Below, in pieces: positions 1 to 34,107 of a stretch of DNA of 34,107 nt (its first letter is position 1; the number at the start of each line of letters is the position of its first letter). Under the pieces are notes generated by a model. That model was not told the DNA's origin. It ran no database searches and worked only from the letters and a program-made list of their open reading frames with translations. Location of the stretch: contig CAMLIK010000019.1 of the NCBI GenBank assembly GCA_946480175.1, positions 1-34,107 on the forward strand, read 5' to 3'. The DNA is from an uncultured Gilliamella sp. (lineage in GTDB: Bacteria > Pseudomonadota > Gammaproteobacteria > Enterobacterales > Orbaceae). The translations under genes were made by a program, and so were the position numbers.

Positions 1-511
1 ATTTAGCATGAATTTGCTTATCTTGCAACTGTTTCATTCTTCTTTCTGCTCTTGAATGGGCACTAGCATCAAGAAATATTTTAACCGAGGCGTCAGTAAA
101 CACCACTGTCCCCATATCCCGACCATCAGCAACCAATCCCGGCAACTGTCTAAAGTTACGTTGACGTTGTAGTAAAGCAGTTCTTACTTCATTGATTGAT
201 GCAACTTTTGAAGCAGCTCCACCTGTCTCTTCTGTTCGTATTTCACGAGAAACATCTAAACCATCTAATAAGATTTTCACATTATCACTACTTGTATCAA
301 ATGTCAGTGGTAATTTAAGAGCCAATGTCGCTAATTGTTTAGTATCATCTAAAGCAATATTTTGTTGCAAAGCAGAGAGTGCCAACACTCGATAAATCGC
401 CCCCGAATCTAAAAGATGCCAATTAAAATGATTGGCTAACGCTTGACACAATGTACCCTTACCAACTCCACTAGGTCCATCAACAGCAATAACCGGAATA
501 TTATTAGTCAT
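1..511 (-). CDS. cmk: Cytidylate kinase (partial, 3' end beyond window)
   Basis: Phosphorylates CMP/dCMP to the diphosphates using ATP, in cytosolic pyrimidine salvage. Translating the minus strand from the ATG at 511 gives 170 residues that run off the left edge. The P-loop GPSGVGKGT is at residues 12-20. The CMP-binding stretch is seen as [12 protein letters not shown], followed by [13 protein letters not shown], the start of the lid region. All of this is characteristic of bacterial Cmk. The start is only 1 nt beyond the aroA stop, so the two are translationally close and almost surely co-transcribed. An aroA-cmk neighbourhood is common in gammaproteobacteria, where rpsA usually follows. 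Roughly the last quarter of the protein is outside the window. Confidence 0.95.
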
Positions 512-512
512 G

Positions 513-1793
513 TTATATTTCACTTAATTGTTTAAATTGTTCAAAATAGTCAGGGAACGTTTTCACCGTACATTTTGGATCCAAAATGGTGACTGGTGTA
601 TCAGAAAGTGCAACCAATGAAAAACACATTGCCATACGATGGTCATTATAAGTTTTAATATCAGCATGATTGAGTTTGGTTGGAGGAATAATAGTAATAT
701 AATCCTCACCTTCCTCAACACGCGCCCCTACTTTACGTAGCTCAGTTGCCATCGCTGATAAACGATCAGTCTCTTTAACTCGCCAATTGTAAATATTGCG
801 AATAGTGGTAGGACCTTTAGCAAATAACGCAGTAGTTGCTATCGTCATTGCCGCATCAGGAATATGATTCATATCCATATCAATGCCATTCAATTCGCCA
901 CGCGTACATTCAATATAATCATCGGCCCAAGTAATTTTGGCGCCCATTTTTTCCAGCACATAGGCAAATTGGGTATCGCCTTGCAGACTCTTTTTACCAA
1001 TTCCGGTAACACGTACCGTTCCGCCTTTAATTGCCGCTGCGGCTAAAAAATACGAGGCAGAAGAGGCGTCACCTTCAACCAAATAGTGCCCCGGAGATTG
1101 ATAAGTTTGATTAGCTTTAATGATAAATTTTTGATACCTGTCATTGGTAACTGACACACCAAACATCGCCATCATCTTAATTGTGATATCAATATAAGGT
1201 TTAGACACCAGATCACCAATAATGGTAATTTCAGTATTGTTGACAGCTAATGGTGCAGCCATTAAAAGTGCGGTTAAGAATTGGCTTGATACTGAACCAT
1301 TAACCGCTATCTTACCACCTGTAAAACCACCATGGATATGTAGTGGCGGATAGCCGTCATTTTCAAGATAATCAATCTTAGCGCCCCCTTGACGCAACGC
1401 ATCGACCAAATGACCAATTGGGCGCTCTTTCATACGTGGTTCGCCAGTTAGCACAATATTGTTATCAGCTAAACAGAGTGCAGCGGCTAATGGACGCATA
1501 GCGGTACCAGCATTACCTAAAAATAGTTCTAATGGATGAGCAGAATATAATTTACCGCCTACTCCTTCTATGTCACAAATTGTTCGATCGCTTGATAATT
1601 GGTATTTGATATCCAGCGCTTTTAAAGCATCAAGCATATAACGCACATCATCACTATCAAGTAAATTAGTTAATCGGGTTTTACCATGACTAAGTGCAGA
1701 CAAAAGTAAGGCACGATTTGAAACACTTTTAGAACCAGGTAAATTAATTGTACCACTAAATTTTTTTATCGGTTGTAATGTTAAAGATAACAT
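513..1793 (-). CDS. aroA: 3-phosphoshikimate 1-carboxyvinyltransferase (EPSP synthase)
   Basis: Joins phosphoenolpyruvate to shikimate-3-phosphate, the sixth step of the shikimate pathway to aromatic amino acids. The 426 aa length matches E. coli AroA (427). Seen in the sequence: [10 protein letters not shown] near residues 18-27 (Lys22, Ser23, Arg27 of the active site), [19 protein letters not shown], the SSQF substrate loop, [10 protein letters not shown] and YNDHRMAM. No catalytic residue seems to be lost. The GNAGTAMRP form is that of class I, glyphosate-sensitive enzymes. AAAGAGAG lies 5 nt before the ATG, which supports this start. It lies between the XRE regulator (30 nt upstream) and cmk (1 nt downstream), so the three probably form one transcript. 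Confidence 0.97.
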
Positions 1794-1823
1794 AGTAACT
1801 CTCTTTAGTAATTTTAATATTCT

Positions 1824-2696
1824 TTAGAATTTATCTAAGGTAGCTTTCAACAATTTTATCGCTTGTTGATCTTTAGCGCTATCTTGCCACAACTTATCAA
1901 ATAAATGACGATAACGTCTAATCGCATCTTCTGATGAGGTAATTGAGGCAATACCAGTTGTCACATTAGGTAACTCGCCTAATCTAAACGGGCTCATAGC
2001 TAACGATAACGCATTATCATGTTGATAAAATATCTGAAAAGCAATAGATGGAATAGCTTGTTGCGTAATCGCAATTGTTGGTGCATAAGCTTGATCTTCA
2101 ATTAATTCAATTAAATGATAGACCTCTTTTCGAGCCAACAACATTCTTTCCGACTTTTTACCTGGTGAAATGGTTAAATTACCAACTAAACCAATATGTA
2201 AAAATCGTTCAATATTGCGTAAGCTAATTAAATTAATAACTTTTGGAGCAGATTGATAAAATTGAGTTTTACGATCATTTAAAATAGATAAAGAGGTCGC
2301 ATATTTGTGAGCTTCATTGCTTTCACTTGATTCTTTTAACATCATTGCTAAATGAGACAAATAATTGGGGGAAGTTAATAGAAAAGAAAAAGGGTCAAAA
2401 TGCGAATAAATATGGGTCGACTGTTCTTCAAGTTGACGCATTCGTTCAAAAAAACCGTCTCCACTTGAATAATATTCGGTATCAATACCTAGTAAACTAG
2501 CAAATGACGTATCTAATAAAGAAGCTAATCGTTCAAGAGTTTCAATTTTTACAATTTCGCCTTTTTCTAAACGGTAAACTGCCGCTCTTGATATTTTAAG
2601 ACTTTCAGCAACCTCTTCAGCTCTAAGAGAGGCAGCGATGCGATAAGCTCGCAATCGCTGTCCTAAAGCACAATAATCAATCGATCCAGTAATCAT
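1824..2696 (-). CDS. XRE-family helix-turn-helix regulator with large C-terminal domain
   Basis: A 290 aa putative DNA-binding protein. Residues about 8-68 form a Cro/CI-type HTH: LGQRLRAYRIAASLRAEEVA, then SLKISRAAVYRLEKGE, then a third-helix/spacer segment ending in SLLDTSFASLLG. The remaining ~220 residues are predominantly helical with no motif I recognise, and may bind a ligand or dimerise. No membrane segment is evident. The gene precedes aroA by 30 nt. Its promoter region carries a strong inverted repeat (2720-2753), which suggests autoregulation. Whether it controls aroA-cmk or distant genes cannot be told. The Shine-Dalgarno is weak before the ATG at 2696. The HTH call is firm; the target and ligand are unknown. 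Confidence 0.8.
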   Translation of the reverse strand: MITGSIDYCALGQRLRAYRIAASLRAEEVAESLKISRAAVYRLEKGEIVKIETLERLASLLDTSFASLLGIDTEYYSSGDGFFERMRQLEEQSTHIYSHFDPFSFLLTSPNYLSHLAMMLKESSESNEAHKYATSLSILNDRKTQFYQSAPKVINLISLRNIERFLHIGLVGNLTISPGKKSERMLLARKEVYHLIELIEDQAYAPTIAITQQAIPSIAFQIFYQHDNALSLAMSPFRLGELPNVTTGIASITSSEDAIRRYRHLFDKLWQDSAKDQQAIKLLKATLDKF

Positions 2697-2719
2697 AATA
2701 TACTCAAACTATTGGGATT

Positions 2720-2753
2720 TTGGCAGTGTACCATATGGTGAGTACAATGCCAA
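2720..2753 (-). promoter_or_regulatory. Promoter overlapped by inverted-repeat operator of the XRE gene
   Basis: Plus-strand arms TTGGCAGTGTAC (2720-2731) and GTACAATGCCAA (2742-2753) are inverted repeats matching at 11 of 12 positions, separated by 10 bp. On the minus strand the same DNA gives a sigma70-like promoter: -35 TTGGCA (2748-2753), 17-bp spacer, -10 TACACT (2725-2730). It lies 29-57 bp before the XRE start codon. A protein bound to the repeat would cover both promoter boxes, so repression of this promoter, most simply by the XRE protein itself, is the natural reading. That binding is inferred. Confidence 0.6.
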
Positions 2754-2796
2754 TTCCATGTAATGATATTTCAGGTTGAATCTATGTTTGAGTATC

Positions 2797-5676
2797 TTAT
2801 TTCAACAATTCATCTTGCAATGATGAAGCATTGCTGAATTCAGTAAAATCAGTAATCGCATCAGGTTGTTTTTTACCTTTCTCGGGTTGGCCTAAAACTT
2901 GCGATGCGATTACCAAACCTTTTTGATCAATAACCGAACTTTTATAAAAATCGATCAAATCTTCTTTAGTAAGCTGCTTAAGTTGCGCTATTTTCTTATC
3001 ACGCGAATCGAATTGGAAACGAGATAAACGATAGTCTGATATTAAACGTTCAAATTCTTCATCTAACGATTGTGGCGGCATAGTCTGCTCTTCGATAATG
3101 CTTCTTTTATACTGCTCAATATCATCATTAGATAATGCTTCTAATTTAGTTAACATCGTTGGAAAATATGCTTGATAACGTTTTAATAGATAGTCTGGAT
3201 CATACTGATTACTCTGAACTGCAAAGCCTAATCCTACTGATTCACTGATATAAAATGGAAAAACACCAACGATATAACCTAATTGCTCATGGCTACGCAG
3301 TTGATCAAAAAACCAAGGTGACATAATGTTAGCTAAAGTATAGCCAACCATTTGACCTTTGATTGGATCATAATTAGTTGGAAAATAGCTCATCAACAAG
3401 GCATTATCGGTACTTTTTGCTTGTTGGGTTATTCTCGCACTAAATGTAGCTTTAAGTTTGATATCATCAAACGGCGTAAACTCGACATCACGTCTTAAGG
3501 TCTTTTGCACAGCATGGTAAAGATCTAATGAGTCTTCATTTGAAAGATTACCCAAACTAATCATATAAGGTATTGATTGCGTCATCAAATTATCGCGATA
3601 AGCTTGAACATCACTTACCGTAATATTATGAGTAATTTGTCGTCTATCATCTCGTTCAAAATAGTGTGGCATTTTGGATAATGCAAGCACTGGCTCTGTT
3701 GCTAAACGTATACTTTCAAAATGGTCTGCTCCATCAAGACGTTGCAAATACCATGATTTAGCTAACTCTAGATTTTGTTCATCGATAGTCACTTGGCGAT
3801 AACTATTAAGGATGGCTAAAACCATTTCCGGTAAATGTTGATTAAAACCATTTGCGGTAATCATCAAACCATTATCACGCCCAGTTGATAACGACATCCC
3901 TGCATTACCAGCTTGAAATTGTAACTGGGTTAAATCACGACTCACAATGTAATCAAGCAACTCAAAAGCTACTGATGTTTTCGCATCTTTAAACGCTTGA
4001 TTATTACGTAACGAAACTGCAATCACTGCCTTAGGGTCTTGACTAAAATGACGACTAACAAAATGAATATGATTGCCTCGTTTACTAAATGTCGCGGGTT
4101 GAGTTTGATCATTATTTTGTCTGACAATATTAAAATTATCGGGAATATATGGATTCAACTCAGGCAAACTAAATGAAAAGGTTTTACCTAAATCTGCCCA
4201 AGTTGTTTTTAATTCATCAGTGATATTATCAACTTTATAAGGCGCATTAAGAAAATAAGCGGTTTTATTAGTAGTTTGATTTGGTGCAATCAACCAAATT
4301 CGAGCATTTTCCGGAGTAAAACTCTCAATACGCTTGATGATTGCTTCTTTATTCAAATGATCAGCAACATAATCAGAATCTAAAACATTTTTAACTGGAT
4401 AAAGTAGCATCTGATCAGATAACCACTCTACATAAGACATATCACGGTTAACATCCTTATACTTAAAAGATAAAGCAAAAATTTTCTTTATTTCGTCGTA
4501 ATAAGCATCTGAAACACCCTGTTTTTCAATTAATTGTAAATAATTAAATATAGCGGCTATCACCATATCTTTTTTCGCCAAGCCTTCATCAGTTAAAATG
4601 ACATTAATATTAAAGGTGCCGCTATTACCATAATATTGACTATCACTCGTTGCTTGAATAGCTTCAACCAAACCTTGTTTTTGTAACTGATCAGCTAACG
4701 TATTTTTACTATTATTACTTATTAGATAGATCAAGTACTCATTGGTCTTATCAGAAAATTTATTGATATCATTTTCAATCGGAAATTTTAAAGACAACAT
4801 CTTCCTCGGTTGGGCTGGTACTATCGTAATTTCTTTCCCTGTGTATTCCTGAGTAATGGCTGGTTGAGTAATTGGCGTAACAGCTATATTTTTATTCGGA
4901 ATTTTACCATAAGTAGCTTCCGCCAACTTTTGCAACTTTTTGATAGATTGATTACTATAAATCACCCCAACCATAATGTTGGCGGAATAATATTTATCAT
5001 GAAAATTAACTAGCTCATCTTGTAGTTTACTATTATCTTTATCTCGTAACGTTTCTAAATTACCACCAGAAAATTGAGATGATGGATGATTAGGATTGAT
5101 CGTTTCAGAATCAACTTGCTCAATTCGAAAACCATCACTTGAACGATACAATGTCATTTCAGCATTAACCGCATTACGTTCTTTATCGGCAAATTGAGGG
5201 TCAAAAATTGGCTTAGCAATAGCATCAGCTAAATAGTCTAACGCCGTACTAATTACCCCATTTTCAACTTCAAAGAAAAATGCAGTACGATTACCGCTAG
5301 TAGATGCATTATAGTTACCGGCATGTCGAGCCAAAAATTCTGTAAAACTTGATGGCTCAGGATATTTTTTCGAACCCATTAGCACCATATGTTCGGTATA
5401 ATGCGCTAGGCCTTGTTGAAGAACGGGATCATACAATGAACCAACAGGCAATGCGATAGAACCGAGCGATTTGGTTGCTTTGGGATCTGAAACGAGTAAA
5501 ACACGCATTTTGTTATCAAGTTCAATCACTTCATATTGACGATCATCGCGCTCGCTTTGATGAACTTTATCTAATAAAACAGCATGTTCATGATCATTTT
5601 CAATAGCAATTGAACTATTGAAAGTAAAAAGGGTTAACGCAGTAAAAAATAGAGTTCTTGTTTTCATATTATTCAT
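2797..5676 (-). CDS. ptrA: Pitrilysin (protease III), periplasmic M16 zinc protease
   Basis: A large zinc metalloprotease that degrades peptides and small proteins such as insulin-sized chains in the periplasm. It has 959 aa against 962 for E. coli PtrA, and is closely similar throughout. An N-terminal hydrophobic stretch (about residues 5-24, TRTLFFTALTLFTFNSSIA) is a signal peptide. The inverted zinc motif HxxEH is HYTEH at residues 92-96, and the third ligand is Glu173 in NAVNAEMTLY. The inactive C-terminal M16 half follows (for example PWFFDQLRSHEQLGYIVG). AAGGCGAGA lies 8 nt or less before the first ATG. In E. coli ptrA sits between recC and recB; here it does not, so its context is rearranged. 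Confidence 0.95.
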   Translation of the reverse strand: MNNMKTRTLFFTALTLFTFNSSIAIENDHEHAVLLDKVHQSERDDRQYEVIELDNKMRVLLVSDPKATKSLGSIALPVGSLYDPVLQQGLAHYTEHMVLMGSKKYPEPSSFTEFLARHAGNYNASTSGNRTAFFFEVENGVISTALDYLADAIAKPIFDPQFADKERNAVNAEMTLYRSSDGFRIEQVDSETINPNHPSSQFSGGNLETLRDKDNSKLQDELVNFHDKYYSANIMVGVIYSNQSIKKLQKLAEATYGKIPNKNIAVTPITQPAITQEYTGKEITIVPAQPRKMLSLKFPIENDINKFSDKTNEYLIYLISNNSKNTLADQLQKQGLVEAIQATSDSQYYGNSGTFNINVILTDEGLAKKDMVIAAIFNYLQLIEKQGVSDAYYDEIKKIFALSFKYKDVNRDMSYVEWLSDQMLLYPVKNVLDSDYVADHLNKEAIIKRIESFTPENARIWLIAPNQTTNKTAYFLNAPYKVDNITDELKTTWADLGKTFSFSLPELNPYIPDNFNIVRQNNDQTQPATFSKRGNHIHFVSRHFSQDPKAVIAVSLRNNQAFKDAKTSVAFELLDYIVSRDLTQLQFQAGNAGMSLSTGRDNGLMITANGFNQHLPEMVLAILNSYRQVTIDEQNLELAKSWYLQRLDGADHFESIRLATEPVLALSKMPHYFERDDRRQITHNITVSDVQAYRDNLMTQSIPYMISLGNLSNEDSLDLYHAVQKTLRRDVEFTPFDDIKLKATFSARITQQAKSTDNALLMSYFPTNYDPIKGQMVGYTLANIMSPWFFDQLRSHEQLGYIVGVFPFYISESVGLGFAVQSNQYDPDYLLKRYQAYFPTMLTKLEALSNDDIEQYKRSIIEEQTMPPQSLDEEFERLISDYRLSRFQFDSRDKKIAQLKQLTKEDLIDFYKSSVIDQKGLVIASQVLGQPEKGKKQPDAITDFTEFSNASSLQDELLK

Positions 5677-5701
5677 AGAATTCTCGCCTTATTTGGAAGA
5701 C

Positions 5702-5707
5702 AGTATA
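5702..5707 (-). promoter_or_regulatory. Possible -10 element for ptrA
   Basis: TATACT on the minus strand, about 26 nt before the ptrA ATG. The 17-nt-spaced -35 position holds only a poor match (TTCTTT), so this is a weak candidate. The rest of the 329-nt ptrA-prfC gap holds the prfC terminator and a palindrome, both listed separately; nothing else was seen. Confidence 0.25.
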
Positions 5708-5915
5708 ATCTAAATATAATTCAAAAAGAATAACTTATTAATGGGGATACTAAATCACAGCCAAAAGCTAAGAATATAAAGATATATTGAAGAATGAATA
5801 ATTACAGCTTTATTTATATGAAGAGGACAAATAGTGAGAACCAATTTTCAATAAAAATTAGCCAAGATGTAATTAAATTAACATTATCGAATTAAAAATA
5901 CAATAACTTAATAAA

Positions 5916-5940
5916 TAAAAAGGGCTAAAAAATAGCCCTC
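5916..5940 (-). terminator. Rho-independent terminator of prfC
   Basis: On the minus strand AGGGCTA, a short AT loop and TAGCCCT form a 7-bp stem, followed at once by TTTTT. It lies about 66 nt past the prfC stop codon and ends that transcript before ptrA. Confidence 0.8.
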
Positions 5941-5949
5941 ACTGATTAT

Positions 5950-5967
5950 CACTTCATTAATGAAGTG
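5950..5967. other. Perfect 18-bp palindrome after prfC
   Basis: CACTTCATTAATGAAGTG is its own reverse complement. It lies 39 nt past the prfC stop and just before the terminator. As RNA it could make a stem that blocks 3' exonucleases; as DNA it could be a dimeric protein site. The sequence alone does not decide. Confidence 0.5.
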
Positions 5968-6005
5968 TCACATCATATCACCACCATTTAAAAAACTAGA
6001 AAAAA

Positions 6006-7598
6006 CTAATGCTCACGTGTCTTTCTGAACTCTACATCAGGATATCGTTCCTGAGTTAAATTTAGATTAACCATACTTGGGGCGATATAAGATAAATTAT
6101 CACCACCATCTAAAGCCAAGTTTTGTTCGCATTTACGTTTAAACTCTTCAAGTTTCTTAACGTCGCTACATTCGACCCAACGCGCTGTAGTTACATTTAC
6201 TGGCTCATAAATCGCTTCAACGTTGTATTCAGATTTCAAGCGGGCAACGACCACGTCAAACTGTAACACCCCTACTGCACCAACGATTAAATCATTATTA
6301 GCAAGTGGTCGGAATACTTGTACAGCACCCTCTTCAGAAAGCTGAACTAGTCCTTTTAACAATTGTTTTTGTTTAAGAGGATCCTTTAAGCGAATACGAC
6401 GGAATAGTTCCGGTGCGAAGTTAGGAATACCAGTAAATTTAAGATCTTCACCCTGAGTAAACGTATCTCCAATTTGGATCGTACCGTGATTATGCAAACC
6501 AATAATATCGCCTGCATAAGCTTGTTCAACATGATCACGATCGCCAGCCATAAAGGTTAACGCATCTGAAATATTCACATCTTTAACAATGCGAACATGA
6601 CGCAGTTTCATACCTTTTTCATATTTACCTGAAACTATACGCATAAATGCAACTCTATCGCGATGTTTAGGATCCATATTGGCTTGGATCTTAAATACAA
6701 ACCCAGTGAATTTTTCTTCAGTTGCTTCAACTTTGCGTTTATCTGTTTGCCTAGGCTGAGGAGCGGGAGCCCAAGCAGTTAGGCCATCGAGCATGTGATC
6801 CACACCAAAATTACCTAATGCCGTACCAAAAAATACTGGGGTTAAATCGCCAGACAGAAAGGCATCTAAATCAAACTCATTCGATGCACCTTGAACTAAT
6901 TCGAGCTCGTCACGAAGTTGCTGAGCTAAATCATCACCAATTGTGGTATCTAATTCTGGATTATCTAAGCCTTTAATAATACGAACTTCTTGAATAGTAT
7001 GACCTTTACCAGTTTGATAAAGATAAGTCTCATCTTTAGCTAAATGGTAAACACCTTTAAACAACTTACCACAGCCAATTGGCCAAGTAATTGGTGCACA
7101 CATAATATTAAGCTCATTTTCGACTTCATCTAAAAGCTCCATCGGATCACGAATATCGCGATCGAGTTTATTCATAAAAGTTAAAATAGGTGTATTGCGT
7201 AAACGTGTAACCTCCATCAATTTACGCGTTCTATCTTCGACGCCTTTAGCTGCATCTATCACCATCAAACAGCTGTCAACAGCGGTTAATGTTCGATAAG
7301 TATCTTCTGAAAAGTCCTCATGCCCAGGGGTATCAAGCAAGTTCACTAAACAATCGTTGTAAGGAAATTGCATAACCGACGTCGTAATTGAAATACCACG
7401 CTGCTTTTCCATTTCCATCCAGTCGGACTTAGCATGTTGCGCATTAGCACCACGTCCTTTTACTGTTCCCGCTGTCTGAATGGCTTGTCCAAATAGTAAA
7501 ACCTTTTCGGTAATGGTTGTTTTACCAGCATCAGGGTGAGAGATAATTGCAAAAGTGCGACGAGCATTCACTTCGTCTAAATAAGCTTGTTCTATCAT
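6006..7598 (-). CDS. prfC: Peptide chain release factor 3 (RF3)
   Basis: A translational GTPase that removes RF1/RF2 from the ribosome after peptide release. The 530 aa length matches E. coli PrfC (529). G1 P-loop SHPDAGKT is at residues 20-27, G3 DTPGH at 89-93 and G4 NKLD at 143-146. The switch I region carries [16 protein letters not shown], typical of EF-G/RF3-like factors. The RF3-specific C-terminal domain follows, with [20 protein letters not shown]. It is transcribed away from ilvY, with a 193-nt divergent control region between the two start codons. Nothing is missing or unusual. Confidence 0.97.
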
Positions 7599-7637
7599 AA
7601 AATTAATTAATTTAGCTGAGCAAAAAAATGATGGCGT

Positions 7638-7666
7638 ATTCTAGCAGGTCTCTATCTATATTGCCA
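7638..7666 (-). promoter_or_regulatory. Candidate prfC promoter
   Basis: On the minus strand a -10 TAGAAT (7638-7643) is preceded by 17 nt and a poor -35 TGGCAA (7661-7666). It lies about 40 nt before the prfC start. The -35 matches consensus at only three positions, so confidence is low. Confidence 0.35.
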
Positions 7667-7688
7667 TTGATGAGCACTATTTTACTAA

Positions 7689-7717
7689 TTGCATATTAAC
7701 CTACTCTAGGATATAGA
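7689..7717 (+). promoter_or_regulatory. Candidate ilvY promoter
   Basis: -35 TTGCAT (7689-7694), 17-nt spacer, -10 TATAGA (7712-7717), about 75 nt before the ilvY ATG. It is back to back with the prfC candidate promoter. Confidence 0.4.
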
Positions 7718-7791
7718 TAATAGCAGCAAATAATATCAAAAATGATATAATCAAAAATATCAACTAAATATTGCTCAATAATAAAATAAAT

Positions 7792-8694
7792 ATGAATATT
7801 CGTGACTTAAAATTGTTTTTACATCTCTGTGAAACCTGTCATTTTGGAATGAGTGCAGATGCTATGCATGTAAGTCCTTCCACCCTTTCAAGACAGATCC
7901 AACGCCTTGAAGAACAATTTGGTCACTCGTTATTTATTCGAGACAACCGGCAAGTTCAAATTAGCCACGAGGGTGAAAAAGTAAAACGTTTTGCCCAACA
8001 AGTAGTTAACCTACATCAACAACTAAAACAAGAATTAGACCAAGCCGACCAGCAGTTAGTCGGTGAGTTAACCTTATTCTGCTCAGTTACAGCAGCTTAT
8101 AGCCATCTACCGGAAATACTTGATCGCTTTCGCATCCACTACCCGCTAGTAGAAATTAAATTATCCACTGGCGATGCTGCCGATGCAGTTGAAAAAATAC
8201 AGTCCCAACAAGCTGATCTGGCCATTGCTGGTAAACCAAAACAATTACCCTCTGGTATGGAATTTATAAAGTTGGGTGAAATTGAAATGGTATTACTCAT
8301 CCCTAAACTCAATAGTTCATTTAGTGACAAATTACACCAAAAAGCCCCAGATTGGCATAACATCCCATTCATCTTACCTGAGCATGGCCCAAGCCGACAA
8401 CGAATAGATTTATGGTTTAAACAAAAAAAAATCGTCAGTCCCAAAATATATGCAACAGTAGCCGGGCACGAAGCCATTGTCTCCATGGTTGCTTTGGGAT
8501 GTGGCGTTGCGTTATTACCCAAAGTAGTAATGGAAAACAGCCCTGAAAGAGTAAGAGAACGTATTACCGAATGGTCTACCAATTTAATGGAACCGTTCGA
8601 TATTGGCATATGTGTTCAAAAAAGGCGTTTATCGGAAAAAATTATTTCAGCATTTTGGGCATTAGGTTGCCAAAATTTACCAAACCAAGAATAA
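7792..8694 (+). CDS. ilvY: LysR-family regulator IlvY
   Basis: In E. coli IlvY activates ilvC (acetohydroxyacid isomeroreductase) in response to acetolactate or acetohydroxybutyrate. This 300 aa protein starts NIRDLKLFLHLCETCHFG; the ATG at 7792 gives the family N terminus, while an upstream in-frame TTG would add seven residues. The winged HTH (residues 1-60) carries MHVSPSTLSRQIQRLEEQFG, nearly identical to IlvY. The effector domain has FCSVTAAYSHLP and STGDAADAVEKI, and VAGHEAIVSMVALGCGVALLP further on, all IlvY hallmarks. The start lacks an evident Shine-Dalgarno. Normally ilvC is divergent from ilvY; here the divergent neighbour is prfC, so its target must be elsewhere or lost. Confidence 0.93.
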   Translation: MNIRDLKLFLHLCETCHFGMSADAMHVSPSTLSRQIQRLEEQFGHSLFIRDNRQVQISHEGEKVKRFAQQVVNLHQQLKQELDQADQQLVGELTLFCSVTAAYSHLPEILDRFRIHYPLVEIKLSTGDAADAVEKIQSQQADLAIAGKPKQLPSGMEFIKLGEIEMVLLIPKLNSSFSDKLHQKAPDWHNIPFILPEHGPSRQRIDLWFKQKKIVSPKIYATVAGHEAIVSMVALGCGVALLPKVVMENSPERVRERITEWSTNLMEPFDIGICVQKRRLSEKIISAFWALGCQNLPNQE

Positions 8695-8758
8695 ATTATA
8701 TAATAAAATGTAAAAAATACGAAAATAGCACCCAATAGAAATGAAGAGAACGATTGTA

Positions 8759-10804
8759 ATGTACACAAAATTTAAAAAAGCAAGCACGTTAGCATCTTTG
8801 ATCTTTTTGACAATGTTTTCAAATCCAAACAATGCTGAATTAGGTGATCCTGTAAAAACTAATCCAATTAATTATAAACCCCATTGGCTAGTTATTCATA
8901 GCACTAACCATTATGATGGTGAAAGTGATGATCTTGTCACTGCAGGGATGGGATTTACTGCTTTATCGAAAATGATCCAGGAGATAAAATATGTCGATCC
9001 GGCCAATCCAACCACACAAGAATTACGCCGAGCAAAACTCAATCGTTTTATTGATATAAAAACGGGGGAAGGTATACTTTTTGGTTTTAGAATTAAAGAT
9101 TTAACCCCCTTATTTGACGGAAAAATCGCCGGCACTGAAATATTAGCTACGATAAAAGGTGAAAATGTTGGCTTATTATTACAAGTCCCTATCGATTTTA
9201 ACAAAAAAAATCCATGTATCGTAGTTGTACCGGCTTCCGACTCTGATGGATTATATAACGCCAAAGATATCCAAATTCGCGGATTATGGGGACTTAAACA
9301 TAATTGTGCCGTAGTTTATAATGATAAAGGTACAGGTAATGGTATTTATGACATAACCAACGACCAAGGCTTCACTATTGATGGCAAAGTCGCTAAAGAC
9401 AACTTGCTATTTAAACCAATCATAGAAAATAAACAAGAGTTTATCAAAAATAATCCGTACCGTTATGCAATAAAAGAGCTCCATTCAAAACAAAACCCAG
9501 AAGCAAAATGGCCAACTTATCTATTCAATTCGATCAATTTCGCATTATATGAATTAAACGAACTATTCCCCGCCCCAAATAAGTTAAACTTCCGGGAATC
9601 CAATACTCTTATATTACTCTATGGAGCTCAAGAGGGTGGAGCAGCAGTGCTTAGAACGACTGAATTAGATTTAAGGGGTAAAATAAATGGTGTAGTTGCT
9701 GTTAATCCGCAAATTCAACCTCGATTGGCAAAAGCCGTACCAGAAAATGCTATCGAAACCCAATCCTTTCATTCATTACCAGATTACAGCACCTATGGTG
9801 CACTTTACATTCCCTGTGCTATACCGGCAATTAAACCAAATAGCTCAGACAATTTTGTACCTGATGCCTCGAAATATCTTTTTTCGCAAAACCGTTGTAA
9901 TGCATTAAAACAAGCTAAGTTATTACCAACCGGTACGTCGAAAGAAGCATTAAAGAAACTTCAAGATTATGGCTGGAAACCAGAAACGTACACCCAATTA
10001 CCTTATTTCTACTTAAATGAATCAATTTCTTTTCCTTACAAATATATCAGCGCCTATGGTCGATATGACGTAAAAGAAAACATGTGTGATTTTTCAGTAG
10101 CTAGTACTCAACAAGAACCATATTACAATTATGGCGAAGTTCATCCACTAAAAGAAGTCAACTTTGCCGAAATTTGGGCATTATCAAAAAGCCACTTACC
10201 AATTTGGGCTAACAATGATGCAACTGTTATTGACCTTGTTGAAAATAAAGATCTCACTTCACCAAGACGTGAATGGTATTCAAGTTCAGTCGTCGAAAAC
10301 CAAATAGATTATGGCACTAAAGGAGCGATCTGCTTACGAGAAAAGGCCAAAGATCCTCGCGTAATTAAAGGGTTAGAAGAAGTTCTAGCAACGGGTAATT
10401 TACATAAAACAAAAACCTTTATTGTTCATGGTAGAAACAATGTCAAACAACTTATCGATAACACATCTCGACCTTACGTTGTATTAAATAAGGCAGTTGA
10501 AGGCCAAGATTCACAACTACGTTATATTGAAGTTGAAAATGCAAGTTATCTTGATGGGAAAACACCTTTTGATAACATTTTATTACCAATTGATTATTAT
10601 GGTGAAGATGCAATGGAATGGTTATGGGCAAATCTCACCCAACAAACGACCCTACCGGAAAGTCAAATCATTCGCACAAAAATCAGAGGAGGAATTAGTG
10701 GAAGAGCCCCGCAAGCCACCGCTGAAAACCTGGTCCCTATTTCACAAATACCAGATAAGAATAATTTAATCAAAATTGATAATGGTAAAATACTAGATAA
10801 ATAA
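8759..10804 (+). CDS. Secreted 3-hydroxybutyrate oligomer hydrolase-like protein, probable loss of nucleophile Ser
   Basis: Resembles the 3HB-oligomer hydrolase family, enzymes of about 690 aa that cut D-3-hydroxybutyrate oligomers. Family features seen: HYDGESDDLVTAGMG, YVDPANPTTQELRR, KIAGTEILA, GLKHNCAVVYNDKGTGNG, and GGAAVLRTTELDLRGKINGV followed by NPQIQP. Start chosen at 8759, not 8741: GAAGAGAA lies 9 nt before it, and the protein then opens with a clean signal peptide (YTKFKKASTLASLIFLTMF, cleavage near NNA/EL). It is therefore exported. As I recall the family, the catalytic Ser lies in an SVSNGGGAA-type motif. Here the aligned stretch is GAQEGGAAV, with Ala at the Ser position (residue 290 from this start). 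It may be inactive or altered in function. It follows ilvY by 64 nt. Confidence 0.75.
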   Translation: MYTKFKKASTLASLIFLTMFSNPNNAELGDPVKTNPINYKPHWLVIHSTNHYDGESDDLVTAGMGFTALSKMIQEIKYVDPANPTTQELRRAKLNRFIDIKTGEGILFGFRIKDLTPLFDGKIAGTEILATIKGENVGLLLQVPIDFNKKNPCIVVVPASDSDGLYNAKDIQIRGLWGLKHNCAVVYNDKGTGNGIYDITNDQGFTIDGKVAKDNLLFKPIIENKQEFIKNNPYRYAIKELHSKQNPEAKWPTYLFNSINFALYELNELFPAPNKLNFRESNTLILLYGAQEGGAAVLRTTELDLRGKINGVVAVNPQIQPRLAKAVPENAIETQSFHSLPDYSTYGALYIPCAIPAIKPNSSDNFVPDASKYLFSQNRCNALKQAKLLPTGTSKEALKKLQDYGWKPETYTQLPYFYLNESISFPYKYISAYGRYDVKENMCDFSVASTQQEPYYNYGEVHPLKEVNFAEIWALSKSHLPIWANNDATVIDLVENKDLTSPRREWYSSSVVENQIDYGTKGAICLREKAKDPRVIKGLEEVLATGNLHKTKTFIVHGRNNVKQLIDNTSRPYVVLNKAVEGQDSQLRYIEVENASYLDGKTPFDNILLPIDYYGEDAMEWLWANLTQQTTLPESQIIRTKIRGGISGRAPQATAENLVPISQIPDKNNLIKIDNGKILDK

Positions 10805-10818
10805 AATTATCGACTTAA

Positions 10819-10857
10819 ATGACTATCGAATAAATTGAAAGTCTATTCGATAGTCAT
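10819..10857. terminator. Hairpin between convergent genes (possible bidirectional terminator)
   Basis: Arms ATGACTATCGAATA (10819-10832) and TATTCGATAGTCAT (10844-10857) make a perfect 14-bp stem with an 11-nt loop. It lies between the stop codons of two converging genes. Neither side has a clean U-run, so factor-independent termination is likely but not textbook. Confidence 0.55.
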
Positions 10858-10869
10858 CCAATCTCACAG

Positions 10870-11439
10870 CTATTTAATTAGTAAACACATTTTTGGATAA
10901 AGCTGGAAAAATAACCATTTCAATGACGCATAATTTTGTTCAAAATCAATAAAGGTTTCGCTTAATAAATTGAGCTTAGGTCTCCGTTTTGCCATACCAT
11001 TTAAAACTTTACCGACAAAATCCACCGACGCATAATTCTCCAACCATTGTCCACGCCACATTGCATGCATAAAATCTTGATAATCTTCCGGATAATCGGC
11101 GATATAAGGTTGAATTTGCTGCTTAGTTAAAATATTGAATGATGAAACAGATTGTGTAGTATCAAATTTTACCCAATTTTTTGACAAAAAATGATCCCAA
11201 ACAATATCAAGCGTAATCGGTGCAACACGTTGATGAGATTGTCGAAAAAGTAATTTAGCTTGTTTCACTTCAGCAAAACCATCAATCAAACGATCAATCT
11301 TACGGTGCAACATAATCCCATCGGCTATTTCGTTTGGATATTGCCGATAAGGATCGCCTTTGACAAAATCAGCAACCGTATTACCAATCAAGGAACTATT
11401 AGCAATCGTTGCCAGATGTAAATGCGCAAGAATATTCAT
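10870..11439 (-). CDS. acpH: Acyl carrier protein phosphodiesterase
   Basis: Removes the 4'-phosphopantetheine arm from holo-ACP, so recycling apo-ACP in fatty acid metabolism. It has 189 aa against 193 in E. coli. Diagnostic stretches: MNILAHLHLA at the N terminus, GNTVADFVKGDP, MLHRKIDRLID (metal-binding His/Asp of the HD-like fold), RVAPITLDIVWDHFLSKNW and VLNGMAKRRPKL. These align closely with E. coli AcpH. The start lies 16 nt after the stop of the upstream ferric-reductase gene, so both are probably on one transcript. The Shine-Dalgarno is weak, which fits translational coupling. Confidence 0.95.
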   Translation of the reverse strand: MNILAHLHLATIANSSLIGNTVADFVKGDPYRQYPNEIADGIMLHRKIDRLIDGFAEVKQAKLLFRQSHQRVAPITLDIVWDHFLSKNWVKFDTTQSVSSFNILTKQQIQPYIADYPEDYQDFMHAMWRGQWLENYASVDFVGKVLNGMAKRRPKLNLLSETFIDFEQNYASLKWLFFQLYPKMCLLIK

Positions 11440-11455
11440 GATCGTCTACCGTTGG

Positions 11456-12232
11456 TTAATCACGATGTTTAAACTCACCTTCCGCTAAACCTTCTCGCCA
11501 ATAGCTAGTAATTTGGATGGCGTTCGGCGCCAGATTGACATATTTATCTTTAAGGGCATGACGTAATTGCTGAGCTTGCGAACCCTCTAATCCCCCCCAA
11601 AACAGTAGATTATCGTGTTGACTGAAATCCCAATTCATTAACGTATCAACCAATTGATTAGGATAATTAGCATCTTTAATCATCCATTGAATCGAAAAAT
11701 GTTTTGGCAGATCTACAATATCAGTCTTATGATTAACCTCAATAAAGGCAATTGCTTGGTGATCGGCTGGTAAATGTTCAAGGGTATAACAAATACTTGG
11801 TAGAGCTGAAACATCACCTATTAAAATCAAATATTGATTATCAAACTCTAGCTTACCTACCGGTCCAACGATACCAACTTGATCGCCAACTTTAGCCTGC
11901 TGAGACCAAACTGTCGCTAAACCGCTGTCATGAATAGCAAAATCAATCACAATTTGATTGTTCCGCTCATCATAATCGCGAACACTATAACTACGGGCAA
12001 ATTGACGAACCCTATCACTCACCGAAATTTTATTATTTTCATCTAATATCGGAAAAACGATTTTCCCCGTTAAAGGATCTGCAAATAACAATTTCAAATG
12101 GGGACAAATCCAGCGCGGATTCACCACTAAAGGTTTATCACAACTAAAATGTAATCGGCAATAACTCTCAGACGGCCTTTCGATCTTAATAACAGTTAAT
12201 AACGCATTGATAATGTTTTTTCTCTCATGCAT
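11456..12232 (-). CDS. Siderophore-interacting protein / NADPH-dependent ferric-chelate reductase
   Basis: A flavoprotein of the SIP/ViuB/YqjH family, thought to reduce ferric siderophore complexes in the cytoplasm to release iron. It has 258 aa (E. coli YqjH 254). The FAD-binding domain (residues ~10-125) carries ARSYSVRDYD at ~79-88 and the phosphate-binding VGPVGKLEF. The NAD(P)H-binding domain starts at YLILIGDVSALPSI and runs to the C-terminal SYWREGLAEGEF, a typical family ending. AAAGGA lies 8 nt before the ATG. No siderophore biosynthesis or uptake gene is adjacent. A Fur box was not recognised in the 142-nt upstream gap. Confidence 0.85.
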   Translation of the reverse strand: MHERKNIINALLTVIKIERPSESYCRLHFSCDKPLVVNPRWICPHLKLLFADPLTGKIVFPILDENNKISVSDRVRQFARSYSVRDYDERNNQIVIDFAIHDSGLATVWSQQAKVGDQVGIVGPVGKLEFDNQYLILIGDVSALPSICYTLEHLPADHQAIAFIEVNHKTDIVDLPKHFSIQWMIKDANYPNQLVDTLMNWDFSQHDNLLFWGGLEGSQAQQLRHALKDKYVNLAPNAIQITSYWREGLAEGEFKHRD

Positions 12233-12322
12233 TTGATGATCCTTTATATTACCTCAATATTGCTTCACTATCATACAGCATAAAATGGTACAAAAAAGGA
12301 TATTTTTCAATTGAAGATAGAT

Positions 12323-12346
12323 AAAAAAACCACCCAAAATGGGTGG
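12323..12346 (-). terminator. Rho-independent terminator of the frwCB-pflDC-fsa operon
   Basis: On the minus strand CCACCC, loop ATTTT, GGGTGG and then seven T residues. It lies about 29 nt past the aldolase stop, closing the whole leftward operon. Confidence 0.85.
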
Positions 12347-12374
12347 AATACAATTTAATAATAAGTTGAATAGA

Positions 12375-13037
12375 TTAATAACGTAAAGCCCCGAAAGCCC
12401 CGCACCAATCTTGGTCAAATTTAGCCACCGCGGCATCAACAGCTGGATCGGAAATAAACAATTCAGCTACATCCACCGGTAACGTAATTGACTGGCAACC
12501 TGCAAGCATGCAATCTAATGCTTGTCTTGGCGTTCTGAAACTTGCAGCTAACACCATCGATTCTGGGCAATGCAAATCTAACAGCGTTTGAAGCTCATAA
12601 ACCGTCTCTTTACTATTACCACCTTGGGCATCAATACGATTTACATAAGGGGCGATATATTTTGCACCAGCTAGCGCTGCCAAAAAACCCTGACCAGCAC
12701 CATAAACAGCTGTACCTAAAGTCGGAATACCTTGCTTGGTCAACTCTTTAATCGCTATCAAACCTTCAGCATTAACTGGGATTTTAGTCACAATCGATGG
12801 CACAACTTTACGAAGTTGCTCCGCTTCCTTAATCATCTCTTTAGCGGTATGTGAAAGTACTTGTGCAAACAATAATTTATCGGTACCAAGCAGATCTTGT
12901 AACTCACCCAACAAATCAAAAATCGGCTTAGCAGATTTTGCCACAATACTTGGATTTGTGGTCACTCCTTTTATTGGTAAAATTGCTGCTAAACGCTTAA
13001 TCGCTGCCACATCGGCTGTATCTAAATATAATTCCAT
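12375..13037 (-). CDS. fsaB: Fructose-6-phosphate aldolase (FSA, FsaA/FsaB type)
   Basis: A transaldolase-like class I aldolase. It is exactly 220 aa, as in E. coli FsaA/FsaB. Schiff-base Lys85 is in TKIPVNAEG. Asp6 (LYLDTAD), TTNPS near 26-30, and Tyr131 in [10 protein letters not shown] match the FSA active site; Tyr131 is diagnostic of FSA against transaldolase. The C-terminal [10 protein letters not shown] and [10 protein letters not shown] also match. GGAGA lies 5 nt before the ATG. It follows pflC by 66 nt and precedes the operon terminator. In the anhydroglycolysis route known from E. coli, FsaA/B cleave 1-deoxy-fructose-6-phosphate to glyceraldehyde-3-phosphate and hydroxyacetone, which explains its place behind pflDC. 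The choice of fsaB over fsaA rests on the neighbours, not on sequence. Confidence 0.9.
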
Positions 13038-13103
13038 ACTAGTCTCCTATTCAAAATGAACTGTACAAATTTTTAAAAGTAATACTACTTATTTTAAACT
13101 TTA

Positions 13104-14036
13104 CTACCCACCGTTAATTACGCTATAACCATGATTTTCGATCAATTTTTTGATTTCATCAATTTCTTTAGGCGATGGTTCAGCAATATCTTTCATTTCA
13201 TAATTTTGGTGAATTAATTCATATTTGGATTCGCCAAACTTATGAAATGGTAAAATATGGATAACTTTGATTCGATTAAACTCTTTTAAAAAAGAGAGTA
13301 TTTTCATCACATTATCCTCAAATAATGTATACTGAGGAATTAAAGGTAATCGAGGAATCAAATTAATATTGTAATGATAAAGTTGCCTAAAATTATTTAA
13401 TACTCGATCTAAATGAAGATTAATCGTTTTCATCGCTTTTTCTTGATCCATAATTTTAAAATCAAACAATACTTCGTCACACTGAGAAGCCACGCTTAAA
13501 AACTCGGAAAACCTTATATCACCAGCAGTTTCAATCGCAGTATTAATACCTAACTGTTTTAACCTTTTTAGCAATTGATATGCAAATTTTGCTTGTAATA
13601 GAACCTCTCCTCCGGATAAAGTCACTCCACCACCAGAAGTTCTAAAAAAAATTTCATCTTTTAAAATTTGGTTAATTAATTCATCTATATGAATATTATA
13701 TCCTATTTTTTCTAAAGCTTTGCTTGGACATTCATCAACATCATTACAGCAAAATTTACATTTAATACATTTAGATTTACGTTTTACTACTACGCTTTGA
13801 CGAGAAATAGACTCAGGGTTGGCACACCAAGGACAATGATGAGGACAACCTTTAAAAAATACGACGGTACGAATACCATTACCATCATTCAAAGAATATC
13901 GTTGAATATTGAAAATTCTCGCCACACTACTTTCACTCCTCTGAATAATTTCAGATGAGTGATTTTGATGAAGATCGATGTTAAAACAACTCAACTTATC
14001 ACTACAAATGATGAGCTGTTCGTCGGATGATATCAT
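13104..14036 (-). CDS. pflC: Glycyl radical enzyme activase (radical SAM), PflC-like
   Basis: Installs the glycyl radical on PflD using S-adenosylmethionine. It has 310 aa from the ATG at 14036, which lies inside the 3' end of pflD (35-nt overlap). This start has a near-perfect Shine-Dalgarno, AAAGGAGA, within the pflD coding sequence; a longer reading frame upstream would just translate pflD DNA in another frame. The radical SAM motif CPHHCPWC (CX3CX2C) follows FNIQRYSLNDGNGIRTVVFF, a stretch very like E. coli PflC. A second cluster region has KCIKCKFCC and DECP, and the SAM-binding SGGGVTLSGGEVLLQ follows. E. coli PflC is 292 aa; the extra length is N-terminal. Confidence 0.92.
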   Translation of the reverse strand: MISSDEQLIICSDKLSCFNIDLHQNHSSEIIQRSESSVARIFNIQRYSLNDGNGIRTVVFFKGCPHHCPWCANPESISRQSVVVKRKSKCIKCKFCCNDVDECPSKALEKIGYNIHIDELINQILKDEIFFRTSGGGVTLSGGEVLLQAKFAYQLLKRLKQLGINTAIETAGDIRFSEFLSVASQCDEVLFDFKIMDQEKAMKTINLHLDRVLNNFRQLYHYNINLIPRLPLIPQYTLFEDNVMKILSFLKEFNRIKVIHILPFHKFGESKYELIHQNYEMKDIAEPSPKEIDEIKKLIENHGYSVINGG

Positions 14037-16299
14037 CCTGAATCTCCTTTGATAACTCAACAAAAAATGCGCTATAACCGGCAACTCTAACAACTAACCC
14101 GGCATAATCTTGGGGCCTTTGTTGGGCTGCTTTTAAAGTTTCAGCGTTAACAACATTAAACTGAATATGTTGTAATTTTAATTTACTGAAAGCCTGTAAA
14201 AAATTAGCTAATTTATGTAAACCACTGTCATTTTCAAGCGTACTTGGCGTGAACTTCACATTTAATAATGTTCCATTTGATAATAAATAATTATCTAATT
14301 TACTGACTGATTTTAATACAGCTGTTGGTCCTTTCATATCTTGTCCTAACATAGGCGATAAACCACCATCAGCTAGCTGTTCACCCGAATAGCGCCCATC
14401 TGGTGTTGCCCCAACAACAGCACCTAAAGGAACATGAGCAGAAACAGTATAGGAACCTGGAACAAAATAACCATTTCTTGGATTAGAGTATTTTTCAACT
14501 TCTTTACAATACTCCCGAAGCAGCTCCACACTAATGTTATCAACTTCATCAATATCATTACCATATTTACTAAAACGATTTATCAAACGAGCTCGAATTT
14601 TCTGGCCTTCATCGCCATTGAAATTATTTTTTAATACTTGCAATAGTTCTTTGAACGACACTCGTTTTTCATCAAAGACAACGCCTTTCAAGGCAAATAA
14701 GGAATCACTCAAATTAGCTATACCTATACCTTGAACACCGGAAAAATTGTAGCGAGCACCACCTTCGGTAATATCTTTTCCATTTTCAATACAGTCAAGA
14801 ACAAAAGAAGATAAGAAAGGAACAGGAGCCCAATTTCGATGACCTAAATCACAGACATTACTACCGTCAATCATCAATTTAACGTAATAACGAATATTTG
14901 CTTTAATTTGTTCAAACAGACTGTCATAAGTTACATTTGGATTGTTTTCATTTTCATATAAAGTCATTTCCATTACCTTAAGAAGATTAAACATCGCTAT
15001 ATCATGTAAGCCATAGGTTCGCCCTGGAATTGAAAGCTCTACACAACCAACAACTGAATAATCTCTTGCATCTTCTAAAGATACTCCTCGATTTAAAAAT
15101 GCAGGAACAATAACCTCATCATTGAAGATTTGAGGAATACCCGTTCCCAAACGAATAGTTTCAGCCGTTTTTTGTAAGAATTGCGGATCAATTAATTCAT
15201 TAACCCTAACACCTAGATTGGGTTGAGGAAGACAAACTTCTTGATAAGCATTTAAACACAATGTAGAAAGATTATTAACCGCGCTATGTCCAATGGTATT
15301 TAAGCCACCTAATAAAATGGTATACCCTGAAGGAAATCCAGCAAAATATCTTGCACTGGATGTTGAACGTAATAAAACAATATCATTACATTTAATCCAG
15401 AGCGATGCTAAAAGCGTTTTCAAAAATGCCGGATCTTCGCCTTTCGCTAACGACAATTGATAAAATGGCCACATATATTGATCAAAACGGCCTAATGAGA
15501 TTGAGCTGGCATTTGATTCATATTGTAAAATAATATTTATATACCAAAACAATTGACATGCTTCATAAAAATCTGTTGGTTTATGGTGAGCAACATTTCG
15601 GGATATTGCTGAGATTTTTTCTAATTCTTTTTTACGTTCTACATTTTGGCAATTCTTAGCCATATCCTCGGCCAAATCAGCATAGCGTAAAATATGTAAT
15701 TGTGAAGCTTCTAACACAATTTTAGCTGCCAGGTAAAAATGATTATCGGGATGTTGTTTAACTAAATTGCTTAATTGGATAATTAAATTATCTATACCAT
15801 TTTCTAATAATCTCGGGTAGTCAATAATGATATGACCTTGCCCTTTATCTGTTTGGTTGATACTAAAAATTGCTTTACTTTCGGCATCTTTGACTATTGA
15901 AGGGATCTCTTTGTTAATAAAATCCTTCATTGAACGTTTTTGCCAATATGGGTAAAGTTCATTAAGATAAATTTGTTTGTCTTCTTCAGAAATATTAAAA
16001 CGGTCTTGAGGTCGAGTAGGAAAATCATCTAATTCTTTCAAAATCCAATAGGGATCCATTTCTGGAGAGATAATCCCTGAACGAGGTTTTACGGTTCGAT
16101 TTCCAGCAATTAATTCGCCATCTCGTATTGAAATGTTAACTTTATTTAAAATATTTGCGGTAGCTTTTGCTCGCCTTATAATGATTGGTTCACCTTCGGT
16201 TAGCTTATGACTCTCGGTATAAAGTAAAGCTCTTTCTAACGAAATTTCTCTTGTTTTTGCAAACAAATCTCTTTTTAATTGTTCAATTCGAGTAACCAT
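14002..16299 (-). CDS. pflD: Glycyl radical enzyme PflD (putative 1,5-anhydrohexitol-6-phosphate lyase)
   Basis: An oxygen-sensitive radical enzyme of the pyruvate-formate-lyase superfamily. It has 765 aa, the same as E. coli PflD. The catalytic Cys419 is in VVGCVELSIPG (CVE motif) and the radical Gly741 in VRVAGYSAFF, 24 residues from the end. A single Cys (not the Cys-Cys of PFL) marks it as a dehydratase/lyase-type enzyme. E. coli PflD is reported to open the ring of 1,5-anhydromannitol-6-phosphate, and its paralogue YbiW that of the glucitol form; which substrate applies here cannot be read from sequence. AAAGAGG lies 7 nt before the ATG. It overlaps pflC and follows the PTS genes, so its substrate should arrive phosphorylated. 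Confidence 0.9.
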   Translation of the reverse strand: MVTRIEQLKRDLFAKTREISLERALLYTESHKLTEGEPIIIRRAKATANILNKVNISIRDGELIAGNRTVKPRSGIISPEMDPYWILKELDDFPTRPQDRFNISEEDKQIYLNELYPYWQKRSMKDFINKEIPSIVKDAESKAIFSINQTDKGQGHIIIDYPRLLENGIDNLIIQLSNLVKQHPDNHFYLAAKIVLEASQLHILRYADLAEDMAKNCQNVERKKELEKISAISRNVAHHKPTDFYEACQLFWYINIILQYESNASSISLGRFDQYMWPFYQLSLAKGEDPAFLKTLLASLWIKCNDIVLLRSTSSARYFAGFPSGYTILLGGLNTIGHSAVNNLSTLCLNAYQEVCLPQPNLGVRVNELIDPQFLQKTAETIRLGTGIPQIFNDEVIVPAFLNRGVSLEDARDYSVVGCVELSIPGRTYGLHDIAMFNLLKVMEMTLYENENNPNVTYDSLFEQIKANIRYYVKLMIDGSNVCDLGHRNWAPVPFLSSFVLDCIENGKDITEGGARYNFSGVQGIGIANLSDSLFALKGVVFDEKRVSFKELLQVLKNNFNGDEGQKIRARLINRFSKYGNDIDEVDNISVELLREYCKEVEKYSNPRNGYFVPGSYTVSAHVPLGAVVGATPDGRYSGEQLADGGLSPMLGQDMKGPTAVLKSVSKLDNYLLSNGTLLNVKFTPSTLENDSGLHKLANFLQAFSKLKLQHIQFNVVNAETLKAAQQRPQDYAGLVVRVAGYSAFFVELSKEIQDDIIRRTAHHL

Positions 16300-16319
16300 A
16301 ACATAACCTCTTTATAAAT

Positions 16320-16346
16320 AGGTTATAGCATTTACCGCTATAACCT
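16320..16346 (-). other. Intercistronic hairpin between frwB and pflD
   Basis: AGGTTATAGC (16320-16329) and GCTATAACCT (16337-16346) form a perfect 10-bp stem with a 7-nt loop, in the 75-nt gap before pflD. On the minus (sense) strand it is not followed by a U-run, so it looks like an RNA-processing or mRNA-stability element, not a full terminator. Confidence 0.5.
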
Positions 16347-16374
16347 TTTTGATTAAATCACTACTAATAAAAAT

Positions 16375-16689
16375 TTATTTATTTAAATTTTCTTCAATTT
16401 TTTTCAAAATCAAATCTGCTTTCTTCACCGCATCACTAATTGCAATTCGAGCAATGGGTTTATTTTTGAAACGTTCCTGATTTTTTATACCTATGTCATT
16501 TGTTAATATAATGAAATCAGCATTAGCGACATCTTCCGCCGTAAGCTCATTTTCAATGCCTATTGAACCTTGAGTCTCAACTTTACATTGCCATCCTTTC
16601 TCTTTAGCTGCTTTTTCTAAAGATTCCGCTGCCATGTAAGTATGGGCAACACCTGAAGGGCAAGCAGTTACTGCGATAATATTAACCAT
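16375..16689 (-). CDS. frwB: PTS fructose-like EIIB component
   Basis: The cytosolic phosphotransfer domain that passes phosphate from EIIA to the sugar held by EIIC. It has 104 aa, close to E. coli FrwB (106). The phosphocysteine is Cys10 in VTACPSGVAHTYMA, the standard EIIB-Fru signature. KVETQGSIGIEN and TNDIGIKNQERF complete the fold. AGGAG lies 5-6 nt before the ATG. It follows frwC by 27 nt and precedes pflD by 75 nt, so it belongs to the same leftward operon. A second, separate EIIB (frwD) lies beyond ptsA. Confidence 0.92.
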   Translation of the reverse strand: MVNIIAVTACPSGVAHTYMAAESLEKAAKEKGWQCKVETQGSIGIENELTAEDVANADFIILTNDIGIKNQERFKNKPIARIAISDAVKKADLILKKIEENLNK

Positions 16690-16716
16690 TTTTTTCTCCT
16701 ATAATTCTCAATATGC

Positions 16717-17802
16717 TTAACCAATGTCAAAAGAAATATCAATGTCATCGTCATTAGATTCTTCTTTATCAATTTTAACTTTTGAAGTGATAAACTTTTT
16801 CAGGAAAACAATTGCTAATGCACAAGTTAGCGAGCCGACCACAATAGCAAATATGAAACTTAGCTTTCCAGTTACAACAGGTAATACAATTAGCCCGCCC
16901 CATCCTGCATAACACTCAGCGCCTAAAAGCGCGGCAACCGCACCACCAACAGCAGAACCTAACATAGTAGAAGGTATTATTTTTAAAGGATCGGCTGCCG
17001 CAAAAGGAATTGCGCCTTCAGTTACACCCACCAATCCCATAACAATTGCCGCTTTACCTGTCTCTTTTTCTTCTTTACTAAATACATTTTTTCCAATTAA
17101 TGTTGCTAAACCAGTACCAATTGAAGGCACGGCAATACCAACTGCCGCGATGGCAACAATAGTGTAAATACCTTCGCCGACACAAATTAACATAAATGCA
17201 TAAGCTACTTTATTTACCGGTCCACCCAAATCGAAGCCCAACATTGCGCCCATGATTAAAGCAAGAATAACAATGCTGCCATCTTGCATACTACGTAACC
17301 ATGATGTTAATGATGTTGTTAATAAACCAACTGGTTCTCCAAGTACCCACATCATGATGCCTGCGGTCAAAAAAGTTCCGACTATAGGAATAATAAATAT
17401 AGGCATAACAGATCTAAGGATAGGTGGAACCTTAATTCGTTTAAGATAAAAAACGATAATTCCGCCAATGAGTCCAGCGATTAAAGCGCCAAAAAAACCG
17501 GCACCAAAAGTTGTTCCAACCCAAGCTCCAATTGCACAAGGTGCCAATGCAGCTCTCTCAGAAATTGAATAGCCAACATATGCAGCCAAAAAAGGAATCA
17601 TTAAGGCTAAACCAGCAGCACCTATTTGAAACAGTTTATTTAAAAAAGGGTCATTGACTGGATCCGGCACACCGCCCTGTCCTAATAGCATCACAGAGAC
17701 GGCCAATAAAATGCCACCGGATACCACAAATGGAATCATATGAGAAACGCCGGTCATCAAATGCTGACGCGTGTTTTTCAAAATTAATACTAAATCGCTC
17801 AT
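16717..17802 (-). CDS. frwC: PTS fructose-like EIIC permease
   Basis: The membrane channel of the Frw PTS. From the ATG at 17802 the protein has 361 aa (E. coli FrwC 359); GAGG lies 9 nt upstream. A TTG 60 nt further up is in frame but lacks support. Hydrophobic segments include MIPFVVSGGILLAVSVMLL, IGAAGLALMIPFLAAYVGYS, FFGALIAGLIGGIIVFYL and GTFLTAGIMMWVLG. The EIIC-Fru substrate loop shows as GLVGVTEGAIPFAAADPLK, and GAMLGFDLGGPVNKVAYAF is also typical. The transported sugar is not established for most relatives; in E. coli the linked PflD points to a 1,5-anhydrohexitol. Confidence 0.9.
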   Translation of the reverse strand: MSDLVLILKNTRQHLMTGVSHMIPFVVSGGILLAVSVMLLGQGGVPDPVNDPFLNKLFQIGAAGLALMIPFLAAYVGYSISERAALAPCAIGAWVGTTFGAGFFGALIAGLIGGIIVFYLKRIKVPPILRSVMPIFIIPIVGTFLTAGIMMWVLGEPVGLLTTSLTSWLRSMQDGSIVILALIMGAMLGFDLGGPVNKVAYAFMLICVGEGIYTIVAIAAVGIAVPSIGTGLATLIGKNVFSKEEKETGKAAIVMGLVGVTEGAIPFAAADPLKIIPSTMLGSAVGGAVAALLGAECYAGWGGLIVLPVVTGKLSFIFAIVVGSLTCALAIVFLKKFITSKVKIDKEESNDDDIDISFDIG

Positions 17803-17918
17803 ACTTAATACCTCATTTTTTAATTTTCTGACTACATTTTTATAGTAGAAAATGTTTACCAATAACCACAGAGTAAATAAATATTATTTACTGGATTTTT
17901 GTACTGTCTGTATAAAAA

Positions 17919-17932
17919 TGAGATATAGCTCA
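17919..17932. promoter_or_regulatory. Near-palindrome in frwC leader
   Basis: TGAGATATAGCTCA is an imperfect dyad between the CRP site and frwC. It is a possible operator for a local regulator such as YijO; the evidence is only symmetry and position. Confidence 0.25.
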
Positions 17933-17971
17933 AAAAAATGAAATATTTTTCATGGATCTCGGTAAGGATTA

Positions 17972-17993
17972 AAACGTGACAAAGATCACATAT
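17972..17993. promoter_or_regulatory. CRP-cAMP binding site between frwC and ptsA
   Basis: CGTGA (17975-17979), six bases, TCACA (17986-17990): one mismatch from the TGTGA-N6-TCACA consensus. It lies between the divergent frwCB-pflDC and ptsA genes, 172 nt before frwC and about 135 nt before ptsA. It is well placed to activate both transcripts when glucose is scarce. Confidence 0.75.
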
Positions 17994-18036
17994 TTATTTA
18001 TATATTACTTTTGTCCAGTTATTCATGGATTTTTCG

Positions 18037-18042
18037 TATAGT
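18037..18042 (+). promoter_or_regulatory. Possible -10 element of ptsA
   Basis: TATAGT about 83 nt before the ptsA start, with no good -35 at 16-18 nt. A poor -35 fits a CRP-dependent promoter; the CRP centre is roughly 66 nt upstream of the expected start point. Confidence 0.35.
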
Positions 18043-18124
18043 TTAATTTCAATAGTTATTTATTCTTTTAATTATTGATGATGACTAAAGTTATAAAACA
18101 CCAAAATTGATTGGGAGAATAAAT

Positions 18125-20629
18125 ATGTCGAAAAAAATTGAATTTATTTGCACGCTACCTAATGGTATACATGCTCGACCGGCTAGCACGATTAAAGCCA
18201 TCTGTGAGGAATTTAGGAGCAATTTTGAATGGCATAATTTGCGCACAGATGCTAAAGGTGATGCTAAAAGCACCTTATCATTAATAAGCACCAATACTTT
18301 ATTAAATGATGCCTGTCATTTATTCATATCGGGAGATGATGAGGAACAGGCTTATCTACGGTTGGTTACATTTATTGACAAAGAATTACCGTTTTGTGAT
18401 GAAGAGTTAATAAATAATGCTACTAATGAAATAATACCGTTACCACGCTCCTTAAAAAATTTAAATCCTAATATTATTACCGCTAAAACTGTATGTAATG
18501 GTGTAGCAAATGGCAAGTTACAAAAAATTGATTATATTGATTTAACTAAATTTAATGATTTCCCTTCTGCCAACTCAATTAAATCTGAAAAAGAGCTAGT
18601 TATACAAGCAATCACTAAGTTAAGAAAATTAATATCATTACAAATTGACTGTTCAGCAGATACCTCTAAAGACATTCTTAGTGCACATTTGGCAATACTA
18701 GAAGATCCCTCCTTTTATGAACAAATCGAATTAAATATAGAACAAAACTTGACGGCTGGTTCAGCAATAATAAATACAGCTAAATTTTTTAGTGAGCAAT
18801 TGATCAAATCAGGAAGTGACTATTTAAAAGAACGAGAACTCGACATTCGTGATGTGTGCTATCAATTATTACAGCAAACCTATGGCGATAAAAATTTGCA
18901 ATTTAACAATAAATTAATCGAGCCAACAATTTGTATTGCTGATGAACTTACTCCAAGTCAATTTTTAGAATTAGATAAAAAATATTTAAAAGGTTTGCTG
19001 TTAGTCAAAGGAGGAACTACATCACACACAGTAATATTAGCGAGATCTTTTAATATTCCAACATTAGTTAGTGTTAACATGGAGATATTAGAAAATTACC
19101 TTAATCAACAAATCCAAATTGATGGAGATTTAGGTCTTGTTGCCTATGATTTATCTCCAGAAGTTATTCGTTATTACCAATCAGAATATGCTCTTAATAA
19201 CCGTTTAAAAGATAAAGAAAAAATCTTTATTGACATTCCTGGTTCGACTGCTGATGGAATAAAACTTGAAATAGCAGCCAATATTGCTCACTCATCAGAA
19301 GCGCAAACTGCTTTTGATCATGGAGCTGAATCAATTGGTCTATTCCGTACCGAGATGCTGTATATGGATCGCCACTGCGAACCATCCGAAGACGAACTTT
19401 ATAATACTTTTTGCCAAGCAATCGAAGCAGCAAAGCAACGTACAATCATTATTAGAACATTTGATATTGGTGGCGATAAACCAGTAAATTATTTAAATAT
19501 TCCTAGTGAAAACAATCCATTCTTAGGTTATCGAGCTGTTCGCATCTATCAAGAATTTTTAACTTTATTCCGAACTCAATTAAGAGCGATATTACGAGCT
19601 TCAGCGCATGGTAAATTAAAAATCATGATTCCGATGATCTCATCAATGGAAGAAATATTATGGATTAAGGAAGAATTAACCATGATAAAACAATCTTTAC
19701 GTAATGAGAAAATTCCTTTTGATGAAAAAATCCCACTCGGTATCATGCTAGAAGTTCCTTCCATCATGTTTATCATTGATCAATGTTGTGAAGAAATTGA
19801 TTTTTTCAGTATTGGTAGTAACGATTTAACTCAATATTTATTAGCTGTAGATCGAGATAATGAAAAAGTCACAAAGCACTATAACAGTTTAAATCCAGCT
19901 TTTTTAAGAGGATTAGATCACATCGTAAAAGAAGTACATCATTATGGTAAATGGATAGGTATATGTGGCGAACTTGCCAGCAAAGGTTCTGTTTTACCTT
20001 TATTAGTTGGATTAGGGTTTGATGAATTGAGCATGAGTTCACCTAACTTGCTTTCAACCAAAGCTCGTCTTAAAAAATTAAACCGTTCAGATTGTAGGAT
20101 ATTACTCAATAAAGCGATGAATTGCCGAACATCACTTGAAGTCGAGCATTTACTTGCTCAATTCCGTATGGAACAAGCAGATATACCTTTAATCACTCAA
20201 GAAACCATCACAATAAATCCAAATTGGATAAGTAAAGAGGAAGTCATCAAAGGAATGACTGATAATTTATTGATTGCAGAAAGGTGTCGTTATCCTAAAA
20301 AATTAGAAGAAGACATCTGGTTGCGTGAAGATGTATTTTCTACAACCTTAGGTTTTGGGTTTGCTATTCCTCATACAAAATCTGAGCATATAGAACAATC
20401 AACTATTAGTGTAACTAAACTTGCAAATCCAATATTATGGGGAGATGAACAGGTAAATATCGTAATTATGTTAACCCTAAACAAACACACAGCTGGCGAT
20501 CAACATATGAGAATATTTTCAAAATTAGCTCGCCGTATAATGCATGAGGAGTTTAGAACATCGCTACTAAATAGTAAAACCGCACAAGAAATTGAAGAGA
20601 TTCTAAAAAAAGAATTAGAAATAGCCTAA
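18125..20629 (+). CDS. ptsA: PTS multiphosphoryl transfer protein (HPr-EI-EIIA fusion)
   Basis: Supplies phosphate from PEP to the Frw EIIBs. It has 834 aa from the ATG at 18125 (GGGAGA 8 nt upstream), against 833 in E. coli PtsA; an in-frame TTG 18 nt upstream is not needed. Order of domains: HPr (residues 1-85, His16 in NGIHARPAS), Enzyme I (about 115-675, phospho-His301 in GGTTSHTVILARSF, PEP site GSNDLTQYLLAVDRDNE, and the catalytic-Cys-type loop IGICGELAS), and EIIA-Fru (about 685-834, His750 in FGFAIPHTKSEH). All phosphorylation residues are present. It is divergent from frwC and shares its CRP site. Confidence 0.95.
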   Translation: MSKKIEFICTLPNGIHARPASTIKAICEEFRSNFEWHNLRTDAKGDAKSTLSLISTNTLLNDACHLFISGDDEEQAYLRLVTFIDKELPFCDEELINNATNEIIPLPRSLKNLNPNIITAKTVCNGVANGKLQKIDYIDLTKFNDFPSANSIKSEKELVIQAITKLRKLISLQIDCSADTSKDILSAHLAILEDPSFYEQIELNIEQNLTAGSAIINTAKFFSEQLIKSGSDYLKERELDIRDVCYQLLQQTYGDKNLQFNNKLIEPTICIADELTPSQFLELDKKYLKGLLLVKGGTTSHTVILARSFNIPTLVSVNMEILENYLNQQIQIDGDLGLVAYDLSPEVIRYYQSEYALNNRLKDKEKIFIDIPGSTADGIKLEIAANIAHSSEAQTAFDHGAESIGLFRTEMLYMDRHCEPSEDELYNTFCQAIEAAKQRTIIIRTFDIGGDKPVNYLNIPSENNPFLGYRAVRIYQEFLTLFRTQLRAILRASAHGKLKIMIPMISSMEEILWIKEELTMIKQSLRNEKIPFDEKIPLGIMLEVPSIMFIIDQCCEEIDFFSIGSNDLTQYLLAVDRDNEKVTKHYNSLNPAFLRGLDHIVKEVHHYGKWIGICGELASKGSVLPLLVGLGFDELSMSSPNLLSTKARLKKLNRSDCRILLNKAMNCRTSLEVEHLLAQFRMEQADIPLITQETITINPNWISKEEVIKGMTDNLLIAERCRYPKKLEEDIWLREDVFSTTLGFGFAIPHTKSEHIEQSTISVTKLANPILWGDEQVNIVIMLTLNKHTAGDQHMRIFSKLARRIMHEEFRTSLLNSKTAQEIEEILKKELEIA

Positions 20630-20644
20630 ACTTTCTTAAAACTA

Positions 20645-20675
20645 CATTCCGTTAATACCAATCATTGACGGAATG
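20645..20675. terminator. Hairpin between convergent ptsA and frwD
   Basis: CATTCCGT (20645-20652) pairs with ACGGAATG (20668-20675). The stem lies between two converging stop codons, followed on the plus strand by an AT-rich stretch with interrupted T residues. Probably a bidirectional terminator of moderate strength. Confidence 0.5.
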
Positions 20676-20680
20676 AAACT

Positions 20681-21025
20681 TTATAGTTTTATACAAGCTC
20701 CATAAGGTGATTTAGACGCTCGATTTACAACATTCAATAATTTACTACTATCCAATAAAAATTGGCTAATATCCATTTCAATACAACGTGACTTATTGAA
20801 ACGATCTCTATTTTTGATATTGACATTACTAATAATAATTACCACATCAGCAACCTCAATGTCATGAGGTTCAATAATACTATCAATTCCTAATGCACCT
20901 TGTGTTTCTATTTTAATTAGCCAATTTTCCTGCTTAGCTAATTTAGCTAAACGTTCGGCAGCCATGTAAGTATGAGCAACCCCTCCAACACATGAAGTAA
21001 TAGCTAATACATTTAATTTTGTCAT
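20681..21025 (-). CDS. frwD: PTS fructose-like EIIB component (FrwD type)
   Basis: A second EIIB domain, 114 aa (E. coli FrwD 113). The phosphocysteine is Cys12 in ITSCVGGVAHTYMA. KIETQGALGID and ISNVNIKNRDRF match the fold. It is closer to FrwD than to FrwB in its C-terminal end and length. It is convergent with ptsA and divergent from yijO. In E. coli frwD follows pflC in the same operon, so here it has been separated and must have its own promoter. AAAGAG lies before the ATG. It may use the same EIIC as FrwB or be a helper; this is not settled for the family. Confidence 0.85.
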   Translation of the reverse strand: MTKLNVLAITSCVGGVAHTYMAAERLAKLAKQENWLIKIETQGALGIDSIIEPHDIEVADVVIIISNVNIKNRDRFNKSRCIEMDISQFLLDSSKLLNVVNRASKSPYGACIKL

Positions 21026-21144
21026 TTAACAACACTCTTTATTCAACATAATGGTTATTATTGTGCATTAAAAATGTTAAATCAATAATCAAATTATATA
21101 CATACAGATAATTATTATTTGAATAGGTTAGCTATCTTAAACTC

Positions 21145-21173
21145 ATGACAGAAAATTAGACTCGTTATATAAT
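21145..21173 (+). promoter_or_regulatory. yijO promoter
   Basis: -35 ATGACA (21145-21150, five of six consensus bases), 17-nt spacer, perfect -10 TATAAT (21168-21173), about 36 nt before the yijO ATG. A strong housekeeping-type promoter. Confidence 0.7.
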
Positions 21174-21209
21174 CTATCGGTTATTTGTAAGCTTAAAAGG
21201 TGTAACTAG

Positions 21210-22070
21210 ATGGAACTATCAATTGAACAAACCATCAAAAATTATTTAGACAAAGCTAACAATTTCAAAAATATTTTTTTCTCTAATAGTCGTACCTCAG
21301 CCCCTTCTCTCGCTTATCAAGTTGACTTTCCTAGATTAGAAATCATTCTAGAGGGAAACTTAAAGATGCAATGGGGCAATGACGAAACTCATTTAGTGGA
21401 AAAAGAATTAGCTACAGATGATTTACTTTACATTACTGCCAACAGTTGGAATAAACCTATTTGGACAACGCCTTCAACATCGTTAAGTATTTTATTTGGT
21501 AAACAACAAATTGGCATTAGCGTTTTACATTGGGATGGTTCACAATTAATTCCTAAAGGGCAAATTAGCACCCCAAGACGAGGACCGCGTGTTGGAACCT
21601 TTATTATTCAAGCGTTATCCGAGTTAACTTGGCAAAACCAATCCCAAAACCAAACCGGCTATTATTTAATACAGAGCCTGCTTAGTAACACTCTTGATTT
21701 ACTTAATACCGACATAAAAACCGCATCCAAAACCACTAGCTTATTCGAAGCAATACGCCAATATATCGACACCCATTTTCGAGAAGATATCAGTCGCGAA
21801 TTTTTAGCTAAAATGTTCTATATCTCACCCAATTATTTATCCTATCTATTCCAGAATGAAGGCAAAATTGGCTTAAACGAATACCTCAATCACATTCGCC
21901 TAGAGTATGCCAAATCACTACTTAAAGGTTACGAGTTAAACGTCAAAGAAATCGCCCTAGATGCAGGCTTTAAAGATAGTAACTACTTTTGCCGCATCTT
22001 TAGAAAAAAAACCGAACGAACCCCAACAGAGTATCGGCGGCAATATCATAGTAAGTTAATGGAAAAGTAA
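21210..22070 (+). CDS. yijO: AraC-family transcriptional regulator YijO
   Basis: Putative local regulator of the Frw/PflD locus. It has 286 aa (E. coli YijO 283). The C-terminal double HTH occupies about residues 185-283: REFLAKMFYISPNYLSYLF for the first, then LNVKEIALDAGFKDSNYFCR and IFRKKTERTPTEYRRQYH for the second. The N-terminal half is a cupin-like sensing domain (YQVDFPRLEIILEGNLKMQW). AAGGTG precedes the ATG. In E. coli yijO also sits at the end of the frw cluster, so the linkage is conserved. Its effector is unknown; an anhydrohexitol phosphate is a reasonable guess. Confidence 0.85.
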   Translation: MELSIEQTIKNYLDKANNFKNIFFSNSRTSAPSLAYQVDFPRLEIILEGNLKMQWGNDETHLVEKELATDDLLYITANSWNKPIWTTPSTSLSILFGKQQIGISVLHWDGSQLIPKGQISTPRRGPRVGTFIIQALSELTWQNQSQNQTGYYLIQSLLSNTLDLLNTDIKTASKTTSLFEAIRQYIDTHFREDISREFLAKMFYISPNYLSYLFQNEGKIGLNEYLNHIRLEYAKSLLKGYELNVKEIALDAGFKDSNYFCRIFRKKTERTPTEYRRQYHSKLMEK

Positions 22071-22131
22071 ACAAAGTAAATGATGTGTGAAAACGAGTTT
22101 TTGTTTATTTATAGGGAAATTAAAGGGGGGT

Positions 22132-22156
22132 AAAAACCCCGTTCCTCAACTTTTTT
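22132..22156. repeat. 25-bp direct repeat, left copy
   Basis: A5-C4-GTTCCTCAAC-T6. An identical 25-bp copy lies at 25882-25906. This one follows yijO by 61 nt and ends 4 nt before the first degenerate CRISPR repeat. On the plus strand a short GGGG/CCCC stem (22127-22140) precedes its T-run, so it may also act as a yijO terminator. Confidence 0.7.
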
Positions 22157-22160
22157 GAAA

Positions 22161-22248
22161 ATAGTACACAACCTATACAGCAGTGAACGCATTTTTAATT
22201 TTTGATATTCGTTATCACTCTTTTTAAATTGCTTACACAGAAGTGAAC
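22161..22248 (-). CRISPR. Decayed type I-F mini-array 1 (two repeats, one 32-nt spacer)
   Basis: Repeats at 22161-22188 and 22221-22248 are 28 nt each, separated by exactly 32 nt, the geometry of type I-F arrays. Against the best repeat in this window (23719-23746) they match at 20 and 23 of 28 positions. Read on the minus strand they begin GTTCACT. The array lies downstream of a secreted-protein gene on the same strand. A third, poorer candidate is at 22280-22306. No cas gene is in the window. Confidence 0.75.
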
Positions 22249-22279
22249 TAAGTAATCAAAAAATAGAAGCTTTAACGTT

Positions 22280-22306
22280 TTTCTAAACACTAACAGATCA
22301 GTTAAT
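22280..22306 (-). repeat. Possible third degenerate I-F repeat of mini-array 1
   Basis: Lies 31 nt beyond the second repeat. Plus-strand TTTCTAAAC is identical to one end of the repeat, and CAGTTAA near the other end differs from CAGTGAA by one base; about 19 of 27 positions match with one gap. It overlaps the stop codon of the 22298-22987 gene. Confidence 0.4.
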
Positions 22307-22987
22307 ATATCTATCTGAATACCATTTTTTTCCTACTAATATCCAGATTTCGTTAAAAAGAGTTTTATTTTCAAATAGATCATCTATCGTTTTATATTTA
22401 TTTAGTTGATTTGGTTTTTCTGCATCAAATTGCGATAATCCAAGGTAGACTGCTTCATAATAATTTTTAGGATGATCATCTTCTTTTAATTCATTTATAT
22501 CATTCATTGTTTTTTCTAAAAACATTTGTAGATAAACATCTGTTTTTAGACAGTTTTTTAAAATGGGAAACTTAGCATTATTTAGAGTTCCAGCACATAT
22601 TAAATTAAGTTCATCGCCCTTATTAATATTTAGCAAATCATCTTTTTGATGCATTTCTAAAGATACATATTCAAATTTATTTTCCCCATTTGCTATAACA
22701 TATTTCTTCCCAAAAAAATCGGTCTTTATTCCGGATGCTACAGCTTTAATGTTAATTATTCGTTTGTGATATGTTTTTTTATATATGTTCGGATTGTTGA
22801 TATATTCATTGATTAATTGTGATGCATTCACTACATCTACATAATAAGTTATCATATTATTACCTCCGTTTTTAAATTCAGAGATATCTTTTCTTAAATA
22901 CTGCTCTGTAATTCTTTTTGCATTATCATTGGCAAATGAATTAAAACCAATCAAAGTTAATATAGTAAAAGCAATTATTTTTTTCAC
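22298..22987 (-). CDS. Exported OB-fold-like hypothetical protein
   Basis: 229 aa, starting at a GTG (22987). The N-terminal KKIIAFTILTLIGFNSFA is a clear signal peptide with cleavage before ND, so it is periplasmic or surface located; there is no lipobox Cys. Residues ~75-145 read like the OB-fold 'tRNA_anti-like' domain of small exported proteins: AVASGIKTDFFGKKYV, GDELNLICAGTLNNAKFPIL, then KNC; its two Cys could form a disulfide. The C-terminal third is acidic and helical. Function is unknown. It is very AT-rich, and its stop codon overlaps a possible CRISPR repeat remnant, as if the gene and array arrived together or recombined. The downstream mini-array is on the same strand. Confidence 0.6.
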   Translation of the reverse strand: MKKIIAFTILTLIGFNSFANDNAKRITEQYLRKDISEFKNGGNNMITYYVDVVNASQLINEYINNPNIYKKTYHKRIINIKAVASGIKTDFFGKKYVIANGENKFEYVSLEMHQKDDLLNINKGDELNLICAGTLNNAKFPILKNCLKTDVYLQMFLEKTMNDINELKEDDHPKNYYEAVYLGLSQFDAEKPNQLNKYKTIDDLFENKTLFNEIWILVGKKWYSDRYIN

Positions 22988-23071
22988 GTTCCATTTCCAT
23001 TAAATATAAAAAAACAACAATAGAACCATTGTGTTATAAACTGTTCAATTCCATTCATCACCGCAACCAGA

Positions 23072-23095
23072 CAAAAAACTCAATAGAGGTTTTTA
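23072..23095 (-). terminator. Weak terminator of the 147-aa secreted protein gene
   Basis: On the minus strand AAAACCTC, TATT, GAGTTTTTT: a short imperfect stem ending in six T residues, about 26 nt past the stop codon. Confidence 0.35.
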
Positions 23096-23120
23096 GAATT
23101 TTGACTATTTTAATGATTAG

Positions 23121-23564
23121 TTATTCTTCGACGCGGTCACAAGTCAACACCATTTTGATTTTTTTGATTGGGTTATTTTTTTTATCAATGGTTGTGTATA
23201 TATTTGTCATAACAAAAGTGTCTTCGGATAGATATTCAATCTTCTGCGATATTTGCTTATCATCGACAACATACTCAGGTCTTTTGTAAATATCTTCAAG
23301 ATCAAAAGGAAGCAGAGCATTTTCTTCATCATCCTCTCCCCAAAAAAGTTGTCCATTTCGTTTGGTAATAAAATAATCATATTCAGAGATCGTAGTGTCA
23401 CCAAAATCTTGGAGCTTTCCTTTATCTAATACTGCTTCTTGCTGGCTCTGCTCGCACTCCCATTCACCTATTAGCATTTCCTCAGTTACTTTTTCTTCCT
23501 TAGCGATCGAATTAAATGAAATAAAAGCTAAAACAAACGTCATATAACATAAAATCTTTTTCAT
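23121..23564 (-). CDS. Small exported hypothetical protein
   Basis: 147 aa. The first ~21 residues (KKILCYMTFVLAFISFNSIA, then KEEK) form a signal peptide. The mature part is acidic and begins EEMLIGEWECEQ, a pattern seen in small lipocalin-like or beta-rich periplasmic proteins. It has one Cys near the start and one near the end (LTCDRVEE), suggesting a disulfide. AAGGAGA lies 4 nt before the ATG. I do not recognise the family. It lies 133 nt upstream of another exported protein on the same strand, within the accessory island; the two may be an expressed pair, but nothing shows a joint function. Confidence 0.6.
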   Translation of the reverse strand: MKKILCYMTFVLAFISFNSIAKEEKVTEEMLIGEWECEQSQQEAVLDKGKLQDFGDTTISEYDYFITKRNGQLFWGEDDEENALLPFDLEDIYKRPEYVVDDKQISQKIEYLSEDTFVMTNIYTTIDKKNNPIKKIKMVLTCDRVEE

Positions 23565-23611
23565 AAAATCTCCTTTTTTAGGTAATATTATGTTATAAAA
23601 AGATTTTTTTC

Positions 23612-23638
23612 AATAAAAAACCACCACAAGGGTGGTTT
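23612..23638 (-). terminator. Terminator at the distal end of mini-array 2
   Basis: AAACCACC (23618-23625) pairs with GGTGGTTT (23631-23638) over a 5-nt loop. On the minus strand it is followed by six T residues; on the plus strand there is no T-run. No protein gene reads leftward into it, but mini-array 2 does, ending 20 nt earlier. Confidence 0.75.
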
Positions 23639-23658
23639 AAAGGGATATTGATTTTGAG

Positions 23659-23746
23659 TTTTATAGCTACTTACACAGCATTAAACATTGAGAAACTGCA
23701 TAAATACCCCCATTTCTATTTCTAAACTGCCTACACGGCAGTGAAC
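23659..23746 (-). CRISPR. Type I-F mini-array 2 (two repeats, one 32-nt spacer)
   Basis: Repeat 23719-23746 is near canonical for type I-F: on the minus strand it reads GTTCACTGCCGTGTAGGCAG and then TTTAGAAA, with the CTGCC/GGCAG hairpin intact. Repeat 23659-23686 matches it at 19 of 28 positions, and the gap is exactly 32 nt. In the decayed copy the loop-closing C-G pair has become T-A, which keeps pairing. A candidate promoter (23804-23831) and terminator (23612-23638) frame it on the minus strand, so a ~185-nt RNA is likely. It is divergent from the toxin-antitoxin pair. No cas gene is near. Confidence 0.85.
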
Positions 23747-23823
23747 CTTTTGTGTTGCTTTCCCCATGATTTAACTCTTTCCTTAACATCATCTAATGCA
23801 TTCATTATACTTTTCGAAAACAT
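23731..23823 (-). CDS. Possible 30-codon leader ORF ending inside the CRISPR repeat
   Basis: Minus-strand ATG at 23823 to a TAG at 23731-23733 that lies within the near-canonical CRISPR repeat. The peptide is basic and helix-like: it includes NALDDVKERVKSWGKQHK and ends RFTAV, the last four residues being dictated by the repeat itself. There is no Shine-Dalgarno, and the candidate array promoter overlaps the ORF's start, so it may be a chance ORF or the remnant of a gene end. Confidence 0.25.
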   Translation of the reverse strand: MFSKSIMNALDDVKERVKSWGKQHKRFTAV

Positions 23824-23831
23824 GAAGTAAA
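23804..23831 (-). promoter_or_regulatory. Candidate promoter of mini-array 2
   Basis: Minus-strand -35 TTTACT (23826-23831), 16-nt spacer, perfect -10 TATAAT (23804-23809). The expected start near 23797 is about 50 nt before the first repeat, like a short array leader. Confidence 0.5.
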
Positions 23832-23900
23832 AAAAATTTTTATCTTTTTTAATAAAAAAATTAATTTTGATATTTTTATCGTTTTTGATAAAGGATATTG

Positions 23901-23928
23901 TTGACGTTTTTATTAAATTTGATACAAT
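23901..23928 (+). promoter_or_regulatory. Promoter of the toxin-antitoxin pair
   Basis: -35 TTGACG (23901-23906), 16-nt spacer, -10 TACAAT (23923-23928), about 30 nt before the toxin ATG. It is back to back with the candidate promoter of mini-array 2, about 70 bp away. Confidence 0.65.
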
Positions 23929-23957
23929 TATAAAAAATAATAAAAGGGACTGATTAA

Positions 23958-24278
23958 ATGTTTACGATAAAAATGCATGATGCCGCAAAAGCCGAGATTT
24001 TGGAGTTGCCATCAGAGCTTAAAGGTCAAACAATTAAGTTGATTGAAAAACTCAGAAATTTTGGTCAACTAAAAATGCCAGACAGTCGCTCGCTAAAAAA
24101 TGGATTATTTGAATTGCGATCATCTGAGCGCAATAACATAGCTAGAACTATTTATGTATACCAAAAATCGAGAACAATTTTTATTTTACATGCGTTTATT
24201 AAAAAAACGGAAAAGACACCTGTTAACTCATTGACAATAGCACGAAAAAGATTAAGGGAGATGTTAGAAAATGAATAA
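23958..24278 (+). CDS. HigB/RelE-like toxin (phage Gp49-like family)
   Basis: A 106 aa putative mRNA interferase. The Gp49-like pattern is clear: GLFELRSSERNNIARTIYVY, then TIFILHAFIKKTEKTP and SLTIARKRLREM, with basic residues in the positions that contact RNA in RelE-fold toxins. The start has AGGGA about 9 nt upstream. Its 3' end overlaps the antitoxin by 8 nt, in the toxin-first order of HigBA systems. It lies between two CRISPR-repeat loci on the opposite strand. Activity is inferred from the family. Confidence 0.88.
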   Translation: MFTIKMHDAAKAEILELPSELKGQTIKLIEKLRNFGQLKMPDSRSLKNGLFELRSSERNNIARTIYVYQKSRTIFILHAFIKKTEKTPVNSLTIARKRLREMLENE

Positions 24279-24558
24279 AAAACACAGTACAACATTCGAA
24301 GAATTGAAAGAACTCGCACTGGCTGACCCAGTTGCGAGGGATGCGTATGACAGAGCTGAGGAAGAGTGGCAGCTTCGCGAGGTGTTACTATCAGCGAGGG
24401 AGAAAGCAAAACTCACTCAAACAGAGCTAGCCCATCGTTTAGGCGTTGCTCCGTCCAATATAAATAGAATTGAGAGAACACCGCTAAATTCAAATATAAA
24501 AACAATTTCCAAATATTTACATGCGTGTAATGCAAAATTTGAAATCAGATTAATGTAG
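24271..24558 (+). CDS. HigA-like HTH antitoxin
   Basis: A 95 aa XRE-type protein. After an acidic/helical N-terminal part (FEELKELALADPVARDAYD) that probably wraps the toxin, residues ~40-80 form the HTH: AREKAKLTQTELAHRLGVAP, then SNINRIERT. It ends in FEIRLM, typical of antitoxins paired with Gp49-like toxins. Its ATG lies within the toxin gene's last codons, so the two are translationally coupled. It likely represses the shared promoter at 23901-23928. Confidence 0.88.
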   Translation: MNKKHSTTFEELKELALADPVARDAYDRAEEEWQLREVLLSAREKAKLTQTELAHRLGVAPSNINRIERTPLNSNIKTISKYLHACNAKFEIRLM

Positions 24559-24570
24559 TAATTTCAAAAT

Positions 24571-24597
24571 AAAGTGGGCTGTTCACCCACTTTTTCT
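24571..24597 (+). terminator. Terminator of the toxin-antitoxin operon
   Basis: AAGTGGG, a 7-nt loop and CCCACTT followed by T residues on the plus strand, 12 nt past the antitoxin stop. On the minus strand it also ends in a T-rich stretch, so it could stop RNA coming leftward from the single CRISPR repeat. Confidence 0.75.
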
Positions 24598-24622
24598 ATT
24601 TTTATTTACTATTTTAACTATA

Positions 24623-24650
24623 TTTCTAAACTACCTACACGGCATTAAAC
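24623..24650 (-). repeat. Solitary type I-F CRISPR repeat
   Basis: 28 nt, identical at 25 of 28 positions to the near-canonical repeat at 23719-23746. It shares the GTTTAATGC variant end with the decayed repeat 23659-23686. No partner repeat is found one 60-nt unit to either side. It lies 64 nt past the antitoxin stop, on the opposite strand. Confidence 0.75.
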
Positions 24651-24663
24651 TAGAACAAAACAT

Positions 24664-24691
24664 ACTATAAACATTGTTTGCTAAAAGGCAA
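24664..24691 (-). promoter_or_regulatory. Candidate promoter reading into the solitary repeat
   Basis: Minus-strand -35 TTGCCT (24686-24691), 16-nt spacer, -10 TATAGT (24664-24669). Transcription would start about 7 nt before the repeat and could end at the hairpin at 24571-24597, giving an RNA of roughly 85 nt. Confidence 0.4.
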
Positions 24692-24711
24692 AGGGCAATT
24701 TTGATTTTAAA

Positions 24712-24783
24712 AACCCTTTTTTTAAGCTAATTATTAATGCCATGATTTTTATTGATTTTATTTTAAGCTAAAAAAAAGGGTTA
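24712..24783. repeat. 17-bp inverted repeat in the gap before rlmF
   Basis: AACCC-T7-AAGCT on the left and, inverted, AACCC-T8-AGCT on the right, 16 of 17 matching. It lies between the solitary CRISPR repeat and the 3' end of rlmF. Runs of T and a matching GGG/CCC suggest a large weak stem, possibly an rlmF terminator or a relic of mobile DNA. Confidence 0.4.
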
Positions 24784-24837
24784 GCGATGATGGATTTTGA
24801 TTTTTAAAAAAACTACTTCTCACTAATTTTTTGGACT

Positions 24838-25800
24838 TCAAAAAGTGCCTTGCTCAACTCTTTGAATCTGCATTTTTCGCTCTTTTGGATCGAAAAACGT
24901 CCATGCGACAAAACGACTCAATTTTTGACCTTGTGCCATTGAGACAATTATGTATTCAGTTACGGCTACATTTTTCAGTTGTTTTTTTATATTACTCAGC
25001 GATTCTTTTTTTGATACTAATGAGGAAAACCATAGGCATTGCTCTTTATATTTGATACTCTCTGTTATCATCCGATCAATAAATGCACTTTCGCCCCCTT
25101 TGCACCAAAGTTCGGCATGTTGTCCACCAAAATTAAGGATAACTTTATTCTTAGTAGAGTTCACTTTACCTAGCTTTTGTAGTTTGGTGTAAGCCGTAGC
25201 ATGGGCTTCTTGTTCAGATCGATGGAAAGGTGGATTGCATACGCTAGCTAGATAAAACTCGTTGGGCTGAATGATATTTTCAAAAATAGCTTCGCTGTTA
25301 AGTTGTAAGCGACATTGTAGGGTATTTTTTAATAGATCATTGGATTTGGCTATTAACGAAGCAACTTTGATGGATGTAGGATTAATATCACTCCCCACAA
25401 AAGACCAACCATACTCGGCACAACCAATAATCGGATAAATAATATTCGCGCCAACACCAATATCTAATATGCGAACTCGCTTACCGATAGGCGTCTGATT
25501 TTGATTATCTTGCGCCAAGAGATCTGCCAAATAGTGAATATAATCTGCGCGTCCCGGAATTGGCGGGCAGAGATAATTGTCAGGAATATCCCAATACGAG
25601 AGTTGATAATAGTGCAATAAGAGTGCTTTGTTGAGTGTTTTAATCGCAATAGGATCAGCAAAATCAATCGTCACCCGACCAAATTGATTAGGTTTAACAA
25701 AATTTGCTAGCTCGGGTAATGTTTTGATAAGTAAATCAAATGGATAACCATTAATATGTTTATTGCGGGGATGTAAAACGGTTTTTTTGATTGATTGCAT
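24838..25800 (-). CDS. rlmF: 23S rRNA (adenine-1618-N6)-methyltransferase
   Basis: Methylates A1618 of 23S rRNA. It has 320 aa (E. coli RlmF/YbiN 308). Seen: VLHPRNKHINGYPF at the N terminus, YWDIPDNYLCPPIPGRADYI, SAM-binding motif I ILDIGVGANIIYP, motif IV NPPFHRSEQEA (the N6-adenine methyltransferase NPPF), LNFGGQHAELWCKGGESAF and MAQGQKLSRFVAWTFF. All align with E. coli RlmF. It is a core gene, yet it lies inside the segment bracketed by the 25-bp direct repeats. The Shine-Dalgarno is weak; the start is fixed by similarity of the N terminus. Confidence 0.95.
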   Translation of the reverse strand: MQSIKKTVLHPRNKHINGYPFDLLIKTLPELANFVKPNQFGRVTIDFADPIAIKTLNKALLLHYYQLSYWDIPDNYLCPPIPGRADYIHYLADLLAQDNQNQTPIGKRVRILDIGVGANIIYPIIGCAEYGWSFVGSDINPTSIKVASLIAKSNDLLKNTLQCRLQLNSEAIFENIIQPNEFYLASVCNPPFHRSEQEAHATAYTKLQKLGKVNSTKNKVILNFGGQHAELWCKGGESAFIDRMITESIKYKEQCLWFSSLVSKKESLSNIKKQLKNVAVTEYIIVSMAQGQKLSRFVAWTFFDPKERKMQIQRVEQGTF

Positions 25801-25881
25801 GAATGATCCAAGATAATGAATTGCTGGCTATTATAGCGTTTTTCAGCAAATTTGTGAAAAAATCGAGTGGTTTTATACTCC

Positions 25882-25906
25882 AAAAACCCCGTTCCTCAAC
25901 TTTTTT
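25882..25906. repeat. 25-bp direct repeat, right copy
   Basis: Identical to 22132-22156, in the same orientation. It lies in the 190-nt divergent gap between rlmF and the transporter gene. The bases after it (25911-25938) bear only a vague likeness to the decayed CRISPR repeat that follows the left copy. Confidence 0.7.
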
Positions 25907-25990
25907 TATAACCGTTATCGGTAGGTGAATCATACAAAATTTATTTTGGATTTGTTATAATTTATTCCTTTCTATTTATACAATACCGTA

Positions 25991-27409
25991 ATGAAATATC
26001 TAAAACCATTTTCGATATTACCGATTTTTAGTTTAATGCTAATGTCTTTTAATTCACATGCCAGCGAGTTTAATGGACAAGCGTTATCATTGTATTGGGC
26101 AATTCCGTTTGTAGGAATTTTATTATCAATCGCTTTATGCCCACTGTTTTTAGCCCGATTATGGCATTATCATTATGGCAAAATCGTTGCTATTTGGACG
26201 TTTATATTTTTAGGCTCTGCATTATTCTCTTTTGGATTATTCACCACGATCGAGTTAACGGTACATGCCATTATTGAGGAGTATATTCCTTTTATATTGC
26301 TACTTTTGACGCTGTTTACGGTTTCTGGCGGCATTCTTATTAAGAGTGATAAGATCAGTACCCCAAAATCAAATGTTATTTTATTAGCGGTCGGAGTCGT
26401 TCTTGCCTCTATTATGGGAACGACTGGCGCTGCGATGTTGATGATTCGACCATTACTTCGAGCTAATCGCCAGCGACAATATGCAGTGCATACCGTGATC
26501 TTCTTTATCTTTTTAGTTGCCAATATTGGTGGCGGATTAACCCCTTTAGGTGATCCTCCGTTATTTATTGGTTTTTTAAAAGGCGTTGATTTTTTCTGGA
26601 CTGTTAAGCATATGTTATTGCCAGTTGTGCTGACATCAGGTTTACTGCTAATCATCTATTATTTTATCGATAGGTACTATTATGTTAAGCAGTATGGTGT
26701 CATTAATAACACAATTAGCGCGGAACCCGTTAAGATATATGGTCTAAAAAATCTTGTGTTATTAGTCGCTATTATTGCTAGTGTGCTATTGTCTGGCGTA
26801 TGGCATTCGTCGCTATATTTTACGCTGTTAGGATCACAAATAGCATTACAAAATCTTATTCGTGATGCTCTTTTTATTGCAATTACGCTTATCTCTATTG
26901 TGATGACGCCGAAACAAGTCCGAGCTGGTAACGAATTTAATTGGGATCCGATAAAAGAGGTGGCTAAATTATTTATCGGTATTTTTATTACTATTGTGCC
27001 TGTGTTAGCGATTTTACGTGCAGGTGATCAGGGTGCTTTGGCTTCAGTGGTTTCGATGGTGACAAGTGAACACGGTACACCAATAAATAGCATGTATTTT
27101 TGGTTATCTGGATTATTATCCGGATTTTTAGATAATGCACCAACTTATCTGGTCTTTTTTAATTTAGCATCCGGTAATGCCGCCAGCTTAATGACTACCT
27201 TCGAAAACACGTTACTGGCCATTTCAATGGGCTCGGTATTTATGGGCGCTCTAAGTTATATTGGTAATGCACCTAACTTTATGGTGAAAACCATCGCTTG
27301 CCAACATAAAATCACTATGCCAAGCTTTTTCGGTTATATGAAATGGTCAATTGCCATTTTGATCCCGGTTTTTATTATTGATAATTTGGTGTTTTTTGTG
27401 CTCTTTTAA
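25991..27409 (+). CDS. CitMHS_2-type ion transporter (putative Na+:H+ antiporter or citrate transporter)
   Basis: A 472 aa integral membrane protein of the IT superfamily branch often annotated as 'putative citrate transport' or sodium:proton antiporter. Roughly 11-12 hydrophobic segments are visible, for example LSLYWAIPFVGILLSIALCP, FILLLLTLFTVSGGILI, VIFFIFLVANIGGGLTPLGD and LFIGIFITIVPVLAIL. Hallmarks include the conserved GGGLTPLGDPPLFIGFLKGV loop, the paired loop GFLDNAPTYLVFFNLA, and NAPNFMVKTIA near the end. The first 24 residues end in SHA and may be a cleaved signal. No good Shine-Dalgarno is seen before the ATG. The substrate cannot be set from sequence. Single gene, convergent with the porin gene. 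Confidence 0.8.
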   Translation: MKYLKPFSILPIFSLMLMSFNSHASEFNGQALSLYWAIPFVGILLSIALCPLFLARLWHYHYGKIVAIWTFIFLGSALFSFGLFTTIELTVHAIIEEYIPFILLLLTLFTVSGGILIKSDKISTPKSNVILLAVGVVLASIMGTTGAAMLMIRPLLRANRQRQYAVHTVIFFIFLVANIGGGLTPLGDPPLFIGFLKGVDFFWTVKHMLLPVVLTSGLLLIIYYFIDRYYYVKQYGVINNTISAEPVKIYGLKNLVLLVAIIASVLLSGVWHSSLYFTLLGSQIALQNLIRDALFIAITLISIVMTPKQVRAGNEFNWDPIKEVAKLFIGIFITIVPVLAILRAGDQGALASVVSMVTSEHGTPINSMYFWLSGLLSGFLDNAPTYLVFFNLASGNAASLMTTFENTLLAISMGSVFMGALSYIGNAPNFMVKTIACQHKITMPSFFGYMKWSIAILIPVFIIDNLVFFVLF

Positions 27410-27432
27410 TGCGTGACGCCTTTTTGCATTCC

Positions 27433-27464
27433 CCCAAGTAAAGTGAGCTCAATTTTTACTTGGG
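27433..27464. terminator. Bidirectional terminator between transporter and porin genes
   Basis: CCCAAGTAAA (27433-27442) pairs with TTTACTTGGG (27455-27464), a 10-bp stem with a 12-nt loop between two convergent genes, with AT-rich flanks. Confidence 0.65.
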
Positions 27465-27491
27465 ATGGAATTTTAATTTAATTAGTATTAA

Positions 27492-28673
27492 TTAGAAGAA
27501 ATATTTAAAGCGAACCCTTACCCCATAACGATTATCATTACCACCGCCTTGTTTATCATCACGTTCCAGTCTAGATAAATACGTACCTAAGTAGATATTA
27601 AAGTTATCCATATCCATCACATTCGGAATTAAGTATGAAGCATTAATAGTATGTAATTTATATTTACCTTTAGCATAAATTTCACCATCGCCTTGGTAAT
27701 TGGTATTGAAGGCTTTAATATCATTGGCAGCATAAATGTAACCAAGACCAAGCCTTTGCCAAATACCGTTTATACCTGCTGTAAAATCTCTTTCTTGTTC
27801 GGCATCTAAATACGAAATGCTGCTATTGAGAAGTAACCCATCGAATGATTTATCGAAGTCTCCTTCACTATTCCAGCTCATAGTAAGGCCATAGCCATGG
27901 CGTTTAGACTGATCATGCCATTTATCATTTTTATCATGATAGCCATAAGCATTATTAACTACATTGCGTTCCATGGCGATGGCTACAGAGAGATCATTAG
28001 TTCGGTAGGAAATGATTGGACGTAGGTAAACGACGTTTTTATCTTTATGCAATTTATAACCATGATACCGGTTATTAGCAAATAAGGATGTTCCATCTTT
28101 TACCATTGCATTAACTTGTAAATTCACCGCACCTAATTCTTTAGTTAATTCGATGGCACCGCCGTTACTACTACGCCCTCTACCCTCTTTTAGCATATAA
28201 ATGTAACCAAAGCCATCGCTATAGAGATCGTTTGCGGTGTTACCGGAGTATTCGATAAAGGTATCTTGCCCAAGTGGGAACATGTCATAAGCTTCATAAC
28301 GGCCGATTCTTAAACGCCAATCATCTTTTCTGCCAAAATAAAAACTAGCATCATCTAAATTAACTTTACCGCTCAAATCAGCTAGTGGTTGTACCGAGAA
28401 TCCAGCATAGTTTCGATTTTCTAATTCTCTTTTTCCATCCATGCCGAATAAAATGCGGCCATTGATATCCCACTGTTCTGTATCGCTAGCATCAAAATCT
28501 TTATTTGCCGATGTCCTAAGTGAGGTTAACTGCTTTTTTTTGCTTGCAGCATCTATATTAAATTCCACATCACCATAAAATTTAAGTGTACCTTGATCGG
28601 TCTGCCATTCAATTGATGCTGATGCTAATAAAGAATAGAAACAGCAGACTCCGGCAATTATTTTTAATTTCAT
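27492..28673 (-). CDS. Outer-membrane porin, probable glycoside porin
   Basis: 393 aa with a signal peptide (KLKIIAGVCCFYSLLASA, then SIEW) and many alternating hydrophobic beta strands. It ends VRFKYFF, the aromatic C terminus recognised by the BAM complex. It resembles the RafY-like glycoporin group: WRLRIGRYEAYDMFPLGQD and YSDGFGYIYML are in keeping with sugar-specific porins. AAAGGAAA lies before the ATG. It is the last gene of the leftward operon that also encodes a symporter and a rhamnosidase, so it probably brings rhamnosylated glycosides through the outer membrane. The family is inferred from fold pattern and context. Confidence 0.75.
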   Translation of the reverse strand: MKLKIIAGVCCFYSLLASASIEWQTDQGTLKFYGDVEFNIDAASKKKQLTSLRTSANKDFDASDTEQWDINGRILFGMDGKRELENRNYAGFSVQPLADLSGKVNLDDASFYFGRKDDWRLRIGRYEAYDMFPLGQDTFIEYSGNTANDLYSDGFGYIYMLKEGRGRSSNGGAIELTKELGAVNLQVNAMVKDGTSLFANNRYHGYKLHKDKNVVYLRPIISYRTNDLSVAIAMERNVVNNAYGYHDKNDKWHDQSKRHGYGLTMSWNSEGDFDKSFDGLLLNSSISYLDAEQERDFTAGINGIWQRLGLGYIYAANDIKAFNTNYQGDGEIYAKGKYKLHTINASYLIPNVMDMDNFNIYLGTYLSRLERDDKQGGGNDNRYGVRVRFKYFF

Positions 28674-28705
28674 TGTTATTTCCTTTTAAAGTAGAGTTAG
28701 TCAGC

Positions 28706-30061
28706 TTATTTGTCATCACTAGAATTTTGGCTTCTGGCATCAAGCTCCGCTCGAATTGAAGCGTAACTATCATCAAGTTTGTAGAACTTAGCGATCCAAA
28801 ACATCGATGCGATAATTAGAATAGCCGGTAGATATAAATAGCAGAGTTTAATTGCAAAAAGCGCACTCGGAACTTGAATCGCATTAGCAACATAACCACC
28901 GGATGAGAGTAAGAAACCAATAATCGCCCCCGCACCTGCCATTGCTACTTTACCTAAAAAGCCATTGATTGAAGTTAAGATCCCAGCAGTATTGATACCG
29001 GTCTTCCACACCCCATAATCAACAGGATCGGCCTGCATGGAAAAGTAGATAGCCATACGTTGACCAGCGCCTAAAGATAAGATAACTGCCCCGATGATAA
29101 GGCAAGTATGGTTAACGCCCGATAACATCATTATTCCCATACCAATTAGGTTGATAGTGCTTGAGAAAAGGTAAACATGACGTTTTTTCATATAATTGGC
29201 TAACAATGGAACGGTAAGCGTACCAATTAAGGGGACGAAAGTTGATATTCCGGCAATAATGGCGGTAATGTTTTCACTTTCAACGTAATAGTTAAAAAAA
29301 TAGACCAACGATCCAGTTTGTAAAAAAAATGCCCCCCACATTAAAAAGATATTGGCTGCGAAGATTTTCCACGGCGTATTGTCTTTTAACCCTTTCCATG
29401 CTCGAGCTAAAGTCATTCGCTCTTGTTGTATAGTTATTTTCTCTTCAACATTTTTAAAACTTACAATTAAAAAGAAAGTAGCAATAATCCCAAAAATAAT
29501 AGCCGTAAATAAAAAGCCATGCGTTTGGTCACCCTTGCCTAAGGTCGCAACTAAAGGCAATGTTGCAACTGCGACAATAGTTGATCCTAAGGAGCCTAAC
29601 AAAATTCTTACTGATGATAAGGTTGTTCGTTCTAATGAATCTGAGGTTAAAAATGGCAACATGGCACTGAAAGGAATGTTGACGATGGTATAGATAAATG
29701 AGAGACATAGATAGGTGATAAAGGCATAGATTAATTTACCTGTTGTGCCAAAATCAGGAACATAGAAGACTAAAATACACAATATACCAAATGGAATTGC
29801 CCCGATTAATAACCATGGACGACAACGCCCCCAACGTGTTGAGGTATTATCGATAACTAAACCCATTAATACATCAGCAACACCGTCAACCAGACGAGTG
29901 ACTAAAAACATGATGCCTACATAGTAGGCAGGAAGCCCCATTACATCCGTATAAAAATACATCAGATATAATGAAATTAATTGCCAGACTAAGTTACAAG
30001 ATAAGTCGGCAATTCCATAACCTATACGTTGTCGCCAGAGCGAAAATAATGAATTGACCAT
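28706..30061 (-). CDS. GPH-family sugar:cation symporter (rhamnoside uptake?)
   Basis: A 451 aa transporter of the glycoside-pentoside-hexuronide:cation symporter family (MelB, UidB, XynT relatives). It has about 12 membrane segments. Family marks include IGYGIADLSCNLVWQLISLY in helix 1, DVLMGLVIDNTSTRWGRCRP (cytoplasmic loop 2-3 motif), and YTIVNIPFSAMLPFLTSDS. AAGGAA precedes the ATG. It is 26 nt downstream of the rhamnosidase gene and upstream of the porin gene, so its cargo is likely a rhamnose-containing glycoside. The substrate is set by context only. Confidence 0.85.
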   Translation of the reverse strand: MVNSLFSLWRQRIGYGIADLSCNLVWQLISLYLMYFYTDVMGLPAYYVGIMFLVTRLVDGVADVLMGLVIDNTSTRWGRCRPWLLIGAIPFGILCILVFYVPDFGTTGKLIYAFITYLCLSFIYTIVNIPFSAMLPFLTSDSLERTTLSSVRILLGSLGSTIVAVATLPLVATLGKGDQTHGFLFTAIIFGIIATFFLIVSFKNVEEKITIQQERMTLARAWKGLKDNTPWKIFAANIFLMWGAFFLQTGSLVYFFNYYVESENITAIIAGISTFVPLIGTLTVPLLANYMKKRHVYLFSSTINLIGMGIMMLSGVNHTCLIIGAVILSLGAGQRMAIYFSMQADPVDYGVWKTGINTAGILTSINGFLGKVAMAGAGAIIGFLLSSGGYVANAIQVPSALFAIKLCYLYLPAILIIASMFWIAKFYKLDDSYASIRAELDARSQNSSDDK

Positions 30062-30087
30062 TTTTTTATTCCTTATTAATTTTGCAG

Positions 30088-31656
30088 TTAAAGTTTATTT
30101 TGTCGAATAAACCAAGCGGGAGTGCAACTCCATGCATGACAATAGCTATTGATGATTTTGCTGCCATACGGCGAGTAATTAAGGTTGTTTGGATCAAACA
30201 ATTCCCAAAATGTGTCAGCACCAAATTCAACCATTTTTCCCCAATATGCTTTAATCTCATTGATGGCTTGTTGTTTCATGCCTACTTTGAATAGCGCTAA
30301 GATGTAATGATGACGTAAATAAGGGGTGTTCATACCTATTTCAGGTGGCGTGGTTATTAATTGGGATAATAATTTTTGTTGATGGGCTAAATCGCCAATA
30401 TCCGCTAAAATCATCCAGATTTGCGTGGCATAACTAATTTGTTTTTGTTTACCACTGACGTAAAAACCGGTTTTCTCATCCCATAATGTGTATGCTGCTC
30501 GTTTAACCAAAGCTAATTTCTGGCTCAGTTTTTCGGTTATGTCGGGTTGAAAATGGTGTGAGAGTTGACAAGCTTTGTCTAAACAGTAGATTAAAACACC
30601 TTGAGAAGCACCTTGTTTGTTGAGTTTTTCGTGCCAATCAATAAATGACCACCAATCATCACTATCAGTCACTAATCCTTGTGAATCACAGCGGTTTAGG
30701 TTTATTTCAATTTGTTGTAATGCAATAGGCCAAAGATCGGTAACTGTTTGTATATCATTAGTTTGATTAAAATAGTCATAAAGCACATCGACAAATAAGA
30801 GCGAGTAGTCAAATAAGAAAGTATCATCACCAATGATATCGGGTTTTACAAATATATTAGCTGAGACCATGCCATCTTCACGACGATGGCTTGCAAAGAG
30901 ATATAAGCAGCGACGAACTAAATCGTAGTGTTGAAACGTGACGTTATTAACTAGGGATTGTAAACGCAAGTCGCCTAACCATAATCTTCGATCCCTTTTT
31001 GGACCATCTTCAAAGACGTCTTGCATGCAGTTTCGTAGTGTATGTATGGATACCTGATCTATCTTAGCTAATTGCGGATCTTGTGATTGATAAGTTAGAC
31101 AGATTTCTGGTGCCGAACTAACTGTGTTAAAGGTTATCTCTTTAAATAAGATCCGATATTTAGGCGAAAGCGAGACAATGTCGATTTTTAAATAACGAAA
31201 ACAGTAGCGTCGAGTTAAGTTGATTTTAGTGGGTAAAACATCAATATATTCGTCATGCTGTTGTAACCAGCTTTTGCTAAGCCAACCTTGGTATTGATCA
31301 AATCGTTCTGCCATTTCGCAGAGTGTTTCACCAAAAGTTAATTTTATATGCGCTGGTGCATCGGGTGGGCTGCCGATAGATTCGCATAGGAAAGAGAGAT
31401 ATCCAACATTATGCTGGCCAAAATCAATGATGAAACTATCGCCTGAATGAAAACTTTGATGCAAATAATGCTCTGCATCACTAACAACTTGTGATGAGCA
31501 ATTATGAAAAGCACTCAGATCATTAATGACAGAGATGATATTTTGGGGAGTAATCTTGTTTTGATGGATTACTGGTTGTAATTGCTCAGCTTTTAGAATG
31601 AATGCATTATTTTTTATCATAATTGCATTAACGTTTTTTTGAATTGCTTGTGCCAT
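30088..31656 (-). CDS. GH78 alpha-L-rhamnosidase, cytoplasmic
   Basis: Hydrolyses terminal alpha-L-rhamnose from glycosides. It has 522 aa with no signal peptide, so it acts after uptake. An N-terminal beta-sandwich region is followed by an (alpha/alpha)6 barrel from about residue 190. EDGPKRDRRLWLGDLRL contains Asp222, the position I recall as general acid in the 519-aa Klebsiella oxytoca enzyme. Glu485 in DTFWELFDPN fits the general base (Glu490 there). SYCHAWSCTPAWF near the end is usual for the family. AGGAG lies 7 nt before the ATG. It is first in the operon with the symporter and porin genes. Free rhamnose catabolic genes are not in the window. Confidence 0.88.
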   Translation of the reverse strand: MAQAIQKNVNAIMIKNNAFILKAEQLQPVIHQNKITPQNIISVINDLSAFHNCSSQVVSDAEHYLHQSFHSGDSFIIDFGQHNVGYLSFLCESIGSPPDAPAHIKLTFGETLCEMAERFDQYQGWLSKSWLQQHDEYIDVLPTKINLTRRYCFRYLKIDIVSLSPKYRILFKEITFNTVSSAPEICLTYQSQDPQLAKIDQVSIHTLRNCMQDVFEDGPKRDRRLWLGDLRLQSLVNNVTFQHYDLVRRCLYLFASHRREDGMVSANIFVKPDIIGDDTFLFDYSLLFVDVLYDYFNQTNDIQTVTDLWPIALQQIEINLNRCDSQGLVTDSDDWWSFIDWHEKLNKQGASQGVLIYCLDKACQLSHHFQPDITEKLSQKLALVKRAAYTLWDEKTGFYVSGKQKQISYATQIWMILADIGDLAHQQKLLSQLITTPPEIGMNTPYLRHHYILALFKVGMKQQAINEIKAYWGKMVEFGADTFWELFDPNNLNYSPYGSKIINSYCHAWSCTPAWFIRQNKL

Positions 31657-31901
31657 ATTCTTCTCCTATAGAAAACGTTTAGGAGTATAGCTAGGCAAAA
31701 CAAAGGCTAGCTACCAAGATACTGCCAGATTGCACCTATAAGTGGCAATATTAAAAAGCTTAGACCGAGCGAGTTCACATTTCTGAGAATATTATTTTTT
31801 ATCTCATGCTTGATTACTTTATTGTGTTTATAGATTAGATAAAAATTATCTTTTATTAAGCGCAATACCTTAATAGGTTGTCGTTGTAAGGATTGATAAA
31901 T

Positions 31902-32708
31902 ATGAATACTTTGAAAATTGATACTTATTTTAATCATAAATTAGATAAATTAGCGCTATATAAAAGCGATCCTGAAGACAATGGTAGTGAGCATAATCAT
32001 GAATTTGATGAATTAGTCATTGTTGAGCAGGGCCATGGCTTACATGTTATTAATGGTAAGCCATTATTTATTCAACAAGGTGATGTATTTTTAGTTAGAA
32101 ATCATGATTATCATTTTTATGATGACCTTGGCACATTAAAGTTGACTAATATCCTGATTAATCCTAATCAGCATTTTACTTTTTTAAAAAATATGGAAGA
32201 GTTGTTAAAACCTATTTCAGCTAGTGATTTAGGTTCTTATATTTGGTTAGCCCCTGTCATCCATAAGGAGTGTAATATAGTTATTAATCAATTATTTAAT
32301 TTAGATAACTCAATTGAGCACCGTGAGTATCTGTTTTTTAAATTACTGATTATCATTAAACAATACAAGCAACAATCACAAAAAAATAACACTCGTTTCA
32401 AACTCCACCTTTTGCTCAATCATCTTCAAGAAAATTGTTTTAATGAATATAATTGGAACGATATAGCGCAAAGGTTTCATTTAACAACCCGGACAATGTT
32501 TAGGCATATTAAACAAGCGACTGGATTAACTCCTGAAAATTACATTAAACGATTAAGGTTAATGTCAGCACGATTGAAGATTAGAGAAAGTGATATGACT
32601 ATTACAGAAATATCATTACTATGTGGTTTTGTAAACAGTACTCATTTTACTACTCTTTATAAAAAAACTTTTGGGATCACACCAACAGAAGAGCGAAAAG
32701 TTAATTAG
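31902..32708 (+). CDS. AraC-family regulator, RhaS/RhaR-like
   Basis: A 268 aa likely activator of the divergent rhamnoside operon. The N-terminal cupin (HNHEFDELVIVEQGHGLHVI, GDVFLVRNHDYHFYDD) closely resembles the rhamnose-sensing domain of RhaS/RhaR. The C-terminal double HTH has NWNDIAQRFHLTTRTMFRHI and ITEISLLCGFVNSTHFTTLY, then GITPTEERK. The start at 31902 has AAGGA about 9 nt upstream; a TTG 9 nt earlier is in frame but lies too near that site. The 245-nt divergent gap to the rhamnosidase gene should hold its operators; I could not define them. Confidence 0.85.
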   Translation: MNTLKIDTYFNHKLDKLALYKSDPEDNGSEHNHEFDELVIVEQGHGLHVINGKPLFIQQGDVFLVRNHDYHFYDDLGTLKLTNILINPNQHFTFLKNMEELLKPISASDLGSYIWLAPVIHKECNIVINQLFNLDNSIEHREYLFFKLLIIIKQYKQQSQKNNTRFKLHLLLNHLQENCFNEYNWNDIAQRFHLTTRTMFRHIKQATGLTPENYIKRLRLMSARLKIRESDMTITEISLLCGFVNSTHFTTLYKKTFGITPTEERKVN

Positions 32709-32817
32709 TTGTTTAAATAAGGAGGTCGTTGAATTTTGCTTAACACTTAAATATTTCTAGCTACGTTGGGGATTTCCTAAGTGTTTTCATCGAATCAGGA
32801 AACTGGGATATACGTGA

Positions 32818-33126
32818 AATCATAAACGGGTTTATCAGGTTTATTGTCAGTTAAAACTCAACATTCGCTCTAAACGAAATAAACGATTGCCCCAACGTAA
32901 TCCACAACCATTATCAGTTCCAAGTCGTCTGGGAGAATGTTGGTCAATGGATTTTATGAGTGATAGTTCTCAAAACCACCGCCGATTTAGAACCTTTAAT
33001 GTTATTGATGACTTTAATCGTGAGGCATTAGGCATTGATATTGCAGTCAGTTTATCGGCAGGTAGAATTACCCGTTATCGCAATCATAATAAATATGATT
33101 GCGATTTGGTCAATTGCTACTTGTGA
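32818..33126 (+). pseudogene. IS3-family transposase (orfB) remnant
   Basis: An open stretch of 102 codons, starting after a TGA at 32815 and without its own good start. It reads like the middle of an IS407/IS2-group DDE transposase: NHKRVYQVYCQLKLNIRSKR, then RLGECWSMDFMSD (the first catalytic Asp), RRFRTFNVIDDFNREALGID (the Asp-rich core), then divergence and a stop after the next ~25 codons. The N-terminal HTH part, the second Asp and the DDE Glu are missing, so it is dead. No terminal inverted repeats were found. The rest of the 641-nt gap 32709-33349 shows nothing else. Confidence 0.8.
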
Positions 33127-33349
33127 ATGTCAATGAAAAAATAATTTGTGTCATTATTAAGCTATGTAGTTATTTACTTCGATTAATTATGATAGGTGAG
33201 GCAATCCATAGCTGTCGTTATTGCTTATATTGAACCTCTCTAATACAAAAAATGATTATTACCGTCTTAGCGTTATTTCGCCTTCTGAATTTAAACACAT
33301 ATTATTAACAATAACTTAAAACTATTTCCAAATTTAGTTGAATGCTGCA

Positions 33350-34107
33350 TTAGGGTTTAATAACGATATTTCGTAGTTCTAGTAACGTGTCGAAATCGTT
33401 TACCTTGAGATTTCGAGGAGAAACGTTATCCAGCACTTTTGGTTTTTGATTTTCTCCGGGATTGATATAAGTATAAACTTTTTTACCATCTGTAAAAAAG
33501 TAATAATAATCCTGTTTTGAACGGTATTCGTAGCCGCAAGCTGGAAGTATAATTTCCACACATGGACTTATAATATCGACAATTGATCCCAGAAAAATCG
33601 AAGCATCTTGAAATTTATCGGTATTGAGTTGTTGCCCGTCAATAAAAATTCGCTTCTTTCTGATTTCAATATCATCTTTTGTAGTAAGTAGTTTGAGATA
33701 GACAGAAGACTCCTTTTTTTCTAGTCTTCGTGAATTTTCTTCAAGACTATAGTATTGTTGATTGTCAAAGAACACTGAACCTGATGAAATTGCGTGTAAT
33801 TCACCAGGATTTTTGACATTTGATATATCAATTGATCCATCTCTATAGCTCGGATCAGAAGGATCAGCTTCATGGTGTGCAAACCAATTAAGATAATCAT
33901 TGCCATTAAATACTTTGTCATGATACACATATAAATCTTTGTACGCATTCAGATAGATCGCTTTAACTGGTTTAAAAGAATTAAATATTTTAATCCATAT
34001 CAGCCCATCCTTTGTATCCATAGAATCACCTGACCAATTAGTGTGCATGTCTGCTTTAGTAAACCCATTATACTTACCTTGCAGATTGAACTCTTCGGTA
34101 ATGTCTG
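33350..34107 (-). CDS. DKNYY-like hypothetical protein (5' end beyond window)
   Basis: The frame is open to the right edge: codons before the Met at 34048 read DITEEFNLQGKYNGFTKAD, so the true start lies outside the window and at least 252 residues are coded. Repeated short motifs such as KDLYVYHDKVFNGNDYLNWF and KKRIFIDGQQLNTDKF have the spacing and D-x-x-T/N-F pattern of DKNYY domains, small beta-hairpin repeats common in exported or immunity-type proteins. YEYRSKQDYYYFFTDGKKVY is rich in Tyr. Its role is unknown; next to an IS remnant, it may be part of a variable locus. The family call is tentative. Confidence 0.55.
   Translation of the reverse strand, partial: DITEEFNLQGKYNGFTKADMHTNWSGDSMDTKDGLIWIKIFNSFKPVKAIYLNAYKDLYVYHDKVFNGNDYLNWFAHHEADPSDPSYRDGSIDISNVKNPGELHAISSGSVFFDNQQYYSLEENSRRLEKKESSVYLKLLTTKDDIEIRKKRIFIDGQQLNTDKFQDASIFLGSIVDIISPCVEIILPACGYEYRSKQDYYYFFTDGKKVYTYINPGENQKPKVLDNVSPRNLKVNDFDTLLELRNIVIKP

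Follow-up and report, generated by a model that had tools for sequence, protein, structure and literature searches.

A HigBA toxin-antitoxin pair inside a decaying orphan type I-F CRISPR array of Gilliamella

Introduction

Several described systems resemble the locus analyzed here. Orphan type I-F arrays have I-F repeats, 32-nt spacers, a leader, and a degenerate terminal repeat, with the cas operon elsewhere in the genome; our locus has all of these, but it holds protein-coding genes between its repeats and has few spacers left. Type II HigBA pairs, made of a Gp49 toxin and an HTH antitoxin, are toxin-first operons with overlapping genes and repeated operator-like motifs, as is the pair found here, except that the latter lies inside a CRISPR array. 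In the available text of a report on Acinetobacter (PMC10097628), the I-F CreTA module sits in the cas3-csy1 gap and contains a mini-CRISPR of two I-F repeats and a spacer beside a toxin gene. Our locus shares the mini-CRISPR and the neighboring toxin gene but differs in three respects: its spacer lacks a PAM-flanked match in the toxin promoter, its toxin has a protein antitoxin, and it is located outside the cas3-csy1 gap. Toxin-antitoxin cassettes stabilize the Vibrio superintegron, according to the accessible part of a second report (PMC11551772), where such pairs lie in a repeat-bounded array with other accessory genes, as they do here; our repeats are instead CRISPR repeats. Finally, the solitary repeat units that act as RNA anti-CRISPRs, as presented in the portion available of a third report (PMC10651486), consist of a single I-F repeat beside accessory genes, whereas the lone repeat at our locus is not isolated: it opens an array on the chromosome. 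The available parts of the open-licence papers searched, including those on Gilliamella CRISPR, contain no account of toxin-antitoxin genes between CRISPR repeats.

The DNA under study, hereafter the window, is a stretch of 34,107 nucleotides that makes up the entire contig C19 of a 2.54-Mb, 173-contig, 86%-complete assembly (G000). It belongs to Gilliamella, a bee-gut symbiont, and its rlmF gene is 94% identical to those of Gilliamella apicola ESL0177 and of an uncultured Gilliamella MAG.

Results and Discussion

A single array of five repeats beside rlmF

Positions 22161–24650 form a single orphan CRISPR array of type I-F, located next to rlmF on the chromosome, a structure that is well supported. 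The array is built by a leader, five repeats, two 32-nt spacers, and two gene-bearing inserts. In the array direction, the first repeat is followed by the higBA insert, a repeat, spacer 1, a degenerate repeat, insert 2, a second degenerate repeat, spacer 2, and the terminal repeat:

24838–25800, minus strand: rlmF, the flanking gene that defines the site
24651–24837, minus strand: intergenic stretch with the CRISPR leader, from the rlmF stop to the first repeat
24623–24650, minus strand: first (leader-proximal) repeat, GTTTAA type, 3 mismatches
23747–24622, no strand assigned: insert 1 with higBA, between repeats, 876 nt
23719–23746, minus strand: canonical I-F repeat, GTTCAC type, stem intact
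23687–23718, minus strand: spacer 1, exactly 32 nt
23659–23686, minus strand: degenerate repeat, GTTTAA type, 9 of 28 positions mismatched, in the 60-nt register
23618–23638, minus strand: terminator-like hairpin, 20 nt beyond the degenerate repeat
22249–23658, minus strand: insert 2, between repeats, 1,410 nt
22221–22248, minus strand: degenerate repeat, 5 mismatches
22189–22220, minus strand: spacer 2, 32 nt
22161–22188, minus strand: terminal repeat of the array, terminal type, 8 mismatches; homology to two relatives (G034 and G014) restarts exactly here

This layout confirms the coordinates of the two-repeat array with an exact 32-nt spacer and of the lone repeat, all on the minus strand, given in a preliminary description of the locus. 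The repeats on both sides of the toxin-antitoxin pair, also reported there, are present and are explained by the pair sitting inside one larger array.

The canonical repeat matches the Rfam family CRISPR-DR4 (43.1 bits, E 6e-7). The repeats are not a product of chance because their pattern is present in 25 of 35 Gilliamella genomes, against 0 of 35 for a reversed control pattern. Two repeat pairs (23719–23746 with 23659–23686, and 22221–22248 with 22161–22188) keep the 60-nt register, which the two inserts break, and each insert is bordered by a GTTTAA-type repeat on the leader side and a GTTCAC-type repeat on the far side. When the five repeats were folded, only the stem of 23719–23746 clearly surpassed shuffled sequences (z -3.3, compared with -1.6 for the first repeat), and the hairpin of the degenerate repeat at 23659–23686 was no better than shuffles. 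With a clear stem in one repeat of the five, at most one good crRNA is likely to be made. A minus-strand promoter-like site (23804–23831) and the terminator-like hairpin at 23618–23638 bracket the two-repeat mini-array, which may be a transcription unit of its own. With the idea in mind that each insert is a second array stripped of its leader, 23747–23957 was read by eye and showed no leader-like sequence.

The same site in relatives, and cas genes in trans

We found 25 rlmF loci in the 35 genomes, and three of them have repeats within 1.5 kb: those of the window, G034, and G014, the last two being the closest relatives of the window. The other 22 show no repeat at up to 7 mismatches within 1.5 kb, two of them (L026 and L027) being truncated where the contig ends, 350 bases or less from rlmF. 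Both relatives carry clean arrays at this site, consisting of 17 identical repeats plus a terminal repeat in G034, and of one repeat, one spacer, and a terminal repeat in G014. Homology to these two genomes covers rlmF and the leader as far as base 24623 (91%), stops, and restarts at 22188/22189 (96–97%). The breaks define 22189–24622 as the content of the array, and 24623–24650 and 22161–22188 as its first and terminal repeats. The leader with the first repeat (24623–24790) is 95–96% identical beside rlmF in both relatives; inserts 1 and 2 are missing from both arrays. The 18 spacers of the sister arrays are all unlike spacers 1 and 2, with at best 13 of 32 positions shared with the former and 11 of 32 with the latter. 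The idea of a decaying CRISPR locus, put forward in the preliminary description, is therefore borne out: the window holds the remnant of a degenerating array at a site where relatives have clean ones.

The same source described the repeats as lacking cas genes, which is true locally but not for the genome. Contig C4 encodes a complete I-F operon, with Cas1, Cas2-3, Csy1, Csy2, Csy3, and Csy4 each above the Pfam cut-off and uninterrupted, and it also has its own CRISPR array. The array beside rlmF is thus an orphan that could be served in trans by the C4 operon.

The HigBA pair

Insert 1 carries a toxin-antitoxin pair transcribed opposite to the array:

23836–23930, plus strand: putative higBA operator/promoter, with repeated TTTTTATC...GATAAA-like motifs (direct repeats)
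23958–24278, plus strand: higB, toxin gene, 106 aa, intact (Pfam Gp49, E 1.4e-22)
24271–24558, plus strand: higA, HTH antitoxin gene, 95 aa, intact, overlapping higB (HTH_3, E 5.8e-10)
24571–24593, plus strand: terminator-like hairpin after higA

The two reading frames are intact, and I-F repeats do bracket a type II pair, as first reported. From its sequence features, higBA resembles a type II toxin-antitoxin unit that is complete in itself, in which the HTH protein, by analogy with its family, would neutralize the toxin and repress the operon through the operator. The closest HigBA loci, in G023 and G018, encode HigB proteins that are 72–75% identical; homology spans 23836/23841 to 24542 and includes the TTTTTATC/GATAAA motifs, and these homologues have no repeats nearby. 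NCBIfam returned no toxin match for HigB and antitoxin matches only below the cut-off; among solved structures, HigB had no match at E 0.01 and HigA had weak matches to HipB-type proteins and CylR2. A search of defense families matched HigB to part of NsnC (E 7e-12) and two HTH antitoxins to HTH-type models, with no match for the other seven proteins.

Six other HigB loci were found in five genomes, two of the six having internal stops. None has a canonical-type repeat (up to 8 mismatches to the canonical repeat) within 1.5 kb. Conversely, repeats occur in 25 of the 35 genomes, most of which lack this HigB. A link between the repeats and higBA had been proposed at the outset, together with the statement that independent occurrence in related genomes, and no RNA from either repeat locus, would speak against it; of these two, independent occurrence is seen in the genomes compared.

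Gene-carrying arrays across the genus

Insert 2 contains two genes whose relatives also lie in or near other arrays:

23121–23564, minus strand: 147-aa protein with a signal-like start, of a family that recurs beside arrays and in prophage arrays
22298–22987, minus strand: 229-aa tRNA_anti-like protein, with a homologue inside the prophage array on contig C17 of the same genome

The 147-aa family is uncharacterized, has a signal- or lipoprotein-like start and a KVT-E-L-G-W-C core, and is found in and beside CRISPR arrays (the window gene; L093:5170–5631; L188:1618–2061; L189:1672–2139). The two members scanned have no Pfam match.

To place these inserts in context, leaders were sought throughout the genus. 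The leader query matches at E 0.01 in at least 28 of the 35 genomes, some of the matches being weak or repeat-only, and at least 138 leader-like places lie in 24 genomes among the matches listed. Many leader-bearing I-F-like arrays are seen per genome, and contig C1 of G026 (L066–L072) has tandem runs about 1 kb apart. We followed 140 leader hits that are distinct by sequence, which are most of those listed (exceptions include G012:C34, G017:C124, G017:C65, G007:C74:71759, G018:C16, G006:C25, G019:C92, and G031:C9). Two or more repeats follow 122 of them, and the 18 with a single repeat may not be arrays. Behind six of the 140, one of them doubtful, the array has gaps the size of a gene between repeats of the same orientation, and 134 show no insert:

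Window: higBA in the counted insert
G000, contig C17: tRNA_anti-like gene and a TacA-GNAT pair
G015: ParE-HTH pair
G014: 153-aa relative of the 147-aa protein
G017: 312-aa protein with no Pfam match
G026 (L072), doubtful: insert of 483 nt, leader hit partial

The scan used a gap limit of 2.7 kb and admitted out-of-register repeats with up to 7 mismatches, settings under which the script caught only the first of the two inserts of the window. Tandem arrays with their own leaders were excluded from the insert count by design (in G026, and at L074 in G015, where a 456-aa gene lies between arrays). The three toxin-antitoxin pairs (Gp49, TacA-GNAT, and ParE, from two genomes) all run opposite to their array, and the tRNA_anti-like, 147/153-aa, and 312-aa genes run with it. 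In G014, a Gp49-HTH pair (L079:2135–2748) is located outside the array, 286 nt past its last repeat and on the same strand.

The proximity of these families to leaders was compared with uniform placement, a null that ignores the clustering of such genes in prophages and intergenic regions. For the 147-aa family, 5 of 52 genes, including that of the window, lie within 1.5 kb of the 138 leader places used, against 0.24 expected (52 of 54 family rows were used, two short fragments being dropped, and shorter partial leader hits were omitted). For the tRNA_anti-like family, 3 of 11, again including the window gene, lie within 3 kb of a listed leader, against 0.10. At the same distance, the counts are 2 of 21 for Gp49 (0.18 expected, P 0.014), 1 of 9 for TacA (0.08, P 0.076), and 1 of 13 for ParE (0.11, P 0.11); these toxin counts are small and include the window case and the G014 pair just outside its array.

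Arrays in prophages

The C17 array (L012) is located between the tail-terminator and baseplate-assembly genes of a prophage, with holin and endolysin genes nearby (PHROGs); we take this prophage to be P2-like from its gene order. Scanning IMG/VR recovered the same repeats in four viral contigs, in six stretches altogether. One of these, L191, lacks the inserts and has, at the site of the C17 array, an array of two repeats, likewise between tail-terminator and baseplate-assembly genes. It is the only prophage counterpart compared; the stretch that leads outward from the first repeat is 93.6% identical, but in the far flank collinearity with C17 is lacking where the flank adjoins the array. In L188 and L189, a member of the 147-aa family lies beside an array. 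L189 and L193 share several kb with L012, and L188 is near the tape-measure gene of another phage type.

How the inserts may have arrived

We consider it likely that the orphan array beside rlmF gained its inserts by repeat recombination and then decayed, and that CRISPR RNA does not regulate higBA. Inserts would arrive when CRISPR repeats in separate arrays undergo homologous recombination with one another, with donors that may include prophage-borne arrays holding the same accessory gene families; the array would decay after their arrival. higBA would then be a passenger, and retention of the array through killing after loss by repeat recombination a possible side effect. The GTTTAA repeats on the leader side of the inserts and the GTTCAC repeats on the far side are as chimeric arrays would leave them, although the sister arrays likewise end in a terminal repeat of the GTTCAC type, which weakens this argument for the repeat ending at 22248. 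Two further points count against the passenger route: repeats are absent from the 1.5 kb around each of the six other HigB loci, and the Gp49 pair of G014 lies outside its array. The genomes compared yielded no allele that has these spacers but lacks higBA, and the insertion event itself is unseen.

Rather than a passenger, higBA could be an addiction module: loss of the array by repeat recombination would remove the pair and kill or stall the cell, as in the Vibrio superintegron. We regard this as unlikely, though worth weighing. Three toxin-antitoxin pairs from three Pfam families lie between repeats in two genomes, all opposite to the array, and of 43 toxin or antitoxin genes of these families, 4 have a listed leader no more than 3 kb away, against a summed expectation of 0.37, a background that assumes uniform placement for four cases that include the window's own and the one just outside the G014 array. 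The absence of inserts behind 134 of the 140 followed leader hits argues against this reading, as does the near loss of the present array despite higBA. A broader proposal, to which we attach a similarly low weight, is that the many dispersed, leader-bearing I-F arrays of Gilliamella, chromosomal and prophage-borne alike, are shared docking sites for accessory genes and toxin-antitoxin pairs that move by repeat recombination, and that embedded pairs penalize array loss in an integron-like manner. If arrays exchange genes in addition to spacers, CRISPR loci would also be a route by which prophage accessory genes and toxin-antitoxin pairs enter fixed chromosomal sites, and the embedded pairs could hinder the loss of arrays. 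Interest lies above all in the other gene-carrying arrays of the genus.

It is very improbable that Cas1 and Cas2-3 captured long DNA as giant spacers, in which case the adaptation machinery would be used in an integron-like way. Like spacers, the inserts have a repeat at either end, and higBA lies directly behind the first repeat, the entry point of new spacers. Yet the other inserts, the doubtful one in G026 apart, are found deeper in their arrays, behind repeats 3 to 20, the flanking repeats differ and are not fresh duplicates, and a capture of 0.7–2 kb is far outside the known length of spacers.

No sign of a spacer 1 target at the higB promoter

The preliminary description had also suggested that CRISPR-like RNA might help to control the toxin. 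In a CreTA-like arrangement, a guide from the mini-array would act with the Csy complex to repress transcription from the higBA promoter, so that RNA control comes on top of the protein antitoxin. Its attraction lies in the two repeats and 32-nt spacer divergently upstream of the toxin, in the cas genes elsewhere in the genome, and in the promoter-like site (23831–23804) and terminator-like hairpin (23638–23618) around the mini-array. Promoter-like sites are, however, no commoner than in shuffled sequence (17 versus 15.4). Against positions 23747–24000, the best CC-flanked site matches spacer 1 at 5 of 14 seed-side positions, a score equalled by 936 of 1000 shuffled spacers; when the PAM was not required, the best was 8 of 14, equalled by 989 of 1000. 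Two further scans of the higB promoter agree in finding no CC-flanked match to spacer 1.

The same test does find matches elsewhere. Mini-CRISPRs in the cas3-csy1 gap served as a control in all four loci that have both genes (a fifth, in G016, is cut within cas3). Their spacers match 13, 14, 11, and 13 of 14 positions in G000, G015, G014, and G005, respectively, at sites 56–99 nt past the mini-CRISPR repeat that are flanked by CC in three genomes and by CT in G015. With CC required, none of 1000 shuffles reaches the score in G000, G014, or G005, and the best CC site in G015 is 8 of 14 (260 of 1000); without the PAM requirement, 3, 0, 47, and 1 of 1000 shuffles do so in G000, G015, G014, and G005. 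Tested against the wrong cas3-csy1 gaps, these spacers match 6–11 of 14 positions.

On three negative scans, set against matches in four of four control loci, we reject CreTA control of higB, which has become highly improbable. The locus also has an intact HTH antitoxin gene and what appears to be a conserved operator region of its own, and the other HigB loci have no repeats nearby. Repeats beside a toxin are thus not enough to call a CreTA, as is illustrated by this negative result, for which Gilliamella itself supplied the positive control. That the lone repeat or mini-array is an RNA anti-CRISPR delivered by a prophage is just as hard to credit: a prophage-encoded I-F solitary repeat does act in this way in the accessible text of PMC10651486, and related arrays reside in prophages related to one in this genome, but the lone repeat stands first in a chromosomal array with a leader, and both close relatives have that array in clean form.

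Other matches of the spacers are weak. Spacer 1 matches a site on contig C15 at 18 of 19 positions (E 0.07), preceded by TT and not CC, which we take as chance. Among phage sequences, the best match of spacer 1 has E 0.9 among the matches listed, and that of spacer 2 has E 0.3 among the best 8 of 193 records.

The control loci are themselves of note. In the cas3-csy1 gap on contig C4 of G000 (L011:6106–6400), and also in L086, L126, and L145, a mini-CRISPR carries a psi-spacer that matches a nearby site. The mini-CRISPRs differ in sequence and retain the match between spacer and target, and, judged from these matches, they look like CreA/CreR-type regulators of the csy operon. A conserved open reading frame of about 111 aa (44–53% identical) lies between cas3 and csy1 in all four of these Gilliamella I-F loci with both genes.
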